The notes under the pieces: model-generated
The model's input: only the letters and a program-made list of their open reading frames with translations
What the model was told of the DNA's origin: nothing
The model's database searches: none
Made by a program: the position numbers and the translations under genes
Assembly (NCBI RefSeq): GCF_032116555.1
Contig: NZ_CP134949.1
Span: 1,302,001-1,366,000, forward strand
Source of the DNA: Halobaculum sp. XH14
GTDB taxonomy: Archaea; Halobacteriota; Halobacteria; Halobacteriales; Haloferacaceae
Length of the DNA: 64,000 nucleotides
Direction of reading: 5' to 3'
Shown: positions 1-64,000 of the stretch, one piece after another
Position numbering within the stretch: position 1 is the stretch's first letter
Layout of the letters: each line of letters begins with the position of its first letter

Positions 1-1059
1 CTGCACGTCGTGGGCGACCGCCTGCTCGCCGACCGAGATGACCGTCCCCTTGTCGTCGTGTTGCCACGAGCGGAGCGGCGCGCCGCGGACCGCGCGCGCG
101 AGGTTCTCGCCCGCGACCTCGGCGGCCTGCCAGGCGGCCTGCGCGGTCGGCGGTGCCACGTCGTCGTCGCCCTGGTCGATCAGCGCGCTGTCGCCGATGG
201 CGAACACGCGGTCGTCGCTCGTCTCGAAGGTGGACTCGGCGAACACGCGGTTCGAGCGCTCGTCCTTCTCCAGGTCGACCTCGGTGATCTCCTCCTGGCC
301 GGTGATGCCGCCGGTCCACAGGAGGATGTCGTAGGGAAGCTCCTCTGGCTCCTCGTCCTCGCCGCCGCCCAGATAGGCCGCGTCCTCGTCGACCTTGGAG
401 ATGAAGTCGCCGGTGAGGATGTCGATGTCCTTCCCGAGCAGGCGCTTGCGGAGGGCTCCCTGCACCTCGGGATCGTTGCCCGGGAACACCTCGTCGAGCC
501 CCTCGACGAGCGAGATGTCGATCGGCGAGCGCGTCGCGTCGCGGTACTCGGCGATCTCGCCGGCCGCCTGGATGCCCGAGAGCCCCGCGCCGCCGACGAG
601 CACCGTCGCCGGATCCATCTCGGTCGCGTCCTCGGCTGCCGTCTCGAGTTCCCGGTGGATCTCTCGGGCGTCGTCGAGCCCCTTCAGCGTGAGCGAGTGT
701 TCGCGGAGCCCGTCGATGCCGTAGAACGCCGTCGCCGAGCCGACCCCGACCAGCAGGTAGTCGTAGTCGATATCGGCGCCGTCCTCGGTCTCGACCGTGC
801 GCTCGTCGGTGTCGACGTCGGTGACGCGCCCCTTGCGGAACTCGGTCGAGTCGTCCTTGATCTCCTCGACGGGGATCGCGACCTTCGACTCCACCGACGG
901 GTCGCGGATGCAGCGGTGGACCTCGTGGAGCACGAGGTGGTAGTCGTGCTCGGAGACCCACGTCAGCGTCGCCTCACCGGGTTCGATCTCCTCCTCGAAC
1001 GCCTTCACAGCGCCTGCACCGGCGTAGCCCGAGCCGATGACGACGACGTTCGTACTCAT
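1..1059 (-). CDS. NAD(P)/FAD-dependent oxidoreductase, NDH-2-like (3' end beyond window)
   Basis: This is a pyridine-nucleotide disulfide-type flavoprotein, probably a type II NADH dehydrogenase that feeds electrons to the quinone pool without pumping protons. The visible 353 codons begin with an FAD-binding GSGYAG loop at about residues 9-14. A second nucleotide-binding loop, GGAGLSG, lies at about 156-162, and the FAD-closing FAIGD motif at about 286-290. The reading frame runs off the left edge without a stop, so the C-terminus is missing. The ATG at 1059 follows a TATA-like ATTTATT at about 1080-1088, which fits a leaderless transcript. Sulfide:quinone reductase is the main alternative; the fold is certain, the substrate less so. 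Confidence 0.85.
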   Translation of the reverse strand, partial: MSTNVVVIGSGYAGAGAVKAFEEEIEPGEATLTWVSEHDYHLVLHEVHRCIRDPSVESKVAIPVEEIKDDSTEFRKGRVTDVDTDERTVETEDGADIDYDYLLVGVGSATAFYGIDGLREHSLTLKGLDDAREIHRELETAAEDATEMDPATVLVGGAGLSGIQAAGEIAEYRDATRSPIDISLVEGLDEVFPGNDPEVQGALRKRLLGKDIDILTGDFISKVDEDAAYLGGGEDEEPEELPYDILLWTGGITGQEEITEVDLEKDERSNRVFAESTFETSDDRVFAIGDSALIDQGDDDVAPPTAQAAWQAAEVAGENLARAVRGAPLRSWQHDDKGTVISVGEQAVAHDVQ

Positions 1060-1079
1060 GGCCGGCGATTTCGAGTCCT

Positions 1080-1122
1080 GGAATAAATGGGTATTGAAAC
1101 GGCCTCCAACGTGCAACGTTGC
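1080..1122 (-). promoter_or_regulatory. Promoter region of the NDH-like gene with upstream palindrome
   Basis: Read on the minus strand, a TATA-like ATTTATTCC (about 1080-1088) sits about 25 bases before the ATG at 1059. Further upstream is a perfect 10-bp palindrome, GCAACGTTGC, at 1113-1122. A second CAACGT half lies beside it, so the motif could be a regulator site. The promoter assignment rests on position only. Confidence 0.4.
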
Positions 1123-1252
1123 CGTGACCGGTTCTCCTATCCGGTTCGGCCGGATTCGGGCATCGCCGTGTGGGGCCGTGTCGAGCGAACCGGTCGCAGT
1201 TCGTCGGTGACGCCCCGAACGCGGGACCACCCCTGCCGGGGTGTCGTGCCGG

Positions 1253-2074
1253 CTACTCCAGCGAGAGGCCCGCGTGCCAGCGGTCGACGCCGGCCTCGGC
1301 TTTCACCCGGTCCATCCGCGCGAGCAACGCGGCCGCGAGGCTCGCACACTCGACGGCGCGCGACTCGCCCTCGGTTCTGAACTCGCCGGTGATCCGGTTC
1401 GCGTACACCGTACAGACGGCACCGGCCCGGAGGCCGTACACGTTCGCGATGGTCATGATCGCCGACGCCTCCATCTCGATGTTCTTCACGTTCGCCTCGC
1501 GGAGCTCCTCGACGAGCGAGTCCGCGCCGGCGGCCTCGAACCCCTCGAACCCGGGTCGACCCTGCCCGGCATAGAAGGAGTCGGCCGACATCGTGAGGCC
1601 GACGTGGTAGTCGTACCCGAGCCGCTCGGCGGCGGCGACGAGCGCCGAGACGACCTCGTGGTCGGCGCTCGCTGGGTAGTCCTCCCGGACGTACTCCTTG
1701 CTCGTCCCTTCCTGCCGGACGCCCCCCGAGGTGATGACGAGATCGCCGACGTCCATCCCCTCCTGGATCGCCCCGCAGGAGCCGACCCGGATGAACGTGT
1801 CGACGCCGACCCGCGCGAGCTCCTCGACCGCGATGGCCGCCGAGGGAGAGCCGATGCCGGTCGAGGTGACCGAGAGCGCCTCGTCGTCGTACGTGCCCGT
1901 GGCGGTGCGGTACTCGCGATGCTGGCCGACCTCGACGTGGTCGTCCCAGACCGCCGTCACCTTGTCCACGCGCTCGGGATTGCCCGGAAGCAGAACCGTG
2001 TCCGCCATGTCGTCGGACCCGACTTCGACGTGGTACTGCACGTCATCGTTGGGATCCTCGCTCGCGTCGGTCAT
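1253..2074 (-). CDS. udp: Uridine phosphorylase / nucleoside phosphorylase
   Basis: This 273-residue protein belongs to the PNP/UDP family and phosphorolyses uridine to uracil and ribose-1-phosphate. Visible hallmarks are the phosphate-binding LPGNPERV near residue 30, GIGSPSAAIAVEEL with RVGSCGAIQ in the middle, and the late EMEASAI motif that contacts the ribose. Length is normal for the family. A cytidine deaminase lies about 0.8 kb away (2878-3330), so the two could form a pyrimidine-nucleoside salvage route. Nucleoside specificity (uridine versus purine nucleosides) cannot be settled by eye. Confidence 0.88.
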   Translation of the reverse strand: MTDASEDPNDDVQYHVEVGSDDMADTVLLPGNPERVDKVTAVWDDHVEVGQHREYRTATGTYDDEALSVTSTGIGSPSAAIAVEELARVGVDTFIRVGSCGAIQEGMDVGDLVITSGGVRQEGTSKEYVREDYPASADHEVVSALVAAAERLGYDYHVGLTMSADSFYAGQGRPGFEGFEAAGADSLVEELREANVKNIEMEASAIMTIANVYGLRAGAVCTVYANRITGEFRTEGESRAVECASLAAALLARMDRVKAEAGVDRWHAGLSLE

Positions 2075-2220
2075 GCCACGTGGATTCGGCGAGGCCGGTG
2101 TTAGTCCTTCCGCGTTCCGTGCGTCGTGCCCCCCTCGGCGTCGGGAATCACGCCCGAGTCGGGTCGGGACGCGGGGACGACCGCCCCCGTGTTTAAGCGA
2201 TTCCCGCGAGATACGCGTCC

Positions 2221-2850
2221 ATGAGCAGCGCGCCCGACCCGGGACTCGTCCCGGAGAACCCGGCCGCCGCGTACGGCTTCGACGCCGCCTACCGCGGCGC
2301 GCCGCCGAACTGGGACATCGGCCGTCCCCAGCGGGCGTTCGTTCACCTCGAGGAGACCGGACGGATCGGCCGGCGCGTGCTGGAGGTCGGCTGTGGAACC
2401 GGCGAACTGTCGCTGTATCTCGCCCGCCACGGCCACGACGTGTTGGGGATCGATTTCGCGCCGAGCGCCATCGCGCAGGCCCGGAGCAAGGCGCGCTGGC
2501 GACGCGTTCCCGCCCACTTTCTCGTCTGGGACGCGCTGAAGCTCCCCGAACTCGGCGTCCGCGTCGACACCGTGCTCGACTCGGCGATGCTCCACTGTCT
2601 CGGCGAGGCCGAACAGGCGCGGTTCGTCGACGGGCTGGCGAGCGTCCTCGATCCGGGCGGGAGCTACTTCCTGCTGTGTGACGTGAAGCCGGAGGGTGCG
2701 AGCTACTTCCACGGGGCGTCGCTCTCGCGCTCGGAGATCGAACGGCTGTTCGCCGGCCCGGAGTGGGAACTCGAGTCCGTCTCCGAGACGGTGTTCGAAC
2801 GCCGGGCGTCCCACAACCCGGCGTACCTCGTCGGCGTCACGCGAACGTGA
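2221..2850 (+). CDS. Class I SAM-dependent methyltransferase
   Basis: This is a 209-residue single-domain methyltransferase. Motif I, EVGCGTGEL, lies at about residues 57-65, followed by an acidic turn (GIDFAPSAI) and a motif IV-like VLDSAMLHCL. The N-terminus, with NWDIGRPQ, resembles TehB/thiopurine-type small-molecule methyltransferases. The ATG at 2221 follows GTTTAAG at about 2190-2197, consistent with leaderless transcription. The substrate is unknown. Confidence 0.85.
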   Translation: MSSAPDPGLVPENPAAAYGFDAAYRGAPPNWDIGRPQRAFVHLEETGRIGRRVLEVGCGTGELSLYLARHGHDVLGIDFAPSAIAQARSKARWRRVPAHFLVWDALKLPELGVRVDTVLDSAMLHCLGEAEQARFVDGLASVLDPGGSYFLLCDVKPEGASYFHGASLSRSEIERLFAGPEWELESVSETVFERRASHNPAYLVGVTRT

Positions 2851-2877
2851 GCCGCTTTCGCCCGACGGTCGCGGAAC

Positions 2878-3330
2878 TCAGTCGTCGCCCTCGCGGGCCG
2901 CCTCGGCGTCCTCCAGCGTCTCCAGGCTGATGGTGTTCGGGAGGAGTTCGCCGAGCGTGTAGCTGGCGACGTCGTCCCCCTCGTCACAGACCACCTCCGT
3001 GTCGCCCGCGCAAAACTCCGCGAGCGTCTGCCGGCACATCCCGCAGGGCGTGACGCCGTCCCGGGCCGCGGAGGCGACGGCGACGCGTTCGAACGAGTCG
3101 TGGCCGTTCTTCACCGCCTCGCCGATGGCGACTTCCTCGGCGTGCAGCGAGTTGGAGTAGTTCGCGTTCTCGACGTTGCAGCCGACGAAGACGGAGCCGT
3201 CGGTGGTCCGGACGGCCGCGCCGACCGGGTACTCCGAGTACGGGACGTAGGCGTCTGCGAACGCTTCGCGGGCCCTGACGAGCAGCGGGTCATCGGTCGG
3301 GTCGGCGCCGCCGTCGGTGGCGTCGGTCAT
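2878..3330 (-). CDS. cdd: Cytidine deaminase
   Basis: This 150-residue zinc deaminase hydrolyses cytidine and deoxycytidine to uridine and deoxyuridine. The zinc ligands and catalytic glutamate are visible in LHAEEVAI and PCGMCRQ, and the substrate loop in GCNVENANYSNS. I chose the ATG at 3330 because a TATA-like ATTTATG (about 3358-3365) lies about 30 bases upstream. An in-frame ATG at 3348 would sit too close to that box. It pairs functionally with uridine phosphorylase at 1253-2074. Confidence 0.93.
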   Translation of the reverse strand: MTDATDGGADPTDDPLLVRAREAFADAYVPYSEYPVGAAVRTTDGSVFVGCNVENANYSNSLHAEEVAIGEAVKNGHDSFERVAVASAARDGVTPCGMCRQTLAEFCAGDTEVVCDEGDDVASYTLGELLPNTISLETLEDAEAAREGDD

Positions 3331-3355
3331 GGGTGTGGTAGGCTCCATGGCCGGC

Positions 3356-3366
3356 CACATAAATCC
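3356..3366. promoter_or_regulatory. Shared TATA-like core between cdd and a small membrane gene
   Basis: The AT-rich run CACATAAAT lies between divergent genes starting at 3330 (minus) and 3403 (plus). Read on either strand it is TATA-like and about 30-40 bases from the two starts, so it may serve as a bidirectional promoter core. This is inferred from position. Confidence 0.4.
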
Positions 3367-3402
3367 CGACAGACCCTTGGCGGGGGCGGTCGAAGGTCGG
3401 CC

Positions 3403-3687
3403 GTGCACAGCCAGGACGCCCGGCACGACGGCGAGGTCGCGGCCGGCGGGGACGGACGGCGGTACCTCGTCGGTGCAGGCGCCGCGGTGACGCTGTTCGC
3501 CGCGACCGCGGGGTTCCTGCTCGCCGCCAACAACGCCGTCAACGGGGTGACGGTGTTCGGGACGGTTCACGTCCCGGGCACGCCGGCGGCGATGGCGCTC
3601 TACGGCGCGCTCCTCTCGGTACTGCTCCTGCTCGCCCTGTTCTCGCTGGTCTCGCTCGCGTCCCGCTACGACGAGGACGCCACGTAA
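3403..3687 (+). CDS. Small two-helix membrane protein
   Basis: This 94-residue protein starts at GTG. A polar 22-residue N-terminus precedes two hydrophobic segments at about residues 24-44 and 62-83, and it ends in a short charged tail. I do not recognise a named family. It is divergent from cdd and is followed 58 bases later by another small membrane gene, so the two may be cotranscribed. The frame can be read further upstream, but that stretch is antisense to cdd and is not credible. Confidence 0.6.
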   Translation: MHSQDARHDGEVAAGGDGRRYLVGAGAAVTLFAATAGFLLAANNAVNGVTVFGTVHVPGTPAAMALYGALLSVLLLLALFSLVSLASRYDEDAT

Positions 3688-3745
3688 CCCGGACCGGGCG
3701 GTCCGAGAGCGGATTGCTTTTGTGCCGTCACGGCCCAGTGGGAAC

Positions 3746-4018
3746 ATGGCAACGACGCCGGAGACCGACGGCGACGTCGCCGCGGGCACGGCCGACCCGG
3801 ACGGCGCAGGCGAGGGCGACGGCACCGAGGGCCGGACCCGCAAACGCGGCGTCCTCGCCACGCTGCCGTTCCTCGCCATCGGCATCGCGGACGTCATCCT
3901 GCTGCTGGAGGTCGGCCTGGAACCGCTCTGGGGCTTTGCTATCCTGCCGCCGATCCTCTTCTGTTCGGTGCTGGCCTACCTGGTGTTCTCCACGGACTTC
4001 CTCGAGGACCGCACCTGA
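3746..4018 (+). CDS. Small two-helix membrane protein
   Basis: This 90-residue protein has a disordered acidic N-terminus of about 30 residues and a basic RTRKRG patch. Two hydrophobic segments follow, at about residues 38-56 and 63-82. The topology suggests a small integral membrane protein typical of haloarchaeal genomes. The ATG at 3746 starts exactly at the acidic segment. The function is unknown. Confidence 0.65.
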   Translation: MATTPETDGDVAAGTADPDGAGEGDGTEGRTRKRGVLATLPFLAIGIADVILLLEVGLEPLWGFAILPPILFCSVLAYLVFSTDFLEDRT

Positions 4019-4092
4019 GCGTCGACGTCGCTGGCGACGATGCCGTTCGCAGACGTTCACGGCCGCCCTCCCGACGCGACTCGATCCGCGGG

Positions 4093-4677
4093 TCACCCGC
4101 CGGTGTCGTACTTGTAGGTCGCCTCGTCCGGGTCGATGCCGAAGTCCTCGGCCGTGTCCTCGGGTTCGGGGGCCGGCTCGTCCGCCATCGGCTTCGCGTT
4201 CTTGAACGCCTCCCTGAGTTCGCCCGGCACGGCGAACGACTCGCGTTTGAGCACGAGCGGTACGGCTTCGGCCTGTTGCTCGCGGACGGTCCCGAGCCGC
4301 TCCCGCATCGGTTCGGGGAGCGCGGACTCCTCGACCGCTTCGAAGCCGAACTGGGTCAGGTAGTCCGCGGTCTCGGTGAAACAGTAGACGACGTCGAAGC
4401 CGTCGTCGCCGGCTTCGTCGACGAGCCGTTCGAGGATGTGTGCGCCGACGCCCTGACCGCGCCAGGCGGGCAACACGCCGATGCTCGTCAGCTCACAGAA
4501 GTCGCCCCCGTCGGTCTTGTGGAGCCGGAACCGCCCGAACCCCGCGCGGTCGTTGCGTCCCTCCTCGACCGCGATGACGTAGTCACGGGACCGGAACGAG
4601 CCCTCGTCCAACCCCATCTCCTCGATGTGGTCGAGCAGCCAGACCTCGTCCCGGTTCCTGGCATCACGGACGTACAT
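4093..4677 (-). CDS. GNAT-family N-acetyltransferase
   Basis: This 194-residue acyltransferase has an acetyl-CoA-binding core with LTSIGVLPAWRGQGVGAHIL at about residues 65-84, including the RGQGVG pyrophosphate loop. It ends in an acidic tail. The ATG at 4677 begins MYVRDA. Upstream in-frame sequence is low in coding character. The pattern of a conserved core and a variable tail does not reveal the acceptor. Confidence 0.82.
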   Translation of the reverse strand: MYVRDARNRDEVWLLDHIEEMGLDEGSFRSRDYVIAVEEGRNDRAGFGRFRLHKTDGGDFCELTSIGVLPAWRGQGVGAHILERLVDEAGDDGFDVVYCFTETADYLTQFGFEAVEESALPEPMRERLGTVREQQAEAVPLVLKRESFAVPGELREAFKNAKPMADEPAPEPEDTAEDFGIDPDEATYKYDTGG

Positions 4678-4843
4678 AACTGACTCTACGCGGCGGGGTG
4701 GAAAATCGTTTTGGCGAGGTGGGGGACGGCCCCCGTCACCAACGGCGCGCCGTTCGGTCGCCGCCATCTCACCGTCGCTCCATCAGGCCGTCATCGGCCC
4801 CCGCCGCGCGCGGGCCGTCGTCGACCCGGCTACTCCCGAACCC

Positions 4844-5626
4844 TCACCGCGCCGTCCACCCGCCGTCGACGGAGAGACACGTACCGGTGACGTAGGCCGC
4901 AGCCTCGGAGGCCAGAAACACGACGGGGCCGGCGACCTCCGCCGGCTCCGCGAACCGTCCCATCGGGGTCCGGTCGAGGACGGACCGACGCAACTCGTCG
5001 TTCTCCGCGATGCCCGCAGTCAGGTCGGTCAGCACGTACCCCGGCGCGACGGCGTTCACCCGGACGTCGGGCGCCCAGGACAGCGCCATGCTCTTGGTCA
5101 CGCCGACGAGGCCGTGCTTCGAGGCGACGTACGGGTGCTGGCGCGGGAGGCCGACCAGCCCCCCGACGCTGGCGACGTTCACCAGCGACCCGCCGCCGTC
5201 GGCCCGGAGCGCAGGCGCCGCCGCGCGGGCACACCGCAGCGCCCCCTCCAGGTTCACGTCGAGGACGGTCCGGGTGCCCTCCTCGGTCGTTTCCTCCGGC
5301 GTCCCGAGCGCGCCGCGCGGGTTCACCCCGGCGTTGTTGACGACGACGTCGAGCCGGCCGAACTCGGACTCGACGGCGTCGAACAGGTCCATCACCGCGT
5401 CCGCGTCGGTCACGTCGGTCGGGCGGACGAGCGAGTTCACGCCCTCGGCCTCGACGGCCGCGGCGGCGTCCTCGACGTCCTCGCGCGTTCTGGAGGTCGG
5501 CACCACGTCGGCGCCGGCGCGGGCCAGGCCCAGCGCGATGGCCCGTCCGATGCCGCGCGTCCCGCCGGTCACGACCGCGGTTCGTCCGGAGAGGTCGAAG
5601 CTGGCGTCCGGGTCGAACTCGTCCAT
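4844..5626 (-). CDS. Short-chain dehydrogenase/reductase (FabG-like)
   Basis: This is a 260-residue classical SDR with the cofactor loop TGGTRGIG at about residues 20-27. It also has the NNAG stabilising motif, a catalytic Ser in NVASVGG, and YVASK supplying Tyr and Lys. It ends with the family's usual LSVDGGWTA. The residues after the second beta strand (TSRTRED) suggest NADP(H). The substrate is undefined: 3-oxoacyl reductases and glucose dehydrogenase-like enzymes share these motifs. Confidence 0.88.
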   Translation of the reverse strand: MDEFDPDASFDLSGRTAVVTGGTRGIGRAIALGLARAGADVVPTSRTREDVEDAAAAVEAEGVNSLVRPTDVTDADAVMDLFDAVESEFGRLDVVVNNAGVNPRGALGTPEETTEEGTRTVLDVNLEGALRCARAAAPALRADGGGSLVNVASVGGLVGLPRQHPYVASKHGLVGVTKSMALSWAPDVRVNAVAPGYVLTDLTAGIAENDELRRSVLDRTPMGRFAEPAEVAGPVVFLASEAAAYVTGTCLSVDGGWTAR

Positions 5627-5998
5627 GCCGGGTGGTGTGTGGGGGCGTGACTTACTCCTTGTCGTCGTAGGTTGGTTGTTCGATTGTCTTCGATCAGTGG
5701 ACGGTGGGAACGGTACGATCTCGAAAGCCCCCACGGCGCTGGACTCGGCCGGCCGGCTGCGCTCCTCGCTCGCTTGCGCTCGCTGCGGTGCTTGACCGGC
5801 CGGCCGTCGTCCAGCACCGTGGCCCCTTTCAGTCCCACCCACCGCACCGCTCCGCACCTCACCCTCCCCAGCCTCTTGCGCTCCTCGCGCTCCCCTGTGG
5901 CTCGCGCTCCGGTGCTCATCCCTCGCGCGAGTTGACCGCCCACGAGGGACGGCCGCCGCGCGCCATCCGGCTCCGTCCCAGCACGCACGGGAGAGTCC
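5627..5998. repeat. Gene-free interval with inverted-repeat element and tandem GC-rich unit
   Basis: No credible gene is present. Imperfect arms of about 34 bp lie at 5723-5756 and 5796-5830. Reading inward, both run GAAAG, then ACGG(C/T)GCTGGAC, then GGCCGGCCGG. They flank a 39-bp centre. The outer right end, GGCCCCTTTCAGTCCCACCC (5821-5840), recurs exactly at 26041-26060. A unit GCGCTCCTCGC...CGGTGCT occurs at 5759-5792 and again, diverged, at about 5878-5930. That unit also matches 16349-16393. Confidence 0.6.
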
Positions 5999-7609
<1,611 letters not shown>

Positions 7610-7743
7610 GGTCGAACCGTGTTCCGTGGTGGCAAATGCCTTTCCACGAACCAGTGGGGGAACGGAGTCGAAGGGGCGGCTCCGCCGGCGCTCGGCGGAC
7701 ACCCGCAAACCTACTTACCCCCACGCGAGAACCGTCCGACGAG

Positions 7744-9798
7744 ATGGCGCCCACGGAGATCGACACGGACGCGGTGGTCCACGAACCGGACGAGGCGGTC
7801 GCCGAGGCCACGAACGTCCGCCAGTTCATGCGGGAGTACGGCATCGAGGACTACGAGACCCTCATCCAGCGGACCTGCACTGACGTCCCGGGCGAACCCG
7901 AGTCGGGCGTCGACTGGTTCTGGGACGAGCTCGTCGAGTACCTCGGCATCGAGTTCTACGAGCCGTACGACGAGGTGAGAGACGACGCGGACGGCCCGCA
8001 GTTCACCGACTGGTACCCCGGCGGCGAACTCAACCTCGCGCACAACGTCCTCGACCGCCACGCAGCGCCCGACTCCCCGAACAGGAACTCGGTCGCGTGC
8101 ATCTGGGAGGGCGAACCCGGGGACGAGCGCCACGTCACCTACCACGACCTCCACCGGCAGGCGAACAGGGTGGCGAACTACCTCGAGTCGGTCGGCGTCG
8201 GGACCGGCGACACGGTGGGGCTCTACATGGCGATGGTGCCCGAGGTAATCTCCATCCTCTACGGCTGTTTCAAGGTCGGCGCGATCGCGGTCCCCATCTT
8301 CTCCGGGTTCGGCACCGAGGCGACGGCGACCCGCATCGACGACTCGGAATGCAGGGTGCTGTTCACCGGCGACGGCTTCTACCGCCGCGGGAGCGAGGTG
8401 GTCCTGAAGGACACGGCCGACGCGGCCATCGCGGAGGCGGGTCACGTCGAGCACACGGTCGTCTACGATCGGTTCGGCACCCGCGAGTCGGCCGACGGTA
8501 ACGCGGCCGGCGGTAACGCGACCGACGGCGGTACGATCGACATCCCGTGGAACGACGAGCGGGACGAGTGGTGGGAGGACGCCGTCGAGTCACGGTCCCG
8601 CGAGTACGACACCAAGTCGCTCCCGTCGGACCAGGAGTCGATGCTGCTGTACTCCTCGGGGACGACGGGGACCCCGAAGGGAATCGTCCACACGCACGCC
8701 GGCGTCCAGACCCAGTGTGCCAAGGAGATCTACTTCGGCTTCGACCACCAGCCCGAGGACCGGTTCTTCTGGGTCTCGGACGTCGGCTGGATGATGGGCC
8801 CGTGGACGCTCATCGGCAACCACACGCTGGGCGGCACCGTCTTCATGTACGAGGGCGCGCCGGACCACCCCGGCCCGGACCGCTTCTGGGACATGATCGA
8901 ACGCCACGGGCTGACGACGTTCGGCATCTCGCCGACGGCGATCCGCGCGCTCCGCAAGCACGGCGACGAACACGTCCACGAGCACGACCTGTCGAGCCTC
9001 CGCCTGCTCGGGTCGACCGGCGAGCCTTGGGACCCCGAGAGCTGGATGTGGTTCTACGAGAACGTGGGCGGCGGCGAGTGCCCGATCATCAACATCTCGG
9101 GCGGCACGGAGATCTGCGGCTGCTTCCTCATGCCGATGCCCGACCAGCCGCTGAAACCCTGCACGCTCGGCGGGCCGGGGCTGGGGATGGACGTCGACAT
9201 CGTCGACGTCGAGGGCGACTCAATCGCCGACTCCCACGAGCGGGGGTACCTCGTCGCGCGCGACTCCTGTCCGTCGATGACCAAGAGCCTCTGGTCGGGC
9301 GACGAGCGCTACCTCGAGGAGTACTGGTCCACGTTCCGCGACCCGCCGCTGTGGAACCACGGCGACTGGGCCCAGAAGGACGAGGACGGCTTCTGGTTCC
9401 TCCACGGCCGCGCCGACGACGCGCTCAACGTCGCGGGGCGGAAGATCGGGCCGGCCGAGATCGAGGGGGTGCTCATCGACCACGACGCCGTGAACCAGGC
9501 CGCCGCTGTCGGCGTCCCCGACGAGACGACCGGAACCGCCGTCGTCGCCTACGTCGTGCTGGAGGACGGCGTCGACCCGAGCGACGACCTCCGCGCGGAA
9601 CTCACGACGCTCGTCGGCGAGGAGCACGGCAAGCCGTTCCGGCCGCGCGAACTGCTGTTCGTCGAGGAGTTCCCCAAGACGCAGTCGGGCAAGATCATCC
9701 GCCGCGCCATCTCGGCGGTCCACGAGAACGAGGACCCCGGCGACCTCTCCTCGATGGAGAACCCCGAGTCGCTCGAGAAGCTCCGGTCGGCGAGGTGA
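7744..9798 (+). CDS. Acyl-CoA synthetase of the Acs/acetoacetyl-CoA synthetase type
   Basis: This 684-residue protein has the long N-terminal extension typical of Acs-like enzymes. Its P-loop is YSSGTTGTPKG, it has DVGWMMGPW as in acetyl-CoA synthetases, and its catalytic A10 lysine is in QSGKIIRRAI. Acetyl-CoA synthetases carry a tryptophan-rich WWQTETG that closes the acetate pocket, but this protein reads ISGGTEICG, more like acetoacetyl-CoA synthetases. That suggests a larger acyl substrate. The ATG at 7744 starts the conserved N-terminus; the open frame upstream is antisense to the neighbouring ligase. Confidence 0.85.
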   Translation: MAPTEIDTDAVVHEPDEAVAEATNVRQFMREYGIEDYETLIQRTCTDVPGEPESGVDWFWDELVEYLGIEFYEPYDEVRDDADGPQFTDWYPGGELNLAHNVLDRHAAPDSPNRNSVACIWEGEPGDERHVTYHDLHRQANRVANYLESVGVGTGDTVGLYMAMVPEVISILYGCFKVGAIAVPIFSGFGTEATATRIDDSECRVLFTGDGFYRRGSEVVLKDTADAAIAEAGHVEHTVVYDRFGTRESADGNAAGGNATDGGTIDIPWNDERDEWWEDAVESRSREYDTKSLPSDQESMLLYSSGTTGTPKGIVHTHAGVQTQCAKEIYFGFDHQPEDRFFWVSDVGWMMGPWTLIGNHTLGGTVFMYEGAPDHPGPDRFWDMIERHGLTTFGISPTAIRALRKHGDEHVHEHDLSSLRLLGSTGEPWDPESWMWFYENVGGGECPIINISGGTEICGCFLMPMPDQPLKPCTLGGPGLGMDVDIVDVEGDSIADSHERGYLVARDSCPSMTKSLWSGDERYLEEYWSTFRDPPLWNHGDWAQKDEDGFWFLHGRADDALNVAGRKIGPAEIEGVLIDHDAVNQAAAVGVPDETTGTAVVAYVVLEDGVDPSDDLRAELTTLVGEEHGKPFRPRELLFVEEFPKTQSGKIIRRAISAVHENEDPGDLSSMENPESLEKLRSAR

Positions 9799-9834
9799 TC
9801 GCGGAGACGGGCCGGGCCGACGGCGGCGCCCCGG

Positions 9835-10770
9835 CTACTCCTCCTCGCCGGTTCCCGCGACGTACTCGGTCACGTTGCCGAGGTTCATCGCCACGGCCAG
9901 CACGACCGCGATGACGGCGACGATGAACGTCGAGACGGCGTTCATCTTCGGCGCGGTGCCGTACTTGATCATCGAGAACATCGACGTAGTGAGCACGTCG
10001 GCGGTCCCCCGGACGAAGAACGCCCGGATGAAGTCCTCGAACGAGCGGATCCACGCGAACAGGAACCCGGCGCCGACCGCAGGCCCCACGATGGGCAGCG
10101 TGACGTCGCGGAACGTCGCCAGCGGGTCGGCTCCCAGGTCCCGGGCAGCCTCCTCCAGCGACTCGTCGTACGTGTAGAGTCGCGCCGTGACGATCAGCAG
10201 GACGAACGGGAAGCCGTAGACGCTGTGGGTGAGCACGAGCGTCAGGAACCCCGGCGTCAGCCCCAGCAGCGTCCGGAAGTAGATGAGCAGCGCCATCCCG
10301 AGCACGATGCCGGGGATGACCATCGGGAGGATCCCGAACGTCCGGTACAGCTCCTTGTACGGGAAGTCGTACCGGGCGAGCGCGAAGCTCGCCAGCACGC
10401 CCAGCACCGTCGCGATCGACGCGGACAGGGTGGCGATGACGACGCTGTTGAGAAGCGACCGCATCAGCCCCGAGTCGCTGAACGTGGCGGCGTAGTGTGC
10501 CAGCGTCAGCCCCTCGAACGGGAAGATCGTGCTCGCGTTCACGGTGAACGACAGGACGAACATCACCAGCAGCGGGATCCACAGGAACACCAGCAGGCAG
10601 CCCGCGACGGCGTACAGCGCCCACTTCAGGAGCTGATTCCGTCGCTGCCGGCCGAGCAGGAAGCCGCCGTCGTGGCTGCTCGCCCGCTCGCTCGTGGCTC
10701 CGACCGGCCCTTCGGTCGCCTGTCCGGTCCGGGCGCTCGACGTCCCGCCGTCGCTCGCGTCACTCCCCAT
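9835..10770 (-). CDS. ABC transporter permease, spermidine/putrescine type (PotC-like)
   Basis: This is a 311-residue membrane permease with about six helices. The EAA loop EEAARDLGADPLATFRDVTLP, at about residues 205-225, docks with the ATPase. A serine-rich cytosolic leader of about 40 residues precedes the first helix. The ATG at 10770 follows the upstream stop by one base and has a purine-rich GGGGGTG about six bases before it. A GTG at 10779 would overlap the upstream gene. It forms an operon with the genes at 10772 and 11705. Confidence 0.88.
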   Translation of the reverse strand: MGSDASDGGTSSARTGQATEGPVGATSERASSHDGGFLLGRQRRNQLLKWALYAVAGCLLVFLWIPLLVMFVLSFTVNASTIFPFEGLTLAHYAATFSDSGLMRSLLNSVVIATLSASIATVLGVLASFALARYDFPYKELYRTFGILPMVIPGIVLGMALLIYFRTLLGLTPGFLTLVLTHSVYGFPFVLLIVTARLYTYDESLEEAARDLGADPLATFRDVTLPIVGPAVGAGFLFAWIRSFEDFIRAFFVRGTADVLTTSMFSMIKYGTAPKMNAVSTFIVAVIAVVLAVAMNLGNVTEYVAGTGEEE

Positions 10771-10771
10771 C

Positions 10772-11701
10772 TCAGACACCCCCGAGCTCTTCGATGCTCA
10801 CGTAGCGGAAGGCGAGCGCGAACGCCACGACGATGGAGACGACGATGAACATCGACGCCGCGCTGCCGTAGCCGATGGCGTACAGCGACTTGATCCGCGC
10901 CTCGATGAGCTGTCCGATCATCTGTACCTTCCCCTGCCCGAGGAACCGGGGGGTGATGAACGCCCCCAGCGACGGGACGAACACGAAGAGGCTGCCGGAG
11001 ATGATTCCCGGCAGCGTCAGCGGGACGATGACGTCGGTCAGCGCCTCCCGTCGGCTCGCCCCGAGGTCGCGCGCGGCCTCGATGAGCGAGAAGTCGAGCC
11101 CGTCCATGCTGGCGTACAGCGACAGCAGCATGTACGGGAAGTACGCGTGCGTGAGCCCCACGATTATCGCCGGGATCCCGAAGTTGAACGCCCCGACCGG
11201 TTCGGAGACCACGCCGAGACGCAGCAACGTGGCGTTGATGACCCCGCTCGGACCGAACATCAGCACCCAGGAGTACGCCCGGACCAGGTACATCGTGAAG
11301 AAGGGCAGCAGGACGAAGAAGATGACCACCTTGAACGTCCGGCCGCCGCTGCGCGCAAGCAGGTACGCCAGCGGGAACGCCAGCGTGAGACAGGCCACCG
11401 TCGTCACGAACGCGATGCCGTACGACAGCAGGAGCGACTGCGCGAACGCGCCGCTCAGGAACGGCCCCTCGCCCGCGAACAGCGACCCGTAGTTCGACAG
11501 CGTCGGCTGCCAGACGATGTCGTATGCGTCGTTGACGGTCAGGAAGCTCACCGTCACCATGAACGTCAGCGGTGCCAGCAACAGCAGCGCGAGCCAGACG
11601 ATGCTGGGGCCGGCCGTGATGCCGAGGCGCGCCCCGTGCGACTGGAACCGCGCCAGCAGCCGCTTTCGTGTGGTTTCCTCCGGGTCCGTTGTCGTCGCCA
11701 T
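10772..11701 (-). CDS. ABC transporter permease, spermidine/putrescine type (PotB-like)
   Basis: This 309-residue inner-membrane permease has six predicted helices and the EAA loop IEAARDLGASRREALTDVIVP at about residues 205-225. It starts three bases after the stop of the binding-protein gene and ends one base before the next permease ATG, so the three genes are a tight operon. The ATPase is encoded divergently at 13018. The substrate is inferred only from family resemblance; other PotABCD-like importers carry other small molecules. Confidence 0.88.
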   Translation of the reverse strand: MATTTDPEETTRKRLLARFQSHGARLGITAGPSIVWLALLLLAPLTFMVTVSFLTVNDAYDIVWQPTLSNYGSLFAGEGPFLSGAFAQSLLLSYGIAFVTTVACLTLAFPLAYLLARSGGRTFKVVIFFVLLPFFTMYLVRAYSWVLMFGPSGVINATLLRLGVVSEPVGAFNFGIPAIIVGLTHAYFPYMLLSLYASMDGLDFSLIEAARDLGASRREALTDVIVPLTLPGIISGSLFVFVPSLGAFITPRFLGQGKVQMIGQLIEARIKSLYAIGYGSAASMFIVVSIVVAFALAFRYVSIEELGGV

Positions 11702-11704
11702 CGA

Positions 11705-12886
11705 TCAGGCCGACTTGATCTCTTCCCAGGCGGTGATCCAGGACTCCTCGTTCTCGACGGCCTTGAACGGGATCATCTGTTCGAGGCGGGCCGGATCGAT
11801 CGAGCCGAACATCTCGTTCTCCTGCTCGGTGAGGTTGTCCTGCGTGTTCGGGTTGACGCTCGGCGAGTACCCCGCCTTCGCGAGGGTCGCGCCGTTCCGT
11901 GCGGAGATGTACTCGTTGATGACCTCCCAGGCGGCCTCCTCGTTGCTGGACGCGCTGGAGACGACGGCCGACTCGAACCACGCGAGCGACCCCTCCGTCG
12001 GGGCCGCCATCGTCGGCCAGTCGTTGTCGTTCGACCACATCTCGACGATCTCGTTGCGGCCGGACTGGCCGACGAGGAAGTTGCCCTGGTTGAAGTTCTT
12101 GATGTACGTCGGGTCCGCCGCGATGTACCCCTGGAGCCGCGGCTTCTGGTCGATCATCAGCTGTTTCACCTCGTCGATCTGATCCCCCGAGAGGGTCACC
12201 CTCGAACCCTCGAAGGCGTCGCGGTAGCCGAGGTACAGGGCCGCCGCGCTCATCGCCTTGAAGTGGTTGTCGTACATGATGAGGCTGCCGCCCAGGTCGG
12301 CGTCGACGTAGTCCTCCTCGAAGAGGACCTTGTAGCTGTCCTCGTGGTCGGAGACGCTCCGCGAGTCGTACGAGTAGCCGTACCACCCGAAGCGGATGGG
12401 GACGCCGTACATGTCCCCGCCGCTGGTGAACTGCGAGTCCGCGAAGTCCTTGAACACGTCGTAGACGGCGTCGTAGTTGCTGACGACGTCCTCCTGGACC
12501 GGCGAGACCAGGTCGGCGTTCATCATCTTCGGGACGTAGTTGTTGTTCGGGATGGCGATGTCGTACTGCTCGTTCTGTCCCGAGTTCCACGTCGAGAACA
12601 TCTCCGAGGACGACGTGGACTTCGTGATCGACAGGTTCACCCCGGCGTTCTCCTCAATCCGGGACTGGATGTCGTCGTTGGCGTACTCCTCCCAGGTCAG
12701 GATGTTGATGGTCGGCGTTCCGCCGCCACCGCCGCCCAGACAGCCGGCGGCACCGACGGTCGCGGCCGTGCCCGTGGCAGCGAGGAACCGTCGACGGCCG
12801 ACGGCCGGTCGGCCGTCGGAGCGGGAACCGTTCGTGGTGGAAGACTCGTCCGTCGCGCGGGAGCCGTGAGTGTCTTCAACTGGCAT
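11705..12886 (-). CDS. Extracellular solute-binding lipoprotein, Tat-exported (PotD-like)
   Basis: This 393-residue binding protein captures the substrate for the ABC importer. Its N-terminus is a twin-arginine signal, GRRRFLAATG at about residues 30-39. A lipobox AAGC follows with Cys49, so it should be exported folded and lipid-anchored. A Gly-rich spacer precedes the domain starting INILTWEEYAND, which resembles spermidine/putrescine-binding proteins. A TATA-like ATTTAAC at about 12911-12917 sits about 28 bases upstream of the ATG. Confidence 0.88.
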   Translation of the reverse strand: MPVEDTHGSRATDESSTTNGSRSDGRPAVGRRRFLAATGTAATVGAAGCLGGGGGGTPTINILTWEEYANDDIQSRIEENAGVNLSITKSTSSSEMFSTWNSGQNEQYDIAIPNNNYVPKMMNADLVSPVQEDVVSNYDAVYDVFKDFADSQFTSGGDMYGVPIRFGWYGYSYDSRSVSDHEDSYKVLFEEDYVDADLGGSLIMYDNHFKAMSAAALYLGYRDAFEGSRVTLSGDQIDEVKQLMIDQKPRLQGYIAADPTYIKNFNQGNFLVGQSGRNEIVEMWSNDNDWPTMAAPTEGSLAWFESAVVSSASSNEEAAWEVINEYISARNGATLAKAGYSPSVNPNTQDNLTEQENEMFGSIDPARLEQMIPFKAVENEESWITAWEEIKSA

Positions 12887-12904
12887 ACCGACGAACCATC
12901 CCGA

Positions 12905-12985
12905 TTCTAGTCAGTTAAATCCTTCCCGACGTCCTCCGATTTATCCCGAACGTCTCGGCCGGGGAGCGTGAGTTTTACTCCATTC
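12905..12985. promoter_or_regulatory. Divergent promoter region of the ABC importer
   Basis: Between the start at 12886 (minus) and 13018 (plus) are TATA-like runs. ATTTAAC at about 12911-12917 is read on the minus strand toward the binding-protein gene. GTTTTACT at about 12970-12977 is read on the plus strand toward the ATPase gene. This arrangement would let one regulator control both halves of the importer. Assigned by position only. Confidence 0.4.
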
Positions 12986-13017
12986 GAGCGTGAGGGGGGT
13001 CTACGAGGGATACTCAC

Positions 13018-14103
13018 ATGGGAGACGTACTCGTCGATCTCGAGGACGTTCGAAAGGAGTTCGGCGACGTGACGGCCGTCGACGGCATCGATTTCGACAT
13101 CAAGGAGGGCGAGTTCTTCTCGCTGGTCGGGCCCTCCGGCTGCGGGAAGACGACGACGCTCCGGATGATAAGCGGCTTCGAGACGCCCAGTGACGGGACC
13201 GTCACCATCGGCGGCGAGCCGATGACGGGCGTCCCGCCCGAGGCCCGGGGGACGAACCTCGTCTTCCAGCACCTCTCGCTGTTCCCCCACATGACCGTCG
13301 GCGACAACGTCGCCTACGGCCTGAAAAAGGGCGGGTTGCCCGACGCGGACGGCGGAACCGACGGCGCCGGCGGCGAGGGGTCGACCGGGACCCGGCGCGA
13401 CCGCCTCGTGTCCGAATACCTCGACCTCGTCGACCTCGGCGGGTTCGAGGAGCGCAACCCGACCGAACTCTCGGGCGGCCAGCAACAGCGCGTCGCGCTG
13501 GCGCGGGCGCTGGTCAACCAGCCGTCGGTCCTCCTGCTCGACGAACCGCTGTCGAGTCTCGACCGGAAGCTCCGCAAGCGGATGCAGGTCGAACTCCGGA
13601 AGATCCACGAGAAGACGGAGGGCGCATTCTTCTACGTCACCCACGATCAGGAGGTCGCGATGACGCTCTCGGATCGGATCGCCGTGATGAACGACGGCTC
13701 GCTGGAACAGGTCGGGAGCCCCGAGGAGATCTATCGAAACCCGGCGACGCCGTTCGTCGCCGACTTCATCGGCGACACCAACCTGCTTCAGGGCGTCGCG
13801 GACGCCGACGGGGAGGCCACGGTGGTCGATCTCGATGGCGGTCGCATCGAGGTCGCCGGCGAGGCCAGCGGCCCGGTCGAGCTCTCGATCCGCCCCGAGG
13901 ACTTCCGGTTCGTCGCCGACGGCTCCCTGTCGGGGACGGTCGTCGAACGGTACTTCCAGGGCGATCAGACGAACTACGTGCTCGACGTCACCGCGGGCGT
14001 CCCGGAGCTCACGGTCGTCGTGCAGGGTCGGGACAGCCCGGTCGCCCCCGGCGACGACGTCGAACTGGCCGTCGACCCCGACGCGCCGGCCGTCTTCGCC
14101 TGA
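13018..14103 (+). CDS. ABC transporter ATP-binding protein (PotA-like)
   Basis: This is the 361-residue ATPase of the importer encoded by the divergent operon. It has Walker A GPSGCGKTT at about residues 39-47, a Q-loop, the signature ELSGGQQQRVALARAL, Walker B LLLDEP and the switch histidine in VTHDQ. A C-terminal TOBE-like regulatory domain begins near residue 265. An insert rich in Gly and Asp (about residues 108-122) separates the Q-loop from the signature. A stem-loop and T-run follow the stop. Confidence 0.92.
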   Translation: MGDVLVDLEDVRKEFGDVTAVDGIDFDIKEGEFFSLVGPSGCGKTTTLRMISGFETPSDGTVTIGGEPMTGVPPEARGTNLVFQHLSLFPHMTVGDNVAYGLKKGGLPDADGGTDGAGGEGSTGTRRDRLVSEYLDLVDLGGFEERNPTELSGGQQQRVALARALVNQPSVLLLDEPLSSLDRKLRKRMQVELRKIHEKTEGAFFYVTHDQEVAMTLSDRIAVMNDGSLEQVGSPEEIYRNPATPFVADFIGDTNLLQGVADADGEATVVDLDGGRIEVAGEASGPVELSIRPEDFRFVADGSLSGTVVERYFQGDQTNYVLDVTAGVPELTVVVQGRDSPVAPGDDVELAVDPDAPAVFA

Positions 14104-14106
14104 CCG

Positions 14107-14141
14107 CCGGGGAACCGGCGTTCCCGGGGCCGATTCGTTTT
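14107..14141 (+). terminator. Stem-loop with T-run after the ABC ATPase gene
   Basis: A stem with one mismatch (left arm 14107-14115, right arm 14120-14128, loop CGGC) is followed by TTTT at 14138-14141. It begins three bases after the TGA of the ATPase gene, and the convergent neighbour ends at 14218. This is consistent with a transcription terminator. Confidence 0.5.
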
Positions 14142-14217
14142 CTCGCCCGTCCGGCCGTTCCGACGCTCCCGGAGCCACGCGAGGAGTAGGGGGCGCGCGA
14201 AACGCCCCGAAAATCAC

Positions 14218-14907
14218 CTACCCGCCGTCGCGTTCCGTCGCCGGATCGACGCTGCGCCCGGCGAGGTTGGCGGCCCTCCCGTCGAGCAACGCGGCGAGGA
14301 GGGCGACGACGGCCCCGGGGTCCGAGAGGGGGTCCCGGATCGGCCGGTCCCGTCCGGCCACGCGGTCGGCTCGGAGACCGTTCGCTCCCCGCAGCAAGCG
14401 GGCGTGACTGTAACCGCCGTCGCCGACGGCGAGCACCGGATCGTCGGGGTCGTGATCGGTCGGCGGGAACGCGGGGTTCTCGCTCCACACCTCCCCTTCC
14501 CAGTGGGTCGTCGTCGGCCGGTCGGGTTCGCCGCCGAACGCGAGCAATCGTGCCCCGGGCGGGAGGTCGAACTCGTCCTCCCGTTCGGCGTGGACGACGA
14601 CCGCGCGTGCGTCGGTCACGTCGTCGGCACCCGGATCCGCGCGGAACGCCGTGACTGCGCCCAGCAGCGTCGCCCCGAGGAACGTCAGGACCGGTTCGGG
14701 GGCGGGGCGCGGTTCGACGTCGACCACGTCGCCCGCGCGGACGCCGTGGTGGCTGAGGACGTTCCCGGCCTTGTACGCGGTCGTGCAGAGGTCCCGGTAG
14801 CTGAGCGTCCGGTCGCTCGCCGCGACGTGAAGCGCGGTCGTCCGGTCCCGCCGGTCGCGCGCGAGGAGGTCGCCGACGAGCGTCGCATCCGGCAGGGGGT
14901 CGGGCAT
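14218..14907 (-). CDS. Orphan AMP-binding-like N-terminal domain protein
   Basis: This 229-residue protein begins like an acyl-CoA synthetase (LSYRDLCTTAYKAGNVLSHHGVRAGDVVDVEP at about 35-66; LTFLGATLLGAVTAF near 73-87). It then diverges, with no SGTTGTPKG P-loop, no TGD hinge and no catalytic lysine. It is about 40% of normal family length. The frame is open and the base composition is normal, so it may be a dedicated non-catalytic protein rather than a decayed gene. It lies 69 bases downstream of dnaJ on the same strand. Confidence 0.65.
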   Translation of the reverse strand: MPDPLPDATLVGDLLARDRRDRTTALHVAASDRTLSYRDLCTTAYKAGNVLSHHGVRAGDVVDVEPRPAPEPVLTFLGATLLGAVTAFRADPGADDVTDARAVVVHAEREDEFDLPPGARLLAFGGEPDRPTTTHWEGEVWSENPAFPPTDHDPDDPVLAVGDGGYSHARLLRGANGLRADRVAGRDRPIRDPLSDPGAVVALLAALLDGRAANLAGRSVDPATERDGG

Positions 14908-14976
14908 GGGCGTCGGTTCGGGGCCGGGGACAAAGAGTGGCGCGGGAGCGGTCCGGGTCGCTCCGAGCGGTAGCGG

Positions 14977-16149
14977 TCAGAACGAGTTCTTGATCTTCTC
15001 GAAGAACCCCTCGCTGACGTCGATCTCCTCGCCGCCGGCCTCCGCGAACTCGCGCAGCGCCTCGCGCTGGTCGTCGCTGAGGTCCTCGGGGGTCACGACC
15101 TGCACCTGCACGTAGAGGTCGCCCTCGCCCCGCCCGCGGAGGCGGGGCATCCCCTTGCCGCGCAGGCGGAACGTCTCCCCCGACTGGGTGCCGGCCGGCA
15201 CGTCGAACTCGACCGCGCCGTCGAGCGTCTCCAGTTCGATGGTGTCGCCGAACGTCGCCTGCGGGAACGAGATGGGCCGGGTGAGCCGCAGGTCCGCGCC
15301 GTCGCGCTCGAAGCGCTCGTCGTCCGCGACGTGGATCTCGATCAGCAGGTCGCCGTCCCGCGCGCCGGGTTCGCCGGGCGCGCCCTCGCCGTCCATCCGG
15401 AGGCTCTGGCCGTCCCGAATCCCGGCGGGCACGTCGACGGTGAGCGTCGACTCCTCGCGCACCACGCCGCCGCCGTCACAGCGCGCGCAGTCCTCGGAGT
15501 ACAGTTCGCCCTCGCCCTCACAGCGCCGGCAGGTCGTCGCCTGCTGGACCCGCCCGAGCGGCGTCTGCTGGACCTGGGTCACCTGCCCCTGGCCGTTGCA
15601 CTCGGGACAGGTCCGCACGTCGGCGTCGGGCGGATGCCCCTCGCCGTCGCAGTCGGGACAGCGCTGCGGCCGTGCGGCGGTGAACTGCTTCGTGACTCCC
15701 TCGTAGGCCTCCTCAAGCGTGACCTCGAGGCTCGTCCGGAGGTCCTTGCCCGGACGCGGGCCGCCGCGGCCGCGTCCACCGCCGCCGCCGAAGAACTCCT
15801 CGAAGATGTCGCCGAGACCGCCCATGCCGCCGCCGCCCATTCCACCGCCGCCCATGCCGCCGAACGGGTTGCCCTGGCCGCCCATCCCGCCGGCGCCGCC
15901 GCCGTCGAAGCCGCCGCGCTTCTCGGCCTGCTCGAAGCGGTCGTGGCCCATCTGGTCGTACGCCTGACGCTTCTCCTCGTCGGTGAGCACCTCCTGAGCC
16001 TTCTTGACCTTCTTGAACTTCTCCTCGGCGTTCGGGTCGTCGCTCACGTCCGGGTGGTACTCGGTCGCCTTCTGGCGGTACGCCTGCTTGATCTCGTCCT
16101 CGGAGGCGTCGCGCGAGACCCCCAGCACCTCGTAGAAGTCCTCGCTCAT
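14977..16149 (-). CDS. dnaJ: Chaperone DnaJ (Hsp40)
   Basis: This is a 390-residue type I J-protein that delivers clients to DnaK and stimulates its ATPase. It has a J-domain with HPD at about residues 32-34, and a Gly/Phe/Met-rich linker at about 78-130. Four zinc-binding CxxCxGxG repeats follow, three of canonical form and a last one reading CARCDGGG. The C-terminal substrate domains come after. It lies downstream of grpE and dnaK on the same strand. A TATA-like TTCAAATA lies at about 16180-16190. Confidence 0.96.
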   Translation of the reverse strand: MSEDFYEVLGVSRDASEDEIKQAYRQKATEYHPDVSDDPNAEEKFKKVKKAQEVLTDEEKRQAYDQMGHDRFEQAEKRGGFDGGGAGGMGGQGNPFGGMGGGGMGGGGMGGLGDIFEEFFGGGGGRGRGGPRPGKDLRTSLEVTLEEAYEGVTKQFTAARPQRCPDCDGEGHPPDADVRTCPECNGQGQVTQVQQTPLGRVQQATTCRRCEGEGELYSEDCARCDGGGVVREESTLTVDVPAGIRDGQSLRMDGEGAPGEPGARDGDLLIEIHVADDERFERDGADLRLTRPISFPQATFGDTIELETLDGAVEFDVPAGTQSGETFRLRGKGMPRLRGRGEGDLYVQVQVVTPEDLSDDQREALREFAEAGGEEIDVSEGFFEKIKNSF

Positions 16150-16494
16150 GGTCGTGTTATCAGTGTCATGGCCGTCGTGCTATTTGAAACGCGTGACTCC
16201 GTGTTCTCGTTTTCGGGTGGCGTGGCTGAGATTCCGGCGGGGTTCGACTGATTTCGGCGTCCGTCGATTGCGGGTGGTTCGGCCGGGCGGACCACTCCCC
16301 CTAGCTCACCTGAAACCGCACCGCACCGGACCACGTCCTCCCCAGCCGATTGCGCTCCTCGCTCGCTTCGCTCGCCTGCGGTGCTCATCCCTCACGCGCG
16401 AGAGCGAGCCCCACGAGGGCGCTCGCGGACACGCGCGCCACCGCGCCGGCTGGTCGTCCGAGCGAGGCGGGGAGGAAATCGGGTTTTCCGCGCG
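16150..16494. repeat. Gene-free dnaK-dnaJ interval carrying a copy of a dispersed GC-rich unit
   Basis: No gene is credible here. The stretch 16342-16440 closely resembles 5868-5965. Shared blocks include CCTCCCCAGCC, TTGCGCTCCTCGC, CGGTGCTCATCCCTC (16379-16393, exact) and CCCACGAGGG, in the same order. The dnaJ promoter should lie at its 16150-16200 end. Confidence 0.55.
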
Positions 16495-18423
16495 TTAGTC
16501 CTCGTCGGAGTCGTCCTCGTCGTCCACGTCCTCGAAGTCGGCGTCGACGTACTCCTCGTCGTCGCCGCCGGCACCCGCGGCGCCGCCGGGGCCGGCCCCG
16601 CCGCCCATGCCGCCGGGACCGGCGCCCGCCGCGCCCTCCGGACCGCCGGCACCGCCCGGCCCGGCCTGCGCGCCCTGCGCCTGCTGGTACATCTGCTTGC
16701 CAATCTCCTGCAGTTCGGTCGAGAGCTCCTCGGTCGCGTCCCGCAGTTCCTCGGTCTCGGCGTCCTCGTCCTCGAGGACTTCTTCGACGTCGGCGATGGC
16801 GTCCTCGATGTCGCTCGCGAGCTCATCGTCGACCTCTTCCTCGTTCTCCTCGAGGAGCGTGTTCGCGCGCTGGACCGCGCTCTCGGCCTCGTTGCGGGCC
16901 TCGATGTGCTCGCGCCGGGCCTCGTCCTCCTCGGCGTGCTCCTCGGCCTCCTCCTGCATCCGGTCGATCTCCTCGTCCGAGAGGCCCGCGCCGCCCTCGA
17001 TGGTGATCGATTCGGCGTTGCCCGAGCCCTGGTCCTCGGCCTCGACGTTGACGATGCCGTTCTCGTCGATGTTGAACGACACCTCGATCTGGGGGGTGCC
17101 GGCGGGGGCGGGCGGGATGCCCGAGAGCTGGAACTCGCCGAGCAGTTCGTTCTCCTCGGCGATCTCGCGCTCGCCCTGGAACACGCGGACCTGGACGGAC
17201 GTCTGGTTCGCGGCCGCCGTGGTGAACACCTTCGACTCCTCGGTCGGGATGGTCGTGTTCTTGTCGATCAGCCGCTCGAAGAGCCCGCCCTTCACCTCGA
17301 TGCCCAGCGAGAGCGGGGTGACGTCGAGCAGCACGAGGTCGTCGACGTCGCCCGAGAGCACGCCGCCCTGGATCGCCGCGCCGAGCGCGACCGCCTCGTC
17401 GGGGTTGACGTTCTTCTTCGGCTCCTGGCCGACGAGTTCCTCGACCTGTGCTTGCACCTGGGGCATCCGGGTCGACCCGCCGACGAGGATCACCTCGTCG
17501 ATGTCGTCGGCGTCATAGCCCGCGTCCGAGAGCGCCTGCTCGGTCGGCCCGACGGTCCGCTCCACGAGATTCGAGGTGAGCGACTCGAACGTCGCGCGCG
17601 TCAGTTCGGTCTCGAGGTGGACCGGCCCCGAGTCGGTCGCGGTGATGAACGGGAGGTTGATGTTCGTCTGCTTGCGCGAACTGAGTTCGATCTTCGCCTC
17701 CTCGGCAGCGTCCTTCAGCCGCTGGAGCGCCTGCCGGTCCTCGCGCAGGTCGATGCCGTGGTCGTTCTCGAACTCCTCGGCGAGGTGGTCGATGACCGCC
17801 TCGTCCCAGTCGTCGCCGCCCAGGTCGTTGTCCCCGTTGGTGGCGACGACCTCGTACACGCCGCCGCCCAGATCGAGGACGGAAACGTCGAACGTCCCGC
17901 CGCCGAGGTCGTACACGAGCACCGTCTGGTCCGAGTCGTCGTCCAGCCCGTACGCCATCGACGCCGCGGTCGGCTCGTTGACGATGCGGTCGACCTCGAA
18001 GCCCGCGATCTCGCCGGCGTCCTTCGTCGCCTGGCGCTGCTTGTCGTTGAAGTACGCGGGGACGGTGATCACCGCCCTTTCGACGTCGTCGCCGAGGTAC
18101 TCCTCCGCGTCGCGCTTGATCTTCTGGAGGATCATCGCCGAGAGCTGCTCGGGCGTGTACTCCTCGCCGTCGATCTCGACCGAGTAGCCCTCCTCGCCCA
18201 TGTGCCGCTTGATGGACTGGATGGTCCGGTCGGGGTTCTGGACCGCCTGGTTCTTCGCGGGCTTGCCCACGAGTCGCTCGCCGTCGTCGGAGAACGCGAC
18301 GACGGAGGGGGTCGTCCGGTCGCCCTCGCCGTTCACGATGATCTCCGGGTCGCCGCCTTCCATCACTGCGAACGCGGAGTTCGTCGTTCCGAGGTCGATC
18401 CCCAGAATCTTGTCACTCGCCAT
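16495..18423 (-). CDS. dnaK: Chaperone DnaK (Hsp70)
   Basis: This 642-residue Hsp70 binds unfolded segments in an ATP-dependent cycle with DnaJ and GrpE. It starts with the phosphate-1 loop [13 protein letters not shown] at about residues 9-21. It also contains [32 protein letters not shown], the interdomain linker [13 protein letters not shown] and the substrate-binding domain. It ends with a Gly/Ala/Met-rich and strongly acidic tail. TTTAACG at about 18454-18460 is a TATA candidate about 30 bases upstream of the start. Confidence 0.97.
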
Positions 18424-18645
18424 ATTACCTGCATCTACGCGGCCCGATTCCGTTAAAGGTTACTAGATAGGGAGCCACACGCCCGAACATCGGGTCGTCG
18501 CTTGATGGCGATTCTCTCGCCGACCGTGCGCCCGTAGTGACAACGCTTATCACGAACCGCGATTCGAGGCGCGTCCCGTCGACGCGCCGGGGCCGCCCGC
18601 GCCCGCCGACGGGCGGAGGCTCGACGTCTCCCCGTCTCCGCTGAG
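18424..18645. other. grpE-dnaK intergenic spacer
   Basis: The spacer holds the presumed dnaK promoter at its low-coordinate end and a GC-rich hairpin, GCCCG-CCGAC-GGGC, near 18602-18615. I see no gene in it. The genes flanking it read in the same direction. Confidence 0.4.
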
Positions 18646-19290
18646 CTACTCCTCGTCCTCGCTGACGGTGACCTGTGCGGCCTCGATGACCTTCCCGGCC
18701 ATCTCGTAGCCGGGCTTGTACACGTCGGCGACCGTCCCGGCGGGGTGGTCGCTGGCGACGCGCATCATGACCTCGTGGCGCTCGGGGTCGACCTCCTCGC
18801 CCGGTTCCGGGTCGAGGACCTCGACGTTCTCGTCGGCCAGCACCCGATCGAACGTCTCCAGCGTCGACTCGACGCCGGGGCGGATGTCGGCGTCCCCGTC
18901 CTGTTCGAGCGCGCGGACGAGGTTATCCCGAACCTCGGTGAGTCGGCCGACGAGGTCCTCGGTCGCGCGCTCCTTCTCCCGTTCCTGTCGCTTCTTCGCC
19001 CGCTTCTTGTAGTTCTGGAAGTCCGCCTTCGTCCGCGCGAGGCTCGACTCCAGTTCCTCCGCGCGCGACTCGGCCTCGCTCGCACGCTCCTCGGCCTCCT
19101 CCACGCGCGACTCCAGCTCGGCGACGGCCGCCGCGAGTTCGTCGTCGTGGGCCGCGACCTCGGTCGCGAGCGCCGCCTCGGCCTCCGCGTCCCGCGTCTC
19201 CCCGTCGGCGACGGCGTCCGACTCTTCCGTCTCGACGTTCCCGTCGGCGACCTCCGGTTCCTCCGGCTCGGTTCCGGCGTCCTCGCTCAT
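18646..19290 (-). CDS. grpE: Nucleotide exchange factor GrpE
   Basis: This is a 214-residue DnaK nucleotide-exchange factor. An acidic, disordered leader of about 45 residues precedes a long coiled coil (about 50-110). The compact beta domain ends in the family signature HEVMMRVASDHPAGTVADVYKPGYEMAGKVIEAAQVTVS (split here across about residues 170-210). It is the first gene of the grpE-dnaK-dnaJ series. A CTTATCC TATA candidate lies about 25-30 bases upstream at 19314-19322. Confidence 0.93.
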   Translation of the reverse strand: MSEDAGTEPEEPEVADGNVETEESDAVADGETRDAEAEAALATEVAAHDDELAAAVAELESRVEEAEERASEAESRAEELESSLARTKADFQNYKKRAKKRQEREKERATEDLVGRLTEVRDNLVRALEQDGDADIRPGVESTLETFDRVLADENVEVLDPEPGEEVDPERHEVMMRVASDHPAGTVADVYKPGYEMAGKVIEAAQVTVSEDEE

Positions 19291-19421
19291 ACGTCGATGG
19301 AATCGGTCGGCGGGGATAAGGGTTGTAGAATCCGCGCGGTCCTCCCGGCTACCTGCCCGGTCGATTCGGATGACGCGGCTGCTGATCGGCGGACGTGACC
19401 GGCCGGCCGGCCCCCGTCGGG

Positions 19422-19505
19422 TTAGAAGAGCGTGACCGCGTACGCCAGCGACGAGAACACCATCAGTCCGACCAGCACGAGGGCGAGCACCTGTTGTCGG
19501 TCCAT
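19422..19505 (-). CDS. 27-residue single-helix membrane microprotein
   Basis: An ATG-to-TAA frame of 28 codons encodes MDRQQ followed by a hydrophobic helix, VLALVLVGLMVFSSLAYAV, and ends TLF. A TATA-like GAATTAACA at about 19528-19536 on the minus strand lies 25-30 bases before the ATG, as in leaderless haloarchaeal genes. This makes translation plausible despite the size. Known single-helix microproteins often modulate membrane complexes, but no partner is evident here. Confidence 0.6.
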   Translation of the reverse strand: MDRQQVLALVLVGLMVFSSLAYAVTLF

Positions 19506-19556
19506 GTCGCTACGAGAGGCGGTCCCGTGTTAATTCCTCGGGGTCGCCGGGTCGAC

Positions 19557-20309
19557 TCACTGGTACATCCGGAGCCGCTGGGCCTGTGAGGAGTTCTCGT
19601 CCTCCTCGCTCATCCGCCGCGCGAGCTGCTCTTTCGCCTCCTGGATCTGGTCAGCGTGTGCCTCGAGGTCCCTCGTCGGCACGTCGATGCCGGCGACGGG
19701 GGCGATCCCGTCCTCGATGACCCGCTTTGCGGCGAGCGGGTCGGGGAACCGCGGGTCACACTCCGCGATGAGGCCGACTGCGGTGAGGTCGGTTTCGAGC
19801 GCGTGGTTCAACAGCGCGCCCGTCGGCCCGGAGGCGATGCCCGCCTCGTCGGGGGCGGGAACCCCCGCGCGATCGAGGAGCACCGCGCCGTCGCCGGCGG
19901 CGACGCCGAACATCGCCGCGTCACCCTCCGGCTCCGACCCCTCCCGTCGCTGGCGTTTGAGCCCCGCGACGTACGCCGGCGTCACGGACGCCTCGCGGAA
20001 CCAGTCGGTGAGACAGTCCGCGAACTCCGTCGCCGCCTCCGGCGAGACGGGCACGTCCGACTGGAGGACGAGCAGGTCGCGCTCGCCGTCGGCGTACAGC
20101 CGAACGGGGGTTCGGACGGCCCGATCGCCCGCGCCGAAGGCGGCCGATTTCGGGAGCGACTCGCAGTGGACGTCCCCGTAGTGAACCATGTCGAACGCCG
20201 CGACGAGGTGGTCGGCGGCGATCTTCCCGACGAGGCCGACGCCCGGGAACCCCTCCACGAGCACCGGGTCGGAGAGCGACACGTCCGTCCGCACGTCGAT
20301 TCGCGCCAT
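19557..20309 (-). CDS. PAC2-family proteasome assembly chaperone (PbaA/PbaB-like)
   Basis: This 250-residue protein has the family's N-terminal LSDPVLVEGFPGVGLVGKIAADHL (about residues 11-34) and the GPTGALLN segment. Archaeal PAC2 proteins help assemble the 20S proteasome or dock on its alpha ring. The extreme C-terminus is Met-Tyr-Gln, a hydrophobic-Tyr-X tail of the type that inserts between alpha subunits. A paralogue lies at 27571-28314. Confidence 0.85.
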   Translation of the reverse strand: MARIDVRTDVSLSDPVLVEGFPGVGLVGKIAADHLVAAFDMVHYGDVHCESLPKSAAFGAGDRAVRTPVRLYADGERDLLVLQSDVPVSPEAATEFADCLTDWFREASVTPAYVAGLKRQRREGSEPEGDAAMFGVAAGDGAVLLDRAGVPAPDEAGIASGPTGALLNHALETDLTAVGLIAECDPRFPDPLAAKRVIEDGIAPVAGIDVPTRDLEAHADQIQEAKEQLARRMSEEDENSSQAQRLRMYQ

Positions 20310-20445
20310 GTCCGATCCTCCTCGGCGGGGGACCGTAAAGGTGCGCCGCGCGGGGAACCGGACTCGGTGACCGTCCGTGGAGTCCCGAGCCGTCGCCGCC
20401 CGCCGTGTCGAAACCGACAAACGCGACCCCGCCGAACCCGGGTGC

Positions 20446-21414
20446 ATGAACCCCCTCGACCGCTACGGGCCCCTCGTCGACGACGAGGCCGCGTTCCGGG
20501 CCGCCTGCGAGCGCCCGCTTCCCTCGGTCGTCCGGACGAACCCCATCAGGGCCGGGCCGGACAGGGTCGCCGAGGCGTTCGACGAGGAGGGAACCGGCTA
20601 CGAGCGCGTCGACTGGCACGAGGGCCTCTTCCGGCTCGACGAGCGGACGCCGGGGACGACGTGGCCCTACGCCCACGGCTGGGTCCACGGACAGGAGGAG
20701 GTGTCGGCGCTGCCGGCGCTCGCACTCGACCCCCGGCCCGGCGAGCGCGTCTGGGACGCCTGCGCCGCGCCGGGGAGCAAGACGAGCCAGCTCGCCGGGC
20801 TGATGGAGGACCGCGGCGCGCTCATCGGCAACGACTCGAACCTCGGTCGCATCTCCGCGCTCCGGCACAACGCCGAGCGCCTCGGGGTCACGAACCTCGT
20901 CGTCGACCAGCAGGACGCGCGCAACTACTCGCTGAACGGGTTCGGCTTCGACGAGTTCGACCGGGCGCTCGTCGACGCGCCGTGCTCCTGTGAGGGGACG
21001 ATCCGCAAGAACCCCGACACGCTCGAGAAGTGGACGCTCCAGCACGTCCACGAGGTCGCCGGCATCCAGAAGGGCATCCTCAAGCGCGCCGTGCAGGCGA
21101 CGAAACCCGGCGGCGTCGTCGTCTACTCCACCTGCACGTTCGCGCCCGAGGAGAACGAGGCCGTCCTCGACCACGTGCTGGCAGAGGAGGACTGCGAGGT
21201 CCTCGACTGGGACTGCCCCCTCGACTCCCGCCCCGGCGTCACCGGGTGGGAGGACGAGACGTACGACGAGCAGGTGAGGCGGGCGACCCGCGTCTACCCG
21301 CACTTCAACGACACCGGCGGGTTCTTCCTCGCGAAACTTCGCGTGGGTGGCGACCCGGAGGGGGGCAAAGAGGGTGCTTCGACCGGCGAAGGAGCCACGG
21401 GGGTGGGTGCCTGA
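20446..21414 (+). CDS. RNA (cytosine-5)-methyltransferase, NSUN/RsmB class
   Basis: This 322-residue enzyme methylates C5 of cytidine in tRNA or rRNA using SAM. It has the SAM-binding VWDACAAPGSKTSQLAGLM at about residues 101-119. The catalytic pair is DAPCSCEGTIRKNPD and the second cysteine in VVYSTCTF. The N-terminal MNPLDRYGPL segment starts at the chosen ATG (20446). The stop overlaps the next ATG in TGATG, so translation is likely coupled with the PUA-like protein that follows. Confidence 0.9.
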   Translation: MNPLDRYGPLVDDEAAFRAACERPLPSVVRTNPIRAGPDRVAEAFDEEGTGYERVDWHEGLFRLDERTPGTTWPYAHGWVHGQEEVSALPALALDPRPGERVWDACAAPGSKTSQLAGLMEDRGALIGNDSNLGRISALRHNAERLGVTNLVVDQQDARNYSLNGFGFDEFDRALVDAPCSCEGTIRKNPDTLEKWTLQHVHEVAGIQKGILKRAVQATKPGGVVVYSTCTFAPEENEAVLDHVLAEEDCEVLDWDCPLDSRPGVTGWEDETYDEQVRRATRVYPHFNDTGGFFLAKLRVGGDPEGGKEGASTGEGATGVGA

Positions 21415-21941
21415 TGGCCGAGCACGACAACGACGGCCAGCAGTTCGACCGCCTCCCCGCGACGGCGGCCGATCGCGAGATCGTGGGGCGCGCCACGCGC
21501 GCCGAGGTGCTGGACTGGTGGGAGGAGCGCTTCGCCGTCCCGGCCGAGACGTTCGACGGCTACACGTTCTGGGAGAAGGGCGCGGGGAAGATCTGGGCGT
21601 TCGCGGCCGACGTCCCGACGCCACAGGTCCGGGAGGGCGTCGGCATCACCTTCCTCCGCACCCGCCAAGAGCACTGGAAACCGACGACGACGGCGGCGAT
21701 GCGCTGGGGTCGGCTGGCGACGCGAAACGTGATCGACCTCTCGCCTGGCCAGGCCCGCGCGTTCGCGGCCGGCCACGATCAGGACCTGCCCGGCTGGGAG
21801 GGCGACTGGGGCTACCTGATCGCGACCCACGAGATCGCCGGCGGGCGCGAACCGATCGGCGTCGGGCTCTACCTCTACGACGAGCTTCGCTCGGTCGTAC
21901 CGAAGGGGTATCAGGAGGAACTCCCGGAGCGACCGCGCTAG
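21414..21941 (+). CDS. PUA-like protein coupled to the RNA m5C methyltransferase
   Basis: This 175-residue protein has a compact C-terminal half reading WGRLATRNVIDLSPGQARAFAAG. That half resembles the PUA-like RNA-binding domain fused to the C-terminus of some RsmF/NSUN methyltransferases. It overlaps the methyltransferase stop by one base. The likely role is RNA binding for the upstream enzyme, making a split two-subunit version of a protein that is fused elsewhere. The family assignment is from motif resemblance. Confidence 0.7.
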   Translation: MAEHDNDGQQFDRLPATAADREIVGRATRAEVLDWWEERFAVPAETFDGYTFWEKGAGKIWAFAADVPTPQVREGVGITFLRTRQEHWKPTTTAAMRWGRLATRNVIDLSPGQARAFAAGHDQDLPGWEGDWGYLIATHEIAGGREPIGVGLYLYDELRSVVPKGYQEELPERPR

Positions 21942-22075
21942 GCGGCAGTCGATCGTTCGCCTCGAGCGACGCACTGGCGGCCGTTCGAGCAGGCGGAGCC
22001 GGACTTCCGAATCGCGACGTCAGCCGGAGACCGTAGCCGAATCCTACTCGTCCCGACGACCCGTGACGGGCGACG

Positions 22076-22315
22076 TTACCCCTCCGTCTCCGAGAGCAGG
22101 TCGGTGAGGCGGTCGAGCCCGAGCGTGGCCACGAAGAAGGCGGTTCCGATGTACAGCAGCGACTGCGGTCCGGCGACGAGGCGAGTTACGAACGCGTTTC
22201 CGTAGCCGATCAGCGTCCCGAGAAAGCCGAGGATGGACATCGTCCATCCGAGGCCGGTGACTCCCGCGAGCTGGTTGAGGACGTTCTTCGACCACGGTCT
22301 CTCTTTTCGGGGCAT
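22076..22315 (-). CDS. Small membrane protein (two helices)
   Basis: This 79-residue protein begins MPRKERPWSKN and has hydrophobic segments at about residues 20-42 and 49-68. I chose the ATG at 22315 because the TATA-like AAAAATC at about 22355-22362 would place the transcript start near 22335. An in-frame ATG at 22351 lies too close to it. A palindrome, GCTTAC-CGGCGA-GTAAGC (22331-22348), falls between the box and the start. The function is unknown. Confidence 0.6.
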   Translation of the reverse strand: MPRKERPWSKNVLNQLAGVTGLGWTMSILGFLGTLIGYGNAFVTRLVAGPQSLLYIGTAFFVATLGLDRLTDLLSETEG

Positions 22316-22482
22316 GGGTGGGTAGTACACGCTTACCGGCGAGTAAGCCATGAAGATTTTTCCGGGATGGGAGCGGGGTGGTTACCAGTTACGCGCCCGT
22401 CTCTGAGGGAAACTGCCCCGATGCAGACGCGGCGGCCAGCGCGTTCCGAGCCGGGTCGGGGATCGAGTCGGTTCCCCGAACG

Positions 22483-24030
22483 TCACTCCTTCGCCCGGAG
22501 CGTCCCGCCGCCCAGCCCCTCCCACTCGACGCGATAGCCGAGACGCGAGAGCGCCGCGCTCGCGTCGGCCAGCCCGTATGAATCGAGCGCGTCTTCCGCG
22601 TCGGCGTAGGCCATCCCGGGCTCAAGCGCATCCGCGACCGCCTCCAGCACCGCGGGCCGCACGAGGCTGCCGCCGACACGCTCGTGCTCCGGGAACGAAA
22701 CCCCGTCGAGCGCGTCCCGGGGGACGCCGTGTTCGGCGGCGACCTCGTCGAGAGCGACCGCGTCGTCGTCCGGTGCGAGCACGCCCGGGAGGTCTGCAGT
22801 CACGGCGGCTTCGAGCTCGGATTCGTACTCCCGTAGCGCGTCCACCACGTCCTTGACCCGGACGGTCCCCGAGTAGGGGATCGCTCGATGGTCGCGAGCC
22901 TCGATGGCCTCGCCGACCCCGAGCGACTCGTCGACCGCGACGACGAGTTCGACGTCCTCGACGCCCGCGAGCTGATCGAGCTTCTTCTCGACGTACTCGG
23001 GCGTCCAGAACCCCATCACCTCGAAGAAGACGCGGAAGTCGGCGTGCCGGTACTCGAAGGAGAAGTCGGGGATCATCACTCGCGCCCCCACCTCGGCGAA
23101 GTCACCGGGGCCGCCTCGGGCACCGACCTCCAGCGGTTCCGGCTCGCGGACGAGCGTCCAGTCCAGGTCAAGCGCGCGGAACCGCGCGGCGAAGTCGGCC
23201 TCGACGCCGGAGTCGAACGCCGGCTCCGCGAGCGGCTCGGTGCCCGGATCGGACACGTCGGCGTCGCTCAACCGGAGCTCCCGTTCCGTGCCCCGGTCGT
23301 CGATGGTCGCGGTCAGCTCCCAGTCGGCCGTGCTCGCGGCGACCGTCCCGAGGAGGCTGGCGAACGCGGTTCCGTAGCGCCGCCCGCGACGGAACAGCGC
23401 GTCCGGTCCGGTGAGGACGAATTCCCGACCCCCGTCGGTCCTCACGACCTCGTACAGGAGCCCGAGCCGTTTCGCGGCGGACACGAGCGTCTTCGGATCA
23501 GCCGAGCGGAGCCGAACCTCGACGGCGTCGAACAGCGCGGTCTGTGCGAGCGAGAGGTCGTACTGCTCGCACAGCGTCTCCGGGTCCCACCGCGGTTCGA
23601 ACGCGACGAGGACCCGTTCGGGCTCGCGGTCGGCCGACAGCGACGACTCGACCGCCTCGGCGTCCGTGCCGAGCCGATCCCCGGCAGCGGAGAGCGCTTG
23701 CTCTCGTTCGGTCTCGCTCGCGACGCCGACCCGTTCGGCGGCGGCGAACGCGGCCCGCCTGGCCCGTTCGGGTGGGAGCGGCGACCTGGTCTCGAAGGTG
23801 GCCTCCCGCTCCAGCAGCGCGGCGAACCCCCGGACGAGCTTGAAGTCGGGGGCGTCCCGTTCGAGGTCGGTGAGCGCGGCCTCCAGCGCCCGCCGGGGCT
23901 CGCCCACGTGACCCTGGTAAGTGCCGACGACCCTGGCGGCGAGGTCGACTGCCGCCCCGTCGTCGGCGACGAACTCGGGTCGGTAGCCGCCGCCGCGACG
24001 GGAGACGCGCAGGAGATCCTTGCGCAGCAC
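22483..24030 (-). CDS. Bax1-like nuclease (DUF790), partner of XPB
   Basis: This 515-residue protein starts VLRKDLLRVSRRGGGYRPEF, the conserved DUF790 N-terminus. It carries a nuclease-like core with MIPDFSFEYRHADFRVFFEVMGFWTPEYVEKKL at about residues 305-345, containing the D and E-x-x-G-F-W residues. In archaea Bax1 binds XPB and cuts bubble DNA during nucleotide-excision-like repair. The GTG at 24030 follows ATTTTACC (about 24053-24060) at leaderless spacing. The helicase lies at 24574-25926, with a lipoprotein gene on the other strand between them. Confidence 0.88.
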   Translation of the reverse strand: MLRKDLLRVSRRGGGYRPEFVADDGAAVDLAARVVGTYQGHVGEPRRALEAALTDLERDAPDFKLVRGFAALLEREATFETRSPLPPERARRAAFAAAERVGVASETEREQALSAAGDRLGTDAEAVESSLSADREPERVLVAFEPRWDPETLCEQYDLSLAQTALFDAVEVRLRSADPKTLVSAAKRLGLLYEVVRTDGGREFVLTGPDALFRRGRRYGTAFASLLGTVAASTADWELTATIDDRGTERELRLSDADVSDPGTEPLAEPAFDSGVEADFAARFRALDLDWTLVREPEPLEVGARGGPGDFAEVGARVMIPDFSFEYRHADFRVFFEVMGFWTPEYVEKKLDQLAGVEDVELVVAVDESLGVGEAIEARDHRAIPYSGTVRVKDVVDALREYESELEAAVTADLPGVLAPDDDAVALDEVAAEHGVPRDALDGVSFPEHERVGGSLVRPAVLEAVADALEPGMAYADAEDALDSYGLADASAALSRLGYRVEWEGLGGGTLRAKE

Positions 24031-24139
24031 GCCCGACCCTTCCGGGTCCGCGGGTAAAATCGCGCCGGTGGGGGCGGGACGGGTCCGCAGGTCGCTCCGG
24101 ATGGACAAGGCTCATACGGGATGGGCATGAGGCCCGGAC

Positions 24140-24523
24140 ATGGAGCGTCGGGGAGTCCTCGTCGGCATCGCGGGCCTGGTCGCTGGGACGGGCTGTACGG
24201 AGTCGACCCAGCCGTCGGGTCCCCGAACCCCGCCGCGGTCGCCCGTCCCGACCGAGCCGCCGGCGACGGGGCTCGTCATCGCCGGGATCGCCGACGAGGC
24301 GGCCGAGGACGGGACGCTGCTGCTCCGGGTCACCGTCGAGAACCGGTCCGGGGAGTCCCAGTCCGGGACCGTCGTCGCCGACGTGCAGGCCGGGGACGAG
24401 GAGAGCACCGTTTCGCAGTCGGTGACCGTCGAGCCCGACGGCCAACTGGAGGTCGAACTCGAGACGGGTCTCGAGTACGAGGCGTTCTCCGGAAACGGCT
24501 CGCTGAGCGTCGACGTGCAGTGA
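24140..24523 (+). CDS. Small lipoprotein
   Basis: This 127-residue protein has a signal-like N-terminus, MERRGVLVGIAGLVAGTGC, with the lipobox cysteine at residue 19. A Pro/Thr-rich spacer follows, then a small beta domain (TLLLRVTVENRSGESQSGTVVADV) of FxLYD- or CARDB-like appearance. It is probably anchored outside the membrane. It sits on the opposite strand between the Bax1 and XPB genes, which it has nothing obvious to do with. Confidence 0.75.
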   Translation: MERRGVLVGIAGLVAGTGCTESTQPSGPRTPPRSPVPTEPPATGLVIAGIADEAAEDGTLLLRVTVENRSGESQSGTVVADVQAGDEESTVSQSVTVEPDGQLEVELETGLEYEAFSGNGSLSVDVQ

Positions 24524-24573
24524 GGACTGTCGGCGTCGTCCCGTCGAGCCGTCCCGGTCGTCGGTCCTGGCGG

Positions 24574-25926
24574 TTACCGCCGGCGGTCCGCCACCCGCTC
24601 CTCGGCGGTTTCGCTCGTCACGAGTTCGTACAGGACCGCCCGTTTTTCGCCGTCGCTTCCGGGCCGCAACAGCCTGCCGAGCCGCTGTGTGAACTGCCGT
24701 TCCGAGCCGGTGCCCGAGATGACGACGCCGACGCTGGCGTCCGGCACGTCGACGCCCTCGTCGAGCACGTTCGCGGAGACGACCCTCGTGTACTCGCCGT
24801 CACGGAACTTACCGAGGATTTCGCGGCGCTCGGCGGCGCCGGTCTCGCCCGTGATCGCCGGAAGCAGGAACCGTTCGGAGAGCCGATACACGAGGTCGGT
24901 GTGGGCCGTGAACACGATGACCCGCTCGTCGCGGTGACGTTCCAGGATGCGTTCGAGTTCCGTCACCTTCGCGTCGGCGTTCATCATCACCTCGCGTGCG
25001 CGCTGTTTCGCGAGCAGCGCCTCGCGCGCCCGGGGGTCGTTGCCCGAGCGGTACACCAGCTCCTGATAGTCGCTCCCCGAGGAGAACGTGATCCCCGCAT
25101 CGCGGACGTACTCCACGAACGTTCCCTGCTCTCGCTCGTACTCCTCGCGCTCCGATTCGGAGAGCCGTACCTCGATTCTCCGCACGTCGTACTCCGCGAG
25201 GTGCTCCCCGGAGAGGGCGTCGACGTCGCGCTCGAACACCACCGGACCGACGAGGTCGGCGACCGTCTCGTGTGCGCCGTCGGGCCGCTCGAACGTCGCG
25301 GTCAGCCCGAGCCGTGCCGGCGCGGCGAACAGGCGGGCGACGTCGCGATACCCCTCGCCGCCGAGGTGGTGGACCTCGTCGAACACGATCAGGCCGAAGT
25401 CGCCGCCGACGTCCTCGGCGCGGAGGTACGCCGAATCGTACGTCGCCACCGTCAGCGCCGCCGCGCGCTGCTCGCCGCCACCGAACTGGCCGACCGGCAC
25501 GCCGAACTCCGATTCGAGTTCGCGTCGCCACTGTTCGAGCAGGTCGACCGTGGGAACGACGACCAGCGTCGGGACGCCGAGTTCCGCCATGGCCGCGAGC
25601 GCGAGCACCGTCTTCCCGCTCCCGGTCGGCAGTTCGACCACGCCCCGTTCGTCGTTCCCTCGCCAGGCCGCTAGAGCGGCTTCCTGGTACTCGCGGAGGT
25701 CATAGCGGAGCGAGAGTTCGAGCCGAGCGTCGGGGGCGACGCGGTCGTCCACGTCGGCCCCGCGGTCCCGGAGCGCGTCGCGGACCGCACGGTAGCGGCG
25801 TGCCGGAGCGCGGTGGCTCCCGGTGCGTGCGTCGCGTTCGACGCCGGGGAGCGAGGTCGGGTTGAGGTCGTCGCCGTCGCTGCTCACGACGACGGCGCCG
25901 TCCTCGAACCGCAGCGTGACCGTCAC
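24574..25926 (-). CDS. XPB-type DNA helicase (SF2)
   Basis: This 450-residue superfamily 2 helicase has motif Ia/I ELPTGSGKT at about residues 100-108, a DEVHH box (motif II) and LTATFER (motif III). Late motifs include VVSANVLDEGVDVPDASVGV and QRLGRLLRPG. DEVHH and the short N-terminal damage-recognition domain match archaeal XPB. It would open damaged DNA with Bax1. I chose the GTG at 25926, which begins VTVTLRFEDG and follows AATAAGC at about 25950. The open frame continues upstream to 26001. Confidence 0.9.
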   Translation of the reverse strand: MTVTLRFEDGAVVVSSDGDDLNPTSLPGVERDARTGSHRAPARRYRAVRDALRDRGADVDDRVAPDARLELSLRYDLREYQEAALAAWRGNDERGVVELPTGSGKTVLALAAMAELGVPTLVVVPTVDLLEQWRRELESEFGVPVGQFGGGEQRAAALTVATYDSAYLRAEDVGGDFGLIVFDEVHHLGGEGYRDVARLFAAPARLGLTATFERPDGAHETVADLVGPVVFERDVDALSGEHLAEYDVRRIEVRLSESEREEYEREQGTFVEYVRDAGITFSSGSDYQELVYRSGNDPRAREALLAKQRAREVMMNADAKVTELERILERHRDERVIVFTAHTDLVYRLSERFLLPAITGETGAAERREILGKFRDGEYTRVVSANVLDEGVDVPDASVGVVISGTGSERQFTQRLGRLLRPGSDGEKRAVLYELVTSETAEERVADRRR

Positions 25927-26175
25927 GGGGTTACGTAGTCGACGTCGGCGCTTATTCCCTCCGGGTGATTCGTACTCCTCTCGACTCCCGTGCTCGACCA
26001 CGTTCCGTCAGCCACCGCCGTTGATGCCAGCGAGAGCCGCGGCCCCTTTCAGTCCCACCCGGTGTGTGGACGGGTAGCGTCAGCGGGTGGAAGGCCGGAC
26101 TGCGTTCGCCTGCGGCGATTCGGCCTCGCCGCTCGCGGTCACAACACCCACGTACCGCCGGCCCGATGTCGGCCC
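25927..26175. repeat. Spacer carrying the 20-bp dispersed repeat
   Basis: The sequence GGCCCCTTTCAGTCCCACCC at 26041-26060 is an exact second copy of 5821-5840. Around it I see no gene. The XPB promoter should lie at the low end, and the promoter of the small acidic protein at the high end. Confidence 0.6.
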
Positions 26176-26325
26176 ATGAGCAACGACGAAGCGGTCGAGG
26201 CGTTTCTGGAGGAGGCCGACGACGTGCTCGGCGAGTACGAGCAGGGATACATGGACGCTGACGCGGCGCTGTCGCGGCTGACCGGGAGCATCGAGGACCT
26301 GCGCGACGAGTACGACGAGCCGTGA
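26176..26325 (+). CDS. Small acidic protein (49 residues)
   Basis: The frame encodes an acidic, helix-prone peptide beginning MSNDEAVEAFLEEADDVLGEYEQGY, given here as positions 1-25, and ending DEYDEP. Its strong acidity and third-position GC fit a real haloarchaeal gene. It lies 80 bases before the aminotransferase on the same strand. No family is recognised. Confidence 0.6.
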   Translation: MSNDEAVEAFLEEADDVLGEYEQGYMDADAALSRLTGSIEDLRDEYDEP

Positions 26326-26405
26326 TTCGAGCGGGGTCGACGGTCCGAACGACGCGCCGGGGTCGTGTGACAACACCTATCCCGGTTCGGTCCGGTCACC
26401 TCGAT

Positions 26406-27524
26406 ATGCCGAAGTTCTCCGACCGCGTGGAGGCGATCTCCATCAGCGGCATCCGCGAGGTGTTCGAGGCGGCCGGCGAGGACGCCATCAACCTGGGGCT
26501 CGGCCAGCCCGACTTCCCCACGCCGAGCCACGCGAAGGACGCGGCCGTCGCGGCCATCCGCGAGGGAAGCACGGACGCGTACACGTCCAACAAGGGGACG
26601 CTGGCGCTCCGCGAGGCGATCGCGGCCAAACACGAGCGCGACCAGGGCGTGACGGTCGATCCCGGCGACCTCATCGCGACCTCCGGCGGGTCCGAGGCGC
26701 TCCACCTCGCGCTCGAGGCACACGTCGACGTCGGCGAGGAGGTCGTCATCCCGGACCCGGGGTTCGTGAGCTACGACGCGCTGACGAAACTCGCCGGGGG
26801 CGAGCCGGTGCCCGTCCCGCTCCGCGAGGATCTCACCCTCGATCCCGCGACCGTCGAGGCGGCCATCACCGACGACACCGCCGCGTTCGTCGTCAACTCG
26901 CCCGCGAACCCGACGGGCACCGTCGCGAGCGAGGACGACGTCAGGGAGTTCGCGCGGATCGCCCGCGAGCACGACGTCCTCTGTCTCTCCGACGAGGTGT
27001 ACGAGCACTTCGTCTTCGAGGGGGCCCACCACTCGCCCCTGGAGTACGAGCGCGAGAACGTCGTCGTCGTGAACGCCTGCTCGAAGGCGTACTCGATGAC
27101 CGGCTGGCGGCTCGGCTGGGTCACGGGCGCGACCGACCGGATCGAACGCATGCTCAGGGTCCACCAGTACGCCCAGGCGTGCGCGTCGGCGCCGGCCCAG
27201 TTCGCCGCCGAGGCGGCGCTGTCGGGCCCACAGGACGTGGTGGGTGAGATGCGCGACTCGTTCGAGCGCAGGCGCGACGTCGTCCTCGAGGGGCTCGCCG
27301 ACGCGGGGCTCGACTGTCCGACGCCCCAGGGTGCCTTCTACGCGATGCCCGAGGTACCCGACGGGTTCGTCGACGAGTGCATCGACCGCGGCGTCGTCGT
27401 CGTCCCCGGCGGCGCGTTCGGCGAACACGGCGAGGGCTACGCGCGCATCTCGTACGCGACCGACGAGGACGTCCTCCGCGAGGCGCTCGGGATCATGGCG
27501 GACGCCGCGGCTGCGGTTCGCTGA
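26406..27524 (+). CDS. Class I/II pyridoxal-phosphate aminotransferase
   Basis: This 372-residue aminotransferase exchanges amino groups between an amino acid (probably aspartate or an aromatic residue) and a 2-oxo acid. It has NLGLGQPDFPTP near residue 29, the SGGSEAL cofactor segment, NSPANPTG, and the Schiff-base lysine in SKAYSMTGWRLGW at about residue 227. The C-terminal arginine lies in YARISYA. Length is typical. Substrate specificity cannot be deduced from these motifs. Confidence 0.9.
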   Translation: MPKFSDRVEAISISGIREVFEAAGEDAINLGLGQPDFPTPSHAKDAAVAAIREGSTDAYTSNKGTLALREAIAAKHERDQGVTVDPGDLIATSGGSEALHLALEAHVDVGEEVVIPDPGFVSYDALTKLAGGEPVPVPLREDLTLDPATVEAAITDDTAAFVVNSPANPTGTVASEDDVREFARIAREHDVLCLSDEVYEHFVFEGAHHSPLEYERENVVVVNACSKAYSMTGWRLGWVTGATDRIERMLRVHQYAQACASAPAQFAAEAALSGPQDVVGEMRDSFERRRDVVLEGLADAGLDCPTPQGAFYAMPEVPDGFVDECIDRGVVVVPGGAFGEHGEGYARISYATDEDVLREALGIMADAAAAVR

Positions 27525-27570
27525 GCGACGCTGACTCCGTTCGAGGCGGTCCGTGTCCCGGCGACGGGCG

Positions 27571-28314
27571 TTACTGGAACATCCCGGTTACCGACGCGCG
27601 CGACTGGTCGCCATCGCTCGCCTGCTGGATGCGCTGGGCGAGTTGCCGGCGCCGGTCCATGATCTCCTCGGCGCTCTCGACCAGCGGGTCGGTGTCGACG
27701 TCGACGCCCGCGAGCGGAGCGATCCCGTCCCGCACGAGCACGTGTGCGCCTTCCGGGTCGGGGAACTTCGGCGTCGTCTCCACGATGAGCCCGCACGCGT
27801 CGCGGTCGCGGTCCTTGGCCGCGCTCAACAGCGCGCCTGCGGGACCCTGGATCAGTCCGTCCGCGGCCGGCGCCGAGACGTCCACCTCGTCGAGCAACCC
27901 GCCAGCTTCCCCGGTGGCGACGCCGTACAGCTCCGGGACGTCTTCGGGTTCGCGCTGGGTCGGAAGCCCGCTCAGGTACAGCGGCGTCGCGCCGATCTCG
28001 TCCATCCAGTCCGACAGCGCTCCCGCGAGACCGTCGGCGTCGATGGCCTCGATGGGCACGTCGCCGACGAGCACGATGACGTCGTTCGACTCGTCGACGA
28101 ACAGCCTGACGGGCGAGTGCAGGGTCCGGTCGTCCTCGGTGAAGGCGGCCGCGGAGGGGAGTTCCTCACCCCGGAGTTCGCCGAAGTACCTGGTGTCGAG
28201 TTGCTCCCTGACGTGGTCGGCGGCGATCTTCCCGGCGAGGCCGACGCCGGGTAGTCCTTCCACGAGCACCGGATCGGAGAGCGAGGGGGCGAACTCCGTG
28301 CTGACCTCGAACAT
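27571..28314 (-). CDS. PAC2-family proteasome assembly chaperone (second paralogue)
   Basis: This 247-residue protein shares LSDPVLVEGLPGVGLAGKIAADHV and GPAGALLSAA with the protein at 19557-20309 and belongs to the same family. Its C-terminus is Met-Phe-Gln instead of Met-Tyr-Gln, so the docking tail is altered by one residue. Archaeal PbaA and PbaB are likewise two diverged paralogues acting in proteasome assembly. It starts 45 bases after the YchF stop on the same strand. Confidence 0.83.
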   Translation of the reverse strand: MFEVSTEFAPSLSDPVLVEGLPGVGLAGKIAADHVREQLDTRYFGELRGEELPSAAAFTEDDRTLHSPVRLFVDESNDVIVLVGDVPIEAIDADGLAGALSDWMDEIGATPLYLSGLPTQREPEDVPELYGVATGEAGGLLDEVDVSAPAADGLIQGPAGALLSAAKDRDRDACGLIVETTPKFPDPEGAHVLVRDGIAPLAGVDVDTDPLVESAEEIMDRRRQLAQRIQQASDGDQSRASVTGMFQ

Positions 28315-28359
28315 ACCGGAACACGGGTCGCCGGATGGGAAGGAGTAGTGGCCAGTTGG

Positions 28360-29541
28360 TCAGTTCGCCGTGCTGACGACCTTGATGACGTCGCCCTCCT
28401 CCAGCTCGTACTCCTCTCCGATTCGCCGCTCCGTCTTCGCATTGACCGCGTGGAGGTACCCCTCGCCGATGTCCGTGTGGACGGCGTAGGCGAGGTCCTT
28501 CGGGCCGCTCCCGCGCGGGAGGAGGAACGCGTCCGGCAGGACGTTATCGCGCGCGTCGGTCCAGTGGGTCTCGTTCTGGACGGGGTAGGCCGTGATGCGG
28601 TCGAGCAGGCCGTACACCGCCTCGTCGAGGGCCGTCTGGACGCCGGTGCCGCCGAACGCCGCCATCACCTCGCGGATCCGCTCTAACCCCTCGGCCTGCG
28701 CGTCGCTCACGTCGCCGAGCAGTTCGAAGTCCGCGTCGCCGGGGTCGTAGTCGAGAACGCCCGACTCCGCCGCGGATCGGAGCGCGAGTTCGCCGTCCGC
28801 GGTCGCGGGCACGACGGGTTTGTCGGTCTCGCGGAGCCGCTCGACGTTCCCCTCGGGTGCGATGTCGGCCTTGTTCGCCACCAGCACGATCGGTTTCGTC
28901 CGCGCGCGGACGTCCCGCGCGAGGCGTTCCCGGTGTTCGTCGGTCCACTGGATCGGATCCTCGGGGTATTCGATCCCCCGGAGGACCGCCGTCACGTCGT
29001 ACTCGGTGGCACCGAAGCCGGTCAGCAGGTCGGTCAGCGCCTCGTCGATGTCGAAGTCGGGGGAACGCGACTTGCGCTCGACCGACTCCCAGTTGCGCTC
29101 GACGATGCCCGCCAGCCACTGGTCCATCTCCTCCTCGACGAAGTCGGCCTCCTCGACCGGGTCGTACTCGCCGACCTCGACCGGTTCGCCCTCGGCGTTC
29201 GTCGCCCCGGCTGCGTCGATGACCTGGAGGATGACGTCCGCGTCCGTGAGCGCGTCGAGGAACTGGTTGCCCAGGCCCCGCCCCTCGTGTGCGCCCGGGA
29301 CGAGCCCCGCCACGTCGAGCAGTTCGACCGGAACGTAGCGCTTTCCGTCCCGGCAGTGCTCGTTGCCACAGCGCTCCTCGCGGTCGAGACAGGGGCAGTC
29401 GGTCCTGACGTGGGTCACGCCGCGGTTCGGGTCGATGGTCGTGAACGGGTAGTTGCCGACGTCCACGTCGGCCATCGTCGCGGCCTTGTAGAACGTGGAC
29501 TTGCCGGCGTTCGGCTTTCCCGCGAGCGCGACCGAGAGCAT
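28360..29541 (-). CDS. ychF: YchF-family Obg-like GTPase/ATPase
   Basis: This 393-residue P-loop protein binds ribosomes and, in characterised members, prefers ATP. G1 is AGKPNAGKST at about residues 7-16. A cysteine cluster CPCLDREERCGNEHC follows at about 49-63, then LLDVAGLVPGAHEGRGLGNQFLD (G3) and VANKAD (G4). The C-terminal TGS domain contains GSGPKDLAYAVHTDIGEGY. The cysteine-rich insertion is normal for archaeal members and may bind metal. Confidence 0.92.
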   Translation of the reverse strand: MLSVALAGKPNAGKSTFYKAATMADVDVGNYPFTTIDPNRGVTHVRTDCPCLDREERCGNEHCRDGKRYVPVELLDVAGLVPGAHEGRGLGNQFLDALTDADVILQVIDAAGATNAEGEPVEVGEYDPVEEADFVEEEMDQWLAGIVERNWESVERKSRSPDFDIDEALTDLLTGFGATEYDVTAVLRGIEYPEDPIQWTDEHRERLARDVRARTKPIVLVANKADIAPEGNVERLRETDKPVVPATADGELALRSAAESGVLDYDPGDADFELLGDVSDAQAEGLERIREVMAAFGGTGVQTALDEAVYGLLDRITAYPVQNETHWTDARDNVLPDAFLLPRGSGPKDLAYAVHTDIGEGYLHAVNAKTERRIGEEYELEEGDVIKVVSTAN

Positions 29542-29658
29542 ACCACGACGTAGGCCGCCGCCGCGAAAAGCACCTTTCGGTCCCGCTCCCGGTCGGCGGC
29601 TCCCGGGCCGCCAGTCCGAATCGAAATTCCCACTACGGCGGGTACTGAAACCGTCCTC

Positions 29659-29952
29659 GTGTTCCGTCCAGGTCGTCTCGGCCCCCGTTCGGGGACGCTG
29701 TTCCGCCCCGCAACGGCGCTCCTCGTGCTCATCTGCACGCCGGGGTCGGCGCTCGCACACCCCGGTCACGAGGGAGCGGCGACCGAGATCGAAACCTGGC
29801 TCGTCTACGGGTCGGTCCTGCTCGGCGGGGTCGTGATCGTCACGGCCGCCGGACTGAGCCGGGAACGAGTCCTCTCCCGGGAGCGTGCATTCGTGACCGG
29901 CGTCCTCGGAGCGCTGCTGCTCGCCGTGGGACTGTTCCAGTGGCTCACCTGA
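29659..29952 (+). CDS. Small exported/membrane protein with HPGHE motif
   Basis: This 97-residue protein starts at GTG. Its N-terminal hydrophobic signal ends at SALA before HPGHEGA, followed by two hydrophobic segments at about residues 48-65 and 77-94. The histidine-rich motif directly after the signal could bind metal, but that is a guess. The function is unknown. Confidence 0.6.
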   Translation: MFRPGRLGPRSGTLFRPATALLVLICTPGSALAHPGHEGAATEIETWLVYGSVLLGGVVIVTAAGLSRERVLSRERAFVTGVLGALLLAVGLFQWLT

Positions 29953-30001
29953 ACCGGACGGGGTCGCCCGATCGGGTGGCCGCCCCGATCACTGGCCCCG
30001 A

Positions 30002-30367
30002 TCACTGCTCCTCGAACAGTTGTTCGACGGCCTCGGCCGTCTCTCCGGTCCGGGCGTACTCGATGGCGAGTTCGTGGACCGAGAACGCCGTCCCCTCGAA
30101 GGCGGGCAGCTCCCGTGCGGCGGCGTACGCCCGGAGCCAGTCGTTGAGCGCACCCTCCAGCAGCGAGCGCTCGACCGCGGACAGCCGGATTCCGTCACGA
30201 CAGCAGCGGACGTACTCAGTGAGGAGCGGTTCGATGCCCTCGGCGATCGCTTCCGCGGGCGTCGACTCCTCGGGGTCGAACGACTGGCACTGGTGACGCG
30301 AGGTCTCCGCGAGCGTGGTCACGGCTCGCCACCTGACCGAGCGCCCACCCTTCGCGTCGCCCTGCAT
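30002..30367 (-). CDS. Conserved-looking helical protein of unknown function
   Basis: This 121-residue mostly helical protein has ECxxG-free but Cys-containing segments (RHQCQSF, YVRCCRDG). Coding character is clear from acidic composition and third-position GC. The start at 30367 (MQGDAKGG) is preceded by an AT-rich GTTATGACAC near 30390-30398. It is divergent from a small gene at 30472. No domain recognised. Confidence 0.6.
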   Translation of the reverse strand: MQGDAKGGRSVRWRAVTTLAETSRHQCQSFDPEESTPAEAIAEGIEPLLTEYVRCCRDGIRLSAVERSLLEGALNDWLRAYAAARELPAFEGTAFSVHELAIEYARTGETAEAVEQLFEEQ

Positions 30368-30471
30368 ACTGGCGAGAGGCTGTGTTCCAGTGTCATAACT
30401 GTACGTGAAACGTCGCTGACTCGTCGCGCCGGAACTTCGACCTTTTACGTGCCCACGTCCAACGATCGAGC

Positions 30472-30666
30472 ATGACCGCGCTGTCGTTCGACGAGTCCGG
30501 CGTCGACGTCGTCCACGAGGGGACCGAGTTCCGGCTGGAGAAGGAACTGGTCGAGGACGCGACCGAGAAGTCCTACCTGGACGTGACCGACCACGAGGTG
30601 CTGAAGCTGATCGAGGAGCGGCCCGCGCTCTCGGGGGAACCGCGCCGGATCGGCGACATCCTGTAG
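30472..30666 (+). CDS. Small conserved haloarchaeal protein (DUF5800-like)
   Basis: This 64-residue acidic protein reads like the short haloarchaeal DUF5800 family as I recall it: a central FRLEKELVEDATEKSY and a TDHEVLKLIEERPALSGEPRR C-terminal half. I am unsure of the family number. CTTTTACG at about 30443-30450 lies about 25 bases before the ATG, fitting leaderless transcription. The function is unknown. Confidence 0.65.
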   Translation: MTALSFDESGVDVVHEGTEFRLEKELVEDATEKSYLDVTDHEVLKLIEERPALSGEPRRIGDIL

Positions 30667-30670
30667 CCGG

Positions 30671-30692
30671 CCCCGGGCACACTCGTCCGGGG
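30671..30692. terminator. Hairpin between convergent genes
   Basis: The arms CCCCGG (30671-30676) and CCGGGG (30687-30692) with a 10-base loop fill the 28-base gap between the stop at 30666 (plus) and the stop at 30695 (minus). This is a plausible shared terminator. Confidence 0.4.
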
Positions 30693-30694
30693 GG

Positions 30695-31501
30695 TCAGGC
30701 GTCGACGGTCGGGAACGTCTCCCGGTGCAGGCGACCCGCGACCTCGTCCGCGAGCGTGCGGAGGTTCACCGTGTCGTCCCGGTTGTACGAGACGAGCGTC
30801 TCCAGGGCCCGGTCGTCGCCCCGCTCGTACTCGTGCCAGAGCCGGACTGCGTCGCGTCCGGTCAGCTCCGGGCCGTCGCGCCCGATGTCGAGTTCGCGCT
30901 CGATCGGCTTGAGCCCGCCAGTCAGGTTCAGCGTTCGGCAGGGGTACATCAGATCCAGATGTGGGGTTTCGACGGTCAGATCGAACGACGACTCCAGGAA
31001 GGGAGCGTCGAACCGTTTGCCGTTGAACGAGACGAGGAGGTCGGCTTTCTCGAACTGTTCACGAACGGCCTCGCCGGTCAGGTCCTCACCGCGCACCAGC
31101 GTCGTCGTCTCGCCGCCGGCGTCGCTCCTCGAGCCCGGTTCGCACGTGCCGAGTTCGGACGTGCCGGGTCGGTGGAAGGTGGCGGTCGTCACCCTGTCGC
31201 GGTGCTGTGAGAGCCCGGTCGTCTCGATGTCGAAAAAGCAGGCGGTCCCCCGGAAGTTCTCGTAGAGTCGCCACCGTTCCGCGCTCGGAAACGCGTCTTC
31301 GAAGAACGCGGAGTCGCCGTCGTCGAGCCGTTCCCGCGCCTCGTCGATGAACGACTCGATGCGGCCGGCCGTCGTGGCTCCGACCCCCCGGATGGTTCCG
31401 CCCGAGAACAGGTCCCACTCGGTTACGCCACTCTCCCACAGTCGGCGCTCGGTCGCCTCGCCGACCCCCTCGACCGGAATGAAGCTGTTCTCGATTCGCA
31501 T
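30695..31501 (-). CDS. HhH plus RNase H-fold DEDD exonuclease-like protein (YprB-like)
   Basis: This 268-residue protein has two N-terminal helix-hairpin-helix motifs (VEGVGEATERRLWE and IRGVGATTAGRIE, about residues 10-52). A DnaQ-like exonuclease fold follows. The acidic residues are visible in FFDIETTGL (motif I, about 89-97), LLVSFNGKRFDAPFLE (motif II) and YNRDDTVNL (motif III). It resembles YprB-type nucleases of unknown substrate and probably acts on damaged or branched nucleic acid. It is divergent from an SRAP protein. Confidence 0.82.
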   Translation of the reverse strand: MRIENSFIPVEGVGEATERRLWESGVTEWDLFSGGTIRGVGATTAGRIESFIDEARERLDDGDSAFFEDAFPSAERWRLYENFRGTACFFDIETTGLSQHRDRVTTATFHRPGTSELGTCEPGSRSDAGGETTTLVRGEDLTGEAVREQFEKADLLVSFNGKRFDAPFLESSFDLTVETPHLDLMYPCRTLNLTGGLKPIERELDIGRDGPELTGRDAVRLWHEYERGDDRALETLVSYNRDDTVNLRTLADEVAGRLHRETFPTVDA

Positions 31502-31642
31502 CAGGTACTCCTGCGCACGCGGGGCGCGTCGGTGGTAGTCACTCGTCCGCTCTGGCTGGTAAACGTTCGGGACCCGAACCGCCCGCTGCCGACCGCGGTG
31601 CGCGGAATCGTTAACCCCGTTCCCACCCGACTATCACCCGTC

Positions 31643-32338
31643 ATGTGTGGCCGATTCTCGCTGTATCTGCCGCCGGCGGCTCTCGAATCCAGGTTCGAGG
31701 CGGAGCCCCCGGCGGACCTGCAGCCGCGGTACAACTGTGCGCCAGGCCAGTCGCTTCCGGTGCTCGCCGCCGACGACACCGGCCGGATGCGCCGGATGAA
31801 GTGGGGGTTCACCCCCTCGTGGGCCGACGAATCGTTCGACCTCATCAACGCGCGGGTCGAGACGGTCCGCGAGAAACGGAGTTTCACGGACGCCTACGAG
31901 TCACGCCGGTGTCTCGTTCCCGCCGACGGGTTCTACGAGTGGACACGGCGTGATGGCGGGAAATGGCCGTACCGGGTGTCGTTCGCGGACGACAGGCCGT
32001 TCGCGATGGCGGGTCTCTACGAGACGTGGACGCCGCCGACTCGCCAGGCGGGCATCGGCGAGTTCGGACGCGACGAACCCACGGGCGAGGAGCGGGTCGA
32101 AGCGTTCACCGTTCTGACGACCGAGCCGAACGACCTCGTCTCCGAACTGCACGACCGGATGGCGGTCGTCCTTCGCCCGGAACACGAGCGAGCCTGGCTG
32201 GATGGATTCCTCGATCACGAAACGCTGGCGACCCCGATCTCCGACGACGAGTTCCGGGCGTATCCGGTTTCGACCCGGGTGAACTCGCCCGCGAACGACG
32301 ACCCGTCGCTGGTCGAACCGGTCGAACTCGGTTCCTGA
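31643..32338 (+). CDS. SRAP (HMCES/YedK-family) abasic-site DNA-protein crosslink protein
   Basis: This 231-residue protein forms a covalent crosslink to abasic sites in single-stranded DNA through the cysteine exposed after Met removal. The active-site residues are all present: Cys2 in MCGRF, Asn in INARVET, Glu in GFYEW, and His in LHDRMAVVL. The start is fixed by the need for Cys2. It is divergent from a nuclease-like gene, so the pair may serve DNA maintenance. Confidence 0.92.
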   Translation: MCGRFSLYLPPAALESRFEAEPPADLQPRYNCAPGQSLPVLAADDTGRMRRMKWGFTPSWADESFDLINARVETVREKRSFTDAYESRRCLVPADGFYEWTRRDGGKWPYRVSFADDRPFAMAGLYETWTPPTRQAGIGEFGRDEPTGEERVEAFTVLTTEPNDLVSELHDRMAVVLRPEHERAWLDGFLDHETLATPISDDEFRAYPVSTRVNSPANDDPSLVEPVELGS

Positions 32339-33563
32339 AGCGATTTTCGGCGGATTCGGCTGCACGGGCGGCCGCGCCTGTATAGCGACATTTGCTATAG
32401 CTGAATAGGGTTTATATGACTGTGAGGGGGCGCCCTCTGGATTATCTGAATTACGAAACAAAGTAGTATACTTGGGGTGATTTCATCCGACTCGGCCGTC
32501 GACGACCCCGGGCCGCGGGGAGAACGCAGGGTTTCGGACGTTCTTCGGAGGGGACCGATCGAGCGGACATGCCGGTGGAAGCTCCTCGTCGGTGACTCCG
32601 TCGTCCTCGGCTGGATACTGGCCGTTTCGGATCCCGAATCCCGGTTCGAGAACGCGACGACGTCGAGACGAGCGATCAGGTCCTTACCGAACCTTCTCGA
32701 ACGCGTGTGCGGTCCTGCACTCGTTTTCGCCACGATTTGCGTCCCCTCAAACTGATGCTCTCTCGCGGGCGTGATACGGGAAATCGCGCCGGCCTCTGGA
32801 GCGAAACCTGGCCTGGGAACGCTTCCGAGGGGGACGGCTCTCGACCCGTCTGGAGGGGCTGACGGCCCGTTTCGCGAGGCAAGTTAGTTCGGAACGGTCG
32901 GGGAGGTTCCATCTGTGGACGTCCTCAGAGGCACAATTTCGTCCCACCGTCCTCCGACGACCGGAAGTGGGCTCGCTGACCGTCACAACGGTCAGGTTTC
33001 CGCTTCCGTCGGAGCTCACGAGGAATCGGCCCGCTCTGGTTCAGTGCCGTCAGAGCGACCCTGGGCACGTGCGGCTGTGCTCCAGGGGCGTCGTGACACT
33101 CCGGGGTAGTTCGCGTGCGAGCCGTCCCGTCGATAGGGATTGCCCGCTCTCCTCCCGCTTAGCGTTACTCCGATTCGGCACCACCAGCGGTGTCCTCGCC
33201 CTGAAAGCCCTCCCGAGGCGACGATGCACCGGTTCGCAACCCGGAGTCGAGCGCGTTCGACTGGGTGTGCAATCCGGGGGCGGCGATCCTCCGGCTACCG
33301 GATCAGCGTCCTGCTGCGGGGAGGTACGACCGCGCGCGGATCGTTCAGCCGGTAGCCGATCCGGAGGGTCGGTCTTCGAACCGGCCGTGGAAGGGTCTCG
33401 ACGTTTCAACCGGGGCCGATCGAAGTCAGCGTCGGGACCGGGCAGGCACTCGGCTGGCTTGCTTCTCCGTCGGGATCGCACGATCCCGTGCCGTCCTGCT
33501 TTCGCGGTCCGCCTGACTGACCGATTACCGCTGAGGAACGCAGATATCTGTCGGCCAGTCCGT
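32339..33563. other. 1.2-kb interval without a credible gene, with several inverted repeats
   Basis: Open frames here are rich in Arg, Ser and Pro and lack the acidic bias of real genes, so I call none. TATAGC (32381-32386) and GCTATA (32394-32399) form an inverted repeat just before a TATA-like GTTTATATG (about 32409-32417). Farther on, hairpin arms lie at 33245-33262, 33292-33301 with 33349-33358, and 33367-33386. The interval could contain a noncoding transcript or decayed mobile DNA. Confidence 0.45.
33367..33386. other. Hairpin with UUCG-containing loop
   Basis: GGTCGGT (33367-33373) pairs with ACCGGCC (33380-33386) with one G-U wobble across the loop CTTCGA. The stem lies just after a longer inverted repeat, CGGCTACCGG (33292-33301) with CCGGTAGCCG (33349-33358). 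Either strand could be transcribed. Confidence 0.35.
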
Positions 33564-34622
33564 TCACAGGAGCGAGTAGATGTGGCGTTCGTACGTTTCG
33601 CGGACGTTGTCGCCCCAGTTGTGGGTGTACGTGTCGATGATGTCCTCGGCGACGTCCCCGCGGAGGTACTTCACGATCCCGCGTTCGCCGGTCCGGTCGC
33701 GGAGGTGCGTCGTGAAGAAGTGGCGGAAGTAGTGGGGCGTGACGTTCTGTGTCGCCCCGGCACCCGATTCGTACCAGCCCATCTCGGTCGCGTGTTCCCT
33801 GACGATCCGCTGAACCTGCTCGGGTGTGAGTCGTTCGCCCCAGCCGCGGGCCGTCCCGAGGAACAGCGGCTCCGCGTCCGAAACCGGGTCCGGACGGATC
33901 GCGAGCCAGCGGCACAGCGTCCGTTCGAGTTCCTCGTCGACGGGTACGACGGTCCCACGCTTTCGTTTGTTCGAGGCGCCCCGCATCTCGCCGTTGTACT
34001 CGGTCCCGACGCTCGGTTCGGCGGCGACGTACAGCGATTCCGGGCGGCCATCGAGCTGGGCTCGATCCCCGAGGCGGAGTTCGCCCGTCTCGACCGACAG
34101 CGAGAGGTCACGGAGGTCCAGGTTGCACAGTTCACCGACGCGCATCCCCGTCTTCAGGAGCGTCACGATCAGCGCCCGTTCCAGCGGGTGGCCGACGGAG
34201 GCGACGAACCGCCGCATTCGGGGGACGGAGATCTCCCGGCGGGCGGGGTCGGTCTCGATTCGCTCGTCGAGTTCCTCCATGACCAGCGCCATCGGGTTCG
34301 CGTCGAAGGCGCCCACCTGGGTCATGTAGGCGTAGAACCGGTGGAGGTACGCGGCGTAGGTGGCGACCGACGAGTCGGCGAGGTCGGGGTCACGACGCAG
34401 TTCGTGGACGAACGACATACAGTCCCGGTGTGATGCGTCTCCGGGCTCGACGGTCCCGGAACTGCCGGGTCCGCCGTCCGCGAGGAAGGACTCGAACCGA
34501 CGGAGCACCCGACCGTACTCCTCTCGGGTCTGGTCGCTCTTGCCGTGTAGCTCCATGTCCTGAACGAAGTAGCCGATCGGGTCGGCCGGATCGTCGGCGT
34601 TCCGACTGTCGGTGCTACTCAT
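33564..34622 (-). CDS. Tyrosine recombinase (XerC/D-like integrase)
   Basis: This 352-residue recombinase has an N-terminal SAM-like core-binding domain (about residues 10-120) and a catalytic domain. Catalytic residues visible are the Arg in GMRVGELCNL (about 167), the HxxR of TPHYFRHFF (about 304-307), a late His in THNWGDN and the presumed nucleophile Tyr in ETYERHI. Length fits a chromosomal or element-borne recombinase. Its start overlaps the end of a ribbon-helix-helix gene by 8 bases. Gene-poor flanks suggest a mobile or rearranged segment. Confidence 0.88.
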   Translation of the reverse strand: MSSTDSRNADDPADPIGYFVQDMELHGKSDQTREEYGRVLRRFESFLADGGPGSSGTVEPGDASHRDCMSFVHELRRDPDLADSSVATYAAYLHRFYAYMTQVGAFDANPMALVMEELDERIETDPARREISVPRMRRFVASVGHPLERALIVTLLKTGMRVGELCNLDLRDLSLSVETGELRLGDRAQLDGRPESLYVAAEPSVGTEYNGEMRGASNKRKRGTVVPVDEELERTLCRWLAIRPDPVSDAEPLFLGTARGWGERLTPEQVQRIVREHATEMGWYESGAGATQNVTPHYFRHFFTTHLRDRTGERGIVKYLRGDVAEDIIDTYTHNWGDNVRETYERHIYSLL

Positions 34623-35022
34623 CGGTCAACACGTACCCTCCGTCGCGCCCGCTGAACCGGACGCGACCGGACTGTTGCAGATCGCCCATCGTCTCGTCGA
34701 GCCGTTCCTCGACGTCGCCGACGACCGAGTCGAGGAGGTCGTCCCACGTCACCGCCCCCTCGCCACGAAGAGTGTCGAGGACACGGTCTTCGAGGCCTTC
34801 ACCCCCGGGGTCGGCGGGGTCAGAACGGGGTTCCGTTTCGCCGGACGAATCCGGGGTCGATTTCAGATCCAGGCCGAGTTCGCTGCGGCCCGCCTGGACC
34901 ATCGTTCGGACGAACTCGGTCTGGGACATGTCGAGCCGCTCCGCGTCCTCGACCCATTCGGCCTTCTGGTAGCGCGGGAGGTTCACCCTGACTTCGGTCC
35001 GTTCCGTGTCGAGTTCGCTCAC
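34615..35022 (-). CDS. Ribbon-helix-helix-like protein coupled to the recombinase (DUF5805-like)
   Basis: This 135-residue protein starts at GTG. The N-terminus (TEVRVNLPRYQKAEWVEDAERLDMSQTEFVRTMV, about residues 9-42) has a ribbon-helix-helix pattern. After an acidic linker, a C-terminal winged-helix-like part ends GRVRFSGRDGGYVL. The coupling to the recombinase suggests a DNA-binding accessory or repressor. TTGATAAGG at about 35045-35053 lies about 25 bases upstream. The DUF number is from memory. Confidence 0.72.
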   Translation of the reverse strand: MSELDTERTEVRVNLPRYQKAEWVEDAERLDMSQTEFVRTMVQAGRSELGLDLKSTPDSSGETEPRSDPADPGGEGLEDRVLDTLRGEGAVTWDDLLDSVVGDVEERLDETMGDLQQSGRVRFSGRDGGYVLTDE

Positions 35023-36049
35023 GCACCCACGATACGGCGGGGTCCTTATCAATTCCACTGTTTCCCGTCTAAACTTACTAAGACCACGAACAGCGTGCAA
35101 AATCGGCGTAATATAGGCTTAGTAACTTGCCTTACATAAGAAGAAGACACGATATCCTGTCTTTCAATATACTCTACAGTTCCACAGGAACTTGCCTTAC
35201 GAACTGCTTCGCGATTCGCCGCGCTCGTGTCGTCCCACTCGGTTACCTGTTCGAAGCGGACCACCGAACGGAACTGGTGTGGGTGATCGTTACTCGTCGT
35301 CGAGCGGGGAGGCAGCTCGTCGACGCACCGTCGAGAACGCCTCCCGACTGGTCGTGGGCGCGATCTCCACGACGAGTTACGAGTTCGCCGAACAATCCCG
35401 CCGACGGGGTTCCGGGATACTTCGCCGCCGGCGGCTCGGTCGATCCTCCGTCGGGGTCGATTCGGGATGGCGACCGGCTCCCGTCGAACGCCGAGCGTCG
35501 CCACCGCCCGTGGCGTGTGCTCCGTTTGCGGTCGCCCTCCCGTGGTTTTGACTCCGAGCGACCTCTAGGCAGGCTCGGCCGAACTCCCCGTGCCAGTTTC
35601 TCTGCGAGGAGAGGAATCCCGCTCTACTCAACTGCGGGTGAGGCTGGCGGCTGCGGTTTCCGGCCGTTCGCTGAAGCGGGGTGTCGTTACGGATTCGACG
35701 GACGTCCCCGAAACACTGGCTCCCACTGCCTCCGCCCGAGACCCGCAGACGGAACGGGGAAACGGAGACCGACTTCGTCGCCCGTCGGTGAGGCTCCGAG
35801 TGAGTCGGTACGGAGCTCGCAGCCGGTTTCGGCCGGTCCCGAAACAGCCTCCGTGGAGTGGCGCCGTCGATCCCGAAGGCGAGCCCGCGGAGGAACTGTC
35901 CATCCCCGGGTTATCGAAACGGAGTTCGGCGCGTGATCTCTCGACGCCCTCGATCACTGCTAGTCGATCCGACCTCGCTCCGATTCGCGCTCTCTGCTTG
36001 TGGTTTCCATGGTTCTATCGAACACGTGAGAACCGATGGACTGCGGTAG
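35023..36049. other. 1-kb gene-free interval; AT-rich repeats near the recombinase promoter
   Basis: No credible gene is seen; the longest frames are Arg/Ser/Pro-rich. The first 180 bases are unusually AT-rich. They contain an inverted pair, TTACTAAG (35075-35082) with CTTAGTAA (35118-35125), and a 12-bp direct repeat, AACTTGCCTTAC, at 35124-35135 and 35189-35200. The remaining part is ordinary GC content with nothing recognisable. Confidence 0.5.
35075..35200. repeat. Inverted and direct repeats upstream of the recombinase operon
   Basis: An 8-bp inverted repeat (TTACTAAG / CTTAGTAA) with a 35-base spacer overlaps the first copy of the direct repeat AACTTGCCTTAC. The second copy starts 65 bases later. 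The location, within 180 bases of a ribbon-helix-helix and tyrosine-recombinase operon, suggests a recombination or autoregulatory site. Confidence 0.45.
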
Positions 36050-36856
36050 TTATCGCTCGGCGGCCTCGACGAGTTCGCGGACCCGCGGCTCGGAGACCGG
36101 CCCCCGGACGTCTCCGTCCTCCTTGAACGCCGTCCCGACGATGACGCCGTCGGCGACCGAGAGGATTTCCCCGACCGATTCGGTTGTCACCCCGCTCCCG
36201 ACGAACAGCGGCGTCTCCAGGCCGAACTCGTCGTGTGCGGCCCGTGCGGCCTCGAGGTCGGCCCGCTCGACCCCCTGTCCGGTTCCCGACCCCGTGATGA
36301 TCGTCCCGTCCGCGAGGCCACGCTGAACGGCGTCGACGATCGATTCAGCGCCCGCGGACTCCGTTCCCACTGCCGTGGAGTGTTTCACCTCGTGATCAGC
36401 GAGCACCCGCACGTCGGCGTCGATGCGGTCCTGCAGTCGGGCGGTCTCGTGGGCTTTCCCCTGGATGAGCCCCTGGTCGGTCAGTCGTGCCCCGGAGTGA
36501 ACGTTCACCCGAACGAAGGACGCGGCGGCGGCCGCAGCGACCGAAACCGCGGCGTTCGCGTCGTTCCGGAGCACGTTGACGCCGACCGGGACGTCGACGG
36601 CGTCCCGGACCTCGCCGGCCGCACGGGTCATCATTGCGACGACGTGCTTCGGAACGTCGTCGGGGTAGAACGGGGCGTCCCCGAAGTTCTCGAGCATGAC
36701 GGCGTCGACGCCGCCGTCCGATAGCCGCCCCGCGTCGCGGCGAGCGTCCGCGAGCAGTGCTTCGCGGGACCCGGCGTACTGGGGCGCTCCCGGGAGCGGC
36801 GGGAGGTGGACCATGCCGACGACCGGCCGCGCGGTTCCGAACGTGGATTCGAGCAT
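36050..36856 (-). CDS. BtpA/SgcQ-family TIM-barrel protein
   Basis: This 268-residue protein carries the family start VVGMVHLPPLPGAPQY (about residues 12-27). It also has DAVMLENFGDAPFY, GVNVLRNDA and GSGVTTESV. BtpA was named for stabilising photosystem I in cyanobacteria; archaeal members have other, undefined roles and resemble sugar-phosphate or nucleoside-processing barrels. A strong hairpin (36920-36956) and a TATA-like TGTATAAG (about 36969-36976) lie upstream. Confidence 0.86.
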   Translation of the reverse strand: MLESTFGTARPVVGMVHLPPLPGAPQYAGSREALLADARRDAGRLSDGGVDAVMLENFGDAPFYPDDVPKHVVAMMTRAAGEVRDAVDVPVGVNVLRNDANAAVSVAAAAAASFVRVNVHSGARLTDQGLIQGKAHETARLQDRIDADVRVLADHEVKHSTAVGTESAGAESIVDAVQRGLADGTIITGSGTGQGVERADLEAARAAHDEFGLETPLFVGSGVTTESVGEILSVADGVIVGTAFKEDGDVRGPVSEPRVRELVEAAER

Positions 36857-37201
36857 GGTGTTCGACTGGTTCTCCGGGGGGTAAAGTCCGCCGCGTTCCC
36901 CCCGCTGTCGCGTCTCCATCCACTGTTTCGTTGCTTCGGAAGCGACGAAACGGTGGCCGCACCGCGACTTATACACTGTATGTGGCTATACCAAGCAAAC
37001 GGCCGAACTGGCAGCGGTCTCGGGCGTGTGCCCCCTCGTTCGATGGGTGTGTCCCCCCGCTCGGCCAGCTCCGGATCACGTCGTCTCCCGGCGTCGAAAC
37101 TACGGCGTCACCTTCGGATCGTGACGGATGGCGGCGCGTCACGTCCGTGGTGGTACTGGACGAGTACCGGCCCGTCCCGACCGACCTCCGGGAATCTCAT
37201 G
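36857..37201. other. Intergenic region with strong hairpin and TATA-like boxes
   Basis: The stretch between the BtpA start (36856) and a convergent-side stop (37202) has no gene. It contains the 17-bp stem at 36920-36956 and AT-rich boxes at about 36968-36993 that could drive the BtpA gene. The rest shows nothing recognisable. Confidence 0.45.
36920..36956. promoter_or_regulatory. 17-bp stem-loop upstream of the BtpA-family gene
   Basis: The left arm 36920-36936 pairs with the right arm 36940-36956 through 17 positions with two G-U wobbles and no mismatch; the loop is CGG. The stem lies about 64-100 bases upstream of the BtpA ATG, near the transcript start implied by the TATA-like box at about 36970. 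It could be a 5'-leader structure or an operator. Confidence 0.55.
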
Positions 37202-37870
37202 TCAACGGTTCGCGGCTCGCTCGTCGAGCCGCGCCGCGAGCTGATCGACGACGCCAGTCAGGTGGGCCGTGCCGACGACTGCGACGACGAGGCCGCCGAC
37301 GGAGTCGTAGACGATGTCGAGGACGGTGTCCTCGAGTCCGTACTGCGTGAGAACGGCCTCGCCGCCGATCACCCCGGACGCGACGCTGATGTAGAACTCC
37401 AGCAGTTCCCAGACGACGCCGAAGGCCAGCACGAACACGAGGAGGTAGAGGGCGAGGAACCGCGGCGGGAGGGCGATCGCCTCCGAGTGTTCGTCGAGCG
37501 CTCGTGCACCCGTGTAGGCGACGCCGACGACCAGCGACGCGGATAGCGCGTGGGTCAGGTGGTCCCACCACCACGTCCCGCCGTACAGCGTTGAGAAGTC
37601 GAGCCCGGGGAGCGGAACCGTCCCGAACGCGTGCAGGAACATGGCGACGGCGATCCACAGGACGAGTCCGACGTCGACCGTGAAGCCGTAGTTTCGCTCG
37701 AGCGCCGCCGGGAGGAGACTCACCAGCAGTCCGGCGCCGGCGTTGACCATGATTCCCGGGTCCCGGTTCACGAGCCCGAGCAGGAAGATCCCGAGCATAC
37801 AGAGCTGGAGCAGGCGCACGAGCGTCCACTCCCGCTCGGGTGTGAGTCCGATGCGACGAACGACGCTCAC
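37202..37870 (-). CDS. Multi-pass membrane protein (DUF2238/YjdF-like)
   Basis: This 222-residue membrane protein has about six hydrophobic helices. Conserved-looking polar residues sit in WWDHLTHALSASLV and VWELLEFYISVA and continue with TVLDIVYDSVGGLVV, as in the YjdF/DUF2238 family. The GTG at 37870 overlaps the stop of the upstream gene in GTGA. The shared reading direction suggests coupled expression. The function is unknown. Confidence 0.75.
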   Translation of the reverse strand: MSVVRRIGLTPEREWTLVRLLQLCMLGIFLLGLVNRDPGIMVNAGAGLLVSLLPAALERNYGFTVDVGLVLWIAVAMFLHAFGTVPLPGLDFSTLYGGTWWWDHLTHALSASLVVGVAYTGARALDEHSEAIALPPRFLALYLLVFVLAFGVVWELLEFYISVASGVIGGEAVLTQYGLEDTVLDIVYDSVGGLVVAVVGTAHLTGVVDQLAARLDERAANR

Positions 37871-38472
37871 GTCGAGTTCACCTCGCCGGTCGCACCCGCC
37901 CCGTTCGAGCGCCGGAGCCGCCGACGGAACAGCCACCGGAACACGAGGCCGCCGATGACGCCTCCGAGCGCCGCGGCGGTGAAGACGGACATGAGTTCGG
38001 CGTTCGTCCCGACGAACGGCGTCCCGAGGACCGCCGCCGCGGCAGCGGCGAGGACCGTCCAGACGGCGGCCGTCGCAAGCGTCAGGAACACGACGAACGA
38101 AACGGCAAACGAGGGCGTCATGCTGACGCTCGTGGTGGCCTGTATCGTCGCGGCGGCGAGCATTCCGATCGCGGCGATGCCGACGCCGTCCACGACCAGC
38201 CCGAAGAACCCCGGGTCGACCGTCCCGACGACGTGGGGCGCCGTCGCGAGTGCCAGGACCGGCCACGGTACGAACCGCAGCGGCGACTCGCCGACCACGG
38301 CCGGGTAAACTGCCAGCGCCGCGGCCGTCCCCGCGAGCACTGCGTCGACCGGCCGTCCGGCGAGCAGGCTACCGACCGCAGCGAGTGCGAGCGCCCCGGT
38401 GAGCGTCAGACCGATCACCGAGTTCGCTCGGCTGTCGCCGAGATACCACCCGTCCGTTGCCGCCTGGCTCAT
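37867..38472 (-). CDS. Multi-pass membrane protein of unknown function
   Basis: This 201-residue protein has about six hydrophobic segments rich in Ala, Val and Gly. It ends in a basic patch (FRWLFRRRLRRSN) and a short polar tail. It overlaps the start of the DUF2238-like gene by four bases, forming a two-gene membrane operon. I recognise no named family. Confidence 0.7.
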   Translation of the reverse strand: MSQAATDGWYLGDSRANSVIGLTLTGALALAAVGSLLAGRPVDAVLAGTAAALAVYPAVVGESPLRFVPWPVLALATAPHVVGTVDPGFFGLVVDGVGIAAIGMLAAATIQATTSVSMTPSFAVSFVVFLTLATAAVWTVLAAAAAAVLGTPFVGTNAELMSVFTAAALGGVIGGLVFRWLFRRRLRRSNGAGATGEVNST

Positions 38473-38654
38473 GAGCTGTGCCTCGAACGAGGGCTGACGG
38501 TCTCAAAACGATAGTTTCGAGAAGCCGACCGTTTTCTCGACGGTTCGTTACCGGACGCTCGGGCGAGGCGCTCCCCATGAGTACGGCCCACCGACCGTTC
38601 CTACCGAGACTCCGGACCGGTCCCGCGGTCCCGACTCGCGCATAACCGGTCCGG

Positions 38655-38825
38655 TCAGGACGGGAGCGAAACGATCAGTTCGTGCTCGGTGCCCTCCAGA
38701 ACGGGGTGCCCACAGAACGGGCAGTACTCGTACGTGTGGACGCCGGGTTTGACGTTGTACCCCCCGGTGTTGTCACAGTCGATCCGCGTCGTCGCCTTCG
38801 TCGTGTTCGGCGGTTTCGTGATCAT
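38655..38825 (-). CDS. Small zinc-ribbon-like protein
   Basis: This 56-residue protein has RIDCDN and EYCPFCGHPV, so three cysteines and a possible histidine ligand make a partial zinc ribbon. The ATG at 38825 is favoured because TTTATGATC at about 38862-38870 would put the transcript start some 13 bases upstream. An in-frame ATG at 38849 lies inside the promoter. The role is unknown. Confidence 0.55.
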   Translation of the reverse strand: MITKPPNTTKATTRIDCDNTGGYNVKPGVHTYEYCPFCGHPVLEGTEHELIVSLPS

Positions 38826-38979
38826 CGTTGCGGTGCGGTACCGGCACACAGGGTAGGGTGATCATAAACGTTCTCCCGCCACGTTCCCTCCGCCCGTCGG
38901 GTCGAGCCGGGTCGTGGTGTAGGACGGACCTACCGGCGTCTCTCCGAGCGCCAACGACCACCGCAGAACCGGAGTCGCG

Positions 38980-39029
38980 ACCGGCCACCACCTCCGCTCA
39001 CCGGCCACCACCCCCGATCACCGGTCAGC
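38980..39029. repeat. Short tandem repeat overlapping the FGE gene end
   Basis: Two 20-base units beginning ACCGGCCACCACC (38980-38999 and 39000-39019, two differences) and a partial third unit run across the stop codon of the FGE gene. It may be a slippage product of no function. Confidence 0.5.
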
Positions 39030-39989
39030 CGGAACGATACACCGAAAGCCGACGTGGCTCGTGGAGGTGTCGACCGGCTCGGGGTACCGGGCGGCCGGCC
39101 GGTAGCGGAAGCAGTAGTTGGGTGCACAGAGATGCGAGCCGCCTTTCAACACCTTCCTGGGAACCTCGGCGGGGTCGCGCGGGTCGACGCTCTCGGCTTC
39201 CTGAACGCCCCGCGGGTTCGTCGGCGTACAGCACGAGGGCGAGTCCGCTTCGCCGGCCGTCGGGTCGGCGCTGAACCAGTCGCGGGTCCAGTCCCAGACG
39301 TTGCCCGCCACGTCGTGGAGGCCGAACTCGTTCGGGGGGAACGAGCCGACGGGCGAGGTGCGCTCGTACCCGTCGAGTTCCAGGTTCTCGTGGGGGAACT
39401 CGCCCTGCCAGGTGTTCGCCAGCAGGGTCCCGTCCGGGACGTGCTCGTCGCCCCAGACGAACCGCTTGCCGTCGAGGCCACCCCGAGCCGCGCGTTCCCA
39501 CTGGGCCTCGGTCGGGAGGCGCTTGTCGGCCCAGTCGGCGTACGCCCGGGCGTCCTCGAAAGCGACGTGGACGACCGGGTGGTCCGGCTCGTCCTCGATG
39601 GAGCTGTCGGGGCCCAGCGGGTGGTGCCAGCAGGCGCCGGGGACGTACTCCCACCAGCCGCTCGGGTCACGGAGGTCGACGGGACCGTCGGGCGAGGTGA
39701 AGACGGCCGACCCCGGAACGAGGTCGGCGGGGTCCGAGCCGGGGTAGTTCGCCGGGTCGGGGTCTCGTTCGGCCAGCGTCGTGTAGCCGGCGTCCTCGAC
39801 GAACCGTTCGAACTCGGCGTTGGTCACGGGCGTCTCGTCCATCCAGAACCCGTCGACGTCGACCTCCCGGGTGGGGGCCTCCTCGGGGTAGAACTCGTCG
39901 GATCCCATCCGGAACGTCCCGCCGGGAATCCAGACCATTCGGTCGTCCGGCGCGGTCGGCGGTTCGGGGTCGGTTCGGTGTCGAGTCAT
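39018..39989 (-). CDS. Formylglycine-generating enzyme (sulfatase-modifying factor)
   Basis: This 323-residue enzyme oxidises the cysteine of a CxPxR motif in type-I sulfatases to formylglycine. It opens with MVWIPGGTFRMGSDEFYPEE (about 18-37) and contains RLPTEAQWERAARGG and VAGNVWDW. It carries the redox-active cysteines as Cys288 and Cys293 in GGSHLCAPNYCFRYRPAAR, both present. No signal peptide is seen, so it should act in the cytosol. A matching sulfatase lies at 43509-45827. Confidence 0.92.
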   Translation of the reverse strand: MTRHRTDPEPPTAPDDRMVWIPGGTFRMGSDEFYPEEAPTREVDVDGFWMDETPVTNAEFERFVEDAGYTTLAERDPDPANYPGSDPADLVPGSAVFTSPDGPVDLRDPSGWWEYVPGACWHHPLGPDSSIEDEPDHPVVHVAFEDARAYADWADKRLPTEAQWERAARGGLDGKRFVWGDEHVPDGTLLANTWQGEFPHENLELDGYERTSPVGSFPPNEFGLHDVAGNVWDWTRDWFSADPTAGEADSPSCCTPTNPRGVQEAESVDPRDPAEVPRKVLKGGSHLCAPNYCFRYRPAARYPEPVDTSTSHVGFRCIVPADR

Positions 39990-40462
39990 GAATCGTGATC
40001 GGTCGCCGGGGACGACCGAACTGGTACCCGATGACGACGTGCCGTGGACGCAGCTTTGTTATGCACACACGATTCTCCATGACGTCCGGCTTAGAAGCTG
40101 AAACGACGGATTAGCGGACGGATCGGGGGCTCAGGATGCGCCTACTCGGACGAGATCGCGTTCCCGGACGCGTGCGCCCGTGACACGACGCTCCGGGACG
40201 ACTGGATCGCTCCTACGGGAACCCTTCGCGCGGACGCCCGTCCATTACAAAGGTCGTGCTCGACCAACGGCACGTTCACATGATCGTCACCGACCACGTT
40301 CGCGTTCGACGACGGTGAGGGTGCGATACGACCGTATCCGGGACGGAACCCTCCCGACGCACGTCCCGGTCCGGACCGGGCGTCCGCGGGGGGACGAGCC
40401 CGGACTCCGGGACGCGTCCCGTGCCCGCGGGCCGGTGATCGACCCCGTCGTTCTGGACGACC
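39990..40462. other. Divergent intergenic region between the FGE and SulP genes
   Basis: The 473 bases contain no credible gene. TGCATAACAAAGC near 40055-40067 is an AT-rich candidate box for the FGE gene on the minus strand. GCGATACGACCGTAT near 40323-40337 is a weak box for the SulP gene. The promoters are inferred only. Confidence 0.35.
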
Positions 40463-42187
40463 ATGTCGACCGATAGTCCCTCCGAGCGCGCGAAGCGCTT
40501 CGCGGGGTCGGTGCTCCCGGTGACCGAGTGGCTCCCCGCGTACGACCGGTCGTGGCTTCGGACCGATCTCGTGGCGGGGATCACGGTCGCGGCCGCGGTC
40601 ATCCCGGAAGGGCTCGCGTACGCCTCGCTCGCGGGACTGCCCCCCCAGACGGGGCTGTACGCCGCGCTGATGGGTGCGGCCACGTACGTGTTCTTCGCCT
40701 CGTCGCGCCAGGTGCTCCTCGGGCCGACGTCGGCGCTCGCCATCCTGCTTCTCGCCGGCGTGGGCCCGATCGCGGACGGAAGCGAACTGTCCTATCCCGC
40801 GCTCGTCACGGTGACGACGGTTCTCGTCGGCGTCATCGCCGTGGCCGCGAGGGTGTTCCGGCTCGGCCACCTCGTGAGCTTCATCTCGGGGTCGGTCCTG
40901 ACCGGCTTCTCGACGGGGGCCGCGCTGTACATCATCTCCACGCAACTCGGGAAACTGCTCGGTATCTCGGGCTCCGAGGGCACGTTCTTCGAACGCGTCT
41001 GGTTCGTCCTGGTCAACCTGAACGAGGCGCAGGCCGCGACGGTCGCCGTCGGACTCATCTCGATCGCGCTCCTGTTGCTCGGAGAGCGGTACGTGCCCCG
41101 CTTGCCCACCGCGCTGGTGGTCGTCCTGCTCGCCATCGTCGCCTCGTCCGTCCTGAACTTTCAGGCGTGGGGAGTCGAAATCGTCGGGGAGCTCCCCGGC
41201 GGGCTTCCGTCGCTCACGGTTCCGTCGATCCCCTCGATCCCCGTCCTCGGAGCGCTCTTTCCGGTGGCGTTCGCGCTCTTTCTCCTCTCCTACGTGGAGG
41301 GGATCGGTGCCGTCCAGACGTTCGCGCGCCGGAACGGCTATCGGGCCGACCCCGACCAGGAACTCCTCGCGGACGGCGTCGGGAACGTCGCCGCGGGGCT
41401 GTTCGGCGGGTTCGTCGTCGGCGGGAGCATGTCCCGGTCGGCGCTCAACGACTCCATGGGCGGGAAGTCCCAGGTCGTCAGCGCGGTGATGGCGCTCGTC
41501 CTGGTCGTCGTCCTCCTGTTTCTCACCGGGCTGTTCACGACGCTGCCGGATGCCACCCTCGGGGCGATCGTCGCCGTCGCCGCGCTCGGGCTCGTCGACG
41601 TCGCGGGGATGGAACGGCTCAGGAGCGTCAGCCGGAGCGAGTTCGTCATCGCGTCCGCGGCGCTGCTCGGGGTGCTCGCCGTCGGCATCGTCTGGGGCGT
41701 GTTCATCGGCGTCGGCCTGTCGCTGCTTCACACGATCTCCCTGGCTAGCAGCCCGAAGACGGAGGTCCTCGGCCGAATCCCGGACACCGATCATTTCGTC
41801 AACCTCGGGAGCTATCCCGAGGCGGTCGAGGACCCCGGCGTGCTCGTCTACCGCGTGGACGCCGGGCTGTTCTACGCGAACACGAACGTCGTTCGGGAGG
41901 ACCTCGAGGCGCGCGTCGAGGGGCGCGACTCGCCCCTCGATCTGGTCGTCTTCGACCTCTCCTCGTCGCCCATCGTCGACTTCGCGGGCGCGGAGTTCCT
42001 CGGCGAACTCCGGAGCGATCTCGCCTCCCGGGGGATCGACCTCCGCGTCGCGGGCGCGAACGCACAGGTCACGGAACTGCTCGCGGCCGCCGGCCTGGAC
42101 GGGGAACTCGGCGGCGTCCGCGAGGACGAGCGGATCGCCTCCGCCATCGACCGATGGCGGCGCGAGGAGGAGGAGGAAACGTCGTGA
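40463..42187 (+). CDS. SulP-family anion transporter with STAS domain
   Basis: This 574-residue membrane transporter has the family signature GITVAAAVIPEGLAYASLAGLPPQTGLYAAL at about residues 38-68. About eleven helices follow, then a C-terminal cytosolic STAS domain (about 440-560, with DLSSSPIVDFAGAEFL). SulP proteins move sulfate, bicarbonate or related anions. Proximity to a sulfatase and its activating enzyme favours sulfate or a sulfated compound. The stop overlaps the next start in GTGA. Confidence 0.9.
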   Translation: MSTDSPSERAKRFAGSVLPVTEWLPAYDRSWLRTDLVAGITVAAAVIPEGLAYASLAGLPPQTGLYAALMGAATYVFFASSRQVLLGPTSALAILLLAGVGPIADGSELSYPALVTVTTVLVGVIAVAARVFRLGHLVSFISGSVLTGFSTGAALYIISTQLGKLLGISGSEGTFFERVWFVLVNLNEAQAATVAVGLISIALLLLGERYVPRLPTALVVVLLAIVASSVLNFQAWGVEIVGELPGGLPSLTVPSIPSIPVLGALFPVAFALFLLSYVEGIGAVQTFARRNGYRADPDQELLADGVGNVAAGLFGGFVVGGSMSRSALNDSMGGKSQVVSAVMALVLVVVLLFLTGLFTTLPDATLGAIVAVAALGLVDVAGMERLRSVSRSEFVIASAALLGVLAVGIVWGVFIGVGLSLLHTISLASSPKTEVLGRIPDTDHFVNLGSYPEAVEDPGVLVYRVDAGLFYANTNVVREDLEARVEGRDSPLDLVVFDLSSSPIVDFAGAEFLGELRSDLASRGIDLRVAGANAQVTELLAAAGLDGELGGVREDERIASAIDRWRREEEEETS

Positions 42188-42801
42188 GCTTCCTCACGGT
42201 GCTCCCGCTGGCAGTGGTGATGGTCGCGGGCCCGCAGATCCTGAGCGCCATCTTCCTCGCGACGAGCGACGGATGGCGGCGCAACTCGGCCGCGTTCGTC
42301 CTCGGCGCGGCGCTGTCGATATCCCTCGTGGTCGCCGCCGCGTTTCTCCTGGGGGACGGTGCCATCGGCCAGGGAGGGTCGAGGGAGACGCTCGATCTCC
42401 TCATCCTCGTGCTCCTCATCGTCGCCATGGTCCGCACGTTCCTGACGCGCGGGCAGTCGGAACCCCCGGAGTGGATGGGCAGGCTCCAGACCGCGAGACC
42501 GCGGCTCGCGCTTCGGCTGGGGTTCCTCCTGCTCGGGTTCTTCCCGACCGACGTCATCACCTCGGTCACGGTCGGCTCCTATCTCGCCGCCAACGGGTTC
42601 CCGCTGACGGAGGCGATCCCGTTCGTCCTCCTCACGCTGCTGTTGCTGGCACTCCCGTCGCTCGCGGTGGTCGCGCTCGGCGAGCGCGCCGAGGTCACCC
42701 TCCCGCGGATCCGGGACTGGATGAACGCGAACTCCTGGATCGTCAGCGAGGTCGTCATCCTCTTTTTCATCGTCATCGTCCTCGACGGCCTCCTGGGATA
42801 G
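42184..42801 (+). CDS. GAP/SfLAP-family six-helix membrane protein
   Basis: This 205-residue protein starts at GTG within the stop of the SulP gene. It has about six helices, and the first segment, FLTVLPLAVVMVAGPQILSAIFLATSDG, resembles GAP-family (sulfolipid-addressing/LysE-like) proteins. Translational coupling to the SulP transporter suggests a joint role in exporting or balancing an anion or a sulfated product. The substrate is unknown. Confidence 0.75.
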   Translation: MSFLTVLPLAVVMVAGPQILSAIFLATSDGWRRNSAAFVLGAALSISLVVAAAFLLGDGAIGQGGSRETLDLLILVLLIVAMVRTFLTRGQSEPPEWMGRLQTARPRLALRLGFLLLGFFPTDVITSVTVGSYLAANGFPLTEAIPFVLLTLLLLALPSLAVVALGERAEVTLPRIRDWMNANSWIVSEVVILFFIVIVLDGLLG

Positions 42802-42953
42802 GCGGGACGGCCGACGGCCACGAGTGGGTACAGGCGGCGGGTAGCAGTCGATACCGGCAACTTGTTGACGACGTCGGGGTCGTCCCGTGGGGTCGGTTCA
42901 TTGGTCTCGAGTCGTCGATGTCTGTCGGACGGCTATCCCCCGTGTCCGATCGT

Positions 42954-43018
42954 GTCGATGGCGGCCGCGACCGCGAGGACGACGCGTTCGTCCTCGCGGT
43001 CGCGGCCGCCACCTCGAC
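42954..43018. terminator. Very strong hairpin between convergent genes
   Basis: The left arm 42960-42982 and right arm 42988-43010 are a perfect 23-bp inverted repeat around the loop CGCGT. Pairing continues with T42959-A43011 and, after a two-base bulge, with GTCGA (42954-42958) and TCGAC (43014-43018). It lies between the stop of the SfLAP-like gene (42801) and that of the LURP-one-like gene (43043). A bidirectional terminator is the natural reading, but the stem is unusually long and the T-run is absent. Confidence 0.7.
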
Positions 43019-43042
43019 GCCGTAGGTGTCGCGGACGCGGTA

Positions 43043-43501
43043 CTAGCGCTTCGAGACGGTCGCCACCCGTGCGCCCTCCCGGGTGATGGTGTACTCGTGG
43101 TCGAAGACGTTCCCCCGGACGTGCAGCGGCGGCCCGTCGGCGACCTGGACGGTGAACCGGTCCCTGACGGGCGTCACGAGCGCCCGGTCGATGGACGCCA
43201 CCCGGCGGCCGTTCCGTTCGATCACCATCGTCTCCCTGAGCCGGACGACCCGCTCCTGGACGCGGTAGAGCGGTCGTCCCCGCGAGTCCCGGATCCGGAT
43301 CGTGTTCCGGACTCTGAGGGCCTCGCCGTCGACCCTGAACGCCGGCACGCCCGCGCCCGTCTCGATGACGAAGTCGTCGCCGAACGAGAGCAGTCGTTCG
43401 CGCATCCGGTATCTGGTCGGCGCCGCGCGGGCCCCCGGTCCGCGTCCCCGCGACCGGCCGCGCTGGCCCTGCCGTCCCTGCCGGCGCCGGAGCGGACTCA
43501 T
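43043..43501 (-). CDS. LURP-one-related (tubby-like fold) protein
   Basis: This 152-residue protein has an Arg/Gly-rich N-terminus (about residues 1-30) and a LURP-one-like beta barrel. It contains the pattern YRMRERLLSFGDDFVIE, then FRVDGEALRVRNTIRIRDSRG, and ends with YTITREGARVATVSKR. The fold resembles tubby C-terminal and phospholipid-scramblase domains and may bind lipid. The start lies seven bases after the sulfatase stop, so the two are one operon. Confidence 0.82.
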   Translation of the reverse strand: MSPLRRRQGRQGQRGRSRGRGPGARAAPTRYRMRERLLSFGDDFVIETGAGVPAFRVDGEALRVRNTIRIRDSRGRPLYRVQERVVRLRETMVIERNGRRVASIDRALVTPVRDRFTVQVADGPPLHVRGNVFDHEYTITREGARVATVSKR

Positions 43502-43508
43502 CCCGCCA

Positions 43509-45827
43509 TCACTCCCGGGCCAGGATGCGGTCCATCTCCTTGTCCTCGTGGACGAACGGCTCGCCGCTGACGTCGACCGTCACGCGGGCGATATCGCCGG
43601 TGAACGCAAACGGTGCCCGGTCCCGGTAGTCGTCGCTGACGGCGTCGACCGCGTCCCGGCCACAGCTCAACCCCGCGACGATGCTGACGGTGATCGGGAT
43701 CGTCGTCGGGAGGTCGCCCTCGCCGACCTGTTCGTCGCCGTAGTAGAGCCTGACGGTGCCGGGGGCGCCCTTGCCGTCGGGGACGTCCGGGTCGCCGGTC
43801 GTCTCGAACTCCATGCTGACCGTGACCTCGCCCTCCGGGAGACGCTCGTCGGCGACGACCTCGTACTCGTCGACGCCGACGTAGTTGTGTACGTAGCGGA
43901 GCCGCCCGTCGTCCACGAACAGCGAGTAGCCGCCCGAGCGGGAGCCGTGGGCGAGGAGAACGCCCTCGGCACCGCCCGCCGGAACCGACAGGTCGGCGGT
44001 GATGCTGTGATCGCGGTTCAACACCTTGACGGCCGCGTTCTCGGGGACGTGCTGGCCGCCGGGGTAGTAGACGTACCTGTCGCGGGGCTTCCCGGGCTGG
44101 GGACGCGGCTCCGCGAACCGTTCCGTGCCGCGGCCGTCCAGCGGCAACACGTCGTGCTTCCCGGCTTCGGCCCACCACAGCTGGACGAGTTCGAGCACCT
44201 TCTCGGGGTGTTCGTCGCTGACGTCGTGGGCCTCCGAGAAGTCCTCGGCGACGTGGTACAGTTCCCACCCGGAGTCCTCCAGGCTGGTGGCCGAGAGGTC
44301 CTCGGCCGTGATCGGCTCGTTGAACGGCCAGGGGTGGACCGCGCGCCAGCCGTCGTGGTAGACGGCGCGGGTCGCGAGCATCTCGAAGTACTGGGTCGTG
44401 TGCCGCTCCGGCGCGTCGGGCTCCTCGAACGAGTACGCGAAGCTCGTCCCCTCGATCGCCGACTGTGAGTACCCCTTGATCTCGTCGGGGGCCTCGATGC
44501 CGATCGACTCCAGGATCGTCGGTACCAGGTCGATGGCGTGGACGAACTGGTCGCGCACCTCCCCCTCGGCGTCGATGCCGTTCGGCCAGGAGACCACGAG
44601 CGGGTCGCTCGCGCCGCCGCGATAGCTCTCGCGCTTCCAGCGACGGAACGGCGTGTTCCCCGCCCACGTCCACCCGTACGGGTAGTGGTTGTAGTACTCG
44701 GGACCGCCGAGTCCGTCCATCGCCTCGAGGTTCTCCTCCAGGTCCTCCTCGATGTTGTTGAAAAAGCGGTTCTCGTTGAGCGATCCCGTCGGGCCCCCCT
44801 CGGCGCTGGCGCCGTTGTCCGAGACGAGCAGCACCATCGTGTCGTCGAGTTCGCCGATCTCCTCGAGGAAGTCGAGGACCCGCCCGATCTGGGCGTCGGT
44901 GTGTTCGAGGAAGCCGGCGAACACCTCCATCATCCGGGCGTAGAGCCTCCGTTCGTCCTCCGAGAGCGAGTCCCACTCCCGGACGTCCTCGTTCTGTGGC
45001 GACAGCTCCGTGTCCTCGGGGACGACGCCCATCTCCTTTTGCCGTTCGAGGATCCGCTCGCGGGCCTCGTCCCAGCCCATGTCGAACTCCCCATCGTACC
45101 TGTCGGCCCACTCCTGTGGGACCTGGTGGGGCGCGTGACACGCGCCCGGCGCGAAGTACGTGAAGAACGGCTTGTCGGGGTCGACCTGTTTCGCGTCCCC
45201 GATGAAGTTGATCGCCCGGTCGGCGATGTCCTCGGTGAAGTGATAGCCTTCCTCGGGGGTCGCGGGGGGGTCGACCTGGTGGTTGTCGTGGACGAGCGGC
45301 GGCGTGTACTGGTCGGCGTCGGCGCCGAGGAACCCGTAGTAGCGCTCGAACCCGCGCCCGAGCGGCCACTCGTCGTACGGGCCGGCGGCGCTGTTCGACT
45401 CGGCCGGGGAGAGGTGCCACTTGCCGAGCGCGTGGGTACTGTAGCCCTGCTCGACGAGCATCTCCGAGAGGAACCCGTTCTCGTGCGGGACGTGACCGTT
45501 GTAGCCGGGGAAGCCGGTCGAGACCTCGGTGATGCCGGCCATCGCGTTCGAGTGGTGGTTACGCCCGGTCAACAGACAACTCCGCGAGGGCGAACACAGC
45601 GCCGTCGTGTGGAAGTTGTTGTACCGGAGCCCGTCCTCGGCCAGCCGGTCGACGTTCGGCGTGTCGATCAGCCCGCCGTAACACCCGAGCTGTCCGAACC
45701 CGACGTCGTCGAGGACGATCATCAGGACGTTCGGTGCGTCCTGGGGGGCCCGCGTCTCCTCGGGCCACCACGGTTCCGATTCGTCGTACGTGCGGCCGAT
45801 CCGGCCGTGAAACTCCTTTCCTTGCAT
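43509..45827 (-). CDS. Arylsulfatase, type I (formylglycine-dependent)
   Basis: This 772-residue sulfatase hydrolyses sulfate esters. Metal-binding residues appear in LMIVLDDVGFGQLGCYGG (about 35-52; Asp40, Asp41). The modified cysteine is Cys78 in LCSPSRSCLLTGR, a canonical CxPxR. HALGKWHL and VSDNGASAE supply further active-site residues. About 600-772 form a beta-rich C-terminal domain. No signal peptide is visible, so it is predicted cytosolic, like its FGE. A palindrome and TATA box lie upstream. Confidence 0.94.
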   Translation of the reverse strand: MQGKEFHGRIGRTYDESEPWWPEETRAPQDAPNVLMIVLDDVGFGQLGCYGGLIDTPNVDRLAEDGLRYNNFHTTALCSPSRSCLLTGRNHHSNAMAGITEVSTGFPGYNGHVPHENGFLSEMLVEQGYSTHALGKWHLSPAESNSAAGPYDEWPLGRGFERYYGFLGADADQYTPPLVHDNHQVDPPATPEEGYHFTEDIADRAINFIGDAKQVDPDKPFFTYFAPGACHAPHQVPQEWADRYDGEFDMGWDEARERILERQKEMGVVPEDTELSPQNEDVREWDSLSEDERRLYARMMEVFAGFLEHTDAQIGRVLDFLEEIGELDDTMVLLVSDNGASAEGGPTGSLNENRFFNNIEEDLEENLEAMDGLGGPEYYNHYPYGWTWAGNTPFRRWKRESYRGGASDPLVVSWPNGIDAEGEVRDQFVHAIDLVPTILESIGIEAPDEIKGYSQSAIEGTSFAYSFEEPDAPERHTTQYFEMLATRAVYHDGWRAVHPWPFNEPITAEDLSATSLEDSGWELYHVAEDFSEAHDVSDEHPEKVLELVQLWWAEAGKHDVLPLDGRGTERFAEPRPQPGKPRDRYVYYPGGQHVPENAAVKVLNRDHSITADLSVPAGGAEGVLLAHGSRSGGYSLFVDDGRLRYVHNYVGVDEYEVVADERLPEGEVTVSMEFETTGDPDVPDGKGAPGTVRLYYGDEQVGEGDLPTTIPITVSIVAGLSCGRDAVDAVSDDYRDRAPFAFTGDIARVTVDVSGEPFVHEDKEMDRILARE

Positions 45828-46310
45828 GTCTGCCCTCCGTCGTGTCCGACGGATTCGCGGCGCGACCCCCGCTGCTGCCGACCGCGTGACCGGACGCCCG
45901 CGGGGCTTCCGACCGACAGTTCGAACTGCGGTCGCGGGGGTATAGTTATAATATTCCATATGGTTTCGGGGCCGAGCTTACCGTCCGGAAAGCTCGACGT
46001 TTATCCAAAGGACGGTGACCGCTTCCGGACTGGATGCCGGTTTTCTGACCGTCGGTTCCGACGTGATGGTACGGGATACTGACGAGGTTCGACGGTCGTC
46101 GGTCACAGTTCGAGGCGTGCCCTCGCCTCCGTGTCGACGACTCGTCGCCGCGGGTCGGGTCTCGGATCCGTCGAGCAGTCCCGGGTCGCGAGTCCGAGTC
46201 CGGACGACCGGTTTTTCCGTTCCGCGGTCGGTACGTCGGACGGTAACGACGGATTACGCCGACGGGGCCGGCGTCGGATCCGGCCGACGATCGACCCGAG
46301 CGATCCGTTC
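45828..46310. other. Upstream region of the sulfatase; no gene seen
   Basis: The half nearest the sulfatase carries its promoter elements (see separate entry). From about 45970 to 46310 I see only GC-rich sequence with no gene. The AI-2E-family gene ends at 46311. Confidence 0.4.
45917..45963 (-). promoter_or_regulatory. Sulfatase promoter with palindromic operator candidate
   Basis: On the minus strand an AT-rich ATATTATAACTATACC (about 45940-45955) is a good TATA region. It is flanked upstream by CCATATGG (45956-45963) and followed by the perfect palindrome CAGTTCGAACTG (45917-45928) near the expected transcript start. A repressor binding there would block initiation. The leader to the ATG at 45827 would then be about 90 bases. 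Confidence 0.5.
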
Positions 46311-47627
46311 TCAGGCCCGCTCGTCCCCGGCGTCCTCGGCAGTCCCCGATTCATCGCACTCCGGTCCGCCGTTCTCGCCCGTTCCTGGTCCCTCGTCTCC
46401 CGATCCGGCGCTCTCGCGCTCGTCCGCGTCCCCCCCGCCGCTTTCGCTCGCTCCGCCGCCCGTGTCGCGCCCCCTGCTCGGGTCGTCATCCTCGGCTTCC
46501 GTCGGTCGCGCCCCCACCGACTCGCCCATCGACACCGCCGGCGTCAGCGGGCGGCCCGAGACGAGTTCGGGCAGGACGATCCGGACGGTCTCGAGCAGCA
46601 GGACGAACAGGATGGGGAGCAGGAAGAACCCGTACCAACCGAACAGGATGGGGCCCAGCAGGTAGGCGAACAGCAGCACCATCACGTCGAGGTCCCGACC
46701 GGTGATGTACGGCTGGAGGAACGTCTGCGGGAGGATGTCCAGGACGAGGAAGTAGGCGACGAGCACGCCGCCGACGAAGACGAGTCCCCTCCCGTCCATG
46801 CGCAGGGATCCGAACGCGAGGTAGGCGACGACCGGCAGGTAGACGACCTTGCCGACGACGATGGGGATCAGGCTGGCGACGCCGGTGAGGAACGCGAGCA
46901 CGAGCACCATCGGGACCGCCAGCCCCCGGGGGGCGAGCAGGTTCGTGCCGAAGTAGGCGACGGCGGCCACGACGGTCATGGCGAGGACGAACAGGAAGTT
47001 GCCGAAGAACACGGATTCGAGGTCCTCGTCGACGGCCGACGCGTAGGCGAACGCCGTCGTGTCCCGGCCGCCGAACAGCCGGACCAGCCCGGCCGACAGC
47101 GCGTCGTCGTTCTTCAACAGGAAGTACGACAGGGTCACCGACAGCGAGAGCAACAGCAGTCCGCCGATGACCGCCGTGACGGTGGTCACCCCCGCCTGCA
47201 GGATGGTCCGTGCGGTCCGCTGTGGGTCGGTGATGGCCCGTCTCGGGTTCCGAACCGTCGAGAGGAGCGTCCGCCGCTGTTCGGGCGAAAGCGCCTGCAG
47301 GGACTCACCGAGGAACGGGACGCCCGCGCCCCCGCCGAGTAACTGCTGGGCCTGCTGGAACAGCTGAAACCCGGCGTACCCGAGCATGAGGAGGATCGGG
47401 ACGAGCACGACCAGGATGGTGAGCCAGGCCGCGATCCCGTCCGAGTCGATCCTCGTCGAGAGCCGCCGGTAGATCGGTCGGGTGGCGTAGTAGCCGAACA
47501 CCCCCAGCACCAGGATGCCGACGAACGAGTAGGCGACGAACGCGGCCGCCAGGCCGAGTAGCCCGGTGAACGCCCACCAGCCGATGCGGGTCCGTCGTTC
47601 CCGGGGGCCTCGGTCGGCGTCGGTCAT
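46311..47627 (-). CDS. AI-2E-family (TqsA/PerM-like) transporter
   Basis: This 438-residue permease has about seven to eight helices in the family pattern: an N-terminal pair (WWAFTGLLGLAAAFVAYSFVGILVLGVFGYY), a soluble stretch, then PMVLVLAFLTGVASLIPIVVGKVVYLP and a long last segment. It ends in a disordered acidic Gly/Ser/Asp-rich tail of about 70 residues. Family members export small molecules such as autoinducer-2 or Na+. The ATG at 47627 starts the conserved part. Its link to the sulfatase block is positional only. Confidence 0.82.
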   Translation of the reverse strand: MTDADRGPRERRTRIGWWAFTGLLGLAAAFVAYSFVGILVLGVFGYYATRPIYRRLSTRIDSDGIAAWLTILVVLVPILLMLGYAGFQLFQQAQQLLGGGAGVPFLGESLQALSPEQRRTLLSTVRNPRRAITDPQRTARTILQAGVTTVTAVIGGLLLLSLSVTLSYFLLKNDDALSAGLVRLFGGRDTTAFAYASAVDEDLESVFFGNFLFVLAMTVVAAVAYFGTNLLAPRGLAVPMVLVLAFLTGVASLIPIVVGKVVYLPVVAYLAFGSLRMDGRGLVFVGGVLVAYFLVLDILPQTFLQPYITGRDLDVMVLLFAYLLGPILFGWYGFFLLPILFVLLLETVRIVLPELVSGRPLTPAVSMGESVGARPTEAEDDDPSRGRDTGGGASESGGGDADERESAGSGDEGPGTGENGGPECDESGTAEDAGDERA

Positions 47628-47945
47628 CGGCGGCGAGGTGGCGACCGGATCGACGGCGGGGCGACGTCGCGTCCGTGGCTCGCCGGGCCACCGGACGAGT
47701 ATCGACGGCGGGAGTTCACCCGTCCCCGCGACCCGCCGAGGACCCGCCGACTCCCGTGAGTTCGACCGTCTCCCCTCGGTCACCCGTACGGCGTGTTTCG
47801 AGCGCGGGCGGCGTCGGGGTCGCCCGGACGGGACGGGTCGGCGATGCTGTCACGGCTCGCACGGTCGGCTCGAACCCACTTTGCAAATCGGTGCTTACCG
47901 GCCGGCTCCCGGCCGCCGTCGACGGACGCGGGTCGAGCGGCCGGA
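47628..47945. other. Interval between the AI-2E-like and HisG-like genes
   Basis: No gene is credible in these 318 bases. An AT-rich TTTGCAAAT at about 47880-47888 is the only conspicuous low-GC spot. The AI-2E promoter should lie near 47630-47700, but I see no clear box there. Confidence 0.3.
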
Positions 47946-48845
47946 TCAGTCCGCGCGGATCGCGGTCTCGACGCCCCTGCCGAGCGCCGACTTCAGCCGG
48001 TCGGTCGCGCCGGTCGCCTCGGCCTCGTTCTCCAGCAGGACGGTCTCGCTCGGGAACAGGTCCTCCCCGAGCACCAGCCCGTGGTCGCGGGCGGTCCCGC
48101 CGGTGACAGTGAGGTACACGCCGAGTCCGGCCTCGGCGATGGCCGCCTCCTCCTCGGCGGCCGCGTCGGGGTACACGAACTCGACGTCGTCGAGCGTGTC
48201 GGTCCCGAGCACGGCTTCGACCAGCCGCTCGTACCGCGGGGAGATACAGAGCGGGCCATCGTAGTCGGCGACGAACGAACGGTCGAGGTCGACGCCGGCC
48301 GGAAGCGTCCCCGGCGTCGCCATCAGGGTGTGGCGCACGGTGTCGCCGAGCCCCGTCGAGACGCGAACGTCCGTGTCGCGCGGGTCGATGCGAGCGTTCA
48401 CGTCCGAGAGCCCGGCCAGCCCGTGGGGGCGGAGCTGGACGACCTCCTCCAGCACGAGGTCGGCCGAGTCGAACCCGAGTGCGAACTCGTGGGTGCGGAG
48501 CGCCCTGAACGGCTCCTCCCTGCCGACGAGCAGCACGTCGATCCCGGCGACGGGCAGGCGGGCGCTGTCGAAGACGACCCGGCGCGGGTGGCCCTCCCGG
48601 TCGTCGCGCACGAGGGTGTACTCCGGGCCGTCCTCACCGTGCTCGCTGTACTCGGCCAGTCGGTCGTACACCGAACGGTCGGCGGGCTGTGCCCCCTTGG
48701 TGATGGCCTTCTCGTAGCGGAGCGTCGACGACACGTCGTCGGCCAGCGCCGCGGCCGCCGGCCCGCCGACCGCCGCGAGGCGTTCGAGCGCCGCCTCCAG
48801 GGGTCGCCCCTTCCGTGGCACCGCCACCGCGACCGGTCCTGTCAT
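47946..48845 (-). CDS. HisG-like (ATP phosphoribosyltransferase) paralogue
   Basis: This 299-residue protein opens AVAVPRKGRPLEAAL, like HisG's IAVPKKGRL. Its second half (LCISPRYERLVEAVLGT, then YPDAAAEEEAAIAEAGLGVYLTVTGGTARDHGLVL) aligns by eye to the HisG segment containing the PRPP loop. Here the loop reads TVTGGTARDHG where HisG usually has xSTGTTLRxNG. It may be a diverged relative with another substrate, not the histidine enzyme itself. Confidence 0.6.
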   Translation of the reverse strand: MTGPVAVAVPRKGRPLEAALERLAAVGGPAAAALADDVSSTLRYEKAITKGAQPADRSVYDRLAEYSEHGEDGPEYTLVRDDREGHPRRVVFDSARLPVAGIDVLLVGREEPFRALRTHEFALGFDSADLVLEEVVQLRPHGLAGLSDVNARIDPRDTDVRVSTGLGDTVRHTLMATPGTLPAGVDLDRSFVADYDGPLCISPRYERLVEAVLGTDTLDDVEFVYPDAAAEEEAAIAEAGLGVYLTVTGGTARDHGLVLGEDLFPSETVLLENEAEATGATDRLKSALGRGVETAIRAD

Positions 48846-48891
48846 TGTCCGTCCAACGGGGTCACACGTCAAAAACGGCGCGCTTCGGGCG

Positions 48892-50448
48892 TTATTCCGC
48901 GTCTCCGTTCCCCTCGTCCATGCCGGGGGCCCCGGCGCCGCCGGCGCCGAACACCGACGAGAGCCGCTCGCGGAACGCCTCGAACTCCTCGAGCTCCGTG
49001 TGCATCTCCGCGAGGTCGGCGCGGAGTTCGCCGACCTCCTCGTCCATCATCGCGGAGAGCGATTCGAGCTCGTCCTCGACGTCGGCCATCTCGTCGCGGA
49101 CCTCCGCGACGGCGTCGTCCTCCTCGGCGACCTCGTCCTGGAGCTCCTCCAGTTCGGATCGGATCTCCGCGACGGACGCCTCCAGCCCCTCGGCACGCTC
49201 CGCCACGTCGTCGGTGACGTCGTCGACGGCTCCGCGAACGTCCTCGACGTCGTCGAAGAGTTCCGCGCGTTCGGCCGCCGCGCTCTCGACGTCGGCCTCG
49301 ACGTCGTCGAGCGCGTCGCGGACCTCGGTCACGTCGGCCTGCAGCCCCTCGATGAGGTCGTCAGCGGTGCCGTTCTCGTCGATGAACTCCTCGAGCGCGT
49401 CGGTGTACGCGGCCAGATCCTCGACCGTCGACTGCAGCCGGGAGATGCGCGCGTCGACGCTCGTCGCGTGGTCGAGTTCGAGTTCGCGCTTCAGGAGTTC
49501 GCGGTCCGCCTCGGACACCTCGCCCGAGCGGAGTTCCGTGGCGAGCGCCGCCGCGATGCCGCCCGCGGCCGCTTGCGTCGCCCCCGCGCCGGCGTCGCCG
49601 GTCGGCTCGGTCACGTCGGGGTCCTCCGCCAGGCCGAGGTCGTCCTCGCCGGCTTCCTCCGTCGGCACGTCGAGGCCGCCCTCGTCGGCGTCCCCCTCGT
49701 CTGCGTCGAGTTCGGCTCCCGAGTCGTCCGAGCCGTCGTCGTCATCGTCGGCGGGTTCATCGTCGTCGTCCGCCGCTTCGAGCGGGTCGGCGAGCGGGTC
49801 CGGATCGTCGCCGACGGCGTCGGCCACCGCGTCGTCGTCCGCGGCCTGCTCGGGGTCCTCGTCCTCGTCCGCAGCCGGGTCGGTGAGCCCGAGGTCGTCC
49901 TCGGCGGCCGCGAGATCGATCGTCGCGTCGTTCGACCCCTCGGCTTCGGAGATCGCACCGGGCCCGGACGCGGGGGCGTCCTCGTCGCCCGGGATGGCGT
50001 CGCGGTCGCCCGAAAGCACGTCCCGGACGACCTGGGAGGAGTCCTCGCCGATGACGTCGGCGACGTCGCCGACCGGGTCGGCGTCCTCGTCCACCTCCTC
50101 GATGGTCGGCTCCCCGAGGAACGACGCGCCCGTGCTCGGATCGTCCGTCCGGATGCCGTACACCGTCGTCACTTCCTCGCCCGGTTCGAGCCGTCGGCGG
50201 TACTCGACGCGGTGGTCCTGGTAGGCAGTCCAGTGTTCGGACTCGTACTCCGGGTGGAAGCCGACCCGGTCCATCGGGAAGTCCTCCGGGATCTCGTCGA
50301 CGAGTCGGAACTCGGCCGGATCGTCCCGCTCGGTCCGGAGGGTGAACGCGACTGCGGGCACGGGGAATTCGTCCGCGGTGAAGCGCTTTTCGACGGTGAC
50401 CCCGTCGTGCTGGACGACGGTGTCGTCAAGATCGGACCCCTGACTCAT
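48892..50448 (-). CDS. Acidic protein with N-terminal beta domain and long C-terminal coiled coil
   Basis: This 518-residue protein has three parts. Residues 1-105 form a domain with VEKRFTADEFPVPAVAFTLR and EYRRRLEPGEEVTTVYGIRT. About 105-290 is a disordered, very acidic linker (runs of D and E). About 300-505 is heptad-rich coiled coil (ISRLQSTVEDLAAYTDALEEF onward). No membrane segment is seen. Similar architectures occur in haloarchaeal cytoskeletal or signalling scaffolds, but no function can be assigned. Confidence 0.75.
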   Translation of the reverse strand: MSQGSDLDDTVVQHDGVTVEKRFTADEFPVPAVAFTLRTERDDPAEFRLVDEIPEDFPMDRVGFHPEYESEHWTAYQDHRVEYRRRLEPGEEVTTVYGIRTDDPSTGASFLGEPTIEEVDEDADPVGDVADVIGEDSSQVVRDVLSGDRDAIPGDEDAPASGPGAISEAEGSNDATIDLAAAEDDLGLTDPAADEDEDPEQAADDDAVADAVGDDPDPLADPLEAADDDDEPADDDDDGSDDSGAELDADEGDADEGGLDVPTEEAGEDDLGLAEDPDVTEPTGDAGAGATQAAAGGIAAALATELRSGEVSEADRELLKRELELDHATSVDARISRLQSTVEDLAAYTDALEEFIDENGTADDLIEGLQADVTEVRDALDDVEADVESAAAERAELFDDVEDVRGAVDDVTDDVAERAEGLEASVAEIRSELEELQDEVAEEDDAVAEVRDEMADVEDELESLSAMMDEEVGELRADLAEMHTELEEFEAFRERLSSVFGAGGAGAPGMDEGNGDAE

Positions 50449-50524
50449 GGCTACACCCACCTCGAGGCGACATAAAAAGGCCACGGGCCGATTCTCAGAC
50501 GACGAAGCCGTCGGGGGCCGCGAC

Positions 50525-50971
50525 TCACTCGGTGACGACCGTCACGGGAACGGTCGCGTCGAGGATCACCCGCTGGGTGTCGTCGCCGAACAGCGCCTTC
50601 CCCGTCGGCGAGCGTTTGTTCCCGGTCAGGAAGACGTGATCACAGTCGCGTTTGCCAGCCTCGGTGAGGACCGTCTCGGCCCGGTCGCCCACGCTCCCCA
50701 CGGCGTCGTACTCGACGTCGATGCCGTCGAGCACCTCCCGGCCGATGTCGCCCGCGTAGCTTCGGGCACCTTCGACCGCCTGCCCGACGCTGTAGGTCGC
50801 GCTCGTCCCCGCGACTTTCGCCAGCTGCTCGCGCTGTTCGTCGTACTCCTCCTCGTCGGTCACGTGGATGAGCGTCAGGTCGGCACCGACGCCCTCGGCG
50901 AGTTCCCCCGCCTCACGGACGAGCCGCTTTGCCGTCTCCGTCGGGCCGACGACCGCGAGTGCGTGATCCAT
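50525..50971 (-). CDS. Universal stress protein (UspA family)
   Basis: This 148-residue Usp fold protein starts MDHALAVVGPTETAKRLV and ends RVILDATVPVTVVTE. The ATP-binding GxxGxxxxGS loop is replaced by TGNKRSPTGKALFGDDTQ, which retains only part of the motif, so nucleotide binding is uncertain. It lies just upstream of the acidic coiled-coil gene's start, on the same strand. Confidence 0.85.
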   Translation of the reverse strand: MDHALAVVGPTETAKRLVREAGELAEGVGADLTLIHVTDEEEYDEQREQLAKVAGTSATYSVGQAVEGARSYAGDIGREVLDGIDVEYDAVGSVGDRAETVLTEAGKRDCDHVFLTGNKRSPTGKALFGDDTQRVILDATVPVTVVTE

Positions 50972-51032
50972 GCCCGCCGACTCGGCAGGTCGCCCCAAAA
51001 ATATAGTGGCTGTCCGGCGGTCGCCGGGAGCG

Positions 51033-51467
51033 CTACTCGGTCAGTGGCTCCCGCCCGAGTTGCCCGAGCATGCCGAACACGTCGACGGTCGCCCACCGCT
51101 CGGCGACTCCCGTCCTCGACCCGAACGACGCTGATCACCATGACGTCGATCTGGTTGCCGGTCGGTTCGATTCCCATGAACGGCCCCTCGTGGGTCCCCG
51201 TCGCGCGGCCCCAGATGGAGACCAGGTCGTCCTCCGCGATGTAGCGGTCGACGGCGAGGGTGAGATCGGGGAACGCCTCGTGGTACCCCCGGATGAACTG
51301 CTTGAACTCCGAGAGCGGCTCCTCCCCGTCGCCGGTCGGGTCGTGGTAGCGCTGTGTTCGGTGAGTATCTCGTCCATCGCGTCCGTGTCGCCGTCGTTCC
51401 ACGCGACCTCGACGTCGCGGCGGGCGACCTCCTTCGGGTCGAGTTCGTCGGTCCCCATACCAGCCAT
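51033..51467 (-). pseudogene. SnoaL-like ester cyclase, broken by two frameshifts
   Basis: Three consecutive frames together spell a SnoaL-type polyketide/ester cyclase. The N-terminal part (51354-51467) reads MGTDELDPKEVARRD. The middle part (51109-51353) includes FKQFIRGYHEAFPDLTL, the GRATGTHEGPFMG core and QIDVMVISVVRVEDG. The C-terminal part (51033-51107) reads VAERWATVDVFGMLGQLG. The breaks are near 51352 and 51108. Either the gene is recently inactivated or the assembly has two indels. Confidence 0.7.
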
Positions 51468-51520
51468 ACGATTCGGGACCACGAGGCTGTTGCCCGCACC
51501 CCGGTCCCGCCGTGGCGAAC

Positions 51521-52360
51521 TCAGAGGTCGACGCGGTCCCCGATCTCGACGATCTCCAGGCGTTCCGGGTGCTCGAAGCTCCCCGCGTGCTCGTGGAGCG
51601 CGGTCGGGTCCGCCGTCATCCCCTTCCACATGTCCCAGTGGCTCGGGAGCAGCCGGTCTGCCCCCAGCGCGCTGGCGATCTCGACCGCCTCGTTCTCGTC
51701 GCTGTACCACTTCCTCACGCGCGGTTCGCCCGTCTCCTTGTCCGGAATCCGGCCGACCGAGCCGAACGCGACGACCGCTAGGTCGACGTCGTACGCCTCG
51801 CCGACCGACTCGAACCCGTCGTGGGGCTTCGTGTCGCCGCCGTGGAACAGCGTCCCCGCCTCGTGCTGGATCACGTAGCCGACCGGGTGGCTCGCGTCGC
51901 CGTCGTTCACCTCGACCACGTCGACGTCGAACGTGCCGAACGACACCGAGTCGCCCTCGGCGAGTTCGACGAACTGGTCCTCGGTCACGTCCCAGTGGTC
52001 GGTCCAGGCCTCCGCCTCGCGGGCGACCGCGAGCGAGTCGTCCGGGCCGTACAGCGACGCGCCAGTGCCGGCCAGGATCGGTGCCTGCGAGGGACCGTGG
52101 ACGTGGTCGGTGTGCTCGTGGGTGGCCAGCACTGCGTCGGCTTCGCTCACGTCGGCCGGGTCGAACGGGACGGGAATCATCCGGACCGTCCGCGGCGGGT
52201 CGCCGGTGCCGAGGTAGGGGTCGATCCAGAGCGTCGTCCCGTCGTCCGCCTTCACGGCGAAGCCGTTGCAGCCGAGATACCAGAGCGCGACGCCCTCGGG
52301 TTCGGCGGACTCGACCGCACGCGGGAGCCAGTCGCCCCAGTCGGAGGTGGTGTCTGCCAT
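51521..52360 (-). CDS. Metallo-beta-lactamase-fold hydrolase (UlaG-like)
   Basis: This 279-residue MBL hydrolase has the metal motif THEHTDH at about residues 81-87 and a further histidine in LFHGGDTKPHDGF. It also has WIDPYLG and LPSHWDMWKGM, as in UlaG-type lactonases. A purine-rich CAGGTG about six bases upstream supports the ATG at 52360 rather than the GTG at 52369. The substrate is unknown. Confidence 0.86.
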   Translation of the reverse strand: MADTTSDWGDWLPRAVESAEPEGVALWYLGCNGFAVKADDGTTLWIDPYLGTGDPPRTVRMIPVPFDPADVSEADAVLATHEHTDHVHGPSQAPILAGTGASLYGPDDSLAVAREAEAWTDHWDVTEDQFVELAEGDSVSFGTFDVDVVEVNDGDASHPVGYVIQHEAGTLFHGGDTKPHDGFESVGEAYDVDLAVVAFGSVGRIPDKETGEPRVRKWYSDENEAVEIASALGADRLLPSHWDMWKGMTADPTALHEHAGSFEHPERLEIVEIGDRVDL

Positions 52361-52537
52361 GGTTTTCACCTGCCGTGCCGGGGACTAAGCGTTGTCCACT
52401 CCGCCCGTTCTCGCCGGCGATGCGCCGCCCCGAAGACGTGTCGTTAATTCCCGGACTCGCACCAATGGACGGCCCACGCCGCGGGTTCCGACCGGAACGC
52501 ACCGACCAGTTTTCCCCTCGCGGGACGACCCCGAAAC

Positions 52538-53305
52538 ATGGACGGTGACCCACGATCAGCGCTCGCCTCGCTGGCCGAGGAGGTCCGCGCGGCCGACCGC
52601 GCCGTCGCGCTGACCGGAGCCGGCGTCAGCGCCGCCTCCGGAATCCCGACGTTCCGAGGCGATGACGGCGTCTGGGGCGACCAGTTCGACCCCGCCGCGT
52701 TTCACGTCGACCGGTCCCGCCGGGACCCGGCCGGCTTCTGGAGCGACCGTCTGGAACTCCACGAGACGATGTACGCCGCGGACCCGGAGCCCAACGACGC
52801 CCATCGCGCGCTCGCACGGCTCGAACGCGAGGGGTCGCTCGACGCGGTGGTGACCCAGAACACCGACGGGCTTCACGCCCGCGCCGGCAGCACGACGGTC
52901 GAACTCCACGGCAACGCCCGGCGGGTCGTCTGCACGGGCTGTGGGGAGACAGTCGACGCCGCGCCGGTCCGCGAACGCACTCGGTCGGGGGAACTGCCGC
53001 CGCGCTGTGGCGCCTGCGACGGCCCGCTGAAACCCGACGTCGTGCTGTTCGGCGAACGGCTGCCCCCGGCGGCGTTCGCCGAGGCCCGGGAGTTCGCCCG
53101 CGAGGCGGACGTCGTCCTCGCCGTGGGCTCCTCGCTGACGGTCGAACCGGCCGCCTCGCTGGCGACGGCCGGCGACGGCACGCTCGCGGTCGTCAACTTC
53201 GACCCGACGCCGTACGACGACCGCGCCGAGTACGTCTTCCGCGAGGATCTGACCGACGTGCTCCCGGAACTCCTCGCGCGGGTCGGCACGGCCGAGGACG
53301 GGTGA
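52538..53305 (+). CDS. Sir2-family NAD-dependent protein deacylase
   Basis: This 255-residue sirtuin removes acyl groups from lysines using NAD. It carries TGAGVSAASGIPTFRG at about residues 28-43, the TQNTDGLH catalytic stretch at about 107-114, and the catalytic His in VELHGNARR. Four zinc cysteines lie in CTGC and CGAC. In haloarchaea sirtuins act on metabolic enzymes such as acyl-CoA synthetases and on chromatin proteins; which apply here is unknown. Confidence 0.93.
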   Translation: MDGDPRSALASLAEEVRAADRAVALTGAGVSAASGIPTFRGDDGVWGDQFDPAAFHVDRSRRDPAGFWSDRLELHETMYAADPEPNDAHRALARLEREGSLDAVVTQNTDGLHARAGSTTVELHGNARRVVCTGCGETVDAAPVRERTRSGELPPRCGACDGPLKPDVVLFGERLPPAAFAEAREFAREADVVLAVGSSLTVEPAASLATAGDGTLAVVNFDPTPYDDRAEYVFREDLTDVLPELLARVGTAEDG

Positions 53306-53407
53306 GTCGGTGACGGGTCCGTCGAGAACGGTGACCCGGCGCCAGTTTCGGAGTGAACGGCCGGGGCAGGGACGGGTACGCGGAGAACGGGTCCGTCGCG
53401 GCTCCGT

Positions 53408-53971
53408 TCACCCGCGCCAGGAGACGTAGAGGGACTTCCCGACCATCCCGGTGCCGAACATCGTCGCGACGGTCGTGATGAGGTTCCCGAGGATCGGGAT
53501 CGCGGCCAGCAGGCCGAGTACGACGGCGCCGACGAGCGCCGCCTTCCCCGACACTTCGCCACGCTCGCCGCCGAGCACGGCTCCGAGGGTGACGACGGTC
53601 ACCGCGGTGCCGACGATGCCGATCGGGATGAGCAGCAGGATTCCGGGGATCGTCACGACGAGGCCGATGATCGTGAACGCGAGCAGGACGAGCACGATCG
53701 GGACGAGGATCGTCATCACCAGCCCCCAGCCGAAGGCCGCGATCGGGTCCTCGCGGATCTCGGTGCTCAGTTCGGTGGCGTACTGCGGGCCGAGCGCGAC
53801 GAGCGCGCCGCCGAGCAGGAGGTAGACGACGAGGCTGACGACGAGTCGGAGTCCGATCCTGGTTCCGAGTCCGAGCGCCGCGTCGCCCGGCGACTGTGCG
53901 CTGACCGTTCCGACGAGCGCGAGCGCCGCGACCGCGGCGCTCGCGCGAACGAGCGTTCGTGCGGAGGGCAT
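53408..53971 (-). CDS. Membrane protein with signal peptide and about four helices
   Basis: This 187-residue protein has a cleavable-looking signal (about residues 1-25, ending TVSAQS). Helices follow at about 38-62, 86-118 and 120-140, and a late pair at about 144-170. The long Val/Ile/Gly-rich middle part is unusual, reading like a small channel or assembly factor. No family is recognised. Confidence 0.65.
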   Translation of the reverse strand: MPSARTLVRASAAVAALALVGTVSAQSPGDAALGLGTRIGLRLVVSLVVYLLLGGALVALGPQYATELSTEIREDPIAAFGWGLVMTILVPIVLVLLAFTIIGLVVTIPGILLLIPIGIVGTAVTVVTLGAVLGGERGEVSGKAALVGAVVLGLLAAIPILGNLITTVATMFGTGMVGKSLYVSWRG

Positions 53972-54052
53972 CGCCGGAAGGACCTCGCGCGATGCTAAAT
54001 TCTTTGGGATATCGACGTCCGGGGACCGTCGCCGGTCACCGATCCGTCGGGC

Positions 54053-55090
54053 TCACCAGGTTCCGTGGAACGTGTCGAACTCGAGGTCCTCGAGCGGCTT
54101 GTTGCCGACGGCGATCTCGTACTCGCCGGGCGTGAGCATCGGCTTGTGGAACCTAGGGCCGTCGTCGGTCGTGATGCGCGGACAGCCGGTGTTGACGAAC
54201 GCGTCGAAATCGAAGTTGCGGAGGCGGTCGGGCGTCACCTCGTCCATCGTGATGAGGTGGGCGTTCTCGTTCTCCTCGACGATCCCCTCGGCGGTGTCGA
54301 ACCGGCCCTGGCCGATCTTCGTACAGAGGATGACGCCGAACGTGTCGGCGTCCATCGCGCGGTGGACCGCGCCGTAGCGCTGTTTGAGGAACTTCTCGGT
54401 GTCCGCGACGGTGACGACGTTGTTGACGGGGTCGGCGATGACGACCGTCTTCTCGGGGTGTTCCATCGCGAGGCCGAGCGGGTGGAACTTCCCGCCGCCG
54501 ACGTACAGCACCTGGTCGGCGTCGATGTCGGCGGAGGCGTAGTTGCAGCCGAGCACCTGCCCCTCGTGGGTGAGTCGGTCGTCGCCCCGGCGGGTGTGGA
54601 CCTCGAAGCCGCGCTCCTCCAGCCAGTCGTACATCTCCTCGAACAGGTTCATGTGCTGGGCGGTGGTGACGAGGCCGACGTCGGGGTCCTCGGCGGGGTC
54701 CGCGAGTTCCTCCAGCGACTCGTCCATGATGGGGAACGGGTCGACGTTCGAGAACAGGGGGACGTAGATGATCTTGTCCGACTGCTTCATCGGCGAGTGG
54801 CCGAAGTGGACGAACACGTCACACCGGCGCATCAGGTACGTGTCGAGGTCGCAGGCGCCGTAGCACGGCTGGCCCGAGATGAGATAGCGGACGCCCTCGG
54901 TGAGTTCGCGGAGGTCGTCGGCGACCGCGGGCGCGCGCCGCTTCAGCCCCTCCGGGAACTGGAGGCCGACCTTCTCGGCGTCGCGCTCCTCGACCGCCTC
55001 CACGATGCGGTCGAGTTCGTAGTCCCACTCGCGGTCGTGCTTGAGGGACATCCCGGTGTTCGTGAGGTCGCCCTCGCGTCGCTGGCTCAT
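54053..55090 (-). CDS. dph2: Diphthamide biosynthesis enzyme Dph2
   Basis: This 345-residue radical enzyme transfers 3-amino-3-carboxypropyl from SAM to the target histidine of elongation factor 2, the first step of diphthamide formation. The three cluster cysteines are in GQPCYGACD (about 75-83), VLGCNYAS (about 180) and VNTGCPRI (about 305). Archaea use a single homodimeric Dph2. A CGTTTAACC TATA candidate lies about 28 bases upstream of the start. Confidence 0.92.
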   Translation of the reverse strand: MSQRREGDLTNTGMSLKHDREWDYELDRIVEAVEERDAEKVGLQFPEGLKRRAPAVADDLRELTEGVRYLISGQPCYGACDLDTYLMRRCDVFVHFGHSPMKQSDKIIYVPLFSNVDPFPIMDESLEELADPAEDPDVGLVTTAQHMNLFEEMYDWLEERGFEVHTRRGDDRLTHEGQVLGCNYASADIDADQVLYVGGGKFHPLGLAMEHPEKTVVIADPVNNVVTVADTEKFLKQRYGAVHRAMDADTFGVILCTKIGQGRFDTAEGIVEENENAHLITMDEVTPDRLRNFDFDAFVNTGCPRITTDDGPRFHKPMLTPGEYEIAVGNKPLEDLEFDTFHGTW

Positions 55091-55352
55091 TGACGCGGCG
55101 TAGCGGGCGTAGGTGGTTAAACGACCCGCTTGAGCCGTGGCTGGTGGGTCGGTGACACGACCCCGTGTCCGCGAGTCACTCTCTCCCACACCCCGATAAC
55201 GCCTTACTCCCTGCCGCCACAATAGGTGTCCCGTCGGTGACGGGAGAATCGGGGCGAGAGTGTCCGAGCGGGACAGAAATCGGGGTTTCAGACGTACCCT
55301 GTCTTCGTATGCAATAAACAGTATATCGGCTCTCCCGCCCGTTCTCCACCAG

Positions 55353-55550
55353 TTACCGCCCCTTCTTGTTCCCCGATTCCTCGTGTACGACGTAAGCGAG
55401 ATACTGGGCCACGTTGTCGTCCGGCCCTTCGGCTTCGATGTCGTCCCGGTTCATGCGAGACGCACGACGGCTCCGTTCTGCGAGACGAACGAGGGCGTCA
55501 TGCTTGCTACGGACACCGTCGTCGTCCACCCGGATTGTGTATTCTTTCAT
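55353..55550 (-). CDS. Tiny element-type protein (65 residues), ORF C
   Basis: This 65-residue frame (MKEYTIRVDDDGVRSKHDALVRLAERS... to SGNKKGR) has a DNVAQYLAYVVHEE segment. A similar pattern, AQYMKELVRDDL, occurs in the next gene upstream. Its start overlaps that gene's stop by four bases, in ATGA. Small, overlapping and basic-acidic mixed ORFs of this kind are typical of haloarchaeal plasmids and proviruses. Confidence 0.5.
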   Translation of the reverse strand: MKEYTIRVDDDGVRSKHDALVRLAERSRRASRMNRDDIEAEGPDDNVAQYLAYVVHEESGNKKGR

Positions 55551-55750
55551 TCGTCCATCAGCCCGGCGTCGGCCAAGTCGTCCCGTACCAGTTCCTTCAT
55601 GTACTGCGCAGCGTCGGCGTCCTCGACTTCCGCAGCGAGTTCGTTCCGGCCAGCGTTACGGAGTTGGCGGGCACGCTTGGACTGCAACTGTTCGATACGA
55701 CGACGAACAACCTGCTCGTACTCGTCGGACACTTCCAGCGTCACCTTCAT
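55547..55750 (-). CDS. Tiny element-type protein (67 residues), ORF B
   Basis: This 67-residue frame begins MKVTLEVSDEYEQVVRRRIEQLQ, a possible ribbon-helix-helix or coiled-coil start, and ends AAQYMKELVRDDLADAGLMDE. It overlaps both neighbours by four bases (ATGA junctions), so the three are translated together. Its resemblance to ORF C suggests a duplication. The function is unknown. Confidence 0.5.
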   Translation of the reverse strand: MKVTLEVSDEYEQVVRRRIEQLQSKRARQLRNAGRNELAAEVEDADAAQYMKELVRDDLADAGLMDE

Positions 55751-55905
55751 TCGTCGTCACCTCGCGCTTGCTGTACGGCGTGACGGACGGCGTGGCGCAG
55801 TCCGACGTGTTCGGTGTCGAAAACGTCGTTTCGGTACTCTCGAATCAGTTCTTTATCCGACCCGGTTAGCCACAGACTCGTGGCTTCGTCAGTTGCTTTG
55901 CTCAT
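55747..55905 (-). CDS. Tiny element-type protein (52 residues), ORF A
   Basis: The first gene of the three-ORF set encodes MSKATDEATSLWLTGSDKELIREYRND followed by a C-terminal AVRHAVQQARGDDE. The pattern hints at a ribbon-helix-helix repressor. The ATG at 55905 is one choice; the frame stays open to 55992. It is followed by a four-base overlap with ORF B. Confidence 0.5.
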   Translation of the reverse strand: MSKATDEATSLWLTGSDKELIREYRNDVFDTEHVGLRHAVRHAVQQARGDDE

Positions 55906-56421
55906 TGCGACGATTGCGACGGAAAGGGCCGTTGCCCGGTGTCTCGGACTACCCCGGCCATATTGAGTCGAACAGCCTGTATGCTGCTGCACTCAGCGGA
56001 TCTCACACACACGCATAGAGGGGCATGACGGCCCGTATGCGAGAGGGAACACTGGCAGCCGACAATTATTACTTTCAGTTATACCTTGTAACTCAAACTA
56101 CTTAAACCTTTCGGCAGTATGTACGTACCGATGGGAGAGATTCTGGTTCCATTCTGAGGCAGATTTCTGGCGGTAAGTCCGCCGGGGTGGGTAAGACCGA
56201 AGTGTTCTCTTATTTAAGAAAACTGTCTTAACTATCTAAAGTTCGAACTGACAGAAGAGCTATGTTAGTGTATGAACCTAACGCGAGAAGCATACGTTCG
56301 CCCCGGCGATGAATCAGTCACTCAATAATACACTCAACACCAGACTCGGATTACGGAGTGGCCCACCGACGACGACACCGATTTGTAGCCGACAATCCGG
56401 GGTATCGTCCCGAAATCTACC
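55906..56421. other. AT-rich interval upstream of the small ORF set
   Basis: No gene is seen. The sequence is visibly AT-richer than the surrounding chromosome. A short hairpin GGCGG-TAAGT-CCGCC lies at 56169-56183, and AT-rich boxes such as TACTTAAAC (about 56099-56107) and TTATTTAAG (about 56211-56219) could act in either direction. It probably belongs to an inserted element. Confidence 0.45.
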
Positions 56422-57456
56422 CTACACCCGGATAAGCCCGAACATCCCGATAGTCTCGCCGACAACCCACCCGACGAAAATGAGATAGGCGACGAGTAGA
56501 CTGTATGATTCTACATCGGTGAGAGTCAAATCCGTTCGCAGCATGGTGAATAGGAGGATTGTAGCGACGGTTAGAACTCCCATCATCGGTGCTGCAACCG
56601 TAAATGATACGGGAGCACTCCCGGCGATGAGCACACCCACAGGAATGGCAACCAGCAAGTCGAAGGTGTTACTACCGAGCACGTTTCCGAGACTCGTCAC
56701 ACTCTTACCACCTCTTGCAGCCCGGACACTGACGAGTGCGTCCGGCAGGCTGGTGGCTGCTGCTATGATAGTCACGCCGGCCAGAAACTCAGGGATACCG
56801 AACGTGGCGTTTAGCCCTTCGACAGCACCGACAAGCGACTCGACAGCGACGAGAATCACGAGCAACCCGACGGCCAACCGTCCCCATTCACGGAGCACGT
56901 TCACGTCACCACCGGCATCGTCGCTTTCGTGATCCCCCACATCTTGCCACTGGATGAACAGATACAGTCCGTAGAGGAGCAACGGAATCAGTGCGAGCGG
57001 GCGGGTTACATTCCCCTCAAGTGCTGCCCCACCATCCACAGGGAAGTAGATAATTGCAAAGGCGAAGGTAATAACCAGTGCAGATACAGCAAGCATGTAA
57101 AATTGCGCTTCTTTATACACAATCGTTCGGCTTACGTCGAGCGGTTCATGGGTTGCTATTCCAGAGAGGGCCGGAATGACAAGAATATTGAATATTGCCG
57201 AACCGACGACAGCACCCACCCCCATCCCGAATGAGTCCCCGAGTGCGGTAATGACGACGGAGGCCAGTTCGGGGAAACTTGATCCGACAGCAACGACGAC
57301 AGAACCCTGCACTACCGCAGGCAACCCGTAGTATGCCGAGAGATGTTCTGCCGAACTCTCCAACCACCCGCTGCCTAACCATATCAGGCCGGTAGTGACA
57401 GCGATGACAGCCACATGCACAAGAGTCGAGTCGGGCAGGAATCCGCCAAGCACCAT
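56422..57456 (-). CDS. Sodium/calcium exchanger family antiporter (AT-richer, likely imported)
   Basis: This 344-residue CaCA-family antiporter has about ten helices and both alpha repeats: VGSSFPELASVVITALGDSFGMGVGAVVGSAIFNILV (about 56-92) and AAATSLPDALVSVRAARGGKSVTSLGNVLGSNTFDLLV. Its sequence is visibly lower in GC than its neighbours, indicating recent acquisition. A GGAGGTG lies 8 bases before the ATG. It directly abuts the stop of a truncated resident homologue upstream. Confidence 0.88.
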   Translation of the reverse strand: MVLGGFLPDSTLVHVAVIAVTTGLIWLGSGWLESSAEHLSAYYGLPAVVQGSVVVAVGSSFPELASVVITALGDSFGMGVGAVVGSAIFNILVIPALSGIATHEPLDVSRTIVYKEAQFYMLAVSALVITFAFAIIYFPVDGGAALEGNVTRPLALIPLLLYGLYLFIQWQDVGDHESDDAGGDVNVLREWGRLAVGLLVILVAVESLVGAVEGLNATFGIPEFLAGVTIIAAATSLPDALVSVRAARGGKSVTSLGNVLGSNTFDLLVAIPVGVLIAGSAPVSFTVAAPMMGVLTVATILLFTMLRTDLTLTDVESYSLLVAYLIFVGWVVGETIGMFGLIRV

Positions 57457-57846
57457 CTACCGAGCACCTCCGACGCCCGAATTGTTATCAATTGATAACT
57501 GCCATGAGTAGAACTGGGCCTCCTTGTACACCACGTCGCGGTCGGCGGTCAGCCCCTCCCCCCGGATCGCGCTCCAGGCTGGGATGATGAGGATGTTGAA
57601 CACGGCCGAGCCGACGATGGCGCTGACCCCGAGATCGAAGTTCCCGTGCACCAGCACGGCGATGACCGAACTCGATAGCTCCGGGAACGACGACCCGACG
57701 GCGGCGATGACGGCGCCCTGGACGACCGGCGGGAAGCCGTAGTGTGCGCCGAGTCGTTCGCTTGCGGACTCCAGACGTCCCCCGGCGAGCCACACCGTGA
57801 CCGTGCCGCCGACCGCGAGCGCGAGGGGAACGAGTAGGGAGATCAT
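57457..57846 (-). pseudogene. Truncated resident sodium/calcium exchanger (N-terminal third only)
   Basis: The first about 113 residues (MISLLVPLAL... to KEAQFY) match the N-terminus of the exchanger at 56422-57456. The break comes just after KEAQFY, near 57507. Sixteen unrelated residues follow before the TAG at 57457, which immediately precedes the second gene's ATG. The retained part has the high GC of the chromosome. It is probably non-functional, missing the second alpha repeat. Confidence 0.8.
57484..57499. repeat. 16-bp perfect palindrome at the exchanger junction
   Basis: GTTATCAATTGATAAC is a perfect palindrome. It lies between the breakpoint in the truncated resident exchanger (about 57507) and the ATG of the imported exchanger (57456). 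It could be a transcription-factor operator or a mark of the insertion. Confidence 0.55.
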
Positions 57847-58016
57847 ACCGGGGGCACCGGCCCCGAACGGGTAAAGCCGGTCGATTTCCCGCGGTTGCCG
57901 TCGGAACGTGAAGCCCGACTGCCCACGCGAGCACCAGGGGTTCACGGGAGCACCAGCGACTGTACCGCGGGGGAGACCGACGGCCGACCGAGCGAGGAAG
58001 GCCCTCGATGGAGGTG

Positions 58017-58643
58017 CTATGCGATGTCGCGGCTCGTGTCGATGGTGACCGACTCCTCAAGCTTCAGCTTGATCGTCTCGTCGAGCGCGCGTCCGCCACG
58101 GAACTTGGGCACCGCGAGCTGGTTCACCACGTCCGTCCCGCGGACCGTCGTGCGGAGGTCCCAGACGACGTCCGCGACGTGCTCGGTCACGGCCCTGTTC
58201 TCGGGGGTGTCCTCGCTCTTCATGCAGTGGAGGAACGCGACGCTGTTCGTGTTGACCATCGTCGTCTGCAACTCGTTGAGGAAGCGCCGGTAGCGCCCCC
58301 CGTCCAGCCGTTCGAGCGGGTCGAGCACGTCGATGACGAGGTTCGCTCCCTCCGGGAGCGTCCCGACGAGCCGGTTGGCCGCGTCCAGCGGCGCGTCCCC
58401 GTCGATCTCCCGGACCGTGGGGTTGCCGACGCGGGTACCCGTCGCGTCGAAGGCGTCCGTGACGGCGGTCTGGGAACGAAGGGTCGAGAGGTACAGCGTC
58501 CCGCGGGCGGCCGTCAGTTCGTACAACAGCAGCTCCGACTGGCTCGCGGGGTCGGCCGCGAACTGGACGACGCTCCCCGCGGGGAGTCCGCCGTCGAACC
58601 GGCGGTCGAGCACGTCGACGCCGGTCGGGAGCCGGTCGGTCAT
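58017..58643 (-). CDS. RecA-fold (KaiC/RadA-like) protein lacking Walker A
   Basis: This 208-residue protein begins LPTGVDVLDRRFDGGLPAGSVVQF, as in KaiC/RadA relatives. Where the Walker A GPPGSGKT should be, it has ADPASQSELLLYE, so the phosphate loop and its lysine are absent. A Walker B-like LVIDVLDPL is present. It may be a non-hydrolytic paralogue. A MinD-like gene on the same strand ends 36 bases before its start. Confidence 0.75.
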   Translation of the reverse strand: MTDRLPTGVDVLDRRFDGGLPAGSVVQFAADPASQSELLLYELTAARGTLYLSTLRSQTAVTDAFDATGTRVGNPTVREIDGDAPLDAANRLVGTLPEGANLVIDVLDPLERLDGGRYRRFLNELQTTMVNTNSVAFLHCMKSEDTPENRAVTEHVADVVWDLRTTVRGTDVVNQLAVPKFRGGRALDETIKLKLEESVTIDTSRDIA

Positions 58644-58678
58644 GCCCCAGCCCATCCACCGGGCCCAATTAACGGTTG

Positions 58679-59299
58679 TCACCCGACTCTCCGCGTTGAT
58701 AGCGCCGGCAGTTCCGCCGCGGCCGACTCGTAGGCGGACCGAACGCGGGCGGTCGAGAGCACCTCGGGGTCGACCGCCGGGATTCTGGCGAGCACCGGAC
58801 AGTCGAGCACGTCGTCGATGCCGGGTGGAACCGCGTGGGCACGGGTGAGCACGGCGCCGACGACCGGCGTCCCGACCCGTCGGGCCATCGCGGTCGCCTT
58901 CGCGGCGTCGCGCACCGCGGGCGCACACGGGGTGACCGCGAGTATCGCGGCGTCGGCGACCCGGAGCGGCGCGACCGCGTCGGGGCCGGCACCGGCCGGA
59001 CAGTCCACGAGCGCGAGCCGATCCAGCGAACCGACCGCGTGGAGCACGGCGTCGACTTCCCGGTCCTCGCGGTCGGCCGGCGCGGGGAGGACGCGCGTCC
59101 CGTCGGCGGCGGCTGCCTCGGCCGCCGCCCGCTGGACGGAGTCACCTTGCCACGCGCTGGAGACGCCCGCGAGCGCGTGGAGGTCCGGGAGGTCCCAGTC
59201 GGCGTCGACCGCGAGGGTCGGGGCGTCGATGGCGCGGGCCAGCCCGAGCGTCGTCGTAGTCTTGCCGGAGCCGCCCTTGCCGCCCGTGACTGCGAGCAT
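58679..59299 (-). CDS. MinD/ParA-family ATPase
   Basis: This 206-residue ATPase has the deviant Walker A KGGSGKTTTTLGLARAI at about residues 8-24. The downstream DADWDLPDL and VDCPAGAGPDAV (Walker B region) also fit. It probably positions or regulates a membrane or septum component. It lies directly upstream of the RecA-fold gene, and the two read as one operon. Confidence 0.85.
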   Translation of the reverse strand: MLAVTGGKGGSGKTTTTLGLARAIDAPTLAVDADWDLPDLHALAGVSSAWQGDSVQRAAAEAAAADGTRVLPAPADREDREVDAVLHAVGSLDRLALVDCPAGAGPDAVAPLRVADAAILAVTPCAPAVRDAAKATAMARRVGTPVVGAVLTRAHAVPPGIDDVLDCPVLARIPAVDPEVLSTARVRSAYESAAAELPALSTRRVG

Positions 59300-59381
59300 G
59301 GGCGGTCTGGTCGCGTCCTCGGGTTTGAACCTTCACCCGGCCCGAACGACGCCGTCGACCTGGTCCGGGAAAATCAGTTCC

Positions 59382-59783
59382 TCAGTCCTGACAGCAGCCG
59401 CCGGCCTCGCCGCCGAAGTCGACCGCGAGCGGCTCCGAGACGGCCTCGTTCAGCGTTTCGAGCCGGTCCTGGAGTTCGTCCTGCGCCTCGACGTACTCGG
59501 CCATCACGGGCAGCGAGTGGAGGTCCGCCTGGGCCTCCCGAACCTTCTCCAGGCTCTCCTCGTCGGCGTTGCCCATCTGGCGCGCGAAGGCGAACTCCTG
59601 GCGGAGCTGTTCGAACTCGGAGATACGTTCCTGGGCCTCCTCGTCGTCCTCGACGGCCGCCTTCGCCTCGGCGAACCGGCGGTAGGCGGGCAGGTCGGCG
59701 ATCGCCTCGCCGAGCCGGCCCGCGAGCGCGTCCACGTCCTCGCCCGTCGTCGCGTCGGCGTCGACCTCCGTCTCGATGCTCAT
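59382..59783 (-). CDS. YlbF/YmcA-family protein with C-terminal Cys pair
   Basis: This 133-residue helical protein contains LPAYRRFAEAKAAVEDDEEAQERISEF (about 31-57), as in YlbF/YmcA proteins. In Bacillus these form an iron-sulfur-bearing complex that directs RNase Y. The C-terminus ends GGCCQD. The two adjacent cysteines could bind metal. The archaeal role is unknown. Confidence 0.78.
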   Translation of the reverse strand: MSIETEVDADATTGEDVDALAGRLGEAIADLPAYRRFAEAKAAVEDDEEAQERISEFEQLRQEFAFARQMGNADEESLEKVREAQADLHSLPVMAEYVEAQDELQDRLETLNEAVSEPLAVDFGGEAGGCCQD

Positions 59784-59924
59784 GGACGAGCGTTGGTGTT
59801 GTGGTGGTAAAAGCGCCGCGACTGTGACGGCGCGGGTTCGGCCCCGCCGGCGGTCTGGCGAGCCCGGTCGGGCGAGCGCGGTCGGACGAACTCTGGTTCC
59901 GCGACCCCGCTCGATGGAACGCGT

Positions 59925-60185
59925 TCAGCCGAACAGCGCGTACGCGCCGGCCGCGACCGCGACGACGAGCGCGAGGACGGCCCAGTTCCGCGCGGTGTCG
60001 AACGAGCCGTACGGGCCGCCCTTCCGCGTGAACAGGTACGCGAAGTAGACGACGAGCGGCGAGGCTCGCAGCGGGAACGACACCGCGACGTTCGCGCCCA
60101 ACTCCAGAACCAGCGTCATCGCCACCGCGGACCCCGCCGCCGCACCGGCGACGAGCAGGTCCTCCCGGACTGATTCGAGATCCAT
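59925..60185 (-). CDS. Small membrane protein (about three helices)
   Basis: This 86-residue protein has hydrophobic segments at about residues 9-27, 35-52 and 65-84, and the polar FTRKGGPYGS loop between them. It lies between the YlbF and FKBP genes on the same strand, so it may share their transcript. No function is apparent. Confidence 0.6.
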   Translation of the reverse strand: MDLESVREDLLVAGAAAGSAVAMTLVLELGANVAVSFPLRASPLVVYFAYLFTRKGGPYGSFDTARNWAVLALVVAVAAGAYALFG

Positions 60186-60200
60186 CGGGGGCCGGGGTGC

Positions 60201-61199
60201 TTACTCCTCGTCGGCGTCGAGCTCCTCGACGAGTTCGTCCGCATCCACGTCGACGTCGTCGAGCGCCTCCTCGACGTCCTCGACGTCGCCGCCGCCCATT
60301 CCGCCCATGCCACCCATCATGCCGCCCATGCCGCCCATCATGCCGCCGGAGCCGTCGATGACCTCCTCGACGATGACCTTGTCGAGCCCGAGCCGGCCCA
60401 TCAGGTCCTGGGCGATCTGCTGTTTCGAGAACATCCACTGCTGGTTCATCTGCATCATGGGGGACGCCTCGATGTACAGCGTCTCCTTCTCGACGTCGCG
60501 GAGCTCGGTCTCCTTTTCCATCTCGCCCTCCTCGTTCTCGGTCGCCTCGAGGGTGACCTCCTCCTCGACGGTCTCGGACTCGATGCGGACCTCCGGCGCT
60601 TCCTGGAGGTACATCGCCAGCATGCTCGCGGCCTGCTCCTCGCGGTCCTCGACGATCCCGACGATCTCGTACTCGTACTCGAGGTCGTCGCCGGCCAGCG
60701 GGTGGTTGAAGTCGACGCGCGCGCGGCCGCCGATGACGGTCTCGAGGTAGCCCTGATCGCCGTCGACGGTCACCTGCGCGCCGGGGTAGCGGTCGTCCTC
60801 GGGGATCTTGTCGACGCTGACGGTCCGCACGTCGTCGGGGTCGAACGAGCCGAACCCTTCCTCGGCGGGGACGGTGACGACGTTCGAGTCGCCCACGTCC
60901 TTGCCGAGCAGGTCGTCGTCGACGCTCTCGAACACGTGGCCCTCGCCGACGACGACGGTGCGCGGGGAGAAGTCGTACTCCTCGTCGTCGATGCCGGCCT
61001 CCTCGGCGACCTCCTCGCTGGTGGTGTCGACGACCTGGCCCTCCTCCTCGTCCTCGCCGGGGACGGTCCGGACGGTGTACTCGAGCGTGACGAAGTCGTT
61101 CCGCTGGATTCCGTCCTCGCTCTCCTCGTCCGCCTCGGTCTCGCCGTCCGCGCCGGCATCCGCGGACTCGGCCGCGTCTGCCTGCTCTTCTTCGCTCAT
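60201..61199 (-). CDS. FKBP-type peptidyl-prolyl isomerase, SlyD-like, with Gly-Met tail
   Basis: This 332-residue isomerase has an acidic leader and an FKBP domain beginning FVTLEYTVRT (about residue 33). It also carries VDFNHPLAGDDLEYEYEIVGIVE, the SlyD-family hallmark. After a C-terminal domain of unknown type, a Gly/Met repeat (MMGGMGG units, about 280-305) precedes an acidic end. It should catalyse prolyl isomerisation during folding. Confidence 0.9.
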   Translation of the reverse strand: MSEEEQADAAESADAGADGETEADEESEDGIQRNDFVTLEYTVRTVPGEDEEEGQVVDTTSEEVAEEAGIDDEEYDFSPRTVVVGEGHVFESVDDDLLGKDVGDSNVVTVPAEEGFGSFDPDDVRTVSVDKIPEDDRYPGAQVTVDGDQGYLETVIGGRARVDFNHPLAGDDLEYEYEIVGIVEDREEQAASMLAMYLQEAPEVRIESETVEEEVTLEATENEEGEMEKETELRDVEKETLYIEASPMMQMNQQWMFSKQQIAQDLMGRLGLDKVIVEEVIDGSGGMMGGMGGMMGGMGGMGGGDVEDVEEALDDVDVDADELVEELDADEE

Positions 61200-61319
61200 G
61201 TCCTGACGGTCGCTCGTCTGCTTCTTAACAGTCACGTTTCGGTCGGGGGCCGAAATCAGGGACGAGGGGGCTCACGGACGCGCCGGATCGCTGATGGCGT
61301 CGGAACGTCGGAATCTGGT

Positions 61320-61350
61320 CCCGACCCGGAAAACGCGACGCCGGGTCGGG
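61320..61350. promoter_or_regulatory. Inverted repeat in the FKBP-CYTH divergent spacer
   Basis: CCCGACCCGG (61320-61329) and CCGGGTCGGG (61341-61350) are perfect 10-bp arms around an 11-base loop. The pair lies between divergent starts at 61199 and 61421 and upstream of a TATA-like TTTTTCAG (about 61390-61397). It could be an operator for either gene. Confidence 0.45.
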
Positions 61351-61420
61351 CGAACACGACGCGGGGTCGCTCGAACGCGACGGGCACCCTTTTTCAGCGT
61401 CACGGCGCGTGGGTACGCAC

Positions 61421-62011
61421 ATGTACGAGGTCGAGGTGAAGGTGCGGGCCGACCACGACGCCGTGCGGGACCGACTCGCCGAACTCGGTGCCGAACGGGT
61501 CGGCGGGGTCACACAGACGGACGTGTACTACGACGCGCCCCACCGCGAGTTCGCCGAGACGGACGAGGCGCTTCGGCTCCGCCGCGAGCGGGGATCCGAA
61601 GACGGCGACGGGAACGCCGACGGACGGGCGGACGAATCGACCGAAACCCGGCTCACCTACAAGGGGCCGCTCGTCGAGCGGGCGTCCAAGACCCGCGAGG
61701 AACGCGAGACGGCGGTCGCGGATCCGAAGGCGATGCGGGGGATTCTCGACGGGCTCGGCTTCGAGCCGGCGGCGACCGTGGAGAAGGAGCGGGAGCGGTT
61801 CCTGCTCGACGGCTACACCGTCACGCTCGATTCTGTCGTGGGGCTGGGGGAGTTCCTCGAGGTCGAGGCGGAGGCCGCCGAATCGGAGATCGAGACCGTC
61901 AGGGAGGGTGCGCTCGACGTCCTCAGGGACCTCCGTCTGGACCCCGAGGAGAGGATCAGGACCTCGTACCTCGGCCTGCTGCTCGCCGCCGGGAGAGATG
62001 TCTCACAGTAA
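61421..62011 (+). CDS. CYTH-domain protein (CyaB/ThTPase-like)
   Basis: This 196-residue protein begins MYEVEVKV, the ExExK start of CYTH enzymes, which hydrolyse or cyclise triphosphates such as ATP, thiamine triphosphate or inorganic triphosphate. Other pattern residues include LRLRRE, LTYKGP and LDSVVGLGEFLEVE. The ATG at 61421 follows TTTTTCAG (about 61390) at leaderless spacing; a GTG at 61409 is possible but unlikely. Confidence 0.87.
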   Translation: MYEVEVKVRADHDAVRDRLAELGAERVGGVTQTDVYYDAPHREFAETDEALRLRRERGSEDGDGNADGRADESTETRLTYKGPLVERASKTREERETAVADPKAMRGILDGLGFEPAATVEKERERFLLDGYTVTLDSVVGLGEFLEVEAEAAESEIETVREGALDVLRDLRLDPEERIRTSYLGLLLAAGRDVSQ

Positions 62012-62034
62012 TCGGCCGGCCTCGAATCGTTTCC

Positions 62035-62060
62035 GGAAGTTATAGTTCGAGCGCTCTCGA
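62035..62060 (+). promoter_or_regulatory. TATA-like box of the S-adenosylmethionine synthetase gene
   Basis: AGTTATAGTTC at about 62038-62048 lies roughly 28 bases before the ATG at 62072. This is the spacing expected for a leaderless haloarchaeal promoter. No other elements are evident. Confidence 0.45.
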
Positions 62061-62071
62061 CCGACTCGGTA

Positions 62072-63271
62072 ATGAGGAACATCCAGGTGTCCGAACTCGA
62101 CCGCGCGGCGGTCGAGGATCAGGACGTGGAGATCGTCGAACGGAAGGGGCTCGGCCATCCCGACTCCATCTGTGATGGCATCGCGGAGTCGGTCTCGCGG
62201 GCGCTCTCGCGGCTGTATCTCGACCGCGTCGGCAAGGTCCTCCACTACAACACCGACGAGACCCAGCTCGTCGCTGGCTCCGCCTCCCCGGCGTTCGGCG
62301 GCGGCGAGGTGCTCGAACCGATCTACGTGCTCATCGTCGGGCGCGCCACGAAGAAGTACGAGGGGCAGACGCTCCCCGTCGAACGGACGGCCATCGAGGC
62401 CGCGCGGGCGTACCTCCGGCGGAAGTTCCCCGAACTCGACGTCGGCGGGGACGTCATCCTCGACGTGAAGCTCGGCGAGGGCTCGGGCGACCTCCAGCAG
62501 GTGTTCGGCGAGGAGGGCGCACAGGTGCCCGAGGCGAACGACACCTCCTTCGGCGTCGGCCACGCGCCCCGGACCGAGACCGAGCGGATCGTCCTCGAGG
62601 CCGAGCACGCGCTCAACGGGCGGTACGGCGACGACCACCCAGAACTCGGCCAGGACATCAAGCTGATGGGCAAGCGCGAGGGCGACGAGATCGACATCAC
62701 GGTCGCGGCCGCGATGGTCGACGCCCACGTCGAGGACATGGACGACTACGTGGCGGCCGTCGACGCGGTCGAGGCGTACGTCACCGACCTCGCCGAGGAG
62801 TACACCGACCGCGAGGTCCACGTGCAGGTGAACACCGCCGACGACCTCGCGGAGGGCGCGATCTACCTCACGACGACCGGCACCTCGGCCGAGCAGGGCG
62901 ACGACGGTTCCGTCGGGCGCGGCAATCGAGCGAACGGGCTCATCACCCCGAACCGGCCGATGAGCATGGAGGCGACGTCCGGGAAGAACCCCGTCAACCA
63001 CATCGGGAAGATCTACAACCTGCTTTCGACCGACATCGCCGAGGCGGTCGTCGCGGAGGTCGACGGCATCCGCGACCTCCAGGTCCGACTGCTCTCCCAG
63101 ATCGGCCGCCCCATCGACCAGCCCCACGTCGCCGACGCGCAGGTCGTCACCGAGGACGGCGTCGCGGTCTCGGACGTGGAACCGGAGGTCCGCGCGATCG
63201 TCGACGAGCGGCTGGCGAACGTCACCGACGTCACCCGCCGCGTCATCGACGGCGACCTCTCCACCTTCTGA
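62072..63271 (+). CDS. mat: S-adenosylmethionine synthetase (archaeal type)
   Basis: This 399-residue archaeal methionine adenosyltransferase makes S-adenosylmethionine from methionine and ATP. It carries [42 protein letters not shown] (about residues 22-64) and [10 protein letters not shown]. The [35 protein letters not shown] region is diagnostic of the archaeal family. It has no resemblance to bacterial MetK start motifs. Confidence 0.95.
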
Positions 63272-63350
63272 CCGGCATCGGACGCACCTCGTCTCCGGTC
63301 CCGGCTGACGCCCCGGAACCACAGCACCGGGCTTCCGCGAAAAATCGGAC

Positions 63351-63731
63351 CTACGCGTCGTCTTCCGCCAGCTCCGCCGCGAGGAACGCCGCGATGGACG
63401 CGTCGGCGCTCTCGACGAACCTGGCGACTTCCGTCCCGTCCCGCTCCACGACGACGGTCGGGATGAACTCGACGCCGTACTCGTCCATTCCGGGCCCCCG
63501 CTTCTCGCCGTCGACCTTCTCGACCGGGTACTGTTCGATCCGCTCGTCCGGCACGCCAGCCGCACCGAGCGCGGCCGCGAACGCGGGCAACTGGCTCGTG
63601 CAGTCACCACACCAGTCGCCGCCCCAGACCCTGAACGTCAGCGAGTCGTCCGCGAGCACGTCGATGGCTTCCGGCGGGGCCGCTCGGGACCCCACCGGAT
63701 CCGGCCGCATCGTGTCGAGTCGGCTGCTCAT
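63351..63731 (-). CDS. Thioredoxin-like protein
   Basis: This 126-residue thioredoxin-fold protein has the redox pair Cys41 and Cys44 in WGGDWCGDCTSQ. A cis-Pro segment FIPTVVVERDG follows. The CGDC dipeptide core differs from classical CGPC. It is a likely disulfide reductase or reductant for an unknown target. Confidence 0.85.
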   Translation of the reverse strand: MSSRLDTMRPDPVGSRAAPPEAIDVLADDSLTFRVWGGDWCGDCTSQLPAFAAALGAAGVPDERIEQYPVEKVDGEKRGPGMDEYGVEFIPTVVVERDGTEVARFVESADASIAAFLAAELAEDDA

Positions 63732-63930
63732 ACCCGGCGTAGGGAACCGGCCGGCATAACCCCGACGCCCGCGGCAGCGGCTGCACAGGACCGTGGCGAG
63801 CGTGGCGACCGTCCCGCGGGCCTGTCGGGTGCGGGGTCGAGTCGGCGGCCGGACGGCTAGGTGGCGTCGTCCCGTCGAGCGTTTGCCGGTGTCGGCGAGT
63901 GATTAAGGGGCACGTCCCGTAGCCACGTCC
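63732..63930. other. Promoter-bearing spacer before the cysteine-synthase-like gene
   Basis: The 199 bases contain no gene. TGATTAAGG at about 63900-63908 is a TATA candidate about 25 bases before the ATG at 63931. The thioredoxin-like gene reads the other way, so this is its upstream region too. Confidence 0.4.
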
Positions 63931-64000
63931 ATGGACGACTCCGTGCTGGAGACGATCGGCTCGCCGCTCGTCCGGGTCGACTCGCCGCCCGGGACGACAG
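63931..64000 (+). CDS. PLP-dependent cysteine synthase-like protein (start only)
   Basis: Only 23 residues are visible: MDDSVLETIGSPLVRVDSPP then GTT. The phrase ETIGSPLVRV is the conserved beginning of cysteine synthase/cystathionine beta-synthase family enzymes. The rest lies beyond the right edge, so the exact family member cannot be determined. Confidence 0.6.
   Translation, partial: MDDSVLETIGSPLVRVDSPPGTT

Follow-up and report, generated by a model that had tools for sequence, protein, structure and literature searches.

Positions 36990–46510 of the window (the whole 64-kb stretch of DNA analysed here) probably contain a laterally acquired cassette, whose gene content points to a cytosolic sulfatase of the Pseudomonas aeruginosa arylsulfatase (PAS) type, matured by a formylglycine-generating enzyme (FGE) and acting on a sulfate monoester. 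The initial annotation had united the FGE, a SulP transporter, an SfLAP-like protein, a LURP-one-like protein, and the sulfatase in one functional block. A functional unit of five genes was not confirmed; the comparison of haloarchaeal genomes strongly supports only the pairing of the FGE with the sulfatase. Gene positions were taken from a codon-model gene call and scans with Pfam and NCBIfam families; the source genome is 3.68 Mb in length.

The native flanks of the block are an AI-2E-family transporter gene (46311..47627, minus strand) and, on the other side, a BtpA-family gene (36050..36919, minus strand). These two genes, a DUF5805 gene, and a tyrosine recombinase/integrase gene next to the variable site (33564..34622, minus strand; PF00589, E 1e-13) are syntenic with the genome of a congener (G311), in which the stretch 36990–46510 is replaced by an SDR gene and a CBS-domain gene. 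Since the flanks are syntenic and the interior genes are different, the block is, judging from synteny, a discrete cassette at a variable site. Among the 391 genomes compared, only one other belongs to the same genus, and it lacks the sulfatase orthologue. The AI-2E gene was rejected as a cassette member in the window because it belongs to the backbone shared with the congener, although such genes often lie near other sulfatases. A scan for sigma-70-type promoters found nothing; this model is not suited to archaea.

The sulfatase gene (43509..45827, minus strand) encodes a protein of 772 aa, in which a PAS-like catalytic domain (residues ~31–552) is followed by a C-terminal laminin-G/ConA-like beta-sandwich (residues ~580–755). 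The Pfam scan assigned the protein to PF00884 (222 bits, E 1e-65). A longer frame, extending to 45959, is unsupported by the relatives, and the likely ATG is located at 45827. Residues 78–82 read CSPSR, which makes Cys78 the cysteine of the C-x-P/A-x-R motif of type I sulfatases. The active-site set is complete (D40, D41, C78, R82, K136, H138, H231, D337, N338, and K398); all ten residues are aligned with the PAS active site, and the relatives in the alignments, haloarchaeal as well as bacterial, retain them. Residues 31–552 align with PAS (PDB 1hdh/4cxk, E ~1e-80), and the Foldseek comparison of the sulfatase model (pLDDT 79.5) with PAS gave a PAS-normalised TM of 0.83–0.85. The last 200 residues lie beyond the PDB sequence match. 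Modelled alone, the C-terminal domain (pLDDT 88.6) was matched to LamG/CBM40 structures with a Z of ~13.8 and an rmsd of 2.7 over 141 aligned residues; in this model, the C-terminus is a laminin-G/CBM40-type beta-sandwich, a common fold that carries no ligand information.

The FGE gene (39018..39938, minus strand, with a possible start at 39989) encodes a protein of 306 aa that matches PF03781 in the Pfam scan (276 bits, E 3e-82). Solved bacterial and human FGEs match it over the whole length (E ~1e-69), and Cys288 and Cys293 (in the numbering of a 323-aa frame) are in register with their catalytic cysteine pair. No signal peptide can be read at the N-terminus of either the FGE or the sulfatase. 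The FGE with Cys288/Cys293, the sulfatase with CSPSR at Cys78, and the absence of a signal peptide from both enzymes thus stand as initially annotated. No second PF03781 gene was found in the source genome. The other sulfatase-fold genes of this genome occupy five regions, and C-x-P-x-R is absent from their sulfatase-domain frames; these paralogues were rejected as additional FGE clients.

Full-length sulfatase orthologues (72–86% identity) are present in 17 of the 391 Halobacteria genomes and are scattered across several families. Co-conservation of the sulfatase with the FGE in relatives had been set beforehand as a test of the initial reading, and it was indeed observed: the FGE clade (at least ~68% identity) was found in 16 of the 17 sulfatase genomes and in none of the 374 others (Fisher p = 1.6e-27; as in the other co-occurrence tests, genomes and not independent events are counted and shared descent is ignored, so that small p-values overstate the significance). 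The remaining haloarchaeal FGEs are ~50% identical and form a separate group. Given this co-occurrence, the sole PF03781 gene, and the lack of another C-x-P-x-R sulfatase, the two proteins look like a dedicated one-to-one pair in the source genome. In two genomes, the FGE gene is damaged by an in-frame TGA (G323) or a frameshift (G266), and the sulfatases of both are intact. These lesions may be explained by draft errors, by decay, or by tolerance of FGE loss. From the patchy joint spread of the two genes, it seems that the sulfatase and the enzyme that modifies it are transferred together, and the presence of one FGE and one Cys-type sulfatase in the source genome would allow a clean genetic test of archaeal formylglycine maturation.

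The LURP-one-related gene (43043..43501, minus strand) matches PF04525 with 30.0 bits against a cut-off of 24.5. Its ATG lies 7 nt past the sulfatase stop, exactly the spacing initially described; however, the 3′ end is broken by a stop codon and then a frameshift, so a working protein is not to be expected. The frame stops at ...VATVSKR*, where a TAG stands in place of a conserved Trp (SKR*YRVRDTYGVEV); the relatives read W-FRVRDTYGVEV at this point, followed by ~25 further residues. Downstream of the TAG, the homology picks up in frame, and then the frame shifts. As a result, ~35 conserved C-terminal residues are lost, whereas all 11 of the 11 other distinct relatives compared keep them, and the gene is a broken member of its family, with the PF04525 domain lacking the conserved C-terminal segment. 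The frameshift falls within a perfect inverted repeat with 24-nt arms and a 5-nt loop (42959..43011), located inside what is left of the LURP-one 3′ end. This repeat is the only hairpin with arms of at least 14 nt (loop 3–10) in the window; at the corresponding site, the relatives show no more than a short, imperfect palindrome. A natural reading is that the frameshift arose by hairpin-templated mutation. The source genome yielded no second LURP-one gene, and no sequence match of the LURP-one protein to solved structures was obtained. Genes of this family were found in 12 of the 17 sulfatase genomes and in 5 of the 374 others (p = 1.6e-15, shared descent being ignored), and also near sulfatase relatives in Methanosarcina, Chloroflexota, and Solirubrobacterales. 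LURP-one would be a part of the ancestral cassette that is broken in the window.

Neighbourhoods were surveyed within 10 kb of 22 distinct haloarchaeal sulfatase loci. The FGE was found in 16 of them, a bile-acid:sodium-symporter-family gene in 13, AI-2E in 11, the membrane-protein pair described below in 8–9, LURP-one in 8, DUF308/HdeD and DUF389 in 7 each, a metallophosphoesterase in 6, a cation antiporter in 5, SulP in 4 by match (3 intact), and SfLAP in 2. In nine of its 13 loci, the symporter gene is codirectional and lies 22–309 bp downstream. In Halorussus halophilus, the order is FGE–sulfatase–symporter–LURP-one, all in one direction; Halobaculum limi keeps this order and has two sulfatases, with additional genes in between. 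The similarity of the symporter to solved proteins of the bile-acid-transporter type is distant (E ~1e-8) and far under the NCBI cut-offs, and the name denotes the family and not the cargo. The window is devoid of this usual transporter neighbour of its relatives. A symporter hidden elsewhere in the genome was rejected, as its two PF01758 genes failed the tblastn match to the island symporters.

The transporter present in the window is a SulP-family anion transporter of 574 aa (40463..42187, plus strand; PF00916/PF01740), which scores 423.7 bits against the TIGR00815 cut-off of 380.45 and possesses a STAS domain (PF01740). It is followed by a gene for an SfLAP/GAP-family membrane protein of 205 aa (42184..42801, plus strand; PF11139, 81.3 bits against a cut-off of 35). 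The two genes overlap by 4 nt, the GTG start of SfLAP (42184) and the stop codon of SulP (42185–42187) together reading GTGA; the initial description of a SulP-STAS transporter overlapping a GAP-type protein is thereby confirmed. The pair lies on the strand opposite to the sulfatase, and it was found beside the sulfatase in just two loci, those of the window and of the sister genome G323, so its role as the conserved transporter of the system was rejected as a general rule. Two further haloarchaeal loci beyond the three with intact SulP contain only C-terminal SulP scraps, one of which is 42 residues long. The scrap of locus L036 comes after the remnant of a second sulfatase. SulP is absent within ~1.5 kb of the other haloarchaeal SfLAP loci examined. 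The suggestion that SulP is the transporter of the system is weakly supported: it is enriched near bacterial relatives of the sulfatase but intact in only 3 of the 22 haloarchaeal loci, against 13 for the symporter. The association of SfLAP with the sulfatase did not hold, this family being found in 5 of the 17 sulfatase genomes and in 64 of the 374 others (p = 0.16).

A two-gene membrane-protein operon (37202–38472), unnamed in the initial annotation, also belongs to the block and recurs beside the sulfatase elsewhere. Protein A (37867..38472, minus strand) has no Pfam family, and protein B (37202..37819, minus strand) has no Pfam or NCBIfam match. The true start of protein B may be slightly upstream. 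Its family was found in 368 of the 391 genomes, and protein B was rejected as a specific marker. Like SfLAP, the pair has the look of a passenger of the island or of an optional helper.

Scanning GTDB genomes for the sulfatase yielded 80 loci, all but one ~52–63% identical, from many phyla and Methanosarcina. SulP genes were found near 9 of the 83 non-haloarchaeal loci (1.50 Mb), against ~0.7 expected (Poisson p ~6e-8, with a baseline of ~58 genes in 127.7 Mb taken from only 20 carrier genomes). An FGE-family neighbour is present at 16 of these 83 loci, in one case without the Cys pair, and a radical-SAM anSME-like neighbour, labelled by reading the sequence and not by a family scan, at 11; no locus has both. 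Since chance yields zero overlap 8% of the time (p = 0.08), the mutual exclusivity of the two neighbours is only suggestive. Three archaeal loci of the methanogen type (L065, L087, and L121) have a neighbour of the radical-SAM type. In a quick tree, all haloarchaeal sulfatases group in a single clade (SH-aLRT 100) next to relatives from bacteria. The FGE tree likewise places the haloarchaeal enzymes in one clade (99/99). The sulfatase of the window is sister to that of G323, which belongs to a different family; both loci contain SulP–SfLAP and the FGE, and their SulP and SfLAP proteins are ~78% identical. In a plasmid-only collection, the sulfatase is plasmid-borne in six named haloarchaea, and the copy in the window is on the main contig. 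The single haloarchaeal clade beside bacterial relatives and the frequent location on plasmids indicate that the haloarchaea probably acquired the sulfatase once, after which it spread laterally.

FGE activates type I sulfatases by oxidising the motif cysteine to formylglycine, using copper and oxygen. By this family chemistry, the FGE of the cassette would convert Cys78 of the sulfatase to formylglycine in the cytosol, where the metal-dependent sulfatase would then hydrolyse a sulfate monoester. The bacterial Cys-type sulfatases are typically cytosolic (PMC3920027). A small organic sulfate would enter via an anion transporter, which would be the symporter in most relatives and perhaps SulP here, and the freed sulfate would leave through SulP or be taken up by metabolism. 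The role of the laminin-G-like domain may be to bind the substrate or a partner. SulP proteins carry bicarbonate and dicarboxylates too. As a general importer, the symporter of the relatives is a better candidate than SulP, for which SulP may stand in in the window.

It is possible, if somewhat doubtful, that the FGE and the sulfatase are the sole functional unit. SulP, SfLAP, LURP-one, and the membrane pair would then merely travel along on a hypervariable island that collects membrane and stress genes. The neighbours do differ widely among the 22 haloarchaeal loci, the congener carries other genes at a site with an integrase nearby, and SfLAP and the membrane pair are found without the sulfatase; however, the symporter, LURP-one, and SulP near bacterial relatives recur above chance. 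This alternative overlaps with the FGE-matured sulfatase cassette as far as the two enzymes are concerned. Unlikely is an editing of sulfated membrane lipids from the cytosolic leaflet, with LURP-one and SfLAP presenting the lipid. Haloarchaea make sulfated glycolipids and phosphatidylglycerosulfate; LURP-one has a tubby/scramblase-like fold, and SfLAP is a lipid-addressing family. Because both families are linked to lipids, desulfation of lipids can be imagined, and the co-occurrence of LURP-one with the sulfatase in haloarchaea and beyond, as well as the SfLAP gene in the window, agrees with it. Against it speak the lack of association between SfLAP and the sulfatase and the broken LURP-one of the window; moreover, most bacterial carriers of the sulfatase are, to our knowledge, not known for such sulfated lipids.

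It is very improbable that the protein is not a sulfatase but a formylglycine-dependent hydrolase of phosphonates or phosphodiesters. The superfamily is promiscuous, related hydrolases use formylglycine as well, and a weak PehA match, far under its cut-off, was obtained; however, the nearest solved relative is an arylsulfatase, and both its metal set (Asp-Asp/Asp-Asn) and its Lys/His residues are those typical of sulfatases and are retained by the relatives. The cassette with a cytosolic sulfatase matured by the FGE is preferred. A broader proposal, speculative and rather unlikely, is that the sulfatase, its own maturase, the bile-acid-type symporter, and LURP-one make up a mobile formylglycine module, which is passed between bacteria and archaea and swaps its maturase with lifestyle, with the oxygen-dependent FGE in aerobes and the radical-SAM anSME in anaerobes. 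If so, the haloarchaeal pair would be the first of its kind from an archaeon to be characterised, and it would have its own class of substrates.

According to a review of 2013 (PMC3920027), the purification of a sulfatase from an archaeon had not been achieved by that time. In the library searched, haloarchaea, sulfatase, and formylglycine were not mentioned together in any paper, and literature searches on this set of genes, on sulfated lipids, and on SfLAP returned nothing relevant. The Halobacterium proteins VNG1056C and VNG1057C, studied as candidate N-glycan sulfotransferases (PMC11980604), belong, like the protein of the window, to the alkaline phosphatase superfamily, and similar proteins are annotated as sulfatases; however, they are Cys-less, whereas the protein of the window has the Cys motif and the FGE. 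PAS (1HDH) shares with it the catalytic domain, the ten active-site residues, the Cys type, and the absence of a signal peptide, but the identity in the structural match is ~32%, and PAS is devoid of the C-terminal laminin-G-like domain. The neighbours of PAS include an ABC-type sulfate-ester importer and not SulP or the bile-acid-type symporter. Human SUMF1 and bacterial FGEs match the FGE of the window over the whole length and have both catalytic cysteines; the latter enzyme differs in being archaeal and in apparently having a single client in its genome. Relatives outside the haloarchaea include ‘arylsulfatases’ of 770–785 aa from actinobacteria, cyanobacteria, myxobacteria, Chloroflexota, and Methanosarcina, which are 54–63% identical over the full length and for which we know of no function; several of them have FGE or anSME-type neighbours, and SfLAP and the membrane pair are missing from most of their neighbourhoods. 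Cytosolic Cys-type sulfatases are already known in bacteria; the cassette would represent an uncharacterised archaeal variant of a known enzyme pair.

The FGE genes of two other haloarchaeal genomes appear damaged, while the sulfatases near them are intact: the gene of G323, the window's sister in the sulfatase tree, contains an in-frame TGA (locus L025, 17200–18700), and that of G266 contains a frameshift (locus L039, 14300–15800). These lesions can be explained by decay, by draft error, or by tolerated loss. In Haloarcula pelagica (L043, 12001–16656) and Halobaculum limi (L180, 10001–14650), two full-length sulfatases are located in tandem with one FGE. In the haloarchaeal genome G304, an 80-codon frame (L036, 11418–11660), in which a remnant of a sulfatase N-terminus is fused to the C-terminal end of a SulP, is a leftover of a second sulfatase–SulP neighbourhood.

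AI-2E, DUF389, DUF1269, HdeD/DUF308, and DUF5518 genes recur near the sulfatase in haloarchaeal loci L025–L049, L179, and L180, as do metallophosphoesterase and cation antiporter genes. DUF1622, DUF6325, and antiporters recur in the surroundings of bacterial relatives.

In the window, a perfect inverted repeat with 24-nt arms and a 5-nt loop (42959–43011) is located between the convergent SfLAP and LURP-one genes, within the defunct 3′ part of LURP-one. It may be a scar left by hairpin-templated mutation or a terminator working two ways.

The main contig of the same genome (G000:C1) also carries sulfatase-fold genes without the Cys motif, at 525159, 2160816, 2162409, and 3292364. Calling them sulfatases would be unsafe, since Cys-less sulfatase-fold proteins of Halobacterium have been linked to N-glycan sulfation as candidate sulfotransferases (PMC11980604).
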